From Gemmatimonas phototrophica (GTDB taxonomy: Bacteria; Gemmatimonadota; Gemmatimonadetes; Gemmatimonadales; Gemmatimonadaceae), in NCBI GenBank assembly GCA_945869195.1, contig CAMBNV010000004.1:124001-188000 (forward strand): a DNA stretch of 64,000 nucleotides. Direction: 5' to 3'. The position numbers and the translations under genes were made by a program. Under the pieces are notes generated by a model, which saw only the letters and a list, made by a program, of their open reading frames with translations, had not been told where the DNA came from and did not search any database. Shown piece after piece: positions 1 to 64,000 of this stretch (the stretch's first letter is position 1; each line of letters opens with the position of its first letter).

Positions 1-43
1 GGAACGCGGTCAGCGCCGCGAGAGTGAAGCCGGGGGTACGCAT
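1..43 (-). CDS. start of a divergent gene, cut by the window edge
   Basis: An ATG on the minus strand opens a frame that reads MRTPGFTLAALTAF before the window ends. The hydrophobic start could be a signal peptide or first membrane helix. The string PGFTLAALTA also resembles the helix start seen in MacB/ADOP-type ABC permeases, which are common in Gemmatimonadota and Acidobacteriota. Only 14 codons are visible, so both the gene and its family are tentative. The 79 bases between it and the following ABC ATPase would hold both promoters. Confidence 0.3.
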   Translation of the reverse strand, partial: MRTPGFTLAALTAF

Positions 44-122
44 CGCCCGTAGTGTCGCGGGACGATGGCACCCACGCCAGCCCCCGTCCCTATATTCTCT
101 GCTTCTCCCTACTCGACGACGG

Positions 123-1088
123 ATGACCGAACTCGCGATTGACATCCGCGGCATCTCCAAGCGTTACGCGGATCATGTCGCCGTCCGCGACCTGAACCTC
201 GCAGTCCCCCGCGGCGCGGTCTACGGACTGCTCGGGCCCAACGGCGCCGGCAAGACGACCACCATTCGGATGATTCTCAACATCATCGGCCCCGACACGG
301 GATCGATCCATCTCCTGGGCCGACCCAATACGGACCGGGCGATCCTCGACCGACTGGGCTACCTGCCGGAGGAGCGCGGACTCTACAAGAAGATGGCGGT
401 ACGCGACGTGCTCCGGTTTCTCGCCGAACTCAAAGGCCTTGACCGTCGCACCGCGGACCTGCGTATCGAGGAGTGGCTCGAGCGGCTCTCACTCCGCTCC
501 GCCGAGAAGGACTGGGGGAAGGCGAAGGTCGAGGAGCTCTCGCGCGGGATGCAACAGAAGGTTCAGTTCATCGGGACACTGTTGCACGACCCGGATCTCG
601 TGATCCTCGACGAGCCCTTCAGCGGCCTCGACCCGATCAATGCGCAGGCACTTAAAGACACCGTGGTCGAGCTCAAGCGCCGAGGCAGGACGGTGATCTT
701 TTCGACGCACCTCATGGACAACGCCGAACGGCTCTGCGACTCGGTCTGCATTATCGCGCGCGGCGAGAAAGTGCTCGACGGTACCGTCGCCTCCGTGAAA
801 GCCGAGAACGCCGGGCGCACCGTCGCACTCGCCCTCGACGGCAGCGCCACGCCCGAGGTCATGGCGGTGCTGCAAGACCGTACACTCGTCGAACGCGTCG
901 ATGATCAGAACCGATTCTTCGAGGTGGAGCTCGTCGCCGGTGCCGATTCACAGACGCTGCTGCGGCGCGTGCTCGAGACTGGCGCGTGTATCCAGCGATT
1001 TGAACGCGTGCAGCCATCGCTGCATCAGATCTTCCTGCAACGAGTCGGCGCTACGGGCGTCGAAGAGGGGATGAGCGGCCATGGGTAA
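123..1088 (+). CDS. ABC transporter ATP-binding protein, NatA-like
   Basis: Cytoplasmic ATPase subunit of an ABC-2 type exporter. Visible motifs are Walker A GPNGAGKTT (near residue 40), signature LSRGMQQK, Walker B LVILDEPFSGLDP and the H-loop FSTHLMD. The roughly 100-residue C-terminal tail is typical of the NatA/COG4152 group. The ATG at 123 is chosen because the longer frame from 24 adds an arginine-rich stretch unlike the family; about 321 residues is normal. The stop overlaps the start of the next gene by 8 bases, so the pair is translationally coupled with its permease. NatA/NatB is known as a sodium exporter in Bacillus; the substrate here cannot be told. Confidence 0.9.
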   Translation: MTELAIDIRGISKRYADHVAVRDLNLAVPRGAVYGLLGPNGAGKTTTIRMILNIIGPDTGSIHLLGRPNTDRAILDRLGYLPEERGLYKKMAVRDVLRFLAELKGLDRRTADLRIEEWLERLSLRSAEKDWGKAKVEELSRGMQQKVQFIGTLLHDPDLVILDEPFSGLDPINAQALKDTVVELKRRGRTVIFSTHLMDNAERLCDSVCIIARGEKVLDGTVASVKAENAGRTVALALDGSATPEVMAVLQDRTLVERVDDQNRFFEVELVAGADSQTLLRRVLETGACIQRFERVQPSLHQIFLQRVGATGVEEGMSGHG

Positions 1089-2418
1089 GCTCTTCGCGGT
1101 CATTCGGCGCGAATACCTCGAGCGCGTCCGCAACAAGTGGTTTGTAATCGTGACCGTCTTCGGGCCGGTCTTCTTCGCCGTCGTCATGATCTTGCCAGCG
1201 TATCTCTCGGTGCGGGGCCTGCGCGACGCGAAGGTCGTGGACCTGCGCGTGGTCGACGCCACCGGCACTGGGCTCGGCGCGCGCGTCGCGCAACGGATCG
1301 CCGATCCGAGGCGCGGGGGGAACCCACCGTCAGGCCCGGATGCCGAGACAACCACCCCACGCCAACTCGTGCGCGTGGACACGGTAAGCGCGGCGAGTCT
1401 CGCGGCCGCCGAGTCCACGCTTGTCCTTGAAGTAATGGCCAACCGGCTCTCCGGCTATCTGATCCTAGACTCAGCAACTCTCGGTAACGGCCAGGCGAGG
1501 TACGCCGGCCGCAACGCGTCGTCGGTCGGCCAGAACGAACAGTTGGAGACCGCCGTGCGCAGCGCCGTCATGGGCATGCGACTCGAGAACGCGGGCGTTG
1601 TGGCCGCGAACGCCGACTCCATCACCCGCCTGCGCGTGAACGTCGCTGCCGTGCGCATCACGGACTCCGGCAAGAGCGGCTCCGGCGTGGGCGGAATCAT
1701 CTTTGGCGGCGTCATTGCCTTCATGCTCTATATCGCCATCATCCTCTACGGCCAGGCGATCTTGCGCGGCGTACTTGAGGAGAAGACGACACGCGTCGCC
1801 GAGGTGATCCTCGCGAGTGTGAAGCCGGACATCTTGCTCGCGGGCAAGGTGATCGGCGTTGGCGCGGTTGGGCTCACGCAGTTTGGCATCTGGATCGCGA
1901 GCGCGCTCTTCTTCTGGGGCGAGCGCACGCGTCTGATCGGTGCGATCGTCGGGCCCAGCGCGGCCACCGCGCCGACCGGATTTGACTTCCCTAGTATCGA
2001 GCCATTCACGATCGTCGCGTTGGTGCTCTTCTTTATTTTCGGATACACCCTCTACGCGTCACTCTTTGCCGCCGTCGGAGCGATGGTGGGCACGCAAGAA
2101 GAGGCCAACCAGGCCGTGCAGCCTGTCATGATGATCCTCGTCTTCTCCGTCATCTTCGTGCAGCCCGTCATGACTAACCCGACCGGCCGCCTCGCTGAGG
2201 TGCTGAGCCTAATCCCGTTCTCAGCACCGATTATCATGCCGCTACGGATGACTGCGACGCCGGTGCCGGCGCTCATCGTCATGGCGTCGCTCGGGGGAGT
2301 CCTCGTCACCGCCCTTGGCGCGATCTGGCTCTCGGCACGCATCTATCGCGTCGGGTTGCTCATGTACGGCAAACGACCAACGCTGCGCGAGCTCTGGCGC
2401 TGGGTGCGGCAGTCGTAG
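1081..2418 (+). CDS. ABC-2 type transporter permease, NatB-like
   Basis: Membrane subunit partnering the ATPase just upstream (8-base overlap). One N-terminal membrane helix (VIVTVFGPVFFAVVMILPAY) is followed by an extracytoplasmic domain of about 160 residues, then a block of five or six helices from about residue 200 (FGGVIAFMLYIAIILYGQAI, FTIVALVLFFIFGYTLYASL, VMMILVFSVIFVQPVM). This layout matches the NatB/COG1668 permeases. The substrate is unknown. A strong hairpin follows the stop codon. Confidence 0.88.
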   Translation: MGKLFAVIRREYLERVRNKWFVIVTVFGPVFFAVVMILPAYLSVRGLRDAKVVDLRVVDATGTGLGARVAQRIADPRRGGNPPSGPDAETTTPRQLVRVDTVSAASLAAAESTLVLEVMANRLSGYLILDSATLGNGQARYAGRNASSVGQNEQLETAVRSAVMGMRLENAGVVAANADSITRLRVNVAAVRITDSGKSGSGVGGIIFGGVIAFMLYIAIILYGQAILRGVLEEKTTRVAEVILASVKPDILLAGKVIGVGAVGLTQFGIWIASALFFWGERTRLIGAIVGPSAATAPTGFDFPSIEPFTIVALVLFFIFGYTLYASLFAAVGAMVGTQEEANQAVQPVMMILVFSVIFVQPVMTNPTGRLAEVLSLIPFSAPIIMPLRMTATPVPALIVMASLGGVLVTALGAIWLSARIYRVGLLMYGKRPTLRELWRWVRQS

Positions 2419-2439
2419 GTCGAATCGACGTAGGCCTGA

Positions 2440-2477
2440 AACGAAAAGGGCGCCTCCCGAGGGGCGCCCTTTTCGTT
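2440..2477. terminator. bidirectional hairpin terminator between convergent genes
   Basis: Perfect 15-base arms (AACGAAAAGGGCGCC and its complement) enclose an 8-base loop. The AAAA/TTTT ends lie inside the stem, so it can work on both strands. It separates the ABC permease (plus) from the bacilliredoxin (minus). Confidence 0.85.
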
Positions 2478-2524
2478 CCCCCAGTACTCGCCCGCGTGAC
2501 GCGGCCGAGTGTTGCTCCTGAAGT

Positions 2525-2962
2525 TCAGGTCGCGTTGCTCGCCGCTATGCAGTGGGTGTCGAACGCCTTGGTCAGATCGGACGCGATCGATTCAACGCTG
2601 CGTCCCTCGATCTGCCACCGCTCGACCATGTACACCAACTTGCCATCGCGCAGCAGGCCAATGCTCGGCGAGCTCGGAGCGTAGCCCGTGAAGTAGCCGC
2701 GCGCCTGGCGCGTCGCGTCGGCATCGTTGCCCGCGAAGACCGTGAACAGCCGGTCTGGCTTCACCGCATGCGCCAGCGCGCTCGCGATGGCCGGGCGCAG
2801 GTTGCGCGCCGCACAGCCGCAGACCGAGTTCACCACGACGAGGCGCGTGCCGGGCCCATCCTTCAGCGCCTCATCAACCGCATCAGCCGAACGGAGTTCT
2901 TCGAGGCCGAGACGGGTGAGCTCTTCGCGCATCGGGGAGACAAAACGTTCGTCGTACATCAT
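2525..2962 (-). CDS. BrxA/BrxB family bacilliredoxin
   Basis: About 145 residues. It starts MMYDERFVSPMREELTRLG and carries the characteristic CGC active site in NSVCGCAARN, as in YphP/YqiW (formerly DUF1094). These thioredoxin-fold proteins reduce mixed disulfides, in Firmicutes those formed with bacillithiol; homologues are also common in Bacteroidota and Gemmatimonadota-type genomes. The start is placed at the double ATG because residues further upstream overlap the GroES-like gene and are arginine-rich non-homologous sequence. TATCTC lies 6 bases before the ATG, in the leaderless-type position noted elsewhere in this window. Confidence 0.9.
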   Translation of the reverse strand: MMYDERFVSPMREELTRLGLEELRSADAVDEALKDGPGTRLVVVNSVCGCAARNLRPAIASALAHAVKPDRLFTVFAGNDADATRQARGYFTGYAPSSPSIGLLRDGKLVYMVERWQIEGRSVESIASDLTKAFDTHCIAASNAT

Positions 2963-3038
2963 GAGCGTGAGATAGGAGAAGGGGGGAAACAGACGGAAGC
3001 ACCAAGACGGCTGGTCAACATCCAGCCTCCATCCGTCA

Positions 3039-3398
3039 TCACTCGCGGGACAACGCCAGAATCGCAGCCTGCGGAACGACGAGATACCGCTCGTTCTCGA
3101 ACGTGATCTCCACGGCGGCTTTTCTGAAGAAGATCGCATAGTCGCCCACGTGCGCCTGCATGGGGACGAAGCGCGTTTCTTTGGACGCGCCGATGCGCCA
3201 GGGCTCGTCGAGATGATCGCTTACCTCGGGCAGTGGATATCCCGGGCCGGTCGCAATGATCTTGCCGCCCTGCACCGCCTGGTTCTCGACGGCCGTCGCT
3301 GGCAGATACAGTCCGACCTTCGTGCGCTCCTCGCCCTCTTCGAGCTTGATGAGCACGCGATCGCCAACGATTACAAGTTCCTTGCGGCCTTTGTGCAT
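3039..3398 (-). CDS. GroES-like co-chaperonin family protein
   Basis: 119 residues with a Cpn10 beta-barrel pattern: VGDRVLIKLEEGEERTKVGLYLP at the N-terminus (compare the GroES DRV.vk.....T.gGi.lP pattern), then GKIIATGPG and VGDYAIFFRKAAVEITFENE near the end. It is longer than the normal 95-97 residues because of an insert around residues 50-75. No groEL is adjacent, so it is probably a second, specialised GroES paralogue. TAGATT lies 9 bases before the ATG and may be its promoter. It sits between the M24 peptidase and bacilliredoxin genes on the same strand. Confidence 0.8.
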   Translation of the reverse strand: MHKGRKELVIVGDRVLIKLEEGEERTKVGLYLPATAVENQAVQGGKIIATGPGYPLPEVSDHLDEPWRIGASKETRFVPMQAHVGDYAIFFRKAAVEITFENERYLVVPQAAILALSRE

Positions 3399-3407
3399 AC
3401 AAGAACA

Positions 3408-3413
3408 AATCTA
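3408..3413 (-). promoter_or_regulatory. candidate -10 element TAGATT before the GroES-like gene
   Basis: TAGATT on the minus strand, 9 bases before the ATG, with no purine-rich ribosome binding site between. The same hexamer precedes several other start codons in this window. It lies in the gap and the last bases before the M24 peptidase stop codon. Confidence 0.4.
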
Positions 3414-3419
3414 TCAGGT

Positions 3420-4862
3420 TCAGCGAACAAGAAACAGTCTGTCTTGCCGTCGGAGCGCCCAGACTGCGCGACCGTTGGCGGGGATCACCATGTCCTCCTC
3501 CTGCGCCATCCGCACCAGCTGCCCGCCCCACTCGGGGACCGGTGTCGTCGCTTGCAGTTCGACTGAAAACCACATATTCGCAATCGTCTTCGCGTCGCCG
3601 CGGCCCGGAACACCGTCCTGGTAGTCCCAGAGTCCGACGAGCGGTCCGGCACCGTGGCCATGCTTGCCAATCGGATGAGAGTAGAAGGTGCCGTCGATCC
3701 CCGCGGCGCGCATGCGCGCCTTCGTCGCGGCGAGCACCTCGTTGCCGGTGCGACCCGGTCGCAGCTCCTCAAGGGTGAAGTCCTGCATACGGTTCGCGTT
3801 TCGGAGCGCAACGGCCAGGCCTGCCGGCGCGTCGGACTCGCCGGGGAGGAGTACGTACGCGTCGTGTTGGGTGTCAGTATTCAGACCGAGCGCGGTGATG
3901 CCGACGTCACAGTGCAGCACGTCGCCTCGCAGGATTAGCGGGTCGTCACCAAGCTCCGTCTGGCGCACACCTTTTCGCTGCACGTCGACGCTCGGTTGGA
4001 ACCAGGTCCCGAGCCCGAGGTCGTTCACCTGCTGGCGCCACCACCAGACGAGATCGCTCGTCCGCGTCACGCCAGGCGTGATCACCTCGGCGGAGAACAT
4101 TCGCTGCGTGAGCTCCCACACAAGCGACTGGAGGTTGGTGTAGAACTCCACCTCTCCGGGGAGCCGCGTCGCGATCATCTCGAGCGCGAGTGCCTCGGCG
4201 GGCCGAAACCGCGAGGTAAAGGCCGGGCCGAGTGCCTCGGTCATCCCGTCGCGCTCTCCCGCCGTGAGGCCGTCACTGAACGCGAACGTCCGGGAGATGT
4301 TGACCGCGATGACCTTGGGCTGGCGCTCCTCGAGTACCTGTTTGAGGACCTGCCATTGCTCGTCCCCCCAGAGCTCGGCCTGACGCCCACTGTTGTCGCC
4401 AGCGACGGCTTTCATGGCCCGGCGCGCCTCGTAGACGCCACCCTGCGAGGTACCACCAAGGGCGATGCGTTCCACGCAGGAGCCATCGCCCGGATCGCCA
4501 CGGCCAGCCGCAGCGCATCGGTCGTAGAACACATAGATCGTCCGGCGACGCGCCGAGAACGTCGTCGGCGAGACGATCGACGAAAAGACAGGATCCTCGT
4601 GGTACTCACGCATTGGCACCACCCAGGCGTCGACGCCATGCTTACGCATGAGGGCGGGAAGGACGGTGCGCATGCGTTGATCGAGCCAGCGCTGTTGGAC
4701 GTCCGCCTGCTCGCGCAGTGTGCCGAACGGGCGGCGCGGCGCAGCCACCTGCGCCTGGGCCTGCGCCTGCGCAGGCGGTGCAATGCACGAGAGCACACTC
4801 ATTGCGACGGCGCCTGTCGCCGCACGGCGCACCAGGCGAAGGAGTGACATTCGGATCATCAT
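3420..4862 (-). CDS. secreted M24 family (Xaa-Pro aminopeptidase-like) metallopeptidase
   Basis: 480 residues with a signal peptide ending near APPAQAQA. An N-terminal creatinase-like domain precedes the pita-bread catalytic domain. The expected five metal ligands can be traced: Asp in HCDVGI, Asp in TQHDAY, His in GHGAGP, Glu in WFSVELQ and Glu in QEEDMVI. It would act on peptides outside the cytoplasm. The ATG overlaps the stop of the upstream membrane protein (ATGA-type), so it belongs to the signal peptidase operon. Specificity for Xaa-Pro is inferred from the family only. Confidence 0.88.
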   Translation of the reverse strand: MMIRMSLLRLVRRAATGAVAMSVLSCIAPPAQAQAQAQVAAPRRPFGTLREQADVQQRWLDQRMRTVLPALMRKHGVDAWVVPMREYHEDPVFSSIVSPTTFSARRRTIYVFYDRCAAAGRGDPGDGSCVERIALGGTSQGGVYEARRAMKAVAGDNSGRQAELWGDEQWQVLKQVLEERQPKVIAVNISRTFAFSDGLTAGERDGMTEALGPAFTSRFRPAEALALEMIATRLPGEVEFYTNLQSLVWELTQRMFSAEVITPGVTRTSDLVWWWRQQVNDLGLGTWFQPSVDVQRKGVRQTELGDDPLILRGDVLHCDVGITALGLNTDTQHDAYVLLPGESDAPAGLAVALRNANRMQDFTLEELRPGRTGNEVLAATKARMRAAGIDGTFYSHPIGKHGHGAGPLVGLWDYQDGVPGRGDAKTIANMWFSVELQATTPVPEWGGQLVRMAQEEDMVIPANGRAVWALRRQDRLFLVR

Positions 4863-5368
4863 GAGCGGGGTTGGGGCGAGGGTTTTCGCGGCAAGAGTAC
4901 GAGACGCACGAGCGTGGACACGAACGCGAGCATAAGCGCAAAAAACACGATGCCAACGAATCGGACGCTCAGGATTTTGAGCGCCGAAATCTGCCAGTCC
5001 TCGATCGTCGCGGTGACGCTTCCTATGCGTTCGAGCCCACTCACAGTGAGGGCGAGGCTCACCGTGACCTCCGTGGCGGCCTCGAGCAGCGCGAACAGCG
5101 GCGCCCGCCAGACCCAGCTGCGCACGGGATAGTTACCGATATGCAGGGTCGCGAGCAGGAAAAGGATCCCCACGCCGCCGAGAAAGGTGCCGGCAATCCA
5201 GAGCCAGCTGTTGCTCCACCCAGCCTGCAGGATGAGCACACGGTAGAGTCGCAGCGTCGCGCCGGTGAGGAGGCCCATCGCGACAACGTTGAGCGAGAGC
5301 GTTCGGACGAACGTCGGTTCTTCCAGATCGAGATGACTCAGGACCATCGTCGGACGAAGGAGCGGCAT
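4859..5368 (-). CDS. hypothetical multi-helix membrane protein
   Basis: About 169 residues with four or so hydrophobic helices (LNVVAMGLLTGATLRLYRVL, LWIAGTFLGGVGILFLLATL, and a C-terminal IVFFALMLAFVSTLVRLVLL) and a basic tail. I do not recognise the family. The start at 5368 follows the RidA-like stop by about a dozen bases; 5347 is an alternative ATG. Its stop overlaps the start of the M24 peptidase, so it is part of one operon from lepB to the peptidase. Confidence 0.7.
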   Translation of the reverse strand: MPLLRPTMVLSHLDLEEPTFVRTLSLNVVAMGLLTGATLRLYRVLILQAGWSNSWLWIAGTFLGGVGILFLLATLHIGNYPVRSWVWRAPLFALLEAATEVTVSLALTVSGLERIGSVTATIEDWQISALKILSVRFVGIVFFALMLAFVSTLVRLVLLPRKPSPQPRS

Positions 5369-5381
5369 CAGGGCGATCCGG

Positions 5382-5882
5382 TCAGGCGGTGGCGATGCAT
5401 TCGATCTCGACGCGGGCACCGAGCGCGAGTCCGTTGGCACCGAGCGCACTCCGCGCCGGAAGGCGGCCCGGCGTGAAGTAGCTGCGGTAGATCGTGTTCA
5501 TGCGGTCCCACTCGCTCATGTCGGCCATCATCACGGTGCACTTCACGACTTTGTCCATCGACGAGCCGACCGCCGCAAGCGTGGTGCGAATGTTCTCCAG
5601 CGTCTGCTTCGTTTCGGCTTCAATCCCGCCTGGCACAAGCGCATTGCCGGTCGCGGAGGCGCCATCGGTGCCAATCTGCCCCGAGAGGAAGATCAGGTTC
5701 CCTACGCGCACCGCCGGAGAGAACGGCCGCGTGGGCACGCCGAATGGGGTGAGGTACCGCACGGTGTCTCCCGCGGAGACGACGCGGACCAGGCGTTCGA
5801 TGCGATCCGCGCGGACGGCATGGCAGCCGGTGCCGGTCAAGGCCGCCGCGAGTAGGAACGGAAGCACGAGTCGACGAGTCAT
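5382..5882 (-). CDS. RidA-family protein with a lipoprotein signal
   Basis: 166 residues. The C-terminal ~120 residues are a RidA/YjgF/Rid domain: FSPAVRVGNLIFLSGQIG, then TLENIRTTLAAVGSSMDKVVK and PARSALGANGLALGARVEIE, including the Arg of the ARSAL segment that binds the substrate carboxylate in enamine/imine deaminases. The N-terminus MTRRLVLPFLLAAALTGTGC looks like a lipoprotein signal with lipobox TGTGC. RidA proteins are normally cytoplasmic, so an exported version is unusual. The ATG at 5882 overlaps the lepB stop (ATGA). Confidence 0.85.
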   Translation of the reverse strand: MTRRLVLPFLLAAALTGTGCHAVRADRIERLVRVVSAGDTVRYLTPFGVPTRPFSPAVRVGNLIFLSGQIGTDGASATGNALVPGGIEAETKQTLENIRTTLAAVGSSMDKVVKCTVMMADMSEWDRMNTIYRSYFTPGRLPARSALGANGLALGARVEIECIATA

Positions 5883-6727
5883 TTGAACCAGTGCCCTATG
5901 CGGGACCAGCGGATGTCGGTGAGGGCGGGCCACGGACGGTCGGAGTCGTCCGCGTTCCATGAGTAGTACACGAACAGGGGGCGGCCGCGCACGTTCGCCC
6001 GCGGCACGAAGCTCCAGAACCGGCTGTCCTTCGAGTTATGGCGGTTGTCGCCCATCATCCAGTAGTGCCCGGGGGGGACGACGAGTGGGCCCCAGTCGTC
6101 CACCGTTGGCTGCTCAGGCGCGGGACCGAAACGCGACTCTGTGAGCTGCACGCGCTTTTGCCAGTCGAACAGAGGGTCGACCGCGTCGCCCGGCGTTCCG
6201 GGAAGCGTCGCGACATCGCTCGGTTGCTGTGGGTTCCCGTTGAGGTGGACCACGCCGTTACGCGAATGCAGCGTGTCGCCCGGCATCCCGACGAGCCGCT
6301 TCACGAGGATCGGCGTCGGGTCCCAGGGCTGGTCGATCTGCAACGGGGAGATAAACACGACAATGTCGCCGCGCTCGGGATCGGCATATCCAGGAAGGTT
6401 GATCTCGGTGAACGGAAGGTGCGGGCCAAAACGCAGCTTGTTCACGAAGAGCCAGTCGCCAATGAGCATCGACGGAATCATTGAACCCGACGGGATGCGA
6501 TACGCCTCGACGAGGAAGGTGCGGAGAATCAGAAAGAGCGCGATCGTCATCGCGATCGACTTGAACGCCTCCCAGATCCGCGGCGGCGAGAACTTCGCGC
6601 CGCCACCGGTACGGCCGCCGGTGCGACTGCGGGCGTCGGCCACGGAGCCGGTGGACTTCTCGAGTTTACTGGGTCTGGTCGCGGCCACGTCGGATCGGAA
6701 AAGGGGAACGGAGGCGCAACCCACCAC
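5879..6727 (-). CDS. lepB: signal peptidase I
   Basis: Membrane serine peptidase that removes Sec/Tat signal peptides. The catalytic Ser is in PSGSMIPSM and the general-base Lys in VKRLVGMPGD; RGDIVVF and the C-terminal GDNRHNSKDSR box are also present. One membrane helix (SIAMTIALFLILRTFLVEA) precedes the catalytic domain. Up to 282 residues; the start is uncertain because the first 40 residues are low-complexity and poorly conserved. It heads an operon with the RidA-like lipoprotein, a membrane protein and the M24 peptidase. Confidence 0.93.
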   Translation of the reverse strand: MVGCASVPLFRSDVAATRPSKLEKSTGSVADARSRTGGRTGGGAKFSPPRIWEAFKSIAMTIALFLILRTFLVEAYRIPSGSMIPSMLIGDWLFVNKLRFGPHLPFTEINLPGYADPERGDIVVFISPLQIDQPWDPTPILVKRLVGMPGDTLHSRNGVVHLNGNPQQPSDVATLPGTPGDAVDPLFDWQKRVQLTESRFGPAPEQPTVDDWGPLVVPPGHYWMMGDNRHNSKDSRFWSFVPRANVRGRPLFVYYSWNADDSDRPWPALTDIRWSRIGHWFK

Positions 6728-6776
6728 GCGGCCGCGCGCACCAGTGGAATCTGCCCCGACGAACCCCAGAATACGA

Positions 6777-6804
6777 GAGGGGCGCGCCTCGCGGCGCGCC
6801 CCTC
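6777..6804 (-). terminator. GC-rich hairpin after the SWIB gene
   Basis: GAGGGGCGCGCC, a TCGC loop and the exact complement, with no T-run. It lies downstream of the SWIB-domain gene and before lepB on the minus strand, so it probably separates the two transcripts. Confidence 0.6.
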
Positions 6805-6829
6805 CCGGTCCAGCACGTTCAAGTCGTGG

Positions 6830-7168
6830 TTACTTGACGCACTTGGAAACGAGCTTCGTCATCTCGAACATCGAGACCTGCGCCTTGCCACCGAAGACGA
6901 GCTTCAGCTTGTCGTCGGCGTTGATGTTCCGGCGGTTCTTCTTGTCCTGCAGGTTGTTCTTCTTGATGTAGGCCCAGAGCTTCTTGGTGAGCTCAGTGCG
7001 CGGCAGCGGCGCGGCACCAACGACGGCGGCGAGCTTCTCGTTCGGCGTCACCGGCTTCATGAACGCAGCGTTCGGCTTCCGCTTCGCGGCCTTCTTCACG
7101 ACCTTCTTCGCGGCCTTCTTCACGACTTTCTTCGCGGCCTTCTTCGCGGTCTTCTTCTTCGCGGCCAT
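6830..7168 (-). CDS. SWIB/MDM2 domain protein with a Lys/Ala-rich tail
   Basis: 112 residues. The first ~32 are repeats of the AKKVVKKAAKK type, resembling histone H1 tails. Residues 36-112 form a SWIB domain: FMKPVTPNEKLAAVVG, ELTKKLWAYIKKNNLQDKKN and INADDKLKLVFG. SWIB is a chromatin-remodelling fold in eukaryotes, also found in Chlamydiae and several other bacterial phyla, where it probably binds or compacts DNA. A good ribosome binding site (CGAGGAG) lies about 8 bases before the ATG. It is followed by a hairpin. Confidence 0.9.
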   Translation of the reverse strand: MAAKKKTAKKAAKKVVKKAAKKVVKKAAKRKPNAAFMKPVTPNEKLAAVVGAAPLPRTELTKKLWAYIKKNNLQDKKNRRNINADDKLKLVFGGKAQVSMFEMTKLVSKCVK

Positions 7169-7329
7169 TCTAGAAATCTCCTCGAAATAAAGTGATGATC
7201 GCGCTTGCTACGCCCGGTCGAGTCGTGCGCGATCTGCTCTCGAAAGTAAGACACTTCCCCTCTGGCGCAATAGGGCTGCCCTCGACGGTCCCTCGAGTAG
7301 CCCCCCCACGCCCCCTCTGGGCGCGGCCC

Positions 7330-8232
7330 TCATGCGTCGAGAAATCCTTCGAGGAGTGCGATCATCCGCGTATCCGCCGGGTCGGCGGTGACGTCGTCCT
7401 CGACCACTATTTTTCGCGCGGCTGGCGTCTCGAGAATCAGCGGAATCCCCTCTGAAAACGGGTCATTCACCAACCAGCGGAACGGCTCCGCGCCAATCGC
7501 GCCCTCACCGAGGAGTGCGTGTCTATCCTTGTTCGAGGCGAACGGGTGCTGACTGTCGTTCAGGTGGAAGAAGGCGGGTCGTTCCCCTATGGTGCGCTCG
7601 AAGTGCGCAAGGAGCTCGTGCTGTGCATCGCGGGTGGTGTGGAGGTCGTGCCCGGCCGCGAACAGATGGCAGGTGTCGAGCCCGTATCCCGTGCGGTGAC
7701 GCAGCGCCGGCGGCACCTGGGCGAGCATCAGGGCGATCTCCTCGGCGGTCCGACCCATGGTGTGGCCCGCACCGGCGGTGTTCTCGATGAGCACCCGCGT
7801 CCCATTCACTTCGCGCACCTGCTTGAGCGCGTGACAGATCGCCTGCCCGACTCGCACCGCGGCCTCCTGCGGGTCGCCGTCTCCCGCGGACCCCGGATGA
7901 AAGCAACAGCCCCACGCGCCGAGCACCGTCGTGCGCTCAAGTTCCTTCGCCAGACCCGCACGCGCGCGCAGCGCCTTCGGTTCCTCGGGCGACGCGGTGT
8001 TGAGCACAAACGCCGCATGCACCAACACGTGCTCCCGCGCGATACCTACCGCGTCGAGTACCTCGTGCATCTTCGCGGCCTTCTCTGGCTTGAGCGAGAC
8101 CTTGTCGTTGTAGTAGGTTGGCGGCGCGGTGAAGAGTTGCATCGCCCGCGCGCCCGCGGCGGCGGCCCGGCGCACCGCCATGGGGAGTCCGCCCTCGTCA
8201 GCAGGATGTACACCAAATATCCGTGGACTCAT
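7330..8232 (-). CDS. nfo: endonuclease IV-like AP endonuclease (deoxyribonuclease IV)
   Basis: 300-residue TIM-barrel protein of AP endonuclease family 2, which cuts DNA 5' of abasic sites. All zinc-ligand segments known from E. coli Nfo can be matched: LVHAAF (His), FHPGS (His), LIENTAG (Glu), LDTCHLFAAGHD (Asp, His), FHLNDSQ (His), DRHALLGEG (Asp, His) and LILETP (Glu). The N-terminal GVHPADEGG differs from the usual GAHVS.AGG. A perfect AGGAGG lies 5 bases before the ATG. Confidence 0.9.
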   Translation of the reverse strand: MSPRIFGVHPADEGGLPMAVRRAAAAGARAMQLFTAPPTYYNDKVSLKPEKAAKMHEVLDAVGIAREHVLVHAAFVLNTASPEEPKALRARAGLAKELERTTVLGAWGCCFHPGSAGDGDPQEAAVRVGQAICHALKQVREVNGTRVLIENTAGAGHTMGRTAEEIALMLAQVPPALRHRTGYGLDTCHLFAAGHDLHTTRDAQHELLAHFERTIGERPAFFHLNDSQHPFASNKDRHALLGEGAIGAEPFRWLVNDPFSEGIPLILETPAARKIVVEDDVTADPADTRMIALLEGFLDA

Positions 8233-8248
8233 CGGGCCTCCTGGTCAG

Positions 8249-9064
8249 TCACCACGCCACGGTACCCTGTCGGACCACGACCCGCGCCGTACCGCCGCCG
8301 CCTTGGGTTGCCGTCCATGCCACCACAATCCGCGTACCGCGTACCGCCACGAGCGGAGTGCGCGCCTCTCCCGTCTCATCAGACGCCGGGGCACGGGCCT
8401 CGAAAATGTGCCCCTGCGTGCGAGAGAGGGCGAGCCCGATCCGTGGCACACGACTATTGGGATCCTCGTACACGACGACGACCGTGTCGCCGCGCGAGGC
8501 GAGGGCGGCCGTGGATGGGTGCTCGCCATAGACAATCGGCACCGGCTCGTGGAAATGCGCACCGCGCGCCATGGAGTGCGTGAAGAAGAGCCCAGCCCCC
8601 TCGCGCGCGACGAGGTGGTAGGCAAGGTGCACGTACCCATTGAGCGAATCAGCGGCAAGGAACGGCGTGGGGCGTGCGCAGCCGGTCCGGCCAACGTCGG
8701 TGGAGTCGGCGGTCACCGCCGCCTGCCAGGTCCGTCCGCCATCGTCAGAGCGCGCGACGCGAAGGACCACACTCGAGTCGGTGCGCGTGGCGAACCAACT
8801 GGCGTACGCCTCGGCCGCGTCCATCTTCACGGCACGGAGCGTGGCGGCGCAGAGGTTTGGTTCGGCGGGCCAGCTCACGGGGTTCCAAGCCACGCCAAAG
8901 CTGGCCACCCCGTCGCTACCGAGCGCGAGCCGCACACTCTGCCCGAGTGTGCCCGTGCTCCGGGCAACCGTCTCGTCCCAGTGGACGGGTTGTGGTACGC
9001 ACGCGGTGAGCGTGACAACGGCAATGGCGCCGACGAGCGTGAGGAGCGACAGAGGGTGGCGCAT
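8249..9064 (-). CDS. lipoprotein with a sialidase-like (BNR/Asp-box) propeller
   Basis: 271 residues from the ATG at 9064. The signal ends in a lipobox (VVTLTAC), so it is probably membrane-anchored. One clear Asp-box (SDDGGRTW) and repeated blades of the type FATRTDSSVVLRVARS and VYEDPNSRVPRIGLA suggest a six-bladed sialidase-type propeller. No full catalytic triad is visible, so the function is unknown. It is divergent from the P5C dehydrogenase gene. GATACT lies 6 bases before the ATG. Confidence 0.75.
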   Translation of the reverse strand: MRHPLSLLTLVGAIAVVTLTACVPQPVHWDETVARSTGTLGQSVRLALGSDGVASFGVAWNPVSWPAEPNLCAATLRAVKMDAAEAYASWFATRTDSSVVLRVARSDDGGRTWQAAVTADSTDVGRTGCARPTPFLAADSLNGYVHLAYHLVAREGAGLFFTHSMARGAHFHEPVPIVYGEHPSTAALASRGDTVVVVYEDPNSRVPRIGLALSRTQGHIFEARAPASDETGEARTPLVAVRGTRIVVAWTATQGGGGTARVVVRQGTVAW

Positions 9065-9070
9065 CGGTGA

Positions 9071-9076
9071 AGTATC
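9071..9076 (-). promoter_or_regulatory. candidate -10 element GATACT, leaderless type
   Basis: GATACT on the minus strand, 6 bases before the ATG of the sialidase-like lipoprotein, with no ribosome binding site. Confidence 0.35.
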
Positions 9077-9090
9077 GCCCCGCGCGGGAT

Positions 9091-9096
9091 TAGATT
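9091..9096 (+). promoter_or_regulatory. candidate -10 element TAGATT for the P5C dehydrogenase operon
   Basis: TAGATT about 35 bases before the start codon. It is the same hexamer found immediately upstream of other genes here, but would give a short untranslated leader. Confidence 0.35.
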
Positions 9097-9131
9097 TCCA
9101 GCTCGACCGTGTCCGAACCTCGACCCCGACG

Positions 9132-10766
9132 ATGATGCCCAACTTTTCGCCAAATGGCGTGCGCCAGCTCCCGCCGCATGCCAACGAACCGATCCGCAGC
9201 TACGCGCCTGGTAGCTCGGAGCGCGCGTCGCTCCAGGCCCGCCTTAAGGCGATGGAGTCGGAGTGCCCAGAAATCCCGGTGGTGGTCGGCGGCAAGGAGA
9301 TCCGCTCTGGTGCGGTGGCGCAGTCGGTCTCGCCCCACAAGCATGGGCATGTGACGGCGACGTACCACAAGGCGACCGCCGCTGACGTGCACGCCGCAAT
9401 CAAGGCGTCGCGCGCCGCCTGGATGGAGTGGTCCGAGTGGAGCTGGGAAGAACGCGCCGCGGTCTTCCTCAAAGCGGCCGAGCTCCTCGCCGGTCCGTGG
9501 CGCGACACGATCAACGCCTCCACGATGCTCGGCCAGTCGAAGACCGTCTACCAGTCAGAAATCGACGCCGCCTGCGAGCTGGTGGACTTTTGGCGCTTCA
9601 ATGTCGCGTTCGCACGCGACATCTACAGCGAACAGCCAGTGTCAGCGCCCGGGATGTGGAATCAGCTCGAGTACCGCGCGCTCGAGGGCTTCGTGTTCGC
9701 GGTTTCTCCGTTCAACTTCACGGCGATTGGCGGCAACCTCACCGGTTCGCCGGCGCTGATGGGCAACACCGTCCTCTGGAAGCCCGCCACCACCGCGATC
9801 CTCTCGGGCTGGTACACGATGCGCGTACTGCAGGAGGCGGGGTTGCCGGCGGGCGTGATCAACTTCTTGCCGGGCGACGCGGCGATGATCTCGGAGGTCG
9901 CGCTCACCGACCCCGATCTCGCCGGCGTGCACTTCACCGGCTCCACGGGCGTGTTCAACAACATGTGGGGAACGATCGGCAAGAATATGGGGCGCTACCG
10001 CTCCTATCCTCGCATCGTTGGTGAGACGGGCGGCAAAGACTTCATGCTCGCGCACCCCTCGGCCGACGCACACGCCTTCGCCGTGGGCGTGGTACGCGGC
10101 GCGTTCGAGTATCAGGGGCAGAAGTGCTCGGCGTGCAGTCGCATCTACGTGCCCAAGTCGCTCTGGCCCGAGGTGCGCGACCGGATGGAAGCGATGATCA
10201 AAGAGATCCGGATGGGCGACGTCAACGACTTCCGGAACTTCATGGGTGCGGTGATCGACCAGAAATCCTTCGACCGTATCGGCGGCTACCTCGCCGAGGC
10301 GAAGAAGTCCGCGACGGTGGTCGCCGGCGGCGGCACCGACGGATCGGTCGGCTACTTCGTCGAACCGACGCTGATCGAGACCAAGGACGCGTCATACCGA
10401 CTGATGTGCGAAGAGATTTTCGGCCCGGTCGTGACCGCCTACGTCTACGACGACGACAAGTGGAGCGAGACGCTCGACCTCGTCGATCGCACCTCGCCGT
10501 ACGCGCTCACCGGCGCCGTGTTCGCACAGGATCGTTCGGCCGTGCGCGAAGCACATGCGCGACTGCGTCATGCGGCCGGCAACTTCTATGTGAACGATAA
10601 GTGCACGGGCGCCGTGGTGGGCCAGCAGCCGTTCGGCGGCGCGCGCGGGTCGGGCACCAACGACAAGGCGGGCTCCAAACTCAACCTGCTCCGGTGGGTG
10701 AGCGCGCGCACGATCAAGGAAACGTTTGTGCCCCCGCATGACTACACCTATCCGTTCATGGGATAA
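9132..10766 (+). CDS. pruA: L-glutamate gamma-semialdehyde (1-pyrroline-5-carboxylate) dehydrogenase
   Basis: 544 residues, the usual length of the ALDH4-type P5C dehydrogenases, which oxidise glutamate semialdehyde to glutamate with NAD+ in proline breakdown. Visible: FVFAVSPFNFTAIGGN (cofactor segment), HFTGSTGVFN, catalytic Glu in GETGGKDF, catalytic Cys in YQGQKCSACSR, and EEIFGPVVTAYVY. Start at the ATG-ATG at 9132/9135; upstream in-frame sequence is the reverse of the lipoprotein gene. Followed after 6 bases by phzF-like gene, probably one transcript. No proline dehydrogenase is seen nearby. Confidence 0.93.
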   Translation: MMPNFSPNGVRQLPPHANEPIRSYAPGSSERASLQARLKAMESECPEIPVVVGGKEIRSGAVAQSVSPHKHGHVTATYHKATAADVHAAIKASRAAWMEWSEWSWEERAAVFLKAAELLAGPWRDTINASTMLGQSKTVYQSEIDAACELVDFWRFNVAFARDIYSEQPVSAPGMWNQLEYRALEGFVFAVSPFNFTAIGGNLTGSPALMGNTVLWKPATTAILSGWYTMRVLQEAGLPAGVINFLPGDAAMISEVALTDPDLAGVHFTGSTGVFNNMWGTIGKNMGRYRSYPRIVGETGGKDFMLAHPSADAHAFAVGVVRGAFEYQGQKCSACSRIYVPKSLWPEVRDRMEAMIKEIRMGDVNDFRNFMGAVIDQKSFDRIGGYLAEAKKSATVVAGGGTDGSVGYFVEPTLIETKDASYRLMCEEIFGPVVTAYVYDDDKWSETLDLVDRTSPYALTGAVFAQDRSAVREAHARLRHAAGNFYVNDKCTGAVVGQQPFGGARGSGTNDKAGSKLNLLRWVSARTIKETFVPPHDYTYPFMG

Positions 10767-10772
10767 CGGGCG

Positions 10773-11672
10773 ATGCGCTTCCTCACGCTCGACGTCTTCA
10801 CCGCGACTCCGTTCGGCGGCAATCAGCTCGCGGTTTTCCCCGACGCGCGTGCGATCCCAGAAGCACAACTCCTGCCGATCACACGGGAGTTCAACTTTTC
10901 CGAAGTGACCTTCTGTTATCCGCCTGACGACGCGGCGAACACGCGGCGGGTGCGCATCTTCACGCCCGGCGGCGAGGTGCCGTTCGCGGGACATCCGACC
11001 GTGGGCACGGCAGCCGCACTCGCCCTCTGCGAGCAGGCCCTCCCCACTGGGTCGGGGCACTTTCGTTTCGAGATGGGCATCGGGATTGTCCACGTCGACG
11101 TGCGCGTCGAATCGGCGGCGCGCTGCTGGGCCGAGCTCTCCGTCGCGAAGCTTCCGGAGATCGGGCCGCAGACACCAACGCTCAACACCATCGCTGCGAT
11201 CCTCTCGCTCGACGTCTCGGACCTGATGGGGGGAGCGATGTCGCCGCAGGCCGTCTCGTGCGGCCTCCCGTTCCTGCTCGTCCCGGTGAAGTCCCTCAAA
11301 GCGCTCGCCGTGTCACGCGTACGCGTCGACCTGTGGGAGCAGACGCTGCAGCGTTTCTGGGCGCCCGAAATCTTTGTCGCCGCCAAGGATCCAGAACAGG
11401 GGGCACAACACTGGCGCGCGCGCATGTTCGCACCGGGCATCCGCATCCCGGAGGATCCGGCGACGGGATCCGCGGTCGCGGCGTTCGGCGGCTGGCTCGC
11501 GTTAAAGGAGCCGAAGGACGGTGCCCATGCCTGGACAGTGGATCAGGGTATCGAGATGGGTCGACCGAGCCGGCTCGACGTGAGCGCCAACCGCGTCGGC
11601 GGCGCGGTGACGGCAGTGCGCGTTGCCGGACGCTCCGTCCTCGTGAGTGAAGGGACGCTCCGGCTCGACTGA
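10773..11672 (+). CDS. PhzF family isomerase/epimerase-like protein
   Basis: 299 residues with the two-lobed PhzF/DapF-like fold. The start FLTLDVFTATPFGGNQLAVF is diagnostic; the catalytic Glu is E44 in NFSEVTF. FTPGGEVPFAGHPTVGTA and PEDPATGSAVAAFGGWL mark the two half-domains. PhzF itself isomerises a phenazine precursor, but most family members have unknown substrates; nothing here suggests phenazine synthesis. It directly follows pruA and may act on a related metabolite. Confidence 0.88.
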   Translation: MRFLTLDVFTATPFGGNQLAVFPDARAIPEAQLLPITREFNFSEVTFCYPPDDAANTRRVRIFTPGGEVPFAGHPTVGTAAALALCEQALPTGSGHFRFEMGIGIVHVDVRVESAARCWAELSVAKLPEIGPQTPTLNTIAAILSLDVSDLMGGAMSPQAVSCGLPFLLVPVKSLKALAVSRVRVDLWEQTLQRFWAPEIFVAAKDPEQGAQHWRARMFAPGIRIPEDPATGSAVAAFGGWLALKEPKDGAHAWTVDQGIEMGRPSRLDVSANRVGGAVTAVRVAGRSVLVSEGTLRLD

Positions 11673-11680
11673 CGAGCCGG
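11660..11680. terminator. small hairpin overlapping the phzF-like stop codon
   Basis: CCGGCTCG, a 5-base loop holding the TGA, and CGAGCCGG, at the convergence with the barrel-protein gene. There is no T-run, so efficiency is uncertain. Confidence 0.4.
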
Positions 11681-11689
11681 CGCGTCGGA

Positions 11690-14032
11690 CTAGAAGCGCG
11701 CCTCTACCGAGAGGTCGATCCTTGTCTGCACGCGGGGGTACAGCCCCCGGGCCGCGTCGATCCGGAACATCCCGTCGAGGAAGCTGACGCCCACACCCAC
11801 CCCGCTCATCGGCCGCGCCACAAGCCGCCAGGCGTCGCGCGCGCCAGCCCAACCAAGGTCGCCGAAGACCACGGGGCGGACGGCCGCATTGTTGGCACCA
11901 ATCTCCAGACGACCCAGCCAGAAGGCCTGACCGTACCCCGTGCCCGGCGACTGCCCACGCACGCTCTGGAGCCCGCCGAGGAAGAAGTGCCGCTGCGCTG
12001 GCACCGTACCGGTGGTCGTGCCGGCGGCTCCCGTGAGCGAGGCGGCGAGTGGACCGATGCCGCGCGAGAGTGTCGTCTCGAACAGGGCGCGGCCGTACTC
12101 GAAGTCGCCCACGGCCCCCTCGAGTCGAAGATCGCCGCTCAGGCGCCAGCCGCGCGGGTCAAGGCCGCGGCTCCCACGCCAGCGTGCGCCCGCGCCGTAG
12201 AGCCACCCCTGGTCGGCGCCGATGTTGTCGAGGAACCGGCCGTCGTGCGCGCCGCCGAACAGCGACCAGCGGCTCTCGACCGCCGCAGTAAACTGCTGCT
12301 CAGCGAAGAGGCGCCACTGCAGGCCGCCGCGCAGCGGTCGCTCACCCGCGAGCTCTCCGCCCCAGGTGCGGTGATACACCCCTTCGTCCCGCGCATAGAG
12401 CATCGACCCGAGCGAGGCACCGACGGAGAGCGGGTCGCCAAAGTCGGAACTCACCGCGAGTCGGCGGTAGACGGTACCGCGGAAATCACGACGACCATTG
12501 CTGCGCGCGACTGTGAACTCGCCATTGAGCTGCGCGTCGGCCAGCGATCCGCGTACCAGCAGGGAGGTGGTGTAGCCCTTGCCGAGCGTCACCGAAGCAA
12601 GCAGGCCTGAGCCGAAGCCCTCGACGCGATTGAATCGCGTGTACGCGAGTCCCCAGGCGACGGTCGGCGTCTGCGGCGACCACGACGGCTGCAGGGCGAA
12701 GTCGAGCGCCTGCATGAGCTTGTCACGCTCCTTGGCGCCAAAGAGCGCCTCGCCCGAATCGTAGATCGACGGCGGCAACTCGCTCGACCTGGCGAGGGTA
12801 CTGGCGTCACAGGGGATCTCGACCGCGAGCGAGAGGGTGCCGTTCTTGCGCCGGCGATATTCGACGTACGAGTCGCCCGTGGCACACTGTCGGCTCTTCT
12901 CCGCCTTGACGATCGAATCGCTGGCGAGCGTGTACTGCTTCATCGCGTCACGGCGCGCGATCAAATCGACACCGGCCGCCTTCAGGCTGTCCGAGAAGAC
13001 GCGCGCGGAGAGGCGGCGCGGTGCCGGGATAGCCGGTAGCGAGTCGAGGCCGTTCACACTCTCGTAGCGATAGCGCTCTTCGACGATGAACGGGACGCGC
13101 ATAAGGCTCACGCGCGCGTAGCCTTCGGCTCCCTGCGTGCGCGGCAGCCAGAAGCGCTGGTTCAGTAGACCGTACTCAATCGTGACCGCCGTGACCTCCG
13201 CCTTCATCGGCGTGAGGAAGCCGCGCACGGCGAGCGGCACATCCTGGCGGGCCGTCGAGTCGTCCCCCTCTGCCGTCTCCCAGATGTCCATCGGCGCCGA
13301 GAAACGCATCACCGCTCGCACCAGGTGCGCGCCCTCGGTCTCGAACCAGAACGACCCGACCACGAGGTTCCAGCGCGCCTCGCGCGGGATCACGCGAATC
13401 TCCCGCAGCGTGATCCGTTTGCCGTCGGGCAACGTCATGAGCACCGAGTCGCCGGTCGCGAAGGTGAAATACGCCTCCGACCCGTCGGCGACCGGATGCA
13501 CGAGCATCGCGCGCCGCCCTTCGTCGCTGTTGCTGCCGATCATGTCGAAGAGCCAGAGCTCGTCCTTCCCTGGGTAATAGGGAATGGCGAGCATCTCGGC
13601 GAAGTTCGCCTCGGCGTCCATCTCCACTGCGGCGTCCTTGGTGCCGGCGGCAATCGGCGCGACCGATCGCGCGCCGAGCAGCTCGACATGGGCGCCGGTC
13701 GCGCGACTCCAGCGCACATGCGCCGCGCTTTCGGTGCGGAAGGCGAGGCGCTCGCGCGCAGACTCGCGCAGCGACATCCCCACCGACATCCGCTGGTAGC
13801 TCTTCACGTCGTAGGCGAGGAGCATCGAGTCCTGCTGCAGTCGTGCCTCCCGGGCGCGGAGCAGGAGGTCGCGGGCCTGGACGTCGGTAAACGCCGTGCG
13901 CCGATGCTCTTCGGTGACCGCGACGCGATTCCTGATCGGGGCACGCACGCCGATGCTGCCCGACGCACCCTCCCGATTCACGCCGACATTCACCGAGACC
14001 TGCAGCGCCAGCAATAGTCCGACCGCGAGCAT
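11690..14032 (-). CDS. outer-membrane protein with an Omp85-like C-terminal barrel
   Basis: 780 residues with a short signal (MLAVGLLLALQVSVNVG). Residues ~40-450 form a periplasmic region rich in beta structure that I do not recognise. From about 470 onward there are alternating strands of an outer-membrane barrel ending in ...SVEARF (C-terminal Phe). FFLGGLQSVRGQSPG is the GG..s.RGy-type motif of Omp85/BamA surface antigens. No POTRA repeats are obvious, so it is not BamA itself. A GGAG lies 5 bases before the ATG. Convergent with phzF-like gene. Confidence 0.75.
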   Translation of the reverse strand: MLAVGLLLALQVSVNVGVNREGASGSIGVRAPIRNRVAVTEEHRRTAFTDVQARDLLLRAREARLQQDSMLLAYDVKSYQRMSVGMSLRESARERLAFRTESAAHVRWSRATGAHVELLGARSVAPIAAGTKDAAVEMDAEANFAEMLAIPYYPGKDELWLFDMIGSNSDEGRRAMLVHPVADGSEAYFTFATGDSVLMTLPDGKRITLREIRVIPREARWNLVVGSFWFETEGAHLVRAVMRFSAPMDIWETAEGDDSTARQDVPLAVRGFLTPMKAEVTAVTIEYGLLNQRFWLPRTQGAEGYARVSLMRVPFIVEERYRYESVNGLDSLPAIPAPRRLSARVFSDSLKAAGVDLIARRDAMKQYTLASDSIVKAEKSRQCATGDSYVEYRRRKNGTLSLAVEIPCDASTLARSSELPPSIYDSGEALFGAKERDKLMQALDFALQPSWSPQTPTVAWGLAYTRFNRVEGFGSGLLASVTLGKGYTTSLLVRGSLADAQLNGEFTVARSNGRRDFRGTVYRRLAVSSDFGDPLSVGASLGSMLYARDEGVYHRTWGGELAGERPLRGGLQWRLFAEQQFTAAVESRWSLFGGAHDGRFLDNIGADQGWLYGAGARWRGSRGLDPRGWRLSGDLRLEGAVGDFEYGRALFETTLSRGIGPLAASLTGAAGTTTGTVPAQRHFFLGGLQSVRGQSPGTGYGQAFWLGRLEIGANNAAVRPVVFGDLGWAGARDAWRLVARPMSGVGVGVSFLDGMFRIDAARGLYPRVQTRIDLSVEARF

Positions 14033-14169
14033 CCTGACTCCGTTCTGAAGACGAGTGGCCGCCGGGAGGGGATGCCCCGCAGCGGTCCCATGTTTTGATT
14101 GAATCTACGGCCGCGGAGAGGCCGATGTTTCCTTCATGCGGCGAACGCTTCCTCCAGTCCATTGCGGAC

Positions 14170-15666
14170 ATGACGACCCCGATCGACACCGAGTCCCCCA
14201 CGGCACTGCACAGTAGTGCGCCCGGCGATCTCTCTCCCGAGGAGTTCGAGCGCCAGGCGCGCGTCCTCGCGCGCTGGATTGCCGACTACCTCGCCAACCC
14301 TGAACGGTACCCGGTCCTCTCGCGCCTGGGGCCGGGCGAGTTTGCTCGCAGCCTCCCCGTCGCGATGCCCGCGCAGGCGGAGTCGCTCGACACAATCATT
14401 GGCGATCTCGATCGCGTGATCATGCCCGGCGTCACGCACTGGAACCACCCCAGCTTCTTCGCGTACTTCGCGAACACCGCCTCCGTTCCTGGGATCCTCG
14501 CCGAACTGGTCATCGCCGCACTGAACCAGGTCGGGATACTCTGGCGCGCCTCGCCCGCGCTCTCGGAGTTGGAGGTGGTGACCACCGCCTGGCTTCGTGA
14601 CGCGATGGGGCTCCCGGCGAACTGGTTCGGGATGATCACCGACACCGCCTCCGTTTCCACGCTGCAGGCGCTCGCCGCCGCCCGTGAACGCGACCCCGCG
14701 CTCGAAATCCGGCACCGCGGCATGGCCGGCCGCACTGACCTGCCGCGGCTGCGGGTCTACTGCTCCGAGCATGCACACTCCAGCATTGATAAGGCGGTGA
14801 TCACCCTCGGACTCGGGGCCGAGAACGTCGTCCGGGTGCCTGCCGACGGACAGTTTCGCATGCGGATTGATGCGCTTACGGCAGCGGTCGCGGCCGACCG
14901 CGCCGCGGGATTTCGGCCGCTCGCGGTGGTCGCGACCATCGGGACGACTTCCACGACAAGCGTCGATCCGGTGCCCGCGATCGCCGACCTCTGCGAGCGC
15001 GAGGGGATCTGGCTTCATGTGGACGCCGCCTATGGTGGTGTGCTCGCGATGGTCCCCGAGCACCGCGTACACTTCGCGGGCGCGGAGCGCGCCGACTCGT
15101 TCGTGGTCAACCCGCACAAATGGCTCTTCTTGCCGATGGACTGTTCCGTGTTCTGGACGAAGCATCCCGCGGTACTCAAGCGGACCTTCAGCCTCACGCC
15201 CGCGTACCTCGAAACCGGCGAACAGGACGTCGCACTCTCGCAGTCTGACTACTCGTTCCAGTTGGGCCGCCGCTTCCGGGCACTGAAGCTCTGGTTCGTC
15301 CTGCGTGCCTTTGGACTCGAGGGGCTCGTGGAGCGACTGCGCGCTCACTGCAGCCTGGCCGTCACCCTGAAAGGCTGGATCACGGCCGAACCCGGCTGGG
15401 AGGTCGTCGCGCCGGTCCCGATGTCGGTCGTCTGCTTCCGGCATCGGCCAGGCGGGATCGTGGATGAGGCGGTGCTCCAGAGGCACAATACCGCGATCCT
15501 CGACTGGGTTAATGCAAGCGGGAAGGCCTTCCTCTCGCACACGAAGCTCGGGGACCGTTACGTGCTTCGGGTTGCTATCGGGAACCTGAGGACACAGGAG
15601 GCTCACGTCGCGCAGGCCTGGATGCTCCTTAGAGAGGCGGCGGCGCTGGCAGACGCGTCACCCTAA
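14170..15666 (+). CDS. group II pyridoxal-phosphate decarboxylase (aromatic amino acid type)
   Basis: 498 residues from the ATG at 14170 (14095 and 14125 are possible earlier starts). Motifs of the DDC/GAD family: WNHPSFFAYFANTASVP, HVDAAYGG (Asp pairing with the PLP ring) and NPHKWLF with the PLP-binding Lys. The substrate is probably an aromatic L-amino acid (tyrosine, tryptophan or DOPA) by family resemblance, producing the amine and CO2. No partner transporter is adjacent. Cytoplasmic. Confidence 0.88.
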   Translation: MTTPIDTESPTALHSSAPGDLSPEEFERQARVLARWIADYLANPERYPVLSRLGPGEFARSLPVAMPAQAESLDTIIGDLDRVIMPGVTHWNHPSFFAYFANTASVPGILAELVIAALNQVGILWRASPALSELEVVTTAWLRDAMGLPANWFGMITDTASVSTLQALAAARERDPALEIRHRGMAGRTDLPRLRVYCSEHAHSSIDKAVITLGLGAENVVRVPADGQFRMRIDALTAAVAADRAAGFRPLAVVATIGTTSTTSVDPVPAIADLCEREGIWLHVDAAYGGVLAMVPEHRVHFAGAERADSFVVNPHKWLFLPMDCSVFWTKHPAVLKRTFSLTPAYLETGEQDVALSQSDYSFQLGRRFRALKLWFVLRAFGLEGLVERLRAHCSLAVTLKGWITAEPGWEVVAPVPMSVVCFRHRPGGIVDEAVLQRHNTAILDWVNASGKAFLSHTKLGDRYVLRVAIGNLRTQEAHVAQAWMLLREAAALADASP

Positions 15667-15799
15667 GGGGGGGCTTGCGGCGGGGCCTCAGGGGGACGTT
15701 AACATTCTGCTGTAACCGGCATCCAACCCGGTGAATACGCGGTGGACCCCACGTCTCCCGCGACAACTGGTCGCCTATCTCCACACAGGACTTTCCTCG

Positions 15800-16324
15800 A
15801 TGCTTCGCAAGTTGATTGCCCCCGCATTGGCCGCCACGCTCGTCCTCGCCGCGTGCGAATCCACGACGGCGCCGGTGACCACGACCGACGACGACTACTC
15901 GCTCGTAATGTTCGGCGAAGCCGGTGCCTCACTCGAAGGCACCATGGGCGCGCAGCCGACGGCCGCTCCGTTCGACGGCCGCTCCGGTACTATGCCGTTC
16001 CCCGATTCGATCGCCCTGACGCAGGCGCAGAAAGATGCGATTCAGGCGCTCCGCACGGCCTTTCGCGCTGCGAATCAGCCGGCGCTCGATTCGCTGAAGA
16101 CGATCTTCGAGCGGGCACGCGCCGCTCGTGCGGCCGGTGCGAACCGTGAGGCGATCCACGCGATCCTCGTCACGGGCCGGCCGATTGGTGAGGCGCTGCG
16201 CCCAAAGGTGTTCGCGCTGCATCTCGCGGTGGTCGCGGTGCTCACCCCCTCCCAGCGTGCGTGGCTGCTCGCGAGTCGCCTCGGCCGGCCCGCGGCGCCG
16301 TCCCCGATGGTCGGTCGCCCGTAA
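15800..16324 (+). CDS. small lipoprotein with an LTxxQ/Spy-like helical region
   Basis: 174 residues. The signal MLRKLIAPALAATLVLAAC has a clear lipobox. The mature part holds two segments resembling the Spy/CpxP LTxxQ motif: ALTQAQKDAIQALRTAF and AVLTPSQRAWLL, about 75 residues apart and flanking charged helices. Spy-type proteins are periplasmic chaperones or metal sensors; here only the helical pattern supports that. A strong terminator follows. Confidence 0.6.
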   Translation: MLRKLIAPALAATLVLAACESTTAPVTTTDDDYSLVMFGEAGASLEGTMGAQPTAAPFDGRSGTMPFPDSIALTQAQKDAIQALRTAFRAANQPALDSLKTIFERARAARAAGANREAIHAILVTGRPIGEALRPKVFALHLAVVAVLTPSQRAWLLASRLGRPAAPSPMVGRP

Positions 16325-16392
16325 TCTCCGTCACCGCTGATTGCCCACAAGGCGCTCAGGTCGGGGACCTAAGGAACGACAGCAGAATGTGA

Positions 16393-16442
16393 ACAGGGCC
16401 TCGCGGAGACAGATCTCCGCAAGGCCCTGTTTAGTTTTTTTT
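16393..16442 (+). terminator. rho-independent terminator
   Basis: ACAGGGCCTCGCGGAGA and its near-perfect complement form a long stem, followed by TTTAGTTTTTTTT. It ends transcription of the LTxxQ lipoprotein gene just before the convergent RND operon end. Confidence 0.9.
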
Positions 16443-16469
16443 GCGCTATCGCCGCAACGAGACCGCCCG

Positions 16470-19400
16470 CTACTTCCCCTTCGGGGTCGCGTACTCCCCG
16501 GTCATGGGCCGCACCGGGAAACTGAAGAACTGGGCGAACCACTGCCGCCAATCGTCCATGATCTCGTAGACCGTCGGGATCACGAGCAGCGTGAGAAACG
16601 TCGAGGTGATCGTCCCACCGATAATCGCCCGCCCGAGCGGGGCCCGGAAGTCGGCCCCTTCGCCGATGCCGAGTGCCACGGGGATCATGCCGGCGATAAG
16701 TGCGAGCGTCGTCATCAGGATTGGCCGCAGGCGCACCCGCCCCGCCTCAATGATTGCTTCGCGCCGCGCCATCCCCTGCTCCTGACCCCACTTGGCGAAG
16801 TCAATGAGCAGGATTGCGTTCTTCGCGACGATGCCCATCAAGAGGATCACGCCAATCATTGACATGATGTTCAGCGTGTCCCCCGTGATCAGCAGCGCGA
16901 GCACGACTCCGATAAGCGAGAGCGGCAGCGAGATCAGGATCGCGATTGGTTCAAGGAAGGAGCCGAACTGCATCACGAGGATCAGGTACATCAGCAGAAA
17001 AGCGATGCCGAGGGCGGCCAGGATGTCACCGAACACCTGCGCCTGGTCCCTCGCCTCGCCGCCGAGCGACCAGCGAATGCCGGTGGGCACCGTCAGGAGC
17101 CCGAGCTGCCGTTGGATTTCACTGGTCACCTCGCCGAGTGAACGGCCCGAAAGATTGGCCTGCACCACGATCACTTTGTCGCGATCGAGATGCGAGATCT
17201 TGGCCGGTCCGATGCCCTGTGAGACCGTGGCGAGCTGCCCGAGCGGCATCATGGTCATGCGTCCGTTGGGGTTGCCAACAGCAATCGGAAGTCGCTCGAT
17301 GTCCTGGATGCGCGCGCGCGACTGGGGTGCGAGCCGCACCCGCACTTTTCTATTCTCGCCGGAGGGATCGATCCAGTCGCCGGCGTCGACACCAGCGAAG
17401 GCCGGACGCAGCGACTGCGCGAGCTGGCCCACCGACACGCCAAGCGTCCCCGCGAGCGAGCGGTTCAGCGTGATCTCGAGCTCGGGCTTCTGGCCCTTGG
17501 TCGAGAGGCCGACGTCGACCGCACCGGGAACGGCTTTCACCAGGATGAGCACGCTATCGGCGAACCGCTGCAGCTGCTGCGAGTCATTGCCACGCAGCTC
17601 GAGTTGCACCTGCTTGACCGCGCCGCCAAACCCCGATGTGAAGACGGCCACCGTGGCCCCACCGATCTGTTTGACCTCCTCACGCAGTGTGGCGCCGAAG
17701 TCGTCCTGACTGAAACTGCGCGTCGCCTTTGGCGTCAGTCGCACATAGACCGACGCAAGGTCCACCGCGCCGAGCGCCTCGGACGGATCCATGCCGGCGC
17801 CAGCGCCGATCGTCGTGAACGTGTACCGCACCTCGTCGTGCGCGCGCGCGAGCCGGGCAGCCTCTTCGGCCTTCAGTCGGGTGTACGCGAGGTTCGATCC
17901 CGGTGGAGTCTCCACCTGGATCGTGATCTCGGAGCGGTCGGAGATCGGCACGAAGCCGAAACCGCCGAACGTGGCCTGCAGCCAGAGTGCACCGACCATG
18001 CTCCCGGTGGCGAGCAACACCATCGTATACCGGTGATCGAGGGCCCATCCGATGACGCTTGTGTAGCGCTGCGCCATCCGGTCAAACCACGCATTGAAGA
18101 CCACGAGCTTGCGCGAGATCCAGCTGCGATGCTCGTGCGCCTCGATCTCGGGGTCGGGCCAGTAGGCCGAGAGCATGGGGTCGAGCGAGAACGAAACGAG
18201 GAGCGACACCAGTACCGCGCAGGCGATCGTGAGGGCGAACGGCTTGAACCACTGGCCCGAGATGCCGTACATGAAGGCGATCGGCACGAAGACTGCGACG
18301 ATTGAAAAGGTCGTCGCCGCGACGGCGAGCCCGATCTCGTTCGTCCCCTCGTGCGCCGCCCTGAAGTGATCTTTCCCCATCTCGACGTGGCGCACGATGT
18401 TCTCGCGCACCACGATCGCGTCGTCAATCAGGATGCCGATCGCCAGCGAGAGGCCGAGCAGCGACATCGTGTTCAGCGTGAAGCCGAATGCCCAGACGGC
18501 GATGAAACTCGCGAGCACCGAGATCGGGAGAGCGAGGCCGGTGATGACGGTCGATCGCCAGGAGTTCAGAAACAAGAACACCACGAGCACCGTCAGCAGT
18601 GCGCCTTCGATGAGCGTGCTCTGCACATTCGCCACCGAGGCGGTCACGCGCTCGCCGGCATCCTGGACCACATCGATGGTCGTGCCGACAGGGAGCGTCG
18701 GACGGAGTTCTGCGACGGCGGCGATCACTGCCTCGCTCACCGCCGTGGTCGAGTAGCCCTTGGATTTCTTGATCATGAGACCAACGGCGTCCTTTCCGTT
18801 GTAAATCGCCGCGGTGCGGGGCTCCGCCGTTCCGTCGCGGGCCGAGGCGACTTCACCGAGCCGGATGGCGCGCCCCCCCCGCTCGGCCACGATCAGGCGG
18901 AGGAAGTCCTCAGGCGTGTCGAGCTTTCCCTTGAGCCGGATCGCCCGCTCATCGATCGCGCCGTTCAACCGACCGACGGGCACCGCGAGGTTCTGCACTT
19001 GGAGCGCGCCAACGATCTGCGCGACCGTGATACCCGCCGCTTCCATGGCGTCGGCTCGGATCTCCACGGTCAGTTCACGCTCGATACCGCCCACGACGTT
19101 CGCTTCGGCCACGCCGGGAATTCCGCGCAGTGCGCGCGTGATTCCAGGGTCGGCGATGCGGCTGAGCGCGGCGGCCGAGAGTACCGTCGAGTTGAGCGAG
19201 AGTTGAACGATCGGCTGGTCGGCGGGATCGAAACGCGTCAGCACCGGCTCCTTCATCTCGATCGGCAGGTCCGACCGAATGGAGCTGATCTTATCACGAA
19301 TGTCCTGCGACGCCTGCTGCAGGTCCTTCTCGAACACGAAGAAGACCGTCACGTTGGCGAAGCCGTCCTGCGCCGCGCCAGAGATGCGCTCAACGCCGGA

Positions 19401-19622
19401 GATCCCACTGACGGCCTCCTCGACGCGGTCGAGCACCTCGCGCTCTACCACGTCGGGCGACGCACCCGGGTACGGAATCGCGACGTTGATAATCGGCTGC
19501 TGCACGTCGGGGAACTCGTCGGTCTCGAGCTGCCAGAGGGAGAAGAGACCGAACACGACCAGGGCCACCATGGAGACGATGGTGACCAACGGACGCTTGA
19601 TGGCAAAATCAGAGATGAGCAT
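16470..19622 (-). CDS. RND efflux pump inner-membrane permease (HAE1 family)
   Basis: 1050 residues, full length for AcrB/MexB-type pumps, which use the proton gradient to export drugs or other hydrophobic compounds across both membranes. N-terminal [20 protein letters not shown] is the first membrane helix. The proton-relay Asp pair is in [14 protein letters not shown] (TM4). The twelve-helix, two-periplasmic-loop layout is clear. It is the last gene of the operon after the fused regulator-channel and the adaptor. Substrate unknown. Confidence 0.95.
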
Positions 19623-19668
19623 GGCGGAGAAGAGAGAAGACGGAGGGACAGTGATCGGCGGCAGTCGA

Positions 19669-20781
19669 CTACGGTGTGCGCGGCCGACTGTCGGTCGGCG
19701 CCGTCACCTTTAACGGCACATTGGGCCTGATCCCGAGCGCGGGCCCGATCAGCAGTGTGTCGCCGGGAACGACGCCCGACCGAATCTCCACCCGCTCCTG
19801 CGCTTCGTCTTTCGCGCCGAGCGTGACGTCGACCTTCTCCGTCCGACCGTTCTTCAGACGCAGCACTGACGGTAGGAGTCCCCGATTGTCTATCGCCAGT
19901 TCTGGCACGGTGAGCGTCTCACGCGAGTCGCTCGCGACGCGACCCTCGGCGAACAGGCCGGCGACGAGCTGATTCCCATTGTTTGGAATGCGTACGAAGA
20001 GGCGTACCTGACGCGTCTGCGGATCGGCCGAGGGATTGATGCTCGAGATCGTCCCCGCAAACGTCCGGCCAGGATACCCCGTCACCGAGAAGCGCACCGG
20101 CGCACCGACGCGCACCTGCGCCAACTGCTCGGCCGGCACCGCGGCCTCGAGTCGCATCGTCGCCGGATCCACGATGTTGAACAGCGGCGAACCCGGAGCG
20201 ACGACGTCGCCCGGATTCACAAAGCGCTCGCTCACCACGCCGGCATAGGGCGCGAGTACGTTCGTCGCGTCGAGCTGCTTCTGCGCCGAGGCAAGTCGGG
20301 CACGCGCGTCATCGAGCAGAGAGCGCGCGCCAAGATCACCACGGCGGGCATTCTCCACCTCACGATCACTGATCGCGCCCACCTGCACGAGCTTCTCGGA
20401 ACGTTCGAGATCGCGCTGCGCGATGTCGGCGGCGGTCTGCGCAGCGGTAAGACCCGAGCGCGCCGAAAGTGCGGCGTCGTTGATCGCGCGGTCATCAATC
20501 TTGGCCAGCGAGGTCCCCTCCGCCACCTGCGCGCCGGGATCATGGAAGACCTGCACGACGGAGCCGGGGACTTGGGCACGGATCTGCGCCGTTCGCTCGG
20601 CCACAAGCGACCCCGAAAGGATTGGTCCAGTGGAAAGGATCGTGGTCGCGGCGACGGTCATCGCCTCTGGGCCCACCAGTACCGTCACCTCCGACGGCGC
20701 CTCGTTTGTCGCGGTCGATTTGCCGCAGGCCGCGAGAAGAATGGGGAGCGCGGCCGCGAGGCCAATGGCACGACGGAACAT
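19669..20781 (-). CDS. RND efflux periplasmic adaptor (membrane fusion) lipoprotein
   Basis: 370 residues. The ATG at 20781 is preferred to an in-frame start at 20817 because GAGGAAG lies 6 bases before it and it begins a clean lipoprotein signal (FRRAIGLAAALPILLAAC). Order: barrel-sandwich/lipoyl half (VPGSVVQVFHDPGAQV), alpha-helical hairpin (~95-165), second lipoyl half (NVLAPYAGVVSERFVNPGDVV) and beta-barrel domain. It bridges the permease and the TolC-like channel. It is encoded between them. Confidence 0.93.
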   Translation of the reverse strand: MFRRAIGLAAALPILLAACGKSTATNEAPSEVTVLVGPEAMTVAATTILSTGPILSGSLVAERTAQIRAQVPGSVVQVFHDPGAQVAEGTSLAKIDDRAINDAALSARSGLTAAQTAADIAQRDLERSEKLVQVGAISDREVENARRGDLGARSLLDDARARLASAQKQLDATNVLAPYAGVVSERFVNPGDVVAPGSPLFNIVDPATMRLEAAVPAEQLAQVRVGAPVRFSVTGYPGRTFAGTISSINPSADPQTRQVRLFVRIPNNGNQLVAGLFAEGRVASDSRETLTVPELAIDNRGLLPSVLRLKNGRTEKVDVTLGAKDEAQERVEIRSGVVPGDTLLIGPALGIRPNVPLKVTAPTDSRPRTP

Positions 20782-20819
20782 CTGGGACTTCCTCAGGTTG
20801 ATGAGCGAGACGGTCATAG

Positions 20820-22829
20820 TCAGCGTCCCCCGGTGACGAGGGGGAGATCTTTCAGGAGTGCGAGTCGGAGCTTCGCGAGTTCGAGGTCGCGCGCCGCCTG
20901 CACCCGCTGCAGGCGCGCCTGCACGAGCTGCATGCGGACCTCGGTGAGTTCGAGCTGCGTGGAGATCCCCTCTTGGAAGCGTACTTCGGCGATGCGGTAC
21001 GCCTGCGCTGCCTGGGAGTCGGTGCCGACCGACGCGAGGTAGCTGGCCTGCGCCTGCTCGAGCGCCGAGAGCGCGAGCAGCGCGTCGAGTGACGCGCCCT
21101 CGCGTGTCTGCTGCAGGCGCAGCTGCGCCTCCGTCAGGTTCGCTTCGGCGACCATCCGGTCACCGCGGAGCCGCCCACCGGTGAGCACCGGAAACGAGAG
21201 TCCGAGCGAGACATTCCAATTGGGAAAGTAGAGGTCGAGCGCGGACGGGAGAAACGTCCCCTCCGTTGGATAGGCGAACCGCTGATACGTGCTGGAAAGC
21301 TGTACCGACGGCAGGCGCGCGTTTTGCGCCGCTCTGAGCGCCTGCTCCGACGCGCCCACCTGCGCCTGGGCCTGCCGGACCGTCGCGCGCGCCGCGACCG
21401 TTGTGTCGGGGGTGATGGTGCGGTCGTCGGCGAGCGTTATCGGGCCGGTGATTTCAGAGACCGTCGCGGCGGCGTCGCGGATTGGCGTGGTGAGCTCCAG
21501 CGGCGTTGCGAGCGGCAGGTCGAGTAGCTGTTTTAGGCGCAAATACGCCGTCGTGCGCGCGCCACGCGCCTGAATCACCAGAGGCTTCTGGTTGTCGCGC
21601 GTCACGCGAGCGCGCAACAGGTCAAACTCGGCGGCGGCACCGACGGCTCGCGCTACCTGCGTCTGCTCGAGCGTACGGGTCGTCAGCACAAGCGAGCTTT
21701 CGGCAATCGCAAGGAACTGGTCGGCGGCGACGGCATCGAAGTAGGCCTGGGCGGCCTCGAGTACCGCCTGCGCCTGGGACGAGGTGTAGGCGATATCGGC
21801 AGCGGTGCGTGCGGCGTTGGCACCGGCACGCTGCGCCGGAAGGCGCCCGGCCGTATAGAGATTCTGCGTCGCGCTGAGGGTGACCGAAAAGGTGTTGGGT
21901 GCCGCAAAGATGCGCGCCAGCGGCGAATCCTCGAAACCGCCGCCCGCAGAGCCACTGCTGTCGGACGGCCCGGCAAAGCGAGTCGAGATAGCCTCGAACT
22001 GGCTCTCGAGCGCACGCTGATACCCCGCGCTGCCGTTGATCTGTGGCAGCCGCTGCGAGTTGGCCTGTACCTGCTGGCCGCGCGCGCGCGTCACTCCGGC
22101 CCCGGCAATCGCGACTGCCTCGCTCTTTCGTTCGGCGATCCGCAGGGCCTCGGCAAGAGAGAGTGTCCCACTGGGTGCGCCCGCGAGATTGCCGGTGGGC
22201 TGCTGGGCGACGGCACGCACGGGCAGCAGCACCGGCAGCAGCGCGAGCAGGAGTAGCGCGACGGTAGCACCGAGGGAGCGAAGAAAGAGTCGCACGTATT
22301 TAGCGGGGGCTTGGTCGAGAGGAGGAAACATTTCTGGCATGAGGGCGCGCCCCATAGCGTCGGCAAAGAGCGTGCCCTTGAGCATGGCGGCGGCGGTGGT
22401 ATCGACGGCGGACGGGATGAAGCCGTGCTGGGCGAGGCGTTCGACGTACCCCGTCAGATCCTTGAAGGACTGCATGGGGTGCTCCGTAGTGGGCTCGGCA
22501 CACTCTGGTCGTTCGTGCATCTCGGCCATCGAGGTGAGGAGCATGCCACGGGCCTCGAGCAGGAACGCATGGTCGGCCTCCACCCAGGTGGTGAGTTCGG
22601 CAATCGGGTCGACTGGAACATCGGGGAGCGGTGCGGCGGCGGGGACGCGCGAGCGCGCGCGTACCGCCGCCGCGATGAGTTCGCGCTTGGAACGAAACAG
22701 GCGAAAGAGTGTGACTTCGTTTACCCCCGCCGCCTCAGCAATCCGGCGCGTGGTCGCGCCACGAAACCCCGACGCGGAGTAGAGGCGTGCGGCGGCCTCG
22801 AGGAGTTGTGTGCGAGCTGGACAAGTCAT
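20820..22829 (-). CDS. TetR-type regulator fused in frame to a TolC-like outer-membrane channel
   Basis: One uninterrupted frame of 669 residues from the ATG at 22829. Residues ~1-185 are a TetR family regulator: the helix-turn-helix reads TTRRIAEAAGVNEVTLFRLF and the ligand domain ends with the family-typical KYVRLFLRSLGA. This runs without a stop into a hydrophobic segment (ATVALLLLALLPVLLPVRAVA) that looks like the core and AxA cleavage site of a signal peptide. The remaining ~460 residues are an outer-membrane efflux protein with the two coiled-coil repeats of TolC. No ribosome binding site is seen before the only candidate internal starts (GTG near 22295, ATG near 22331). Export and cleavage would leave the regulator inside; alternatively a sequencing error hides a stop. 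Confidence 0.85.
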   Translation of the reverse strand: MTCPARTQLLEAAARLYSASGFRGATTRRIAEAAGVNEVTLFRLFRSKRELIAAAVRARSRVPAAAPLPDVPVDPIAELTTWVEADHAFLLEARGMLLTSMAEMHERPECAEPTTEHPMQSFKDLTGYVERLAQHGFIPSAVDTTAAAMLKGTLFADAMGRALMPEMFPPLDQAPAKYVRLFLRSLGATVALLLLALLPVLLPVRAVAQQPTGNLAGAPSGTLSLAEALRIAERKSEAVAIAGAGVTRARGQQVQANSQRLPQINGSAGYQRALESQFEAISTRFAGPSDSSGSAGGGFEDSPLARIFAAPNTFSVTLSATQNLYTAGRLPAQRAGANAARTAADIAYTSSQAQAVLEAAQAYFDAVAADQFLAIAESSLVLTTRTLEQTQVARAVGAAAEFDLLRARVTRDNQKPLVIQARGARTTAYLRLKQLLDLPLATPLELTTPIRDAAATVSEITGPITLADDRTITPDTTVAARATVRQAQAQVGASEQALRAAQNARLPSVQLSSTYQRFAYPTEGTFLPSALDLYFPNWNVSLGLSFPVLTGGRLRGDRMVAEANLTEAQLRLQQTREGASLDALLALSALEQAQASYLASVGTDSQAAQAYRIAEVRFQEGISTQLELTEVRMQLVQARLQRVQAARDLELAKLRLALLKDLPLVTGGR

Positions 22830-22839
22830 TTTTGACTTA

Positions 22840-22853
22840 GTGAAATATTTCAC
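22840..22853. promoter_or_regulatory. perfect palindrome, candidate TetR operator
   Basis: GTGAAATATTTCAC is a perfect 14-base inverted repeat starting 11 bases upstream of the fused tetR-tolC start codon. TetR repressors commonly bind such sites in their own promoters, so autoregulation of the efflux operon is inferred. Confidence 0.55.
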
Positions 22854-22864
22854 AACGCAAGCGG

Positions 22865-22881
22865 CCACTTACATATAGTGG
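22865..22881. promoter_or_regulatory. second inverted repeat in the efflux promoter
   Basis: CCACT and AGTGG arms separated by TACATAT. AT-rich compared with its surroundings, it lies between the perfect palindrome and the divergent msrB side and could be a promoter core or second operator. The rest of the ~250-base gap up to msrB holds no gene I can support. Confidence 0.35.
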
Positions 22882-23134
22882 AAAGAAAACGGTCGCTTAC
22901 GCGATTTACAAGGGGGGTTTTCCCGAACCTCACCATTTTTCTCCTCCCCGAGGCGGTGACGGTCCTAGGTATATTCGGATTGTGTTCGGTATTAGTACCG
23001 CAGTGGCCCTCTGGTCTCCGGCGATCGCCCCACGGGGATGCGAAACACTCACTCCGCGTATTCGTTTCCACTGTCTGTCGGCGCTGTGCCGCACCTGCGC
23101 CCGCTAACCGCACTCTCCCCTCCCGCTCCCCGCC

Positions 23135-23605
23135 ATGCCCACGCAGAAGCCCACCGACCCTACCCTCGCCGCGAAACTCTCGCCGATGCAGTTCCAGGTC
23201 ACGCAGTGCAGCGCGACCGAACCGCCGTTTCGCAACGAGTTCTGGGATCATCACGAGTCCGGTCTCTATGTCGACATCGTCTCGGGCGAACCACTCTTCT
23301 CCTCGCTCCACAAGTTCGATTCGGGCACCGGATGGCCCTCGTTCACACAACCCGCGGTGCCGAAAAACGTCGCCGAGGTGCGTGACGTCTCGCACTTCAT
23401 GGTGCGCACCGAGGTGCGGTCGGTCGGCGGCGATTCACACCTCGGGCACCTCTTCGATGACGGCCCTGGTCCGACCGGGATGCGCTATTGCATCAACTCG
23501 GCCTCGCTGCGTTTTATCCCGACCCAGGAGCTCGCGGCGGAGGGCTACGAGAAGTTTGTCCCGCTGTTCGAGGATCAGGCGCGCCGGAACGCGGAGGGGA
23601 AATGA
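23135..23605 (+). CDS. msrB: peptide-methionine (R)-S-oxide reductase
   Basis: 156 residues. Repairs methionine-R-sulfoxide in proteins. Motifs: GTGWPSF, SHLGHLF and the catalytic Cys in RYCINSASL. The two CxxC zinc motifs of many MsrBs are absent, so this is the zinc-free type. It overlaps msrA by 4 bases (ATGA), giving a coupled pair that covers both sulfoxide stereoisomers. Confidence 0.95.
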
Positions 23606-24132
23606 ACGACGTCGCGACCCTCGGCGGAGGCTGCTTCTGGTGCCTCGAGGCGGTCTACCTCGAACTACGGGGCGTGCAGGGCGTGAAGAGCGGCTACGCC
23701 GGCGGACACGTCACCAACCCCACCTATGAGCACGTCTGCGGCAAGAAGACCGGTCACGCCGAGGTGGTCCAGGTGACGTTTGACGCGAGCGCGATTACGT
23801 ACGCCGAGCTGCTCGAGGTCTTCTTCACGATTCATGACCCGACCACGCAGGACCGGCAGGGGAACGACGTCGGGCCACAGTATCGCTCGGCGATCTTCGC
23901 GCACTCAGCAGAACAGGAGCGCGTCGCGCGCGAACAGCTCGCGGCGGCACAGGCGCATTGGGACGCGCCGATCGTCACCGAGCTGCGGCCGCTCGACCAC
24001 TTCTGGCCCGCAGAGCAGTACCATGACGATTATTTCGCGCGGAATCCGGAGAATCCATACTGCGCCGTGGTCGTGGCGCCCAAAGTGTCGAAGGCGCGCA
24101 AGCGCTTCATTGACAAGCTCGCGCGCCGCTAG
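23602..24132 (+). CDS. msrA: peptide-methionine (S)-S-oxide reductase
   Basis: 176 residues starting at the ATG that overlaps the msrB stop. The catalytic Cys is in [12 protein letters not shown], followed by [16 protein letters not shown] and the conserved [16 protein letters not shown]. Reduces methionine-S-sulfoxide using thioredoxin. No signal peptide, so cytoplasmic. Confidence 0.95.
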
Positions 24133-24165
24133 CGCGTGCAGTGGAACGAGCCGGGTCGAGCGGCG

Positions 24166-24171
24166 TAGATT
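24166..24171 (+). promoter_or_regulatory. candidate -10 element TAGATT, leaderless type
   Basis: TAGATT then 6 bases then the ATG of the regulatory-like-domain gene. No Shine-Dalgarno sequence fits in the gap, so transcription would begin at or next to the start codon. Confidence 0.5.
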
Positions 24172-24177
24172 GCTCGC

Positions 24178-24954
24178 ATGAACCGTGTTGCCTCTCTGCT
24201 GCTACTCGCGGTGGTCGCGCTCCTCGCCTCCCCCGCGCGCGCGACCGCGCAGCCCGGCGTCGTCAAGGGTATCGTCACCGATACCGGCGGGCGCCCTCTC
24301 GAGAACGTCGAGGTGCTCTCAATCAGTGCAAAGCGCAGTACGCGCTCCGGCAGGGACGGTCGCTTCACCCTCGCGCGGCTTCCGTTCGGCCAGCAGCTGA
24401 TCATGGCGCGCCTCCCGGGCTACCAGCCATCGGAACGCGTCATCCGCATGCTCGACACTGCCTCGCCAGAACTGACGTTTCGGCTGCGGCGCATGGTCCA
24501 GGCGCTCGACACGATCCGAATCGTATCGCACGACGGCTGTGCGGCCTATGACATAACGGGCTTCGAGTGCCGGCGCCGCGCAGGGATCGGCCAGTTCCGC
24601 GGTGCTGACGAACTGACGGCACTCCATTCCTATTTCTGGGCTGACATGTTCGAGGGGCTGCCAGGGCTGCGGCGCGAGAGCGCGCGCGACTCGACGATCG
24701 GTCAGGACTGGCGCGTAGCAAGTACGACTGGATGGCGCTGTCTCATGGAAGGCTGGAACGGACGACACAAGACGGCGGCGGACGAGAACATCCGACCCGA
24801 TCAGATTGTCGCGCTTGAACACTTTGACAGCTACGAGAAGGTACCGGCGGCGTACAAGCGTCTCGCCTGGCCCAATGGGCAGGACAAGCCCTGCGCGTTG
24901 GCGATGTACTGGACGCGCGACTTCGTCGAGCACGAGGCCAAGCGCCGGCGCTGA
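24178..24954 (+). CDS. secreted protein with a carboxypeptidase regulatory-like domain
   Basis: 258 residues. A signal peptide ends near ARATAQ. Residues ~27-105 form a CarboxypepD_reg-like beta-sandwich (GVVKGIVTDTGGRPLENVEV and RSGRDGRFTLARLPFG). The remaining ~150 residues, with several Cys and Trp (GWRCLMEGWNGR, KPCALAMYWTRD), match no family I know. Similar short proteins resemble the N-terminal part of TonB-dependent receptors but lack the plug and barrel. Probably periplasmic or surface. Confidence 0.65.
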   Translation: MNRVASLLLLAVVALLASPARATAQPGVVKGIVTDTGGRPLENVEVLSISAKRSTRSGRDGRFTLARLPFGQQLIMARLPGYQPSERVIRMLDTASPELTFRLRRMVQALDTIRIVSHDGCAAYDITGFECRRRAGIGQFRGADELTALHSYFWADMFEGLPGLRRESARDSTIGQDWRVASTTGWRCLMEGWNGRHKTAADENIRPDQIVALEHFDSYEKVPAAYKRLAWPNGQDKPCALAMYWTRDFVEHEAKRRR

Positions 24955-24986
24955 CGGTGACGCCCGTGCCGTCGGTGGCCCTGCAC

Positions 24987-24992
24987 TAGATT
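24987..24992 (+). promoter_or_regulatory. candidate -10 element TAGATT, leaderless type
   Basis: TAGATT then 7 bases then the ATG of the fused MFS/spermidine-synthase-like gene. No ribosome binding site in between. Confidence 0.5.
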
Positions 24993-24999
24993 CGCCCTC

Positions 25000-27900
25000 A
25001 TGACTTTTTTCCTCACGCTGGTCTTCGTGCTCTCAGGGGCGGCCGGACTCATCTACGAGTCCATCTGGAGCCGGTACCTCGGCCTCTTCGTCGGGCATAG
25101 CGCGTACGCGCAGGTGATCGTGCTGGTGATCTTCCTGGGCGGGATGTCGCTCGGGGCGGCGATCACCTCGAAGCGATCCGCTCGGCTCGCCGAGCCCCTG
25201 CTCTGGTACGCGATCGTCGAGCTCGTGGTCGGACTACTCGGGCTCTACTTTCACGATGTGTTCATCGTGGTGAGTGGGTTCGCCTATGACACGATCTTCC
25301 CGGCGCTTGCTGGCGGGCCGGTGCTCGGTCTGGTGAAGTGGACGATCGCGGCCCTCCTGATCCTACCGCAGTCGGTCCTGCTCGGCGCGACGTTTCCGCT
25401 GATGAGTGCGGGATTTCTGCGCCGACTTGGCCGCGACCACGCCGACCCGGCGGCAGGGAGCGGACGGGTGATCGGTGTGCTCTACTTCGCCAACTCGATC
25501 GGCGCGACGATGGGGGTGCTCGTCGCTGGCTTCTGGTTGATCGGCGCGGTGGGTCTCCCTGGCACGCTCATCACCGCGGCGCTAGTGAACATCGTGGTCG
25601 CGGTCGCGACGTACGCCGCGTTGCAGGTGATGCGTGACACCGCGTCCGTCCCCGACGAGGTCGAGGCGGCGCTGGATGCAGTGGTGCTGGGGACACCCGT
25701 GCTCGCGACACCCGCCGTAGCCCAACGACCGGGCATCGACCTCTGGACGCTCCTCCTTGGCGTGAGCTTCGGGACCGCCGTGGCCTCGTTCATTTACGAG
25801 ATCGCCTGGATCCGGATGCTCTCGCTCGTGCTCGGCAGCGCAACGCATGCGTTTGAGCTCATGCTCAGTGCGTTCATTCTCGGCCTCGCCCTCGGGGCGT
25901 TCTGGATCCGCCGTCGCGCCGACTCTGCGCCTGACCCCGTCCGCCTGCTGGCGATTGTGCAGTTCGCCATGGGGACGTTCGCGCTTGCCACACTCGCCGT
26001 CTACGGAAGTGCGTTCCACTGGATGGCGTTGCTCATCGAGGCGCTCGACGAAAATGCGGCCAGCTACCGTCTGTACAATCTGTCGCGCTACGGCATCTCA
26101 CTCGCGGTGATGCTCCCGGCCACGTTTTGCGCCGGCGTCACGCTCCCGCTCATCACCCGGATGCTCCTCGGCGCCGGCCATGGCGAGCGCTCGATCGGCG
26201 CGGTGTACGCCTGGAACACGCTCGGCTCGATCGTCGGCGTGGCCGCGGCCGCACTCTGGCTCATGCCGCTGCTCGGGCTCAAGGGGCTTCTCGTGACCGG
26301 TGCCGCGATCGACATCGCGCTCGCCGTGCTGCTCCTGTGGTACCGCGAATGGTCACGTCCGGAGGTGAAAGGAACGGCGATAGTCGCCGCGGTGGCGGCC
26401 GCGGTGGTGATCGCGGGGAGCCTGCTCGCGCCGTCGTTCGACCCCGGGATTCTCTCGAGTGGCGTCTTCCGCTACGGCACCGTGCCCAAACGTGGGGAAC
26501 GTGTGGTCCAGTTCTACGAGGACGGCCGCACGGCGAGTGTCAGCGTGCGTCTGGACAGTGACAGTGGCTACTCACTCGCCACGAACGGGAAGCCCGACGC
26601 GAGTATTTCTCGTTACTGGTTTGACGAGCCGCCCGCCGAGGACTCGCTGAAGAAGCCGCTCGGTGGTGATGAGTCGACGCAGGTACTGCTGCCGCTGATC
26701 ACGCTGGCCCACGTCCCGAGAGCCAAGCAGGCAGCCGTGATTGGGCATGGCTCGGGAATGACGTCGCACCTCTTGCTCGGGAGCGAGCTCCTGGACGACC
26801 TCGTGACGATTGATATTGAACCCCAGATGATCGAGGCGTCCAAGCTCTTTCGGCCCGCGAACCTGCGCGCATACGACGACCCGCGCTCGCACTTCGTGCA
26901 CGACGACGCCAAGAGCTACTTCGCCGCCAGCGCGACGCGCTACGACCTCATCCTCTCGGAGCCGTCCAATCCGTGGGTGAGCGGCGTGTCGGGACTCTTC
27001 ACCGATGAGTTCTACTCCCGCATACGCGGCTATCTCACTCCCGAGGGTGTCTTTGGGCAATGGCTTCATCTGTACGAGATCGACGACGAGCTCGTGCTCG
27101 ACGTGCTCTCGGCGCTGCACAAAAACTTTCGCTCATACGCGGTCTACCTCACCGCCAACACGGACATCCTCGTCGTGGCGTCGAACGCTGAGCGGTTGCC
27201 GACGCCGGACTGGGCGGTCACGGCGTACACCGACATTGCGCTCGACCTCGCACGTTTCGTTCCGATCACCCCGGACGCGCTCGACGCCACACTCCTCGTG
27301 ACGCGCGCGGAGCTCGCTCCGCTGCTCGATTCGTTATCGGACGTGAACTCGGACTTTCGCCCCCTCCTTGACCTCGGTGCGGAACGGACGCGATTTCTTC
27401 GGCAGGCGGCGACTGGATTTCTCGGAATCTCCCGTGCACGATTCGACCTCGCCGCCGCGCTTGGCGAGCGTCGGCGGGGCCTAGGCCAAGCGTTGCGCGC
27501 AGCGATCGCAATCCCGCGCCTAGAGTCACAGGCGCTCGGTGCGCGCCTGCGCACCCCCACGGCCCTCGCGCCCAACGACACCTTGGCCGCTAACCGGAAG
27601 TTTCAGCAGGCACGGAGCCGGCAGGTGCAGCTCGACCTGTGGATGGCGTCCGGCCGCGCCCCGACGGACTGGTTCACCTGGTTCACCAACATGCTGGAGG
27701 TCGAGGGGGACCGGCATGCCGGCACGATCGGCGGCGTCGACTCCGTCTGGTACGCAACGGTCGAGCGCTATATGCGCGACCAGCGCGCACCGCGAGACGG
27801 TGCCGCAGCGCTGCGCTTCATGCGCGCCGCGACGACCTACGACTGGCCGACCGCCGCACGCGAGGTGCTCCCGCTACTGAAGGCGCGCGCGGAGGGGCGG

Positions 27901-28086
27901 CAGTGGGTGCCGCCGGAGTTCTTTTACGATGCAGCGATCGTCGCGCGTCTGCGGGTGGGCGACATCACCGGTGCACGCACCCTCTTTGGGCGCATGGCGG
28001 CGACGACGGGCAGAAAGAGCACGGACCTGCGCCAGTGGCTACTCGATGCTCATATCCGAGCGGCGGAAAAGGGAATAGTCCGGTAG
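25000..28086 (+). CDS. fused MFS-like membrane and spermidine-synthase-like protein
   Basis: 1028 residues. About a dozen membrane helices occupy residues 1-475 (first: FFLTLVFVLSGAAGLIYESI). A SpeE-like Rossmann domain covers ~490-760, with IGHGSGMTSHLL and TIDIEPQMIEASKLF (SAM or decarboxylated-SAM site) and LILSEPSNPWVSGVSGLF. The catalytic Asp-containing loop of true spermidine synthases (DxxD) is replaced by SEPSNP, so aminopropyl transfer is doubtful. A ~250-residue helical C-terminus follows. This architecture is known as fused MFS/spermidine synthase; its role is unknown. Confidence 0.85.
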   Translation: MTFFLTLVFVLSGAAGLIYESIWSRYLGLFVGHSAYAQVIVLVIFLGGMSLGAAITSKRSARLAEPLLWYAIVELVVGLLGLYFHDVFIVVSGFAYDTIFPALAGGPVLGLVKWTIAALLILPQSVLLGATFPLMSAGFLRRLGRDHADPAAGSGRVIGVLYFANSIGATMGVLVAGFWLIGAVGLPGTLITAALVNIVVAVATYAALQVMRDTASVPDEVEAALDAVVLGTPVLATPAVAQRPGIDLWTLLLGVSFGTAVASFIYEIAWIRMLSLVLGSATHAFELMLSAFILGLALGAFWIRRRADSAPDPVRLLAIVQFAMGTFALATLAVYGSAFHWMALLIEALDENAASYRLYNLSRYGISLAVMLPATFCAGVTLPLITRMLLGAGHGERSIGAVYAWNTLGSIVGVAAAALWLMPLLGLKGLLVTGAAIDIALAVLLLWYREWSRPEVKGTAIVAAVAAAVVIAGSLLAPSFDPGILSSGVFRYGTVPKRGERVVQFYEDGRTASVSVRLDSDSGYSLATNGKPDASISRYWFDEPPAEDSLKKPLGGDESTQVLLPLITLAHVPRAKQAAVIGHGSGMTSHLLLGSELLDDLVTIDIEPQMIEASKLFRPANLRAYDDPRSHFVHDDAKSYFAASATRYDLILSEPSNPWVSGVSGLFTDEFYSRIRGYLTPEGVFGQWLHLYEIDDELVLDVLSALHKNFRSYAVYLTANTDILVVASNAERLPTPDWAVTAYTDIALDLARFVPITPDALDATLLVTRAELAPLLDSLSDVNSDFRPLLDLGAERTRFLRQAATGFLGISRARFDLAAALGERRRGLGQALRAAIAIPRLESQALGARLRTPTALAPNDTLAANRKFQQARSRQVQLDLWMASGRAPTDWFTWFTNMLEVEGDRHAGTIGGVDSVWYATVERYMRDQRAPRDGAAALRFMRAATTYDWPTAAREVLPLLKARAEGRQWVPPEFFYDAAIVARLRVGDITGARTLFGRMAATTGRKSTDLRQWLLDAHIRAAEKGIVR

Positions 28087-28147
28087 GCAGAAGTCACCTT
28101 CGTGCCCGCAGCTTTGCCTCCGAGCCGCGGGATCCCGTCCGTCAACA

Positions 28148-32983
<4,836 letters not shown>

Positions 32984-33061
32984 GCGGCGCTGAGCCGGGA
33001 GACGGCGTAGGGCCCTAGCTGCGGCGGCGAGCTGGGTACCCTTCCGCCCCCAAGGGAGTTC

Positions 33062-33103
33062 GAGAGCCCCCGTGACCACGGCAACGAGTCACGGGGGGTT
33101 CTC
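33062..33103. terminator. bidirectional hairpin terminator
   Basis: GAGAGCCCCCGTGAC pairs with GTCACGGGGGGTTCTC with one bulge. It lies between the convergent S9 peptidase and D-aminoacylase genes. Confidence 0.8.
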
Positions 33104-33107
33104 ACGT

Positions 33108-34730
33108 CTACCGCTTGGTCAGCGCCCGCCCCGGCCGTGCGGCCGTCATCTCGCCTTTCGACACCACCGCCACACCATTCACGATCACAAATGGGATTCC
33201 GGTGGCGTACTGGTGCGGTTGTGTGAACGTCGCTGGGCTACCAACGGTGGCAACGTCAAAGATCGTGATGTCGGCGTAGCAGCCCACGGTGAGGCAGCCA
33301 CGCTGGCCCTGGAGGTTCAGTCGCGCCGCGGGCATTGCTGTCATCTTTCGCACCGCCTGTTCAAGCGTGAGCACCTGCTGCACGCGCACGTACTCGCCGA
33401 GCACCCGCGGAAAGGTCCCGTACGAGCGCGGATGTGGGACGCCATCACCGGGGCGCGTGAGGCGGCCGTCGCTCGCGATCATGGTCTGCGGGTGTGCCAT
33501 GATCCGGCGCACGTCGCCCTCATCCATGATGAAGTAGACCATACTCGCACTGCCATTCAGCTCGCCCTCAAGCACCAGCTTCGCGGCGGCAAGCATGGAA
33601 TGGCCAACGCCGCGGCGTTCGGCCCAATCGTAAAGCGTTTTTCCCTCGAGCGAGCGGTCCCAAGTGACCGAGCCAAACTGCACACGCCGGGTGTCGCCGC
33701 CGCCGCGGTCGGTCTCGAGCAGGTGGACGATCCCCCGCTCGATGCTGTCGCGGAGCACGGGGTTCGCGAGACGGTCACGCAGGGCGCTCGTGCCCCCGGA
33801 CAGCGCCCAGGGCGGGACGAGCACGTCCAGTCCCGTCTGGCTCGCGGTGTACGGGTACTGATCCATCATCACATCGAGGCCGGCCGCGCGCGCGTTGTCC
33901 ACCAGACGCAGCGTCTCCACGCTCTTTCCCCACATCGGCGGACCGACCGCCTTGTGATGCGTGAGCACCACGGGGATCCGTGCGTCGCGCGCGATGGTGA
34001 TCGCCTCGGTGACGCCCTCGAGCAGTCCGAGCCCTTCTTCGCGCAGATGCGATGTGTAGATGCCCCCTGAGTCGGCAGCGGCGCGCGCGAGCGCGACGAC
34101 CTCGTCCGTGGTTGCGTAGTAGCCCGGCACATAGCGCAGGCCGGTGCTCATGCCGAACGCCCCTTCACCCATACCCTGCCGGACCAGCGCGATCATGCGC
34201 TGCAACTCCTCGGGCGTGGGGGCGCGGTTCTCGGTGCCCATCACGCGCTGACGAATCACGTTATGCCCCACGAGATACGCCACATTCATGCCGAGCCCCG
34301 ACTTCTGCGCGGTGTCGAGATACGCCGTGAGCGGGAATGGGCCGCCGCCGTCGGGACCGCCGATGGCCAGCGTGACGCCCTGCGTGACCGCGCTCTTAGC
34401 ATCGGGCATTCTCAGCAGCGGATCAAGATGCGCATGCAGATCGATGAACCCTGGGGCGACGATCAGGCCGTGCGCATCGATCACACGGACCGCGCGTGCG
34501 GCGGCGAGCGGTGTGCGAGAGACGGCGACGATCCGGTCGCCCACCACCGCGACGTCGGCCGTGTATCGCGCGGCGCCGGTGCCGTCGACGACCGTGCCGC
34601 CCCGAATGAGCAGGGTCCATTCGGGGGCCTGCGCTCCGAGCGCTGGCGGTGCCGCGCATGCGAGGGTGCACGCGAGGACGGTCGCGAGGACTCTCGCCAC
34701 CGGTGATGCGACACTACGCTTGCCGTTCAT
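33108..34730 (-). CDS. secreted N-acyl-D-amino-acid deacylase / D-aminoacylase family amidohydrolase
   Basis: 540 residues from the ATG at 34730, with AGGAG at good spacing. Signal peptide to about ALGAQA. Amidohydrolase-superfamily motifs: GLIVAPGFIDLHAHLDP, then GFIDLHAH metal ligands, YTSHLREEG, VLTHHKAVG and the C-terminal ...GRLTRPGDGVPHPRSYG with LTLEQAVRKMTAMPA of the D-aminoacylase group. It would remove acyl groups from N-acyl-D-amino acids outside the cytoplasm. Preceded by a small secreted ORF on the same strand. Confidence 0.88.
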   Translation of the reverse strand: MNGKRSVASPVARVLATVLACTLACAAPPALGAQAPEWTLLIRGGTVVDGTGAARYTADVAVVGDRIVAVSRTPLAAARAVRVIDAHGLIVAPGFIDLHAHLDPLLRMPDAKSAVTQGVTLAIGGPDGGGPFPLTAYLDTAQKSGLGMNVAYLVGHNVIRQRVMGTENRAPTPEELQRMIALVRQGMGEGAFGMSTGLRYVPGYYATTDEVVALARAAADSGGIYTSHLREEGLGLLEGVTEAITIARDARIPVVLTHHKAVGPPMWGKSVETLRLVDNARAAGLDVMMDQYPYTASQTGLDVLVPPWALSGGTSALRDRLANPVLRDSIERGIVHLLETDRGGGDTRRVQFGSVTWDRSLEGKTLYDWAERRGVGHSMLAAAKLVLEGELNGSASMVYFIMDEGDVRRIMAHPQTMIASDGRLTRPGDGVPHPRSYGTFPRVLGEYVRVQQVLTLEQAVRKMTAMPAARLNLQGQRGCLTVGCYADITIFDVATVGSPATFTQPHQYATGIPFVIVNGVAVVSKGEMTAARPGRALTKR

Positions 34731-34756
34731 GCGTTCTCCTGAAGTGTTCGGGTGGC

Positions 34757-34894
34757 TCACCGCGAGATCGCGCCGAGCACTTTGCCAAGGGACTCGTCGA
34801 CGGGCACGGGGCGGCCGCCGCCAGACTGCGCAAGGGTCGTGGTGGAAGCGACGCCAGTGAGGGCGAGGAGCGCGAGCGTACGAGCGACAGACAT
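34757..34894 (-). CDS. possible 45-residue secreted peptide
   Basis: Short frame starting MSVARTLALLALTGVASTT with a likely cleavage after TLAQ, leaving a mature peptide of about 22 residues containing GRPVPVDESLGKVLGAIS. The stop is 26 bases before the D-aminoacylase start, so it could be its first cistron. There is no strong ribosome binding site. Evidence is the signal-peptide pattern and position only. Confidence 0.4.
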   Translation of the reverse strand: MSVARTLALLALTGVASTTTLAQSGGGRPVPVDESLGKVLGAISR

Positions 34895-35009
34895 TGGGGT
34901 CACGGTGCGTGTAGAGTGAAGAGGGCCCGCATCGAAATTCAGGACTCGTCATATTGTGGAACGTGAATCATGCGAGCACCGTGTCAGGTAACCCCTCACA
35001 CTTCCCACC

Positions 35010-35543
35010 TCACACCGCCGGCACCTGCCGTCGCTGCAACCGCGCCCGTTTCCGTCGGGTCAGCCAGGGCAGCACCCAGAGATAGAGCCCCGTGAGCCAG
35101 AGTCCAAATAACACCAACCCTGACGGCAGGAAGATCCACAGCTTCACCGTGTCGCCGAAGAACGACCCGTCATGCAGCGACTCGATCAGGTCAGAGCGGC
35201 GGTACGCGACCTGCAGCACCGCCCCATCGGCGAGCGCGAGCTGCGTCTCCCACCGCGACGTGGTGATCACCTTCAGGATCCCCTTCTCGGGCCGCACGTC
35301 CACGCGGTCGATGTCCTCCCAGCCCCGCACCCCCGCCTCCGGCATCGCCTTGGCCGCGGCAAGGATCACGTCCCAGCTCGGGGTCGGCGTGGTCACGGCA
35401 GTGCGCTGCTCAGGGGGCTGAATCCACTCGACCTGTTTCTTCACCTGGAGCAGCAGCCCAGAGGCGACCACACAGAGAAGCGGAAGTCCGATCGAAATCG
35501 CACCCCAGCGGTGGAGACGGCGGGAAAGGTAGGAAAGGCTCAT
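35010..35543 (-). CDS. PepSY-associated membrane protein
   Basis: 177 residues from the ATG at 35543. N-terminal RRLHRWGAISIGLPLLCVVASGLLLQVKKQ is the first helix of the PepSY-TM type, then a PepSY-like periplasmic domain (VRGWEDIDRVDVRPEKGILKV) and a C-terminal helix (IFLPSGLVLFGLWLTGLYLW). PepSY-TM proteins are linked to siderophore-iron reduction and peptidase inhibition; here no receptor is adjacent. Divergent from the M20 gene. Confidence 0.8.
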   Translation of the reverse strand: MSLSYLSRRLHRWGAISIGLPLLCVVASGLLLQVKKQVEWIQPPEQRTAVTTPTPSWDVILAAAKAMPEAGVRGWEDIDRVDVRPEKGILKVITTSRWETQLALADGAVLQVAYRRSDLIESLHDGSFFGDTVKLWIFLPSGLVLFGLWLTGLYLWVLPWLTRRKRARLQRRQVPAV

Positions 35544-35694
35544 GGGACGGCTACGGGAAAGGGGCTTGACTCGTTGCGGCGGGGTCGCAGCGCTCCAGCC
35601 GTTGCGCTTGCGTCTGAAAGTTGCTCCATTCCACTCAACCACGGAACGCCTCGTCACGAATTCGTTTCGAAAACCCCACCCCCGGAGCTGTTTG

Positions 35695-37338
35695 ATGCGT
35701 CCATTTATCCGCCGCGCGCGGGCCGGCCTCCTCGCGGTCGCCGCGTCCGTCGTTGCCCTGCCTGCGCTCCATGCGCAGCTACCTGATTCCGCGCGCCTCG
35801 AGCTACTCAAGGCCGAGGCCCTCACGAAGGTCGAAGGACGTGCCAAGCTGGTCCAGGAGATCGTCGACCAGCTCTTCTCGTTCTCGGAGCTCGGCATGCA
35901 GGAGTTCGAGACGCAGAAGTACATCAGCGCGCTGCTCGAGAAGGAGGGCTTCAAGGTCGAACGCGGCTACGCCGGCATGCCGTCCGCGTGGGTGGCCCGC
36001 TGGGTGAGCCCCGCCGGGGCCCGTCCGGTCGTCACACTCGGCTCCGATGTCGATGGCATCCCGCAGGCGAATAACAAGCCGGCCTTCGCCTTCCATGAAG
36101 CACAGGTCGACGGTGCGCCCGGTCATGGTGAGGGTCACAACTCCGGCCAGGCCGTGAATATCGTGGCGGCAATCGTCGCCAAGGAGATCATGACGCGCGA
36201 GCGGATCCCCGGCACGCTCGTCCTCTGGCCTGGTATCGCCGAAGAGCAGATGGCGGGAAAGGCGTTTCTCGTGCGTGCCGGACTGTTTAAGGACGCCGAT
36301 GTCGCACTCTTCACGCACGTGGGCAATGACCTCGGTGTGCAGTGGGGGCAGAGTGGCTCGACGGCACTCATCTCCGCGATCTTCAAGTTCCAGGGCACCA
36401 GCGCCCACGCCGCTGGCGCACCCTGGCGTGGCCGGTCGGCACTCGACGCCGCGATGCTCATGGGCCAGGGCTGGGAGTACCAGCGCGAGCACCTCGAGAT
36501 CGGCCAGCGTTCGCACTACGTGATCCGCGACGGCGGCGACCAGCCGAATGTCGTGCCGAGCACGGCGAGCATCTGGTTCTACTTCCGTGAGCGCGACTAT
36601 CCGCGCACGATGGCGCTCTTTGAGCAGGGCAAGCGAATCGCCCGCGGCGCCGCGATGATCGCGAACGTCGAGCTCGACACCGTCATGATGGTGGGCTCGG
36701 GCTGGAGCGCGCACTTCAACAAGACGATCGCCGAAGTCACCTTCGCGAACATCCAGCGCGTCGGCATGCCGAAGTGGGACGACAACGACCAGGCGATGGC
36801 GAAGGCCGTGCAGAAGGACCTCGGCCTGCGTGAAAGCGGACTGCAGTCGGTCGGCGTCTTCAACATCGGCATGCCGGTTCCCGACAATCAGCGCACCGGC
36901 GGCGGCTCGGACGACATCGGCGACGTTGCGTGGAACGTCCCGACCGTCACGCTGCGCTTTCCGTCGAACATCCCGGGACCGCCGGGGCACAACTGGGCGA
37001 ACTCGATCGTGATGGCAACGCCGATTGCTCATAAGGGCGCGACCGCCGGTGCGAAGGTGCAGGCGCTCACGATTCTCGACATCGTCTCGAAGCCGCAGGT
37101 CGTCGTTGACGCCTGGAAGTACTTCCGTGAGGTGCAGACGAAGGAGGTGCAGTACACGCCGTTCATTGCGCCGACCGACCTACCGCCCATCTGGTTGAAC
37201 CAGGAGATCATGGCACGCTACAAGCCAGAGCTGCAACGCTTCTACTACGACTCCAAGAAGTACAAGAGTTATCTTGAACAGCTCGGAATTGCCTACCCCA
37301 CGACACGCGACATGGTCAAGCCACGCATGGAGAACTGA
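35695..37338 (+). CDS. secreted M20 family amidohydrolase (AbgB-like)
   Basis: 547 residues. Signal peptide ends at ALPALHAQ. The catalytic domain shows LGSDVDGIPQANN, GHGEGHNSGQAVN and WPGIAEEQMAGK, as in p-aminobenzoyl-glutamate hydrolase subunit B and related amidohydrolases; the dimerisation domain includes GTSAHAAGAPWRGRSALDA. GGAG lies about 7 bases before the ATG. Likely hydrolyses an N-acyl or amide bond of a scavenged compound. Two small genes follow and overlap it. Confidence 0.88.
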   Translation: MRPFIRRARAGLLAVAASVVALPALHAQLPDSARLELLKAEALTKVEGRAKLVQEIVDQLFSFSELGMQEFETQKYISALLEKEGFKVERGYAGMPSAWVARWVSPAGARPVVTLGSDVDGIPQANNKPAFAFHEAQVDGAPGHGEGHNSGQAVNIVAAIVAKEIMTRERIPGTLVLWPGIAEEQMAGKAFLVRAGLFKDADVALFTHVGNDLGVQWGQSGSTALISAIFKFQGTSAHAAGAPWRGRSALDAAMLMGQGWEYQREHLEIGQRSHYVIRDGGDQPNVVPSTASIWFYFRERDYPRTMALFEQGKRIARGAAMIANVELDTVMMVGSGWSAHFNKTIAEVTFANIQRVGMPKWDDNDQAMAKAVQKDLGLRESGLQSVGVFNIGMPVPDNQRTGGGSDDIGDVAWNVPTVTLRFPSNIPGPPGHNWANSIVMATPIAHKGATAGAKVQALTILDIVSKPQVVVDAWKYFREVQTKEVQYTPFIAPTDLPPIWLNQEIMARYKPELQRFYYDSKKYKSYLEQLGIAYPTTRDMVKPRMEN

Positions 37339-37339
37339 C

Positions 37340-37600
37340 CTGAACCAGTATCGGTTGGTCGCTGCCGACGGCAGCACGATCGTGACCGGGACCCCCGGCA
37401 AGTTCGGGGGTCACCGCAAGCGCCGTGTGTACGGACTCCTCACCTGCAAGGCGGCACGGCGAGCGCTCGGCACGGGGAGTAGCTACGCCCAGCAGCGCGT
37501 CTTCTTTATCGACGAAGCCACGGCACGGGCTGCGGGCTACCGTCCCTGCAGTACCTGCATGCCCGATGAGCACAAAGTATGGAAGGCCGCGCAGAAGTAG
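37340..37600 (+). CDS. Ada metal-binding-domain-like small protein
   Basis: About 86 residues matching the N-terminal zinc domain of Ada: GKFGGHRKRRVYGLLTCKAA, then RVFFIDEATARAAGYRPCSTCMPDEH, giving three Cys plus other potential ligands. The alkyltransferase part is absent. The start is uncertain: the only ATG (37274) lies deep in the M20 gene, while CTG at 37340 or TTG at 37355 fits the conserved N-terminus (YRLVAADGS). Such stand-alone domains are found near MOSC proteins. Function unknown. Confidence 0.65.
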   Translation: MNQYRLVAADGSTIVTGTPGKFGGHRKRRVYGLLTCKAARRALGTGSSYAQQRVFFIDEATARAAGYRPCSTCMPDEHKVWKAAQK

Positions 37601-38046
37601 TGCGCGGCCGCGTCGAGGCGCTCTGGACCAAGCGCGCGCACCGCGGCGTGATGGATCGACATCACGCCGTGGTCTGCGTCGCCGGCCAGGGCATCGACGG
37701 CAACACCTGCCGCTCGAGTACGCGCCAGGTCACGATCATCGCCCAGGAGCAGTGGGTCGCGATGATGCACGAACTCGGCGGCGCACTCGATCCGGTCGCG
37801 CGCCGCGCCAATATCATGGTGAGCGGCATCGATCTCGCGAACTCACGCGGCCAGGTGCTGCTATTGGGCGGCGTGCGCCTGCGCATTCGCGGCGAGACAC
37901 ATCCGTGCAAGCGGATGGATGAGGCGCTACCCGGGCTACGCACGGCGATGGAGACGGCGTGGCGCGGGGGGGCGATCGGAGAGGTGCTCGACGACGGACT
38001 GGTCACGATCGGTGACATCGCCGAGTGGGGTACCGGGTCCCTCTGA
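37579..38046 (+). CDS. MOSC domain protein
   Basis: 155 residues. The segment RQVTIIAQEQWVAMM, NIMVSGIDLANSRGQ and the conserved Cys in GETHPCKRMDE are typical of the MOSC sulfur-carrier fold (as in YiiM and the C-terminus of molybdenum-cofactor sulfurase). It overlaps the preceding Zn-domain gene by 22 bases, which implies coupled translation. The substrate is unknown. Confidence 0.85.
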   Translation: MEGRAEVVRGRVEALWTKRAHRGVMDRHHAVVCVAGQGIDGNTCRSSTRQVTIIAQEQWVAMMHELGGALDPVARRANIMVSGIDLANSRGQVLLLGGVRLRIRGETHPCKRMDEALPGLRTAMETAWRGGAIGEVLDDGLVTIGDIAEWGTGSL

Positions 38047-38309
38047 ACGTCCTCACCCGGCACGGTTCAATATCCCCGTCCCCGTGGTGCTCGCGGTCAA
38101 CGGTGGGGGGCCGCCCGAAAGCGCTACCGTCGCGTCACGCGGCGCGCGTCATGCCTCCCCGATCGAGAGGCGATCGAGCGCGTCGATCAAAAACAGGACC
38201 TCGTCCGGCGGGAGAACGTGCGATATGCAAGACGCGCGGAGGCCACTGGGTGCGCAACGGTGGCCCCCGGGATAGCTTCAGAGAATCACCCACTCCCAGA
38301 GGGGACTCG

Positions 38310-38486
38310 ATGCCTGGCCTGGATGACAAGTCGATCCAGAATCTCGTGAAAAAGATGCAAAAGATGGCAAAGCCGCGGAACTTGGAGGCGAGGACCTACG
38401 ATGCGACAGCCCCGCAGCGTGTGACCGACGACGCAGACCAGGAACGTGACCGGCTGTTCAAGGAGATGAAGAAGCGCGAGTTCTGA
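38310..38486 (+). CDS. small charged hypothetical protein
   Basis: 58 residues rich in Lys, Asp and Arg (NLVKKMQKMAKPRN, DDADQERDRLFKEMKKREF), with AGAGGGG before the ATG. It looks helical and cytoplasmic. I recognise no family. Its last 29 bases overlap the end of the convergent phosphodiesterase gene. The 260 bases before it hold no supported gene. Confidence 0.55.
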   Translation: MPGLDDKSIQNLVKKMQKMAKPRNLEARTYDATAPQRVTDDADQERDRLFKEMKKREF

Positions 38487-39711
38487 TCAGAGCGCGCACC
38501 GAATCGATCGACCCGTCGGTCGCCGCAGGCCGCACGCCCAGTAGGTACGCCATCAGCGAGTAGACATGCACGCTGCGGAACGGCGGCACCCGGCGTCCCT
38601 GCGCGATGCCCGGCCCTGCCGCAACGAAGACCGCGCCCATCGAGACGAGGGCGGGATCGTGCCCATGTTGGCCGCCGACCACCGGGGGGGCACGCAACGC
38701 GAGCGCCGCACGATCCGTGATCGCCCACCCCTCATCGGCAACGGCGACGATTGGCGTGATGCGTGAGTGCGCATTGAAGTGGTAGGCGGCCGGCACACTG
38801 CCCTTCTTATAGACCTGCAGATGCGGATGGCGCCCCACGAGCGCCTGGTACACGCGCTCGACGTTGCCGTCCCGGGGCGCGATCGCCGCGACCGGCGTGT
38901 AGTCGACCACGTCTACGGTCCCCATATCGAGATAGTCGTCAAGGACAATGACCCGCTCGCGACTGCTCTCGGTCATGCCATGGTCGGCCACGACGATGAT
39001 GTTCACCGCCTCACGCAACCCCAGCCGGTCGACGCCGTCCATGAGGGCACCGAGGGCCGAGTCCACGCGCGCGATCGCCGCGTCGGTCTCCGGGGCCGTC
39101 GGGCCGTACCGGTGCCCCGCATCGTCGGTGTCGGAGAAATAGAGTGCGATGAACGCCGGCGCCGAGTCCGCGGGCATGGCAAGCCATTCGAGTGCGCGTT
39201 GCACGCGCTGCGCGTTCGGGCGCGTATGTTCGTACCGTTCGTACCAGCTGGGGCGCACACCGCCGATCGCGGCTTCGGAGCCAGGCCAGAAATACGTGGC
39301 CGCCCGGCGCCCCTGTGTCTCGACCGTGACCCAGATCGGTTCACCGCTCCACCACCGCGGCTCCCAGATCGCCAGTGTGTCGCTGCTGCGAAAGAGTCCG
39401 AGCTCAGGATCACGCATCACGTTGGCCACGATGCCGTGATGTTCTGGTGTGAGGCCCGTGACGAGGGTGTAGTGCGTGGGAAAAGTCTTTGACGGGAAGG
39501 CCGGGATCATCCGGTCGGCGCGCACGCCGCGCGCGGCAAGGCGGCGGAGGTGCACGGCGGCAGGGCGGTCCACGTAGTCGGCACGAAACCCGTCGAAGCT
39601 GATGAGCACGACGCGGGGCAGAACGGGGGGCGTGGCCCACGACAGCGCAGACAGCGGGAACAGCGCGAACAGCGCCGCCAGACAGGTGATACGTGGAGTC
39701 CGACTCATCAT
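38458..39711 (-). CDS. secreted ectonucleotide pyrophosphatase/phosphodiesterase (NPP) family protein
   Basis: 417 residues with a signal peptide ending near ALSWA. Alkaline-phosphatase-superfamily metal site: Asp in VVLISFDGFR, nucleophile Thr in PSKTFPTHYTLVTG, DTDDAGHRYGP, VVADHGMTES and GQHGHDP. The pattern matches NPP enzymes, which cleave nucleotide or phospholipid phosphodiesters outside the cell. The ATG overlaps the stop of the acyl-CoA ligase gene (ATGA), so the two are in one transcript. Confidence 0.9.
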   Translation of the reverse strand: MMSRTPRITCLAALFALFPLSALSWATPPVLPRVVLISFDGFRADYVDRPAAVHLRRLAARGVRADRMIPAFPSKTFPTHYTLVTGLTPEHHGIVANVMRDPELGLFRSSDTLAIWEPRWWSGEPIWVTVETQGRRAATYFWPGSEAAIGGVRPSWYERYEHTRPNAQRVQRALEWLAMPADSAPAFIALYFSDTDDAGHRYGPTAPETDAAIARVDSALGALMDGVDRLGLREAVNIIVVADHGMTESSRERVIVLDDYLDMGTVDVVDYTPVAAIAPRDGNVERVYQALVGRHPHLQVYKKGSVPAAYHFNAHSRITPIVAVADEGWAITDRAALALRAPPVVGGQHGHDPALVSMGAVFVAAGPGIAQGRRVPPFRSVHVYSLMAYLLGVRPAATDGSIDSVRALIRTRASSSP

Positions 39712-41408
39712 GTCGCGCACGCGTTGTCTTCGGTGAGCAGGCGCCGGAGCACCTTCCCGACCATCGACTTTGGCAGTTCGTTCATGAACACCACGCGCGC
39801 CGGTACCTTGAACGGCGCGAGATGGCTCTTGCACCAGTCCCGCAGCTCGGCCGTCGTCGTCGCCTGCCCAACTCGCCGCACCACGAAGGCAACGGCCACC
39901 TCACCGCGCGCCGCATCGGGAAAACCGCGCACCCCCACTTCGACCACCGCAGGATGCCGTGACAGCACCTCCTCAATCTCCCGTGGCCAGACCTGCATGC
40001 CGCCCATCTTGATCAGGTCCTTCTTGCGATCCACGACGAAGAGGAAGCCGTCGGCGTCGAGGTACCCGAGGTCCGCAGTGTGGATCCAACGCTGACCGTC
40101 CGCATGCATGAGCAGGATCGGGTCCGTGCCTTCTGGCGCGTTGAAGTAGCCACGCATAATCTGCGGACCGGTGATCAGAATCTCGCCAATCTCGCCGGTG
40201 GGCATCGGCTTGGTGGCGTCGTCGGCATCGACGATCCGCACATCGCAATCGGGCAACGGTACTCCCACCGAACCGATCTTTTGCTTGCCCTGGAGCGGCC
40301 AGACGGTCGCCGCAAGCAAGGACTCGGTTAGCGCATATCCCTCGATCACGCGCGCGCCAGTGACGGTGGTGAAGCGCTCGTGCGTCTCTGCCATGAGCGG
40401 CGCGGCCCCTGAGACGCAGGCCTTCATGGACGAAAAGTTTGCCTGGCCGCTCGCGACCCTCGGGTGATTGAGCAACGCATTGTACAGCGTCGGCACGCCG
40501 CAGAAAATGGCGGGTTTGGTGCGCTCGATCGTCTGCACCAGATCGTCGAGGTCGCGGGGATTAGGAACCAGCCCGATCGGGTTGTGCCCAATGAAGCAGA
40601 CCGATTGTACGCCGACGGCGCCGTACGAATGGAACATCGGCAGCGGGAGACAGTAACTCCCTTCCCATTCCGGGAGGACATGACCGAGCCAGGCGCGCAC
40701 CTGCAGCCCGGTGCGAACAAGTGCGCCATGGTGCGCACGGACGGCCTTGGGGGTCCCGGTGGTGCCGCCGCTCATCAACAGCAGCGCATCATCATCAGGT
40801 CCTGGGCGTGGCGCCGTGGGACGGCGCCCCTCGTGCGCCTTGAGCAGCTGCGGCAACGTCCGATCGCCGTCTCGCACCTGGGCGCGGTGCCCACCTTGCT
40901 TCTCGAGCGTGAGCGTAAAGGCCAGGCGGAGCAGAAACGGCAGGTACTCCTTGATGCTCGTGACGACGACGTGCTGCAGCCCAGTGCGCTGCTGTACCAG
41001 TTTGAGGCGCTCGTAGAAGGTGGAGAGCGTCACGACCACGCGGGCCCCAGTCGTCGTGATCGGCCCGGCAAGTTCGTCGGCGGTATAGGTCGGATTGAGC
41101 GGAACGAGCACCGCGCCGACCTTCCAGGCCGCGAGCTCGACGATAAAGAACTGTGGGCAGTTCGGGAGCACCACCGCGACGCGCTCGCCGGCTCGCACAC
41201 CGAGCGAGGTGAGGGCGCTGGCGAAGGCATCGCTCGTGTCCTGCAGCTCGCGGTACGATATCCTCGCCCTCTTGAAGAGGAGGGCGGGTGCGTCGGGGCG
41301 CAGGGCGACGGCCTCGTCGATGTACTCCAGGAGCGTCCGCTCCGGATAGGGCTCGAGCGTCGCGGGAACGCCGGCGTCGTACTCGCTGCGCCAGGGATGG
41401 TTGTTCAT
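39708..41408 (-). CDS. AMP-binding acyl-CoA ligase (long-chain type)
   Basis: 566 residues. Activates a fatty or other carboxylic acid as the acyl-adenylate, then the CoA thioester. Motifs: LLMSGGTTGTPKAV (P-loop-like), IEGYALTES, HTADLGYLDADGFLFVVDR and the C-terminal Lys in KSMVGKVLRR. Cytoplasmic. It shares a 25-base divergent promoter gap with a secreted M20 peptidase gene and is coupled to the phosphodiesterase gene downstream. Confidence 0.9.
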   Translation of the reverse strand: MNNHPWRSEYDAGVPATLEPYPERTLLEYIDEAVALRPDAPALLFKRARISYRELQDTSDAFASALTSLGVRAGERVAVVLPNCPQFFIVELAAWKVGAVLVPLNPTYTADELAGPITTTGARVVVTLSTFYERLKLVQQRTGLQHVVVTSIKEYLPFLLRLAFTLTLEKQGGHRAQVRDGDRTLPQLLKAHEGRRPTAPRPGPDDDALLLMSGGTTGTPKAVRAHHGALVRTGLQVRAWLGHVLPEWEGSYCLPLPMFHSYGAVGVQSVCFIGHNPIGLVPNPRDLDDLVQTIERTKPAIFCGVPTLYNALLNHPRVASGQANFSSMKACVSGAAPLMAETHERFTTVTGARVIEGYALTESLLAATVWPLQGKQKIGSVGVPLPDCDVRIVDADDATKPMPTGEIGEILITGPQIMRGYFNAPEGTDPILLMHADGQRWIHTADLGYLDADGFLFVVDRKKDLIKMGGMQVWPREIEEVLSRHPAVVEVGVRGFPDAARGEVAVAFVVRRVGQATTTAELRDWCKSHLAPFKVPARVVFMNELPKSMVGKVLRRLLTEDNACAT

Positions 41409-41421
41409 GGTCGGGGCATGG

Positions 41422-41427
41422 TAGATT
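41422..41427 (+). promoter_or_regulatory. candidate -10 element TAGATT, leaderless type
   Basis: TAGATT then 6 bases then the ATG of the M20 peptidase, inside the 25-base gap to the divergent acyl-CoA ligase. There is no room for a ribosome binding site after it. Confidence 0.5.
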
Positions 41428-41433
41428 CCGAAT

Positions 41434-42732
41434 ATGCACTCTAATACACCGCACCACAGCCCTTCGACCGGGCGACTCGCCGGTCCCGCGCGCCTACTCA
41501 GCGCCCTCTCCCTGTTCGTTCCCGCCCTGCTCAGCGCGCAGGGGATGGCGATCCCGAGTGACGATCCCGCGGTGCGTCGCGCGATGAGTGCAATTCAGCC
41601 ACTCCAATCGTGGACGCTCGAGCAGCAGATCTCGATCTGCGAAATTCCCGCGCCGCCGTTCAAGGAACGGGCGCGCGCCGAGGAGTTCAAGCGCCGGATG
41701 ATCGCCTTCGGATACACGAACGCGCGGATCGACAGCGAGGGGAATGTGATCGTCGAAATCGGCCGCGGTGACGGACCGACCGTGCTGATCACGGGCCATC
41801 TCGATACCGTCTTCCCCGAAGGGACCGATGTGCGCACGACGCGCACCGGCGATCGGGTCGCCGGCCCCGGCATCGGTGATGACTGCCGTGGTCTCGCCGT
41901 GGTGCTCACCCTCGCGAAGGTCCTGAAAGACCAGCGCGTCGAGCCCAAGGGCCGGCTGATCATGGTCGGGAACGTCGGGGAGGAAGGTCCGGGCAATCTG
42001 CGCGGAGTGCGGCACCTGCTCACCAAGGAGTTCGCCGGCAAGATCGACTACTTCATCTCAGTCGACGGCGCCGGCAGTGGTGCCATCACCTCGCGCGCGG
42101 TCGGCAGCCATCGGTACCTCGTCTCATTCGAGGGTCCTGGCGGCCACAGCTACGGGGCGTTCGGCATGACCAACCCCATGCATGCGATGGGACGCGCCAT
42201 CGCTAACATCGCCGACATCCAGGTGCCGACGCGGCCCAAGGTGACGTTCAACGTCGGCATCGTCCGCGGCGGTACGAGTGTGAACACAATCACGCCGAGC
42301 GCACAGATGGAGATCGACATGCGCTCGGAGTCAGCGACTGAGTTGTCGGCAATCGATGTGAAAATCCGTGCGGCCGTCGAGGCGGGCGCCGCCGCCGAGC
42401 GCGCGCGCTGGCCGAACTCGCGCGCTGGCATCACGGTCAAGTACGACACCATCGGCATCCGCCCCACTGGTGGCCAGTCGGATGACGCGCCGATCGTACG
42501 GACCGCGTGGGCGGCCGTGGAGGCGCTCGACTGGCTCCCGGCGACCGTGGCCTCGAGCACCGACGCCAACCTGCCGATCGCGATGGGCATCCCCGCGATC
42601 ACCATCAACGGTGGCGGCGTCAGCACCGGTGCCCATGGAACCGAAGAGGCCTACCGCGAGTTACCCGATTCCTATAAAGGTCCTCAACTCGCACTCCTCC
42701 TCGTCACCGCGCTCGTGGGCGTGGTCCGCTAG
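41434..42732 (+). CDS. secreted M20 family metallopeptidase (PepT/CPG2-like)
   Basis: 432 residues. Signal peptide ends near PALLSAQ. Zinc-site motifs: ITGHLDTVF, GPGIGDDCRGLAVVL, VGNVGEEGPGNLRG, VSVDG and the late His in STGAHGTEEAYRE; dimerisation insert around GPGGHSYGAFG. It resembles peptidase T/carboxypeptidase G2-type dipeptidases. Followed after 12 bases by the DUF411 gene. Confidence 0.88.
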   Translation: MHSNTPHHSPSTGRLAGPARLLSALSLFVPALLSAQGMAIPSDDPAVRRAMSAIQPLQSWTLEQQISICEIPAPPFKERARAEEFKRRMIAFGYTNARIDSEGNVIVEIGRGDGPTVLITGHLDTVFPEGTDVRTTRTGDRVAGPGIGDDCRGLAVVLTLAKVLKDQRVEPKGRLIMVGNVGEEGPGNLRGVRHLLTKEFAGKIDYFISVDGAGSGAITSRAVGSHRYLVSFEGPGGHSYGAFGMTNPMHAMGRAIANIADIQVPTRPKVTFNVGIVRGGTSVNTITPSAQMEIDMRSESATELSAIDVKIRAAVEAGAAAERARWPNSRAGITVKYDTIGIRPTGGQSDDAPIVRTAWAAVEALDWLPATVASSTDANLPIAMGIPAITINGGGVSTGAHGTEEAYRELPDSYKGPQLALLLVTALVGVVR

Positions 42733-42744
42733 GGAGCCGTGACC

Positions 42745-43203
42745 ATGGACCGTCGCTCGTTCGTGCGCTCGGTGCTTGGCGCCGGCGCGATCATCGGAGG
42801 GGTTCCGCAGTTCGCCGCGGCGCCGCTGCCGCCGATGACGGTCTACAAGAGTGCCTCATGTGGCTGTTGCCATAACTGGGTCGAGCATGCGCGCAGCAGC
42901 GGCTTCACGGTGAAGACCATCGACACCGAAGCGCTGCCCAGTGTGAAACGCGATCTGGGCGTACCGACGTCACTACAGTCGTGCCACACGGTGGTGATCG
43001 GGAACTATCTCGTCGAGGGCCACGTGCCGGCCGCCGACGTGAAACGGATGCTCACCGAGAAGCCAGCCATCCGCGGGATTGCGGTGCCGGGAATGCCGAT
43101 TGGCGCACCAGGGATGGAGCAGGGACCGGTGTCGGGTTACCAGCGGTACGAGGTGCTCGCGTTCACGTCACAGGGGCGGACGTCGGTGTTCGCGACCCAC
43201 TAG
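42745..43203 (+). CDS. DUF411 metal-binding protein with a Tat-type signal
   Basis: 152 residues. The signal has a twin-arginine motif (DRRSFVRSV). The mature part is a DUF411 domain: VYKSASCGCCHNWVEHAR with a CGCC metal motif, LQSCHTVVIGNYLVEGHVPA and GIAVPGMPIGAPGME. Such proteins occur in copper-resistance clusters. ATG at 42745 is preferred to GTG at 42739 because AGGGAG lies 8 bases before the ATG. Copper handling is inferred from family context. Confidence 0.88.
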   Translation: MDRRSFVRSVLGAGAIIGGVPQFAAAPLPPMTVYKSASCGCCHNWVEHARSSGFTVKTIDTEALPSVKRDLGVPTSLQSCHTVVIGNYLVEGHVPAADVKRMLTEKPAIRGIAVPGMPIGAPGMEQGPVSGYQRYEVLAFTSQGRTSVFATH

Positions 43204-43218
43204 GGACTGCCCGACCGA

Positions 43219-44964
43219 TCAGCCCGCTCGGTCCCGCCGCACCAGGACCCGCTTTCCCTTGATGGACGTCGCCATGAGCGTCTTGATGATGTCGTCAGCG
43301 ATCGACTCCGGCACCTCGACGATTGAATGACGATCCCAGATGGTGATCGCACCGACCATCGTCGAGTCGAGCCCCATCTCATTGGTAATCGCGCCCACGA
43401 GGTCGCCGGGGCTGATCTTGAGCTTGCGTCCGGCGCCGACGTAGATCTTCGCGGATTCCCAGCTTGGCTTCGGACCCGAGCGCTTGGCGGCTGGCGTCTT
43501 TGCTGGACGCGCCACGTCCGCAGCGCTTCGTGTCGTCTTGTCCTCACGCTTCAGCGACCGTTGATCGTCGCGCGCGCGCGCGGGATGTTTCTCGCGGGGT
43601 GATGCTGTCGTGGGGATCTCCTCCTGCTTCGTTTCGTCCGCGCCAGTCGCGCCCTGCTTCATGGCTGCGGCCGCGATGTCCATGAGTTCAAACTCCTCCG
43701 CCAGGGAGGCCACGACACCACGCCAAACGTCGAGGTCGCCACCAAGGATGACTTCGCGCAACGACGCCTGTGTCAGCTCTAGTCGACGGGCCTTGAGGTC
43801 GGCGACCGTCGGCACGGCGAGCGTCTCGATCGCTACGCCGGTGACGCGCTCGAAGTTCTTAAGCATCCGGTGCTCGCGCGGCTCCGCCAGCGTGATCGCC
43901 ATGCCGGTGCGGCCCGCACGACCCGTACGCCCGATGCGATGCACGTACGCCTCGGCGGCACTCGGCACGTCGTAGTTGACCACATGCGAGACGTGCGAGA
44001 CGTCCAGGCCGCGCGCGGCGACGTCCGTCGCGATCAGGAGTTCCGAAGTTTTGGCACGGAAGCGCTTCATCACGCGATCGCGCTGTTCCTGTGAGAGCCC
44101 GCCATGCAGCGCCTCAGCGTGGAAGCCGCGACCGTTCATGGTCTCCGTGAGATCGTCCACCTCGGTGCGGGTGCGGCAGAAGACGATCGCGGCCTTCGGT
44201 TGCTCCACATCAAGAATGCGCCCGAGCGCCGCCATCTTGTGCGCGCGCGGCACCAGATACGCCACCTGGCGCACCTTGGCGCTATGGCCGGCTTTCACCG
44301 CCGTCGCGTCGATCCGGATCACGTGTGGATTGCGCAGGTGTGTTTTCGCAATCGCCGCAATGCGGGGCGGGAGTGTGGCCGAGAAGAGCGCGACCTGCTT
44401 CTCTTTCGGCGTTGCCGAGAGGATTGCCTCGAGATCCTCAGCAAAACCCATGTCGAGCATCTCGTCAGCCTCGTCGAGGACGACCGTCCGCACCGCGGCG
44501 AGATGTACGGTCTTGCGGCGGATATGGTCGAGTGCACGGCCCGGCGTTGCGATGATCACATCGACGCCGCGCTTGAGCGAACGGATCTGCGACTCCATCG
44601 GCGCACCGCCGTAAATCGGAACTGCGACGGCACCGAGCGCCTTGCCATAGCGATGGATCGCCTCGGCGACCTGCATGGCGAGTTCGCGTGTGGGCACGAG
44701 CACAAGGGCGGCCGTGCGTTCGCGTGGCGGCGCGTCGAGGTTGAGGCGATGCAGCAGCGGCAACGCGAAGGCGGCGGTCTTGCCGGTTCCGGTCGCGGCC
44801 TGCGCGAGCACGTCGCGGCCGGCCAGGAGAGGCGGGATCGCGGCCAGTTGGATCGGCGTTGGCTCCTCATAGCCCAGGGCGGTCAGTGCGGCAGTCACCT
44901 TGGGGTCGAGGGCGAGCGAGGCAAACCCCACAGAGGGTACTTCAGTAGGGGGGCGTGTTGACAT
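43219..44964 (-). CDS. DEAD-box RNA helicase with DbpA-like RNA-binding C-terminus
   Basis: 581 residues from the ATG at 44964. Q-motif and Walker A AQAATGTGKTAAF, DEAD box VLDEADEM, SAT motif LFSATLPP and motif VI HRIGRTGRAGRTG. A charged linker (~435-510) is followed by a DbpA-type RNA-recognition domain (KIYVGAGRKLKISPGDLVGA to KGKRVLVRRD), which in E. coli DbpA and CsdA-like proteins targets rRNA. Probably acts in ribosome assembly or RNA turnover. TATCTT lies 6 bases before the ATG. Confidence 0.93.
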   Translation of the reverse strand: MSTRPPTEVPSVGFASLALDPKVTAALTALGYEEPTPIQLAAIPPLLAGRDVLAQAATGTGKTAAFALPLLHRLNLDAPPRERTAALVLVPTRELAMQVAEAIHRYGKALGAVAVPIYGGAPMESQIRSLKRGVDVIIATPGRALDHIRRKTVHLAAVRTVVLDEADEMLDMGFAEDLEAILSATPKEKQVALFSATLPPRIAAIAKTHLRNPHVIRIDATAVKAGHSAKVRQVAYLVPRAHKMAALGRILDVEQPKAAIVFCRTRTEVDDLTETMNGRGFHAEALHGGLSQEQRDRVMKRFRAKTSELLIATDVAARGLDVSHVSHVVNYDVPSAAEAYVHRIGRTGRAGRTGMAITLAEPREHRMLKNFERVTGVAIETLAVPTVADLKARRLELTQASLREVILGGDLDVWRGVVASLAEEFELMDIAAAAMKQGATGADETKQEEIPTTASPREKHPARARDDQRSLKREDKTTRSAADVARPAKTPAAKRSGPKPSWESAKIYVGAGRKLKISPGDLVGAITNEMGLDSTMVGAITIWDRHSIVEVPESIADDIIKTLMATSIKGKRVLVRRDRAG

Positions 44965-44970
44965 TGATGA

Positions 44971-44976
44971 AAGATA
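44971..44976 (-). promoter_or_regulatory. candidate -10 element TATCTT, leaderless type
   Basis: TATCTT on the minus strand, then 6 bases, then the helicase ATG. No ribosome binding site is present. Confidence 0.45.
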
Positions 44977-45008
44977 CACCAGTCGAGGCCTCGGACCCTC
45001 ATACGACG

Positions 45009-45043
45009 GACGGGGCGGACGCCGACACGGCGTCCGCCCCGTC
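45009..45043 (-). terminator. GC-rich hairpin after the desaturase gene
   Basis: GACGGGGCGGACGCC with a 5-base loop and exact complement, directly downstream of the fatty acid desaturase stop. No T-run follows. Confidence 0.65.
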
Positions 45044-45056
45044 TCACGACCGCGGA

Positions 45057-46109
45057 TCAGCGCGTCGGCTGCGCCGCGACCCGCTGCATCTGATGGTACT
45101 CGCGGAAGCCGATCATTCGCTTGCTGGCCTCATCCCACAGCGTGAGACTGAGCGTGCGCCAGGCGGTGCTGAAAGTGAGGACCGGCGCCTCGGCAAAGAT
45201 CGGATTTTCCTCATGCGCGCGCTTCAGCCGGTAGTTCGGAATTCGAGGGCCGAGGTGGTGCACATGGTGCAAGCCGATGTGCCCCGTGAACCAGTTCAAC
45301 ACCGCCGGCAACCGTAGGTACGAGGCCCCCATGATGGCGGAGGTCGCGTAATCCCACTCCTGCCCGCGCTCCCAGTAGGCTTCTTCGAACTGATGCTGCA
45401 CGTAGAAGAGCCAGATACCGCCAGCCGCCGCGAGGTAGTAGGCCGGGAGATAGAGCAGCAGGACTGGCTTCCACCCGACCGTCATGACCGCGATCGCGGA
45501 GATCCCAACGAGCGCCGCGTTGGTCATCCAGATATTCCACTGCTGTTTGCCGCCGGTCGTCGGCTTGTTGAAGGAAACACGCTGCAGGATGATCATGTGC
45601 AACGGGCCAAGGCCAAAGAGGACGAACGGATGGCGATAGGCGCGGTACTTGAGCTTCCGCCAAGGCAACAGCGCCGCATACTCGGAGACCGTGAGCGTCT
45701 TGATATCGCCGATGCCTCGGTGGTCAAGGTCGCCGGCCGAGGCGTGGTGCATCGCGTGCTCGCGCCGCCATTGGGCGAACGGCGTGAAGGTGAGCACGCC
45801 CGTGATGAAACCGATCGTGTCGTTCACTCTGGGCCACGGCAGGAAGCTGCCGTGAGAACAGTCGTGCATGATGATGAAGGTGCGGATCAAAAGCCCGCCG
45901 AGCGGAACGATCATCAGGGAGGCGGCCCATGGCGCGCGCGCCATGAGCCAGTAGCCGAGTATCAGACCGCCCGTGAGGAGACCGAGCGTGACGACCACCT
46001 GCCGGAGCGATCGGAAGGCGTCCGCCCCAGTGTAGCGCGCGATGATCTTCCGCCATTCACTGGCCTCGAAACGGCGCACCGGTGTTTCGGGTTCGTTCAT
46101 TGTCGCCAT
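45057..46109 (-). CDS. membrane fatty acid desaturase
   Basis: 350 residues. The three His boxes of the di-iron acyl-lipid desaturases are clear: HDCSH, HAMHH and HHVHH (in GLHHVHHLGP), with helices between (VVTLGLLTGGLILGYWLM, LLLYLPAYYLAAAGGIWLFY). Introduces a double bond in membrane fatty acids using oxygen. AAAGGAG lies 8 bases before the ATG. It stands alone on its strand between helicase and FKBP genes, with hairpins on the downstream side. Confidence 0.92.
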   Translation of the reverse strand: MATMNEPETPVRRFEASEWRKIIARYTGADAFRSLRQVVVTLGLLTGGLILGYWLMARAPWAASLMIVPLGGLLIRTFIIMHDCSHGSFLPWPRVNDTIGFITGVLTFTPFAQWRREHAMHHASAGDLDHRGIGDIKTLTVSEYAALLPWRKLKYRAYRHPFVLFGLGPLHMIILQRVSFNKPTTGGKQQWNIWMTNAALVGISAIAVMTVGWKPVLLLYLPAYYLAAAGGIWLFYVQHQFEEAYWERGQEWDYATSAIMGASYLRLPAVLNWFTGHIGLHHVHHLGPRIPNYRLKRAHEENPIFAEAPVLTFSTAWRTLSLTLWDEASKRMIGFREYHQMQRVAAQPTR

Positions 46110-46206
46110 CAGTGGGTCTCCTTTGGGCCAGCCGTAACCTACCCCCAGCCGATGCAGTCTGCTCGACTCTGCCGCTAACTCAGGTCGTATCCGATTCAGG
46201 TCCGAC

Positions 46207-46668
46207 TCAGCGCGTCGCGGTCAGCGTGATGAGAAAGATAAGGATCGAGTTTGCCGGAATGCTGCCCTGGGCTTCGCTGCCATACCCCAGTGAGGGCGGA
46301 ATGATGAGCTGCCGCTGGCCTCCGACGCGCATGCCGCGAACGCCCTCGTCAAACCCAGCAATCACCTGACCAGAGCCAGTCGTGAAGGCTGGAAGGTTGC
46401 CCGCATCGAACTGGGTGCCGTTGCGGAGATAGCCCGCGTACGTCGTCGTCACTGATGCGCCAGACGTTGTCGGCACCAGCGCGCCCGCCCCGACGACGAT
46501 GTCACGGTAGTACAGACCGGTCGCGGTCAGCACCGAGTTCGCGATATCAACATTGAGTGCGGGCGCGAAGTTGGCGGTCGCGATGTTCGGCACGAAAGGC
46601 GGGCCGTCCATACAGGACGCCACAAAAGCGCAGAGGAACAAGGGGAGGAGCGAGTGGAGACGACGCAT
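46207..46668 (-). CDS. FKBP-type peptidyl-prolyl isomerase lipoprotein
   Basis: 153 residues. Signal with lipobox LCAFVASC. FKBP domain from about residue 55: YYRDIVVGAGALV, VTTTYAGYLRNGTQFD, VIAGFDEGVRGMRVGGQRQ and IPPSLGYGSEAQGSIPANS. A periplasmic protein-folding catalyst, membrane-anchored. Start at the ATG of the signal; upstream frame is not conserved-looking. Divergent from the next lipoprotein gene. Confidence 0.92.
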   Translation of the reverse strand: MRRLHSLLPLFLCAFVASCMDGPPFVPNIATANFAPALNVDIANSVLTATGLYYRDIVVGAGALVPTTSGASVTTTYAGYLRNGTQFDAGNLPAFTTGSGQVIAGFDEGVRGMRVGGQRQLIIPPSLGYGSEAQGSIPANSILIFLITLTATR

Positions 46669-46858
46669 GGCGATGATGGGAGGCGGGGGTGGTCCAGAGC
46701 GAAAGATACCCCGTCTGGTGAGGTGGTTAAAGGGTCGAGAGACGATGTCTGACCTGTACGGACTGACCTCCACGCGCTATCGTCTCGGCCATGGGGACCG
46801 TTGCTGTCATCGGCCGCGCCGCACTCGTCCGTCGTCCCACCACTTTCGAGAGACCCCG

Positions 46859-47437
46859 ATGCGCACGCTTCGCCTCGCCGCACTCATCATCGTCGGTTCC
46901 GGCTGTGCTACTACATCGCCCGCGAACAACAGTTCGCCGACGCCCCAACAGTCATCGACGGTGAACACGACACGCATCGTGACCGCTGGCGGCGGCACAT
47001 TGCAGGTGAATACGATGAACATCGACGGGGATGTGAAACTGTTCGTGACGGGCACCGCCGACGAAGTGTGGGCTGCGCTACCGGGCGTCTACAGCGAACT
47101 CTTGATCCCGCTCTCGGTGAATGACGCCAGCACCAACACCCTCGGTAACATGGGTTGGAAAACTCGTCGCTCGATCGGCGGCGTCCCCGCGCAACGCTAT
47201 CTCGACTGCGGTTCGTCGGGCACCATGCAGAACGCCGAAACCTATTCACTTCACCTGTCTATCGTGACGACCGTGCGTCCCAACCCCAACGGCGGCGCGG
47301 TCGTCTCCACCGCGCTCACCGGAATCGGCAGGAACCCGATTACCTCGAGCTCGGCCGACATCCGCTGTGCGTCAAAGGGCGATCTCGAGCTACGGATCCG
47401 TGACCTAGTTCAGAAGGCGCTCTACGCCAAGCAGTAG
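46859..47437 (+). CDS. hypothetical lipoprotein
   Basis: 192 residues. Signal with lipobox (IIVGSGC) followed by a Ser/Thr/Pro/Gln-rich linker. The folded part contains TADEVWAALPGVYSELLIPL and GNMGWKTRRSIGGVPAQRYLDCG with two Cys ~60 residues apart that may pair, a START/SRPBCC-like flavour but not enough to assign. I do not recognise the family. Probably periplasmic. Confidence 0.65.
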   Translation: MRTLRLAALIIVGSGCATTSPANNSSPTPQQSSTVNTTRIVTAGGGTLQVNTMNIDGDVKLFVTGTADEVWAALPGVYSELLIPLSVNDASTNTLGNMGWKTRRSIGGVPAQRYLDCGSSGTMQNAETYSLHLSIVTTVRPNPNGGAVVSTALTGIGRNPITSSSADIRCASKGDLELRIRDLVQKALYAKQ

Positions 47438-47449
47438 GTTCCGTGTTCT

Positions 47450-47525
47450 TTAGAGCCGCGTCCGCCGCAGCGACACTGCGTTGAGCACCGCGATGGTCGA
47501 CGAAACTGACATCAGCAATACCCCT
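47450..47525 (-). pseudogene. C-terminal remnant of a P1B-type (CopA-like) ATPase
   Basis: On the minus strand the frame reads GVLLMSVSSTIAVLNAVSLR followed by RTRL and a stop. This is the last membrane helix and tail typical of copper or heavy-metal P-type ATPases. Nothing homologous continues upstream; the frame breaks within about 25 codons. The remaining ~290 bases to the glutathione peroxidase gene hold no supported gene, only GC-rich sequence with a run of 11 G at 47771-47781. Confidence 0.55.
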
Positions 47526-47814
47526 CTCGCGCGTCTGGGGGGCAATGGTGTCCTCTGCCAGGCTTTGCTGTAGCATGCCTGTGTCCGATTGAGGGGCCGA
47601 CCTCTTCCGGTCCCTTGGCGTGCCACTCTTCAAGCACAACTACGGCGGTGCACTTCTATACCCTCAGGGCGCCTGGAGGGGCGCCGCACTCGCGGTCGGT
47701 CGCCCCGCATGCTCCGAACCACAGACGCGCCCGTCGCGCGCCGGCTGCGCGCGCCACACTGAGCCCCTCCGGGGGGGGGGGCGCGTGCCCAGGTGCGTCA
47801 GACACCGGCCGGCG

Positions 47815-48330
47815 TTATTGAATCGGTGCGGTGGAGGACGCCTCCGACTCCTCGCCCAAGAGTGCAACGACCTCCTTCTCGATCGCTACTGGCTCGTCGC
47901 TGGGGCCGTATCGCTTGAGCACTGCGCCGTCGTGGCCCACGAGAAACTTCGTGAAGTTCCACTTGATTGCCCTAGAACCCAGTAGCCCGGGGCGTTCGGT
48001 TTTTAGGTGGCGCCAGAGCGGGTGTGTCTGGTCGCCGTTCACCTCCACTTTTGCGAAGAGCGGAAAGGTCACGCCGTAGGTCGTCGAGCAGAACGTCTCG
48101 ATCTCCTGCTCCGTCCCCGGCTCCTGCGCGCCGAACTGGTTGCACGGAAAGCCGAGCACAGAGAAGCCGCGTGGGGCGAGGCGCCTGTGCATCGACTCGA
48201 GCCCAGTGTACTGCGGCGTGAAGCCGCATCGGCTCGCGACGTTCACGACAAGGAGCAGCTGTCCGCGGTAGAGCTCGAGGGTGGTCGGAGTGCCGTCGAG
48301 CGTCGTGAGTGGGATCTCGTAGATGGACAT
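47815..48330 (-). CDS. glutathione peroxidase family (thioredoxin-dependent type) protein
   Basis: 171 residues. Peroxidatic Cys in VNVASRCGFTPQY, second Cys in LGFPCNQFGAQEPG, and the Trp/Asn of IKWNFTKFLVG complete the tetrad. The Cys (not selenocysteine) form usually takes electrons from thioredoxin. Reduces lipid or hydrogen peroxides. No signal peptide. Short acidic C-terminal extension. Confidence 0.93.
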   Translation of the reverse strand: MSIYEIPLTTLDGTPTTLELYRGQLLLVVNVASRCGFTPQYTGLESMHRRLAPRGFSVLGFPCNQFGAQEPGTEQEIETFCSTTYGVTFPLFAKVEVNGDQTHPLWRHLKTERPGLLGSRAIKWNFTKFLVGHDGAVLKRYGPSDEPVAIEKEVVALLGEESEASSTAPIQ

Positions 48331-48399
48331 GGGCGAGGGCTGAAGACTGAAACAGGAGGACGGCAGAGAACCTGACGGTGGAGCATCAGCGCGGAGTGC

Positions 48400-49212
48400 T
48401 CATGGCACGGCTTCGTTGTCGAGCACCGGCGTGAGTCGAGGACGCTTTGCGGTGATGCCGTCGCCCGAGGAGCGACCGCGCGCATGGCGCCAGGCCCACG
48501 GAATGAAGTAGTCGCGCGTCCAGCGTAACTCCCTCGCCAGGCGTCGCACCGTCGACGGCGGCGATTGCGGTGGCAGCGGGTCGGCCCAGCGACCGTCGGT
48601 GTGCGGCAGGCCGAGCGCCTGCGCGAGCGCGGCCGCGATGCGTCGGTGCCCTTCGGTGTTGGCATGCAACCGGTCATCGCCCCAGAATCGCGGATCGGTC
48701 ACGAACGCATGCGATGCGAGATCCACGACAATCGTTCCTGTCTCGCGCGAGACGTCGCGTACCGCCTGGTTGAACGCGCGCAGCTGTGGCGCCGCGCGGC
48801 GAGCGAACGGCATCACGTCGGAGAGGTCCGGCATGGTGATCGTCAGCACCGTCGCGCCCACGTCGCGCAGCGCGCGCTGCATGGCGCGGAGGTCGCGGAT
48901 CACCGGTGCAAGCTGAAAGCCATTCCGGATCACGTCGTTGGTGCCCGCGAAGACGGTCGCAAGATCGGGCTTCATGGCGAGTGCTGGGGCGAGCTGTTCG
49001 TCTCGGATCTCCCGCGTCCGGCGGCCCCGGATCGCGAGGTTGGCATACAGGAGCGGACCGGCCTCGGGATGCGACAGCGCGCGCGCCCGCGCCACGTGGG
49101 TGGCGAGCCGGTCGGCCCAGCCACGGTAGCGACCCGGTGCGATCACGTCATCGAGTCCCTCGGTGGAGCTGTCGCCGATGGCGACGTAGCGGTCGAACCG
49201 CGACACGGTCAC
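48400..49212 (-). CDS. SGNH/GDSL-family hydrolase
   Basis: About 270 residues. Block I YVAIGDSSTEG with nucleophile Ser, block II Asn region LAIRGRRT, block III TVFAGTNDVI and block V DRLHANTEG with Asp and His. No signal peptide. Likely a cytoplasmic esterase or lipase. The longest frame starts at TTG (49260) inside the upstream gene; GTG at 49212 or 49206 is more plausible, though no clear ribosome binding site decides. Confidence 0.85.
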   Translation of the reverse strand: MTVSRFDRYVAIGDSSTEGLDDVIAPGRYRGWADRLATHVARARALSHPEAGPLLYANLAIRGRRTREIRDEQLAPALAMKPDLATVFAGTNDVIRNGFQLAPVIRDLRAMQRALRDVGATVLTITMPDLSDVMPFARRAAPQLRAFNQAVRDVSRETGTIVVDLASHAFVTDPRFWGDDRLHANTEGHRRIAAALAQALGLPHTDGRWADPLPPQSPPSTVRRLARELRWTRDYFIPWAWRHARGRSSGDGITAKRPRLTPVLDNEAVP

Positions 49213-49243
49213 CAGGGCAGGCTCGTCACGACATCCAATGGCC

Positions 49244-49480
49244 TTAAGGAGTGTTCGCAAGCGAATCTGCGAGTTGGCGCCGCGCGCGTGCCGAATCGCT
49301 CACGGCGAGCGCGCCCTTCACCACGCGGGCCCCGGGGAGCACCGATGTGCCGATAACGGAGTCGAGCGTGCGCTGCTGTACGACGGTGCGGGTCGGTGAC
49401 TTGGGCGCTTCCACCTTCGGACCGCAGGCGATCGCGACCTTGAGCATAGCGAAGGACAAGAGAATGGCGACTGGTCGCAC
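49244..49480 (-). CDS. small lipoprotein of unknown function
   Basis: 78 residues with a GTG start; GAGGAG lies exactly 6 bases before it, which decides the start. The signal RPVAILLSFAMLKVAIAC has a lipobox. The mature part is short and polar (KVEAPKSPTRTVVQQR, then a helix ending ARRQLADSLANTP). No family recognised. Immediately upstream of the SGNH hydrolase gene. Confidence 0.7.
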   Translation of the reverse strand: MRPVAILLSFAMLKVAIACGPKVEAPKSPTRTVVQQRTLDSVIGTSVLPGARVVKGALAVSDSARARRQLADSLANTP

Positions 49481-49611
49481 GGGGTACTCCTCAGTGGGAA
49501 CAGAGTGAACGTTAGCGACGCCGCTGACGAAAACCGCCCCCATCTCGCCATTCTTTTCGTCCCGGTGAATCGTTCCGGGGTGATTATGACGCAACGTCAA
49601 GGCTCGCTACC

Positions 49612-49821
49612 ATGACGCACACCGTGAACCGATTCCTTCAGGTCGCCCTCGCGACCGCCCTGACGCTCACGCCGATGAGCGCCAAGGCGCTTCTCATAAT
49701 CTCGGAAGTCGGGGCTGCGCTCGTCGCGACACTACGGGTGGAGCCACATCCCAATCTCCCACCGCGCCCTGAGATGCGGGGGCAGGGCCTGGGGTCTACC
49801 CTCTCCTGTCTCCCGATTTAA
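49612..49821 (+). CDS. doubtful small secreted ORF
   Basis: 69 codons whose first 26 resemble a signal peptide (RFLQVALATALTLTPMSAKA). The rest looks non-homologous and proline-rich, and may be the decayed start of a lost secreted protein. It overlaps the end of the MBL hydrolase gene by 4 bases. Weak evidence. Confidence 0.25.
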   Translation: MTHTVNRFLQVALATALTLTPMSAKALLIISEVGAALVATLRVEPHPNLPPRPEMRGQGLGSTLSCLPI

Positions 49822-50753
49822 TACACGCCGAGATCCCGCGCCGCGACGACACGGCGCGAATACCCAGCGCGCGCGAGCTCCGCGACCAGTCCCGCGTCAT
49901 CGGTGCCCCAATACAACTGATGATAGAGGACCAACTGGATGGCCCGAGCGCGCGTCGCGATCGCTGCGAGCTCTTCGGTGCTCGTGTGTGCGCGCGCATG
50001 ATACCGTTGCCACTCGGGTGGTCGTGAGGTGAAGCGTTCAGCGGAGTAGACTTCGTGCACGAGCAGGTCACACCCGTTGCAAGCCGCGACCACGGCCTCA
50101 CTCGCGCGTGTGTCGCCCGAGATCACGATCGAGCGGTCCACCGAGTCAAACCGATAGCCGAACGCCACCTCCCAATCGCCATGCGGGACCGCGAAGGCCG
50201 TGACCTTGATGTTTCCATCGTCGAAGACCATCCCAGGCACAATCTCGTGCACATTCACCTGGTAGCCCGTCTCGTTGGCCGGTTCAAGGCCGTCAAGGCG
50301 ATTGCGAATGTCGGCCGCGTAGGCGGCGAGGAGATGATCGACCATCGCCTGTGTGCCGGGGGGACCGTAGAGCTCTAGCGGCGTACTGCGCTCGAGTACC
50401 CAGGCGCTCAGGATCAGGTCGGGGAGACCGACGGTGTGGTCCGAATGCAGGTGCGTAAGAAAAAGTACCTTGAGGTGCTTCGGGTCGAGCGCCTCGAAGC
50501 CCAGGCGCGCGGCGGCCGCGGCACGACGGACGATACCCGGGCCCGCGTCGACGAGATACGAGCGGCCGTTGCGCACCACACTCACCGCGGGGCCGCTGCG
50601 GTCGGGGTCGGAGTTGGGCGTACCGGTGCCGAGCATTACGACCTGCGTCAACGGTGCCTGTGCACGCGCCGCAGGCGCCGCGAACGGCGTAAGCGCGAGC
50701 ACCGGGGTGAGCGCGGCGGCGAGGGAACGCCGGATGGCGACGCCGTACCTCAC
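49818..50753 (-). CDS. secreted metallo-beta-lactamase-fold hydrolase (RNase Z/AHL-lactonase-like)
   Basis: 311 residues with a signal peptide to about ARAQA. MBL motif FLTHLHSDHTVGLPDL, later VPHGDWEVAFGYRFD, ISGDTRASEAVV and HARAHTSTEEL give the usual two-zinc ligands. The closest look is the RNase Z-like/arylsulfatase-type branch, but export argues against an RNA substrate. The ATG overlaps the S9 peptidase stop by 4 bases, so they are co-translated. Confidence 0.87.
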   Translation of the reverse strand: MRYGVAIRRSLAAALTPVLALTPFAAPAARAQAPLTQVVMLGTGTPNSDPDRSGPAVSVVRNGRSYLVDAGPGIVRRAAAAARLGFEALDPKHLKVLFLTHLHSDHTVGLPDLILSAWVLERSTPLELYGPPGTQAMVDHLLAAYAADIRNRLDGLEPANETGYQVNVHEIVPGMVFDDGNIKVTAFAVPHGDWEVAFGYRFDSVDRSIVISGDTRASEAVVAACNGCDLLVHEVYSAERFTSRPPEWQRYHARAHTSTEELAAIATRARAIQLVLYHQLYWGTDDAGLVAELARAGYSRRVVAARDLGVY

Positions 50754-52927
50754 ATCACCGGCTTGAGCTTGCGCTCGAGGTAGCCGGCGATCGCGGCATT
50801 GACGCGCTTCTGATTCTCATGCCGCATGAAGTGGTGCGTGTCATCGACGATTGTGATCTCCTCGACCTCGACCTTCTGCTCGCGGAGGCGCTGCATCAGG
50901 TCCACCGTCTGCGAGAAGCGTACGTTGCGGTCGTCGTCCGCATGGATGAGGAGTGCGGGTGACCGCCACGAGCGCACCGAACTCACCGGCGACGACTGCC
51001 ACGCGACCCGAGCCATCGATTCCACTTCAGTCATGGGCCGTTCGAAGCGAAAGGTACCGGCACCGAATCGATTGCCGGAATCACTTGTCCAGTCGTGCAC
51101 GCCGTGAATATCCACGCCGGCCGCAAACAGGTCGGAGTCGCGGCCAAGCGCGAGTGCGGTGAGATAGCCGCCGTAGCTGCCGCCGTAGAGGGCGATGCGC
51201 GCGGGATCGACATTTGCCTGCGCGCGCAGCCACTCGCCGGCGGCCTTCACGTCGAGATATTCGCTCGCGCCGGCGATGCCAGCGTTCGGCGCGCGCTGGA
51301 AGTCGTGGCCGTATCCAATGCCGAGCCGGTAGTTGATCGCGAGCACCACGAAGCCGCGGTTCGCGAGGTACTGATTCTGTGCATAGGCGTTCCAGTAGTA
51401 GTCGCCGTAGTGCCAACCGAGGAGCATCTGGCGCGACGGGCCGCCGTGCACATAGACGACGGCCGGCTTGCGTGCCGTGCCGCCACGGGGCGGCTCGAAG
51501 AGCTGCGCATGAATCGTCAGACCGTCGATCGATTTATAGATGACCTGCTTGGGCACGACGAGTTGCGCCGAGGGAAAGTCCGTTGGTATCCGAGCGGCCC
51601 CGAGCCAGCGGCGCGGTGTGGTGGCGGCGGCACGGGCATCTCCGGCAGCCTCGAGCACAAACGGCACCGGTGGCTTCTGTGCGGTGCCGCCAATTGCGGC
51701 GATGCGGCCGGTGCTCATGGAGACCGGGGTCCACTCAAGTCCGGTGCCTGGCGTGAGCACCTCGGGCGCCACGCGATCGACCGGCGCGCGCACCAGATGA
51801 CGACGGTCGATGTCGCCCGCCGTGTTCCCGAGATTTCCCGCGTACAACAGGAACCGGCCATCGCTCGAGAGCGTGACATGCTCAGCGATGTGATCGCCTG
51901 GCGTCAGCAGCAACGGGGCGTCGTTTCCGCCCGCAGAGATCGAATAGAGATGCGACCAGCCATCCTGCATGCTCATGAATGCCAGGCGATCACCAGCTGC
52001 CCAGTTCAGGTTCGTTCCGCCGTGCGTACTCGGGACACTGCCGCGCAACGACGCCTCGCTCGCCCAGCGTAGCTTCGCCTCGCCGGTCGCCGCGTCGGCG
52101 ATCCAGATACTCCATGGTGCCGGCTGGATCTCGAGCGAGTTCACGGCGGCGCCTCCGGCACCGGGGCGTCGGACAAAGGCAATCTGCTTTCCGTCGCCAG
52201 ACCAGCGGGGCGAGGCATCGCGATTGGTGCTCGGAGCCAGGTACAGGATCGGTGTGGTCGCATTGCTGTAGATGCCGATGAACCCATGATCGCCGCGCCC
52301 ACTCACGAACGCGATGCGCGACCCGTCGGGTGAGAACTGCGCCTCACCCGCGCTGCCGCGTTGGTCAAAGAGCCGTCTGGCCGGCCCAGAGCCGTCGATG
52401 GCAATCGACCAGAGCTGGCGCGCGCGTTCGAACACCACAACGTCGCTGCGCGGGGAGATGACGGGATTTACGCCATCCCCCAAGGAGATCGGCATGCCTC
52501 CGGCAAATGGAACGGCCCACAGCTCAACCTTCACTGGCGTTGGTGTGCCCGTAGGATTCACCGGCAAGGCGTCGTCCCAGTTGGAGCCAAAGTCGCCACC
52601 GCGCAGGTAGACGACCCATCTGCCATCTGGGGAGATCTGGACGGCATTGAGCTCCTGGCCGTCGTCGGTTTCGAAGTTCGTCAGTCGCCGCTCGCCGAAG
52701 GCCGGACCCTCGGCGACCCAGACGTTACGACGGCCGCGCTCATTGAGCGTCCAGGCCAGCTTCTCGCCAGTGGCAGCGGCGGTGAGGTTCGTCGGAAACG
52801 GCGCACTCATCACCTGATCCAGCGTGAAGCTCGTCGAGGTGGTGGCGGGCTGTGCGAGCGCGAGTGTTGGGGCGAACGCGAATAGCGCAAACAGCGCGCG
52901 GACAGGCGTGCGAGATACGGGAATCAT
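50750..52927 (-). CDS. secreted S9 family (DPP IV/acylaminoacyl-type) peptidase
   Basis: 725 residues from the ATG at 52927, signal peptide ending LALAQP. Propeller region with WD40-like repeats (AQFSPDGSRIAFVSGRG, ASPRWSGDGKQIAFVRR), then the hydrolase domain with nucleophile GGSYGGYLTA, Asp in IHADDDRNVRF and His in DDTHHFMRHEN. Degrades peptides outside the cytoplasm. Coupled to the MBL hydrolase gene. Confidence 0.92.
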   Translation of the reverse strand: MIPVSRTPVRALFALFAFAPTLALAQPATTSTSFTLDQVMSAPFPTNLTAAATGEKLAWTLNERGRRNVWVAEGPAFGERRLTNFETDDGQELNAVQISPDGRWVVYLRGGDFGSNWDDALPVNPTGTPTPVKVELWAVPFAGGMPISLGDGVNPVISPRSDVVVFERARQLWSIAIDGSGPARRLFDQRGSAGEAQFSPDGSRIAFVSGRGDHGFIGIYSNATTPILYLAPSTNRDASPRWSGDGKQIAFVRRPGAGGAAVNSLEIQPAPWSIWIADAATGEAKLRWASEASLRGSVPSTHGGTNLNWAAGDRLAFMSMQDGWSHLYSISAGGNDAPLLLTPGDHIAEHVTLSSDGRFLLYAGNLGNTAGDIDRRHLVRAPVDRVAPEVLTPGTGLEWTPVSMSTGRIAAIGGTAQKPPVPFVLEAAGDARAAATTPRRWLGAARIPTDFPSAQLVVPKQVIYKSIDGLTIHAQLFEPPRGGTARKPAVVYVHGGPSRQMLLGWHYGDYYWNAYAQNQYLANRGFVVLAINYRLGIGYGHDFQRAPNAGIAGASEYLDVKAAGEWLRAQANVDPARIALYGGSYGGYLTALALGRDSDLFAAGVDIHGVHDWTSDSGNRFGAGTFRFERPMTEVESMARVAWQSSPVSSVRSWRSPALLIHADDDRNVRFSQTVDLMQRLREQKVEVEEITIVDDTHHFMRHENQKRVNAAIAGYLERKLKPVM

Positions 52928-53022
52928 TTGGCCTCGTGGGGTACGCTGGGGACGCAACCCCATCGTAGCCGTTCGTCGCACGTCGCGACAGAGGCAACTC
53001 CACGACACCAGGGACGCACGAA

Positions 53023-53044
53023 GGGGCGGCCGACTGGCCGCCCC
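53023..53044. terminator. GC hairpin downstream of the ettA remnant
   Basis: GGGGCGGCC, GACT loop, GGCCGCCCC. It lies between the truncated ettA copy and the S9 peptidase start on the minus strand. Confidence 0.5.
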
Positions 53045-53080
53045 CCGCCCTCCCCTTCCATCAATCAGCGGTTCCTAACC

Positions 53081-53281
53081 CACCAACGGCTTGAACTTGA
53101 TCCGATGCGGTTGATCCGCCCCCGCCCCCTTCCGTCGGCGGAGATCATCGATGGGCGCGCCGTAGTTCCCTTCGAACCAGACGACTTCCGAATCGAGGAA
53201 GTAGCGATCATGCGTGATCGCGACCACGGTCCCGGGGACGCTCTCCAGGAAATGCTCGAGCCACGCCACTGACTCGGCGTC
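53081..53281 (-). pseudogene. internally deleted duplicate of ettA
   Basis: Minus-strand sequence equals two separate parts of the nearby full ettA joined together. Bases 53081-53195 match 54717-54831 (the last ~38 codons, 2 mismatches) and 53193-53281 match 55708-55796 (the Walker B-proximal [14 protein letters not shown]...THDRYFLD part, 1 mismatch). The two pieces are joined at a shared TCG. The resulting frame reads [20 protein letters not shown]. It lacks both ATP sites and start, so it cannot be functional. Together with ettA it brackets the copper-monooxygenase-like gene. Confidence 0.85.
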
Positions 53282-53324
53282 GAGACGGGCATCGGCAGGC
53301 CGGTGTGGCCGGCGACCGCCGATC

Positions 53325-54650
53325 TTAGTACGCGTAGCCGAAGATGATGTTCATCTCGCCCGTGCTCTCCAGACCGAATCGGACGGTGGTGCCGGTGCTG
53401 TTGTTGTACGTGACGATGGACTTGAGCCCCTGTCCCGGACCGAGGCGCACGGGTTGCGGGAGGATCAGGAAGGCCGGGTGCTCCCAGTCGGTGTTCTCGT
53501 AGATCGTCTCGCCGTCGCGCGGCCCGCCCACGACCTTCACGATGAAGCGCTCCCCGAGGCGATGCGTGTGCGAGGTGAGCGCGAAGATCGTGGTCGAGTC
53601 GCTGACGGTGAAGACCTTCTCGAGAGTCGTGCGTTGGCCGGCGGGGAGCATGATCGATTGATTCGCCCAGTTCAGCGTCTGGGCCACCTTCGTCACCTGC
53701 GCGACCGGGATCGTGAAGAGGTTGACCGCGGCCTCGCCCGTGATGGGGGTGTCGCCTGCGTTCGCATAATGGACGTTGAGGTCGAGGCCGGTGCCGGCCG
53801 GGACCTTGAGCGCGACGCCGCCGGGGAACTCGTAGGCGAACTCCGGTTGCATGGAGCCGCCGAAGAAGACGTGATACCCCATCGTCAGCATGTTCGCGAC
53901 GTTCATCGACCCGTCGGCGTTGCGGATGTCACGGACGGTGTCCCACGGCGGCACGAAGAGCGGCGGGATCCCCGGCGCGAGCCCGTAGATCACGAAGTGG
54001 TGACTGTTGGGCCGCATGCGGAACTGGATGCGGCGCACGTACAGGTCCGTGGTGGTCGTCGCGCGGCGATACATGAAGAGCTCGCGCTCGAACCTCGGGG
54101 CGACGATGAAGGGCTCCACACGCAGCTGGATGCCGCTCCCGGCGGCCGGCGGCTCGAGCGGCTGGAACGCCGCCTGCACCTGTGGCGTGGGATCGCGGAG
54201 GAGCGCCGCGTCGGCCACCTCGCCGCGCCGCGGCGCGCCCGCCGCGATCCACTGCACGAGGAACTCCACCTGTCCCGCCGAGAGCGGGGCGCGGCCCACC
54301 GGCATCACGGGCCCCAGGTCGAGCGGGAGGCGATGCGTGGGCGCGAGCAGCCGATGGTAGAGGAGCGAACTGTCGGGCTTGCCCGGCACGACACGGCGCA
54401 GGCCCGCGGTGCGTGCGACGGTGTGGGTCGGCGTGGCGTTGACGAGCGCCTCGTACGCGCCGCCGCCCGTCAGCGCGAAGGTGCCGGATCCGCCGACGTG
54501 ACATCCGCTGCTCGCGCAGGTCGGGACGAGGATCTCGTTCTGCAGTCGGGCGAAGCTGCCGTCGACCGCGACGGTGCTGGCCGGGGAGTCGGCCGCACCG
54601 CAGGCAAGCGTGCAGAGGAGGAGAGGTGCAACGAGGCCGTGGAGGCGCAT
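53325..54650 (-). CDS. lipoprotein with a haem c motif and a copper type II monooxygenase-like (PHM) region
   Basis: 441 residues. Signal [17 protein letters not shown] has a lipobox. Residues ~30-150 resemble a cytochrome-c-like domain with one CX4CH motif ([11 protein letters not shown]) and a distal Met in GPVMPVG. The rest resembles the two-domain copper type II ascorbate-dependent monooxygenases: [27 protein letters not shown] and STGEMNIIF supply the His and Met copper ligands. A periplasmic redox enzyme is inferred; substrate unknown. It lies between two ettA-derived repeats. Confidence 0.75.
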
Positions 54651-54710
54651 AGGGGAGACGTTACCGAATGGGTTCTGCGGGCGCCACCAGGACGGTGCGA
54701 CCGCCGGTGT

Positions 54711-56384
54711 TCAGCGCACCAACGGCTTGAACTTGATCCGATGCGGTTGATCCGCCCCCGCCCCCTTCCGTCGGCGGAGATCATCGATGTACGCGCCGTA
54801 GTTCCCTTCGAACCAGACGACTTCCGAATCGCCCTCAAACGCCAGGATATGCGTCGCAAGTCGGTCGAGGAACCACCGGTCATGCGAGATCACGACCGCG
54901 CAGCCCGAATAGTCCACCAGGGCCTCTTCCAGCGCGCGGAGCGTATCGACGTCGAGGTCGTTCGTCGGTTCGTCGAGGAGGAGCAGGTTGCCGCCGCTCA
55001 AGACCGTCTTCGCGAGATGCAATCGATTGCGCTCGCCGCCCGAGAGAATCCCGACCTTCTTCTGCTGGTCGGTGCCCTTGAAGTTGAACGTGGAGAGGTA
55101 CGCGCGCGTGTTCATCTCCTTCTTGCCGACCATGATCAGCTCAGTACCGCCGCTGATCTCCTCCCAGGCGGTCTTGTTGGGGTCGAGCGTGCGCGACTGG
55201 TCCACGTACGCGAGCTGTACCGTCTCGCCGACCTTGAGTTCACCGCCGTCGGGCTGCTCCTGCCCCGTGATCATCCGGAAGAGCGTCGACTTGCCGGCGC
55301 CGTTGGGACCGATCACGCCGACGATACCGCCACGCGGGAGCGAGAAGTCGAGCTTGTCGATGAGCAGCCGGTCCCCGAAGCCCTTGGACAACTTCTTCGC
55401 GATCACCACGTCGTTCCCGAGGCGCGGCGCCGGCGGGATGATGATCTCGTTGGCGTTGATCTTCTCGTTCTGCTCCTCGCTCATCATATCTTCGTAGTTC
55501 TGCACGCGGGCCTTGCTCTTGGCCTGCCGGGCCCGCGGCGCCATGCGCACCCACTCGAGCTCGCGTGCGAGCGAACGCTGGCGCGCCGAGGCGATCTTCT
55601 CTTCCTGCGCCATCCGCGTGCTCTTCTGGTCGAGCCAGCCGGAGTAGTTCCCCTCGTACGGGACCCCGCGGCCACGGTCGAGTTCGAGAATCCACTTCGC
55701 CACATTGTCGAGGAAGTAGCGATCATGCGTGATCGCGACCACGGTCCCGGGGAAGCTCTCCAGGAAATGCTCGAGCCACGCCACTGACTCGGCGTCCAGG
55801 TGGTTGGTCGGCTCGTCGAGGAGCAGCATGTCGGGCTCCTCGAGGAGCACGCGGCAGAGCGCAACACGACGACGCTCGCCGCCGGACAGGGTCTTTACGC
55901 CCGCGTCACCTGGTGGCAGACGCAGCGCGTCCATTGCGACCTCGATCTTGTTGTCGAGATTCCACAGGTCATGCGCATCAATCTGCTCCTGCACTCGGCC
56001 CTGCTCGTCGATGAGCTTGGTCATCTCCTCGTCGGTCATCGGTTCGGCGAACCGATGCGAGATCTCCTCGTAGCGCGTGAGCAGCCGGCGCGGCGCGGCC
56101 ACGGCGAGCTCCACGTTGCCGCGCACGTCGAGGGTCTCGTCGAGCTGCGGTTCCTGCGGGAGATAGCCGATCTTGGTGCCCTTATGGGCCCATGCCTCGC
56201 CCTGAAAGTCCTGATCGACGCCGGCCATGATCTTCAGCAGCGACGATTTGCCCGCGCCGTTCGGACCGAGCACGCCGATCTTGGCGCCGGGGTAGAATGA
56301 GAGCCAGATGTCGTCGAGGATGATGCGCGAAGGGGGGATGACCTTCTTCAGCCCCTTCATGACATAGATGAACTGTGGTGCCAT
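54711..56384 (-). CDS. ettA: energy-dependent translational throttle protein EttA (ABC-F)
   Basis: 557 residues. Two ABC domains without membrane segments: Walker [12 protein letters not shown] and [11 protein letters not shown], signatures [12 protein letters not shown] and [12 protein letters not shown], Walker [15 protein letters not shown] and [11 protein letters not shown]. The arm and linker ([21 protein letters not shown]) fit EttA, which gates the first peptide bond on the ribosome in response to ADP/ATP. ATG at 56384 is preferred over GTG at 56393 because AGAGGTGG lies 5 bases before the ATG. Confidence 0.96.
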
Positions 56385-56402
56385 ACTGACCACCTCTGTT
56401 TG

Positions 56403-56412
56403 TCACTATAGG
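56403..56412 (+). promoter_or_regulatory. core resembling a T7-like phage promoter
   Basis: TCACTATAGG is identical to the -8 to +2 core of T7-type promoters, but the upstream recognition bases differ. It lies just beyond the ettA ribosome binding site, where the foreign segment seems to begin. A ten-base match may be chance. Confidence 0.2.
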
Positions 56413-56505
56413 AAAACGCGTTACGGCTAACAATAATCGTGCGGCCTCGGCCTCGCTGGCTGCCCACGCTCTGGTTGGGGCGATTGTCCTCACACTCACC
56501 AATAC

Positions 56506-56542
56506 GAAAAGCCACCCCGTGATAAGGGTGGCTTCTTTTTTT
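56506..56542 (+). terminator. orphan rho-independent terminator
   Basis: AAAGCCACCC, a short loop, GGGTGGCTT and then TTCTTTTTTT on the plus strand. The gene on its left (ettA) points the other way, so this terminator has no gene to end. That supports a junction between 56400 and 56506. Confidence 0.75.
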
Positions 56543-56862
56543 CTTCTAATGCCTAATCTTGAGCGCCCAGAGGCGGACTTGGGCGGAGCGGAAGACGTCA
56601 GGGGCGTCTTTGCTGGCTTCCAGAGGTACCTATATGAGCGCCATGCTGCCTAATGGCTCGGGCAGGCGGCAGGCGTAGAGTCGTTTGCTACGTCGCGCCC
56701 GATGCTTGACCAAAGAACAAATGAGCCAGAGACGCGCGATGTCGTGCGTGAGCCGACTACCAACCAGATAATACCAACAGGGGAAGCGACTACGAAACAT
56801 CAAAGGGGCAGGAGCAGCGACTACTGCTCGTAATCGTTCGTATCAATCACACGCGATAGAAA

Positions 56863-57030
56863 ATGTTACTAACAGAAAATCATAAAAGATTAGCCCAAGA
56901 AGAAAAAGTAGGACGAGAGGAATGGACCAGCAGGTATGACGATGTGCGTAGCGACCTAAACCACTACATCAACGCGACTGGCCATCCCAATAAGGTATCG
57001 CGGATTGCAGCACCGACGGCAATTTTTCAA
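56863..57030 (+). CDS. 5' fragment of an unknown gene cut at a junction
   Basis: About 56 codons, hydrophilic and probably helical (LTENHKRLAQEEKVGREEW, then DDVRSDLNHYINATGHPNK). Beyond ~57030 the same frame enters the reverse complement of the epimerase gene, so the protein is truncated by a sequence junction. No family recognised. Confidence 0.35.
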
Positions 57031-57938
57031 GTAAGCATGCTTTCTAAACGTTTACGAGCAATGCCAAAATCGAGGGTGAGCGCGTCGCGACCATTGCTTG
57101 GTAATACATTAGGCAAGCCCATTGAGGCAATATTATCGCGCGACATTAGAGTGGGACCTGGTCCATATTCAAAAGCCAAGGCCTGGAGATAACCGAGTGC
57201 CGCCGGGAGAGGAATAATCCAGCCTGGAGCGTCCGCTTTGCGGGCGGCAAAACGGACCAGATCAGCCATCGAGCAAACGTCTGGACCGACTAAATCAAAC
57301 ACCTGATGAATGGTCTGCAGGCGCTGTAACGATTGGATAAACGCAGTGGCAACGTCATCTACACTCACGGGTTGAAATAAAGCAGTGGAATGGGCCAAGG
57401 GAATGACTGGGGAAATTTTAGTCAGCTTGACAAATAGATTAATGAATTGATCCTCTGCTCCAAAAATAACGGAGGGTCGAAATATGGTCCAATCTAAATT
57501 ACTTTCTTTAACAAATTTTTCGCCATCACCTTTGCTGCGCTGATACATCGAGGGGCCGGTAGAGTCTGCGCCAAGCGCGCTCATATGCAAATAGCGCTTT
57601 AACTGCACTGCCTTCATTGCGGCAATGATAGTGCGTGGCAAATCGACATGTGCCTGTTTAAAAAACTTGCCATAGGGCTCAGCGGGCCGATCATGCAACA
57701 TCCCGATTAAATTAATGACACTACCTTGCGCAGTAAGTTGGGCACAGAGTGAATGCATTACTTGAGCTTGGTTTACATCTGCTTCTTGAAGATGGACATT
57801 AGGTAATAGGCGTAGATCACGGGTGGCTGCCAAGTGCCGGGTTGGCAATAGTACTGAATAGCCTGCTGTTTGTAATTCGCGAGCCAGCACGCGTCCTACA
57901 AAACCATTACCGCCTATTAATAAAATTTGATATTTCAT
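57027..57938 (-). CDS. NAD(P)-binding epimerase-like protein (NDUFA9/NmrA type), foreign
   Basis: About 303 residues. Rossmann start YQILLIGGNGFVGRVLARE with the GxxGxxG NAD(P) motif, then VINLIGMLHDRPAEPYGKFF, SALGADSTGPSMYQRSKGDGE and the FRPSVIFG segment of the complex I NDUFA9-like proteins. In Burkholderiales this gene commonly follows a lytic transglycosylase gene, as here. G+C and codon use are unlike the surrounding genes. The C-terminus stops a little early at a probable junction (57027-57030). GTG at 57944 is an alternative start overlapping the slt stop. Confidence 0.85.
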   Translation of the reverse strand: MKYQILLIGGNGFVGRVLARELQTAGYSVLLPTRHLAATRDLRLLPNVHLQEADVNQAQVMHSLCAQLTAQGSVINLIGMLHDRPAEPYGKFFKQAHVDLPRTIIAAMKAVQLKRYLHMSALGADSTGPSMYQRSKGDGEKFVKESNLDWTIFRPSVIFGAEDQFINLFVKLTKISPVIPLAHSTALFQPVSVDDVATAFIQSLQRLQTIHQVFDLVGPDVCSMADLVRFAARKADAPGWIIPLPAALGYLQALAFEYGPGPTLMSRDNIASMGLPNVLPSNGRDALTLDFGIARKRLESMLT

Positions 57939-57940
57939 GG

Positions 57941-58480
57941 TCACTCACTTTGATTGACGGCTCTAGGGGTAATCATTCCAAGCCGTTGTTTGAGAGATGG
58001 TGTCTGTCCTGAAATTATCATGGCGCAGTAGGTAGCATTTCATAGTACATGTTTAACATAGGTACGAGTTTCATTAAATGGAATTCTTTCAATAAAAATT
58101 GCGCCCTCAACTGGCCGCTCTAACTTTTCTCGCCATTGTTTGGGTCTTGAAGGGCCGCCATTTTAGGCGGCTGAAGCCAATACCCAAGAGCCATCGAGGT
58201 CTAGCAAAACCATATTTAAAATAATTACTTCGCAAGATCACATTGGTATTAGAGTCTTTTTATTGTTCGGTGGTCAATGAATTCATACCGATTTTTGTTG
58301 CTACATACTTAGGGGTAGCTGGCATCACCTGCATCAACCCGGATCCGCCTACTGAGGATGAAGCATTACTGATGAAACGTGATTCCTGGCGTATCAGACC
58401 ATAAGGTCAGGCTGATTGTTATTTAATTTCACGAGCATTTGGCGTTCGTTCATCTCGAAACGGCACGGGGTGTCGCAAAC
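57941..58480 (-). pseudogene. broken lytic murein transglycosylase (slt-like) 3' fragment, foreign
   Basis: Minus-strand pieces in shifting frames add up to an SLT domain: LRHPVPFRDE, YGLIRQESRF (catalytic Glu), GLMQVMPATPKYVATKIGMN, TNVILRSNY, NMVLLDLDGSWVLASAA, GPSRPKQWREKLERPVEGA, PFNETRTYVKHVL and the family-typical end SLKQRLGMITPRAVNQSE. At least two or three frame changes (near 58415, 58402 and at a TTTT run near 58227) and two in-frame stops (near 58169 and 58038) interrupt it. It ends 4 bases into the epimerase start (GTGA overlap). The N-terminal two thirds are missing. Confidence 0.8.
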
Positions 58481-58731
58481 TCAAAGGAGTTAGCCGCCCG
58501 TCACCCTCCGCACTCCAGACTCGATGAGACGCCGACGCGAGCGGCCAGCCGGGACTCGGGGGTCAGCATCGGTCGCAGCGCGACCGGGCCCTTCGCTCTT
58601 ATCCTGGCGCGGCCAGAGCCGGCAGCGAACTTCTCGGCAGCCAGATCGATTAAATTGCGATTGGATCAGCGACCGAATCCAGCGAGTTGAGCCCTCGTTG
58701 ATCTACCATCCCCCGCCTCCCTTTGCCCTTC

Positions 58732-59448
58732 ATGGACTTCTCCACCATCGGCGCCCAGCTCGGCTCGAGTCCGCTCACCGCGATTCCACTGGTCTTTCTC
58801 GCGGGGGTGCTCACGAGCCTCACGCCCTGCATCTACCCGATGATCCCGATCACCGTGGCGCTCGTCGGTGGGCAGACCGTCGGTGACGTGACGGCGTCCA
58901 AGTGGCGGGCCTTCACGCTCACCATGGCGTACGTGATCGGACTCGCCACGGTCTACTCGGTGCTCGGTCTCATTGCCGGGATCACCGGCACGATGTTCGG
59001 TACGATCAGCACCAATCCGTGGCTCTACTTCGCGATGGCGAACCTCCTCGTACTCGCCGCCCTCGCGATGCTCGGCGTACTCCCGATCCGGCTTCCCGCC
59101 AGCGTGCTGCAGCGCGCCAATACCGCCGGGAGCGGGGAGCGCCGCGCCGGGGCATTCGTGATGGGGGCGGTCTCGGGACTCGTCGCGGCTCCCTGTGGCG
59201 CGCCGGTCATGATCGCCGTCCTTGCCTGGGTGAGCCTCACCGGAAGCGCCCTCCTTGGTTTCGTCTATCTCTTCGTGTTCTCGCTCGGGATGTGCGCCCT
59301 GCTCGTTATCGTAGGCCTGTTCAGTGGTGCGGTGTCGCGACTGCCGCGCGCCAGCGCCTGGATGGTCTGGGTCAATCGTCTCTTCGCGTTCATCATGCTC
59401 GGCGTCGCCGAGTACTATCTCATAGAGACGGGGAAGCTGCTGATATGA
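58732..59448 (+). CDS. CcdA/DsbD-type thiol transporter membrane protein
   Basis: 238 residues with six or so helices. The paired Cys lie in TSLTPCIYPMIP and LVAAPCGAPVMI, the arrangement that passes electrons from cytoplasmic thioredoxin across the membrane in CcdA/DsbD. ATG at 58732; TTG at 58723 is less likely. The stop overlaps the next start (ATGA), so it is coupled to the thioredoxin-like gene it presumably reduces. Confidence 0.92.
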   Translation: MDFSTIGAQLGSSPLTAIPLVFLAGVLTSLTPCIYPMIPITVALVGGQTVGDVTASKWRAFTLTMAYVIGLATVYSVLGLIAGITGTMFGTISTNPWLYFAMANLLVLAALAMLGVLPIRLPASVLQRANTAGSGERRAGAFVMGAVSGLVAAPCGAPVMIAVLAWVSLTGSALLGFVYLFVFSLGMCALLVIVGLFSGAVSRLPRASAWMVWVNRLFAFIMLGVAEYYLIETGKLLI

Positions 59449-60011
59449 TCTGGATCGGGCTGAACTTCACTCCGAAGTCGGCGGCGATCGCAGCCGGCCG
59501 TGCGCCCGTTTTGCGCCGCCTCTTGGCCGTGCTCATCGCCGTCGCGGTCCTCGCTGCCGGGGCACCGCGCGCACTTGCGGCCCAGCTCGGCATCGAGATT
59601 GGCGCAACGGCCCCCGACGCCACCGTGGAACGGCTCGACGGAAAGCCGGCCCAGCTTGCGGCAGCGTTCGCCGGCAAGCCGGCACTGATCGAGTTCTGGG
59701 CGACCTGGTGCGCCAACTGCCGCGAGCTTGAGCCCACGCTCTCCGCGGCGCAGAAAAAGTACGCGGGCAAGGTCGCGTTCATCGGTGTGGCGGTGAGCGT
59801 GAACCAGTCCCCCGAGCGCGTGCGGCGCTACACCGCCGACCACCTCCTCGGCTTCACGCATTTCTATGACCGCCGCGGCGATGCCGTGGGCGACTACGAC
59901 GTGCCGGCGACGAGCTACGTCGTTGTCGTGGACACGCACGGGAAGGTCGTCTACACCGGAGTCGGCGGGGCCCAAGATATCGAAGCGGCGATTCAGAGGG
60001 CCCTGAAGTGA
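59445..60011 (+). CDS. TlpA-like exported thioredoxin
   Basis: 188 residues. N-terminal membrane anchor or signal (LLAVLIAVAVLAAGAPRALA). Redoxin domain with the active site FWATWCANCRELEP (CANC). The cis-Pro is in DVPATSYVVV. It probably keeps apocytochrome or other periplasmic thiols reduced, fed by the CcdA-like protein. Overlaps the following hydrolase gene by 4 bases (GTGA). Confidence 0.92.
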   Translation: MIWIGLNFTPKSAAIAAGRAPVLRRLLAVLIAVAVLAAGAPRALAAQLGIEIGATAPDATVERLDGKPAQLAAAFAGKPALIEFWATWCANCRELEPTLSAAQKKYAGKVAFIGVAVSVNQSPERVRRYTADHLLGFTHFYDRRGDAVGDYDVPATSYVVVVDTHGKVVYTGVGGAQDIEAAIQRALK

Positions 60012-60928
60012 GCGGCGCCCCTGAGGGCGTTCGCTCGTCGGAACCTCGGACGCGCCGCTGGCTCCTCCTGGTTCCGCTCGGCGTCGCGGTCGGAGGCTAT
60101 CTCGCCGGGATGGCGTACATGAAACTGAACGAGCGGTCGTTCCTCTATCATCCGCACGAGCAGGGCGGCCGGGAGATGGTCGCCCCAGCCGGTGACCTGC
60201 ACGTGACCGCCACTCGCGTGCGCTCGGTCGACTCGCTCGAGCTCAGCACCTGGATGATCCCGCCGGCCGATAGCGCCACCGCGCTCGGTTATTGGGTGCT
60301 CGCCCATCACGGCAACGCCGGAAACATCTCGCTCATGAGGCGTCAGGAATGGTCGCGGGCGCTTGTCGCACTCGGCGTGGGCGTCGTGGTGTTCGATTAC
60401 CGCGGCTATGGCACGAGCGACGACGGCCCGCTCGACGAAGGGGCGCTCTACCGTGACGCGGAGAGTGTCTATGAGTGGATGGTGCGCGTACAGGGAATCG
60501 ACCCGCAGCACATCATCATCTACGGTCATTCGCTGGGCTCCGCCGTCGCGACCCATCTCGCGGCGCAGGTCGAGGCCGCAGGCCTGATCCTCGAAGGGGC
60601 GTTCACGTCGATCCCCGACGTGGGAGCTTCGCGGTACCCCTGGCTGCCGATCCGCCTGCTCTCTACCGAGCGATTTGCCTCGCTGGCGCGGATCGATTCG
60701 ATCGCCATGCCCAAGCTCTTCCTCCATGCGAGCGATGACAGCGCGACCCCGTTCGAGTTCGGAAAACGGCTGTACGACGCCGCCCCGCCGCCCAAAGAAC
60801 TCGTGGTCCTGACCGGTGGACACCATCAGGCGTTCGTGGTCGACTCGGCGACGTACTACGGAGCGATCGGGATGTTCCTGCGTCGTATCGCGTCGGTGGA
60901 CATGGAGTCGCCAGCTCCGCCGGATTGA
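60008..60928 (+). CDS. membrane-anchored alpha/beta hydrolase (BEM46/ABHD13-like)
   Basis: 306 residues with a GTG start overlapping the tlpA-like stop. One N-terminal helix (WLLLVPLGVAVGGYLAGMAY), then the hydrolase core: oxyanion HHGNAGNIS, nucleophile Ser in IIYGHSLGSAVA, Asp in LHASDDSATP and His in TGGHHQAF. Substrate unknown; the active site probably faces the periplasm. Confidence 0.88.
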   Translation: MSGAPEGVRSSEPRTRRWLLLVPLGVAVGGYLAGMAYMKLNERSFLYHPHEQGGREMVAPAGDLHVTATRVRSVDSLELSTWMIPPADSATALGYWVLAHHGNAGNISLMRRQEWSRALVALGVGVVVFDYRGYGTSDDGPLDEGALYRDAESVYEWMVRVQGIDPQHIIIYGHSLGSAVATHLAAQVEAAGLILEGAFTSIPDVGASRYPWLPIRLLSTERFASLARIDSIAMPKLFLHASDDSATPFEFGKRLYDAAPPPKELVVLTGGHHQAFVVDSATYYGAIGMFLRRIASVDMESPAPPD

Positions 60929-60957
60929 TCATCCAACGTAGCGCGGGAGCGACGTCC

Positions 60958-61494
60958 TCAGGTCACCGCTTCTCCGAGCGCCGTCTTGAACAGCAGGCGT
61001 GGCTTCTGGGGCTCCTTGGTGTGATAGACACAGAGGGTGTGCACCAGGAACGCCTCACTCTCGCGGATCGCCAGCATCCGTTTGAGATTCACGGGGGTCA
61101 GCGTCGGATACAGATTGATCGTGCAGTGTGGCGTGAATGGATACCGCGCCTGCCTGAATGACAACCCGCAGCGCGTTAACCGTTCGTGCAATGTGCGCAA
61201 CGGGCCATGGGGATCGAGTGGGAGCGAGACGATCTCGCGTTGCACAAATCGTTCCGGCGGGCCGAACTGGAGCGCCATCGGCGCGAAGGACGCAGCGACC
61301 GCGCCGATCTTCGCCTTCAGCTCAACGAGCGGCGTCTCCGCCGGGATCGGCCCCGCTCCGGATGATCCGATCAGCGTGACGTGCGGCGGCAGATAGTTCG
61401 CCATCTTGGGGTCGAACGCAAGCTGGTGCGCGTGAATGCGCTTGCCGAGATCGCCTTCCAACTCGACGGTGACGAAGATCCCCTCTACCGCCAT
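60958..61494 (-). CDS. 2'-5' RNA ligase/cyclic phosphodiesterase (2H) family protein
   Basis: 178 residues with the two HxTx motifs that define the 2H superfamily: PPHVTLIGSS and TPHCTINLYP, about 90 residues apart. Members hydrolyse or join 2',5'-linked or cyclic phosphates in RNA or nucleotides. Its start overlaps the end of the PAP2 gene by 10 bases. Confidence 0.87.
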   Translation of the reverse strand: MAVEGIFVTVELEGDLGKRIHAHQLAFDPKMANYLPPHVTLIGSSGAGPIPAETPLVELKAKIGAVAASFAPMALQFGPPERFVQREIVSLPLDPHGPLRTLHERLTRCGLSFRQARYPFTPHCTINLYPTLTPVNLKRMLAIRESEAFLVHTLCVYHTKEPQKPRLLFKTALGEAVT

Positions 61495-62327
61495 ACGATC
61501 GACGCTCCCAGCACCGTGCCGCCTTGGGGTAGCGACGTGACGAACGGAGAGAGCGCTCGACCCAAGATGAGTCGGTCGACCCGGTTGTTGGGCCGCGTCG
61601 CGTGCCCGCGTGTGACGACCCAGCCGCTCACCATGCCAATCGCGGCGCCCATGGTCACGTCACTCAGCCAGTGGGCATTACTGTGCAGTCTCGACCAAGC
61701 GGTGATGCCGGCGAGGCCGTAGGTGGTAACCCCAACGAGTCGTGCCTGTGCCGGGGCGCGCCGAACGACTTCGCCTGTGACCGCCGCCGCAAAGGCGAAG
61801 GCCGCCGTGCTGTGCCCGGAGGGCATCGACTGGTAGTCGCCGCGGGGGCGACTGAAGCCACGCCCGAACCTGACGTTCCAGGCACTGGTCGAATCAACGC
61901 GAGGGCGTGCCCGACCAAACACGCCCTTAAGCAACGCCGTGACCTGCCCAGACACCGCGATCGCTTCGATCGCACGAAAACCTGACGCGGCCACGGTTGC
62001 GTTGCCGACGTACCGGCCACCGCTCCAGAGGACCAGCCCGGCGCCGACCGCTGCACCTCCGCCCCACAGGTCACCGACCGACTCGAGCGCATCTAACGCC
62101 CGGTTGTCTTGCCGATCACTCGAGCGTACGGCGTTGCGCACACGGAGGTCGACGCGCTGCGCGAGGATGGCCAGCCCCGCCCCAGCTCCGAGCGCCGCAA
62201 GGTCGCGGCCCACGACAATCGGTACCGGCGTGACGCTCGAGTCGCGCTGCCCCCGCTCCTGCGCGACCAGCTCCTCGCCAAGGCACACGAGGAGCACAAT
62301 GAGTATCAGGCGGCACCGAGCATGCAT
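61485..62327 (-). CDS. PAP2 family phosphatase
   Basis: 280 residues with a signal peptide (LILIVLLVCLGEELVAQ). The three phosphatase motifs are present: KGVFGRARPR, SMPSGHSTAAF and SRLHSNAHWLSDV. Likely dephosphorylates a membrane lipid such as phosphatidic acid or undecaprenyl pyrophosphate on the outer face. TAAACT lies 7 bases before the ATG. Overlaps the 2H-family gene by 10 bases. Confidence 0.9.
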   Translation of the reverse strand: MHARCRLILIVLLVCLGEELVAQERGQRDSSVTPVPIVVGRDLAALGAGAGLAILAQRVDLRVRNAVRSSDRQDNRALDALESVGDLWGGGAAVGAGLVLWSGGRYVGNATVAASGFRAIEAIAVSGQVTALLKGVFGRARPRVDSTSAWNVRFGRGFSRPRGDYQSMPSGHSTAAFAFAAAVTGEVVRRAPAQARLVGVTTYGLAGITAWSRLHSNAHWLSDVTMGAAIGMVSGWVVTRGHATRPNNRVDRLILGRALSPFVTSLPQGGTVLGASIVWR

Positions 62328-62334
62328 GTGTCGT

Positions 62335-62340
62335 AGTTTA
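62335..62340 (-). promoter_or_regulatory. candidate -10 element TAAACT, leaderless type
   Basis: TAAACT on the minus strand, 7 bases before the PAP2 phosphatase ATG, with no ribosome binding site between (the AGGAGG-like CCTCCTG lies further upstream on that strand as pyrimidines). Confidence 0.4.
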
Positions 62341-62434
62341 GCAGGAGGAAAGAGCCTAGGCGACCTTCTCCCGGGCCATGCGCGCCAGTGTATCCACCTG
62401 CCTTCTATCTACATTCTTCATCGTTCATCGACCC

Positions 62435-63199
62435 GTGCTGATCAGAGACTTTCAGTCGCACGACGACCGTGCGCAGTGTGTTGCGCTCCAGGAGCTCATC
62501 TGGGGCCGCGACTTCACCGAAAAGGTCCCCGCCGCCATGCTCCTCGTTGCCCAAAAAACGGGCGGTGTAACTGCGGGCGCCTTTGACGAGGCCGGTCTGC
62601 TGCTCGGGTACGTCTTTGGCGTCACGGGCATCAAGAGCGGCAAGCTGATGCATTGGTCCGATATGCTCGCGGTACGCCCCGAGGCGCAGGGACAGCATCT
62701 GGGAGAGCAGCTCAAAGCGTACCAGCGCAGCAAGTGTCGAGCGCTCGGCATTGAGACGATGTACTGGACCTACGACCCCCTTGTCGCCCGCAACGCCCAC
62801 CTCAATCTCAACCGCATGCAGGCCCGCGTCGATGAGTTCGTCGTCGCGATGTACGGCGAGGCGACCAACTCCCCGCTGCAGGGCGACATGCCCACGGATC
62901 GATTCATCATCGCCTGGGCGATTGACCCGGAGCCCACCGCGGTGGCGCCCAGTGTCCTGTCAGGGTCACTGCCGCTTGTGGTGGGGGAGCAGGCGCGCGA
63001 GGGCGACCTCGTCGACGCACCCGCGGTCGGCGTGCGCGTCCCGCACGACATCACCGGACTCGCGGCCGCCGACATCGGCGCGGCGCGGCGCTGGCGCTTC
63101 GCCACGCGACGCGCCTTCACACACTATCTCCCCCTCGGGTATCAGGTGCGTGCATTCGTCGCTGACGCCGCGGGCGGGACCTACCTCTTGACCCGATGA
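62435..63199 (+). CDS. GNAT-superfamily acetyltransferase-like protein (COG3375 type)
   Basis: About 254 residues from GTG 62435 (ATG 62378 is an earlier alternative). GNAT-like core: AGLLLGYVFGVTG, WSDMLAVRPEAQGQHLGEQLK (CoA-binding region) and ALGIETMYWTYDPLVARNAHLNLNRM. This family is known to sit next to menC-like genes, and here its stop overlaps the next start (ATGA). Substrate not established. Confidence 0.75.
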   Translation: MLIRDFQSHDDRAQCVALQELIWGRDFTEKVPAAMLLVAQKTGGVTAGAFDEAGLLLGYVFGVTGIKSGKLMHWSDMLAVRPEAQGQHLGEQLKAYQRSKCRALGIETMYWTYDPLVARNAHLNLNRMQARVDEFVVAMYGEATNSPLQGDMPTDRFIIAWAIDPEPTAVAPSVLSGSLPLVVGEQAREGDLVDAPAVGVRVPHDITGLAAADIGAARRWRFATRRAFTHYLPLGYQVRAFVADAAGGTYLLTR

Positions 63200-64000
63200 T
63201 CGCACTCGACCGAATCGTCCTTCGCGAGATTCGTCTCTCGCTCCGCGAGCCCTTTCGCATCTCCTCTGGCGAGATGCGTGAACGTCGAATCCTTCTCTGC
63301 GAGCTCTTCGACGCCGACGGCGCGAGCAGTTGGAGTGAGTGTGTGGCGGACGACGAGCCGAACTATTCGCCAGAGACGATCGACACCGCCTGGCCGACGA
63401 TCGTGCGCGTACTCGCCCCGCGACTGCTCGGCCAGCGCATCGCCGGCCCCGGCGACGTGCACGCGATCCTCGAGAAGGACGTGCGCGGCCACCGGATGGC
63501 CAAGGCGGCACTCGAGATGGGCTGCTGGGGCGTGACCGCCGTGCAGTCCGGTCTTCCACTCGCCCGGCTAATCGGTGGCACGCGCGCGCAGATCGCCACC
63601 GGCATCTCGCTCGGCATTCAGCGCGACATGCACACCCTCGTCGCCAAGGCGGCGGAGGCGATCGCGGCAGGGTACCAGAAGGTGAAGATTAAGATCGAGC
63701 CCGGCCGCGACGTGGACTGGGTGCGCGCCGTGCGCGCCGCCGTCGGACATGATGCGCATCTCATGGCCGACGCCAATAACGCCTACACCCTCGCCGACAC
63801 GGCACACCTCGCGCGCCTCGATGAGCTCGATCTCCTGATGATCGAACAGCCTCTCGCCTGGGACGATCTCGTGCGGCACGCCGAGTTACAGCGGACGCTG
63901 CGCACGCCGATCTGCCTCGATGAGTCGATTACCTCGCGCGACCGCGCGCAGGACATGGTGACACTCGGCGCTGGCCGGATCATCAACATCAAGCCTGGCC
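63196..64000 (+). CDS. menC: o-succinylbenzoate synthase / enolase-superfamily enzyme, cut by the window end
   Basis: 268 residues visible. Enolase-superfamily pattern with lid loop (LSLREPFRISSGEMRER), catalytic Lys in KVKIKIEPG, metal ligands Asp in MADANNAY, Glu in MIEQPLAWDD and Asp in ICLDESITS, then NIKPG. The length and context fit MenC of the N-acylamino-acid racemase branch, which makes o-succinylbenzoate for menaquinone or racemises N-acyl amino acids. Other men genes are not in view, so the exact reaction is open. Confidence 0.85.
   Translation, partial: MIALDRIVLREIRLSLREPFRISSGEMRERRILLCELFDADGASSWSECVADDEPNYSPETIDTAWPTIVRVLAPRLLGQRIAGPGDVHAILEKDVRGHRMAKAALEMGCWGVTAVQSGLPLARLIGGTRAQIATGISLGIQRDMHTLVAKAAEAIAAGYQKVKIKIEPGRDVDWVRAVRAAVGHDAHLMADANNAYTLADTAHLARLDELDLLMIEQPLAWDDLVRHAELQRTLRTPICLDESITSRDRAQDMVTLGAGRIINIKPG

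Follow-up and report, generated by a model that had tools for sequence, protein, structure and literature searches.

Local control of RND operons by TetR-type regulators is standard, and the regulator gene is usually divergent from the operon (PMC8277102). AcrR, and MexL of the MexJK system, have a TetR HTH and an all-helical ligand domain, and their pump operon is preceded by a palindromic operator. The same features are found in the gene described here, which lies in a 64,000-nucleotide stretch of Gemmatimonas phototrophica DNA (the window, meaning the whole stretch that was analysed). However, AcrR and MexL are separate soluble proteins, usually expressed from a divergent gene, whereas the regulator in the window is the first gene of the operon and is fused to the channel. 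With the channels TolC and OprM the fusion has in common the OEP repeats, the TolC fold and a cleavable signal peptide (predicted here), but its signal peptide is internal, with a stretch of DNA-binding protein some 180 residues long ahead of it. Bacterial polyproteins that are split by signal peptidase exist, for example FbcH (cytochrome b-c1) of Bradyrhizobium. In FbcH, too, a single frame encodes two proteins and the cut falls at an internal signal peptide; those two are subunits of one complex, whereas here a cytoplasmic transcription factor is combined with an outer-membrane protein. In the RsiV/SigV system signal peptidase is the site-1 protease and RasP the site-2 protease, and site-2 proteases (S2Ps) also remove signal-peptide remnants (PMC9044953). 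In RsiV, as in the predicted layout of the fusion, a regulator domain in the cytoplasm is followed by one membrane segment that bears a signal-peptidase site, and here too an S2P is encoded. RsiV is, however, an anti-sigma factor that is cut upon lysozyme binding, whereas the regulator here is a DNA-binding repressor and the part predicted to be released is an outer-membrane channel. A limited literature search gave no description of a TetR–TolC fusion or of a membrane-linked TetR.

The first-pass annotation had reported a single frame at 20820–22868 that joins a complete TetR to a complete TolC. The open reading frame list and the translation agree that this frame, on the minus strand, is open (682 codons, no stop). 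Pfam analysis of the 682-codon frame placed TetR_N (PF00440; 49 bits, cutoff 24) at residues 22–68 and OEP (PF02321; 141.8 bits) up to residue 672. Fold searches matched the N-terminal half to MexL, PfmR and other TetRs and the channel half to TolC, OprM and CusC; MexL was also among the best sequence matches of the TetR half. Both domains are complete with no stop between them. The upstream limit of the frame, a GTG at 22868, did not hold up as the start codon. Homologues begin at the ATG at 22829 (their N-termini align there as M-T/S-E/D-P-T-R/K), and the GTG falls within the putative operator (22857–22872), so the true start is almost certainly this ATG. The gene then runs from 22829 to the stop at 20820 (minus strand) and encodes 669 amino acids. 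Residues 1–188 (22266–22829) make up the TetR half, with the HTH at about residues 9–55; residues 177–208 (22206–22301) form the join; and residues 209–669 (20823–22205) would be the mature channel after cleavage. The RND periplasmic adaptor (19669–20817, minus strand) starts 2 nt past the fusion stop, and the AcrB/MdtB-like RND pump (16470–19622, minus strand) lies downstream of the adaptor. Where this could be tested in other fused loci, the adaptor came next in 19 of 20 and the pump was present in 19 of 19. By eye, open reading frames near the pump operon resemble methionine sulfoxide reductases (23135–24132, plus strand) and a catalase-peroxidase (28148–30499, minus strand).

At the join, the last TetR helix, KYVRLFLRSLGA, merges with a predicted signal peptide that ends in AVA, with cleavage expected before QQ; the sequence in the window is KYVRLFLRSLGATVALLLLALLPVLLPVRAVA/QQPTG, the slash marking the predicted cut. 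The suggestion that one stretch acts both as the end of TetR and as the n-region of the signal peptide was supported. The hydrophobic core and the cleavage motif of this internal signal peptide recur, with essentially no exception, across the 23 fusions that we collected, with Ala at −1 (Ser once) and Gln at +1, which agrees with the signal peptidase site proposed earlier. The structure model contains a complete TetR up to residue 185 (residues 6–185 helical, high confidence), a separate hydrophobic helix (188–200), a disordered segment (201–215) and then the TolC fold. Pairwise identity in the shared helix, KYVRLFLRSLG, is 87.5% within the fused genus vs 54.9% in a sister clade with separate genes, and the HTH (82.4%) and the ligand domain (57.8%) of the fused genus both fall below it. 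Among 179 ten-residue TetR windows, KYVRLFLRSL has the largest rise in conservation, as expected if the helix now does two jobs. It also offers a reason for the absence of observed reversals to separate genes: the helix has no residue to give up to a stop codon.

A comparison set of 90 distinct neighbouring tetR–tolC pairs contained 23 fusions (16 in the source genus, 6 in genus g25 and 1 in g3) and 67 pairs of separate genes. In the separate loci the TetR stop lies within about 10–120 nt of the last helix, and the TolC start is close by in any frame. In other Gemmatimonadaceae genera tetR and tolC are mostly adjacent but separate. No uninterrupted fusion outside Gemmatimonadaceae was found among the matches listed for 395 genomes of the phylum, in which fused forms rank first; in the Zixibacteria locus L139 tetR and tolC are neighbours and are not fused. 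On a quick tree of 84 pairs, built with the join excluded, the fused state requires at least four changes, and the starred branches force the same number. The fused groups are the genus (14 rows, support 100), L074/L076/L077/L088, L079/L080 and L121. Since separate genes are the commoner state on all sides, this pattern reads as at least four independent fusions. The argument rests on parsimony and on differing linkers: the halves are joined directly in the genus and through GRRRAL, RKRTITRVRRAL or KPKARARKR types elsewhere. In every type, a basic stretch at the TetR end stands in for the signal-peptide n-region. A less likely history is an early fusion that was then lost many times. In seven loci of other genera (L029, L044, L045, L158, L162, L164 and L165) only one stop codon separates tetR from an in-frame tolC, and a single substitution there would be enough to produce a fusion.

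Both halves are conserved, and purifying selection acts on each of them, as judged from dN/dS values for four species pairs (HTH about 0.06–0.14, ligand domain 0.07–0.20, TolC 0.06–0.23). The putative operator upstream, GTAAGTGGCCGCTTGC (22857–22872, minus strand), is palindromic, and it is the sole perfect match of the motif GYAAGYNNNNRCTTGC in the genome of the window. This motif occurs within 250 nt upstream of 23 of 23 fused and 65 of 67 separate loci and is absent from 254 kb of sequence downstream. At an E cutoff of 0.001 the genome yielded no second TetR of the same subfamily. The simplest reading is that the fused regulator would locally autorepress the pump operon through the predicted operator. 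Two operator copies are present in 17 of 23 fused loci vs 19 of the 65 separate loci with a perfect motif, a difference that is confounded with ancestry. Between the operator and the start codon lies a perfect 14-bp palindrome, GTGAAATATTTCAC (22840–22853), possibly the site of a second regulator; L065 has a similar palindrome, GTGAACGTTTTCAC, and most other relatives have none. Almost all tetR starts in the 84–90 loci considered, that at 22829 included, have no Shine–Dalgarno sequence, and the tetR ATG of separate loci often follows the end of a −10-like box at a distance below 10 nt. Together these two observations hint that tetR mRNAs are leaderless.

Because no stop separates the two halves, TetR is always synthesised as part of one chain with TolC. 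We consider it probable, from the features of the sequence, that the product is a polyprotein cut by signal peptidase, and that the remnant is an autorepressor with a hydrophobic C-terminal tail, either tethered or freed by an S2P. TetR would fold in the cytoplasm, and Sec would insert the internal signal sequence N-in/C-out; signal peptidase would cut after A208 and TolC would move on to the outer membrane. The TetR dimer would retain a hydrophobic C-terminal tail of about 20 residues and either stay on the inner membrane or be freed by an RseP-type protease, and the tailed TetR would repress its own pump operon. Signal peptidase I (Peptidase_S26; 5963–6574, minus strand), an enzyme of the type that should cleave at the join, is encoded in the window and is one of two in the genome, which also encodes an S2P-type protease (Peptidase_M50, E 1.3e-58). 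By analogy, the predicted TetR remnant has the topology of S2P substrates; after the cut it may be a tethered stub or an S2P-freed protein, the sequence being compatible with both.

Several other readings were weighed against this one. The genome of the window is a draft in 15 contigs, and a sequencing or assembly artefact might mask a stop or a frameshift between the halves. A search for the same join in relatives, proposed in the first-pass annotation, recovered it uninterrupted in 16 of 17 genomes of the source genus, one of them closed, and further fusions in other lineages. An error in a single assembly, such as an overlooked stop or indel, therefore cannot account for the fusion; the 16 genomes rule this reading out, and we give it a vanishingly small probability. 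Relatives do not always encode two genes: the fused form is general in the genus and recurs in three or more other lineages, and most other genera have two genes. The 14 full-length fusions in the genus (63–84% identity) include those of G011 (closed, one contig), G005 (three contigs) and G015 (seven contigs). In G004 and G013 the join is intact and the gene breaks further on within the TolC half: L084 (G004) is frameshifted well beyond the join, and L092 (G013) has a gap and a contig end there. Both breaks are probably assembly faults. A match to the fusion was not found in G002, a genome that is 71% complete. The named fusion records from the collection scan are MAGs of uncultured Gemmatimonadota, several of them named after lakes; the carriers are uncultured bacteria of lakes and soils. 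The idea that the TetR half is a leftover that no longer regulates anything has the odd position of this half in its favour and nothing more; the conserved HTH, the low dN/dS and the operator kept in all 23 fused loci make this very improbable. Internal initiation is a more substantial alternative, in which most TolC would come from a start inside the end of tetR (the GTG at YVRL or the ATG at MPEMFPP) and have an ordinary signal peptide, the full-length chain mainly making TetR. If started at the GTG, VRLFLRSLGATVALLLL... would be a good signal peptide; the V of YVRL is GTG in 13 of 16 genus members, and all 16 have conserved in-frame ATGs about 25 codons upstream. However, three members have another codon for this V (GTC in L016 and L018, GTT in L021), which excludes the GTG as a universal internal start, and in L071 and L080 the join is free of ATG, GTG and TTG. 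A hidden start site or regulatory element should show as excess synonymous conservation; the join has no such excess, and a hidden element at this position was rejected on this ground. The Shine–Dalgarno comparison at the internal starts does not discriminate, true tetR starts mostly having none either. The variant codons, the two joins with no start codon and the ordinary synonymous conservation led us to place the polyprotein ahead of internal initiation, which we regard as unlikely; even then the fusion would remain, with TetR having no stop of its own.

Why the fusion exists is a separate question from how its product is processed, and our judgements on the two overlap deliberately. Fusion could have recurred because the basic C-terminal end of TetR can double as n-region for the signal peptide next to it, with signal peptidase then replacing the lost stop codon. 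The loss of the stop may then have been neutral: the fusion would be real and cut by signal peptidase, TetR would thereafter be an ordinary free repressor, and the joining would have no regulatory meaning. At least four independent origins among otherwise similar operons, the same operator in fused and separate loci and the variable C-terminal tails of separate TetRs all point in this direction. The retention of the fusion throughout a diverse genus speaks against it, but retention does not prove a benefit, since the shared helix has no place at which a stop could come back. The simpler account, and a serious rival to which we give slightly less than an even chance, is that the stop was lost repeatedly and that no harm followed, since signal peptidase parts the products anyway. 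The first-pass annotation had instead proposed a self-metering of pump dosage, which may at most be a benefit of the arrangement. In the boldest reading, each exported TolC would leave one TetR at the inner membrane, or free one after the S2P cut, so that the operon would be shut off in proportion to the channels exported; a block of translocation or of signal peptidase would lock the repressor in the uncut precursor, and the pump genes would respond. We hold this scheme to be unlikely.

Fused genes of this kind could be misread by genome annotators and domain-based tools. The joins also point to a possible general route of gene fusion, in which a protein's basic C-terminus comes to supply the n-region for the signal peptide of the protein encoded next. 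In these bacteria a transcription factor and an outer-membrane protein form a conserved, repeatedly evolved single chain in which signal peptidase likely takes the place of a stop codon. The processing that we propose predicts a TetR repressor linked to the membrane, and an obligatory supply of one repressor for every channel.
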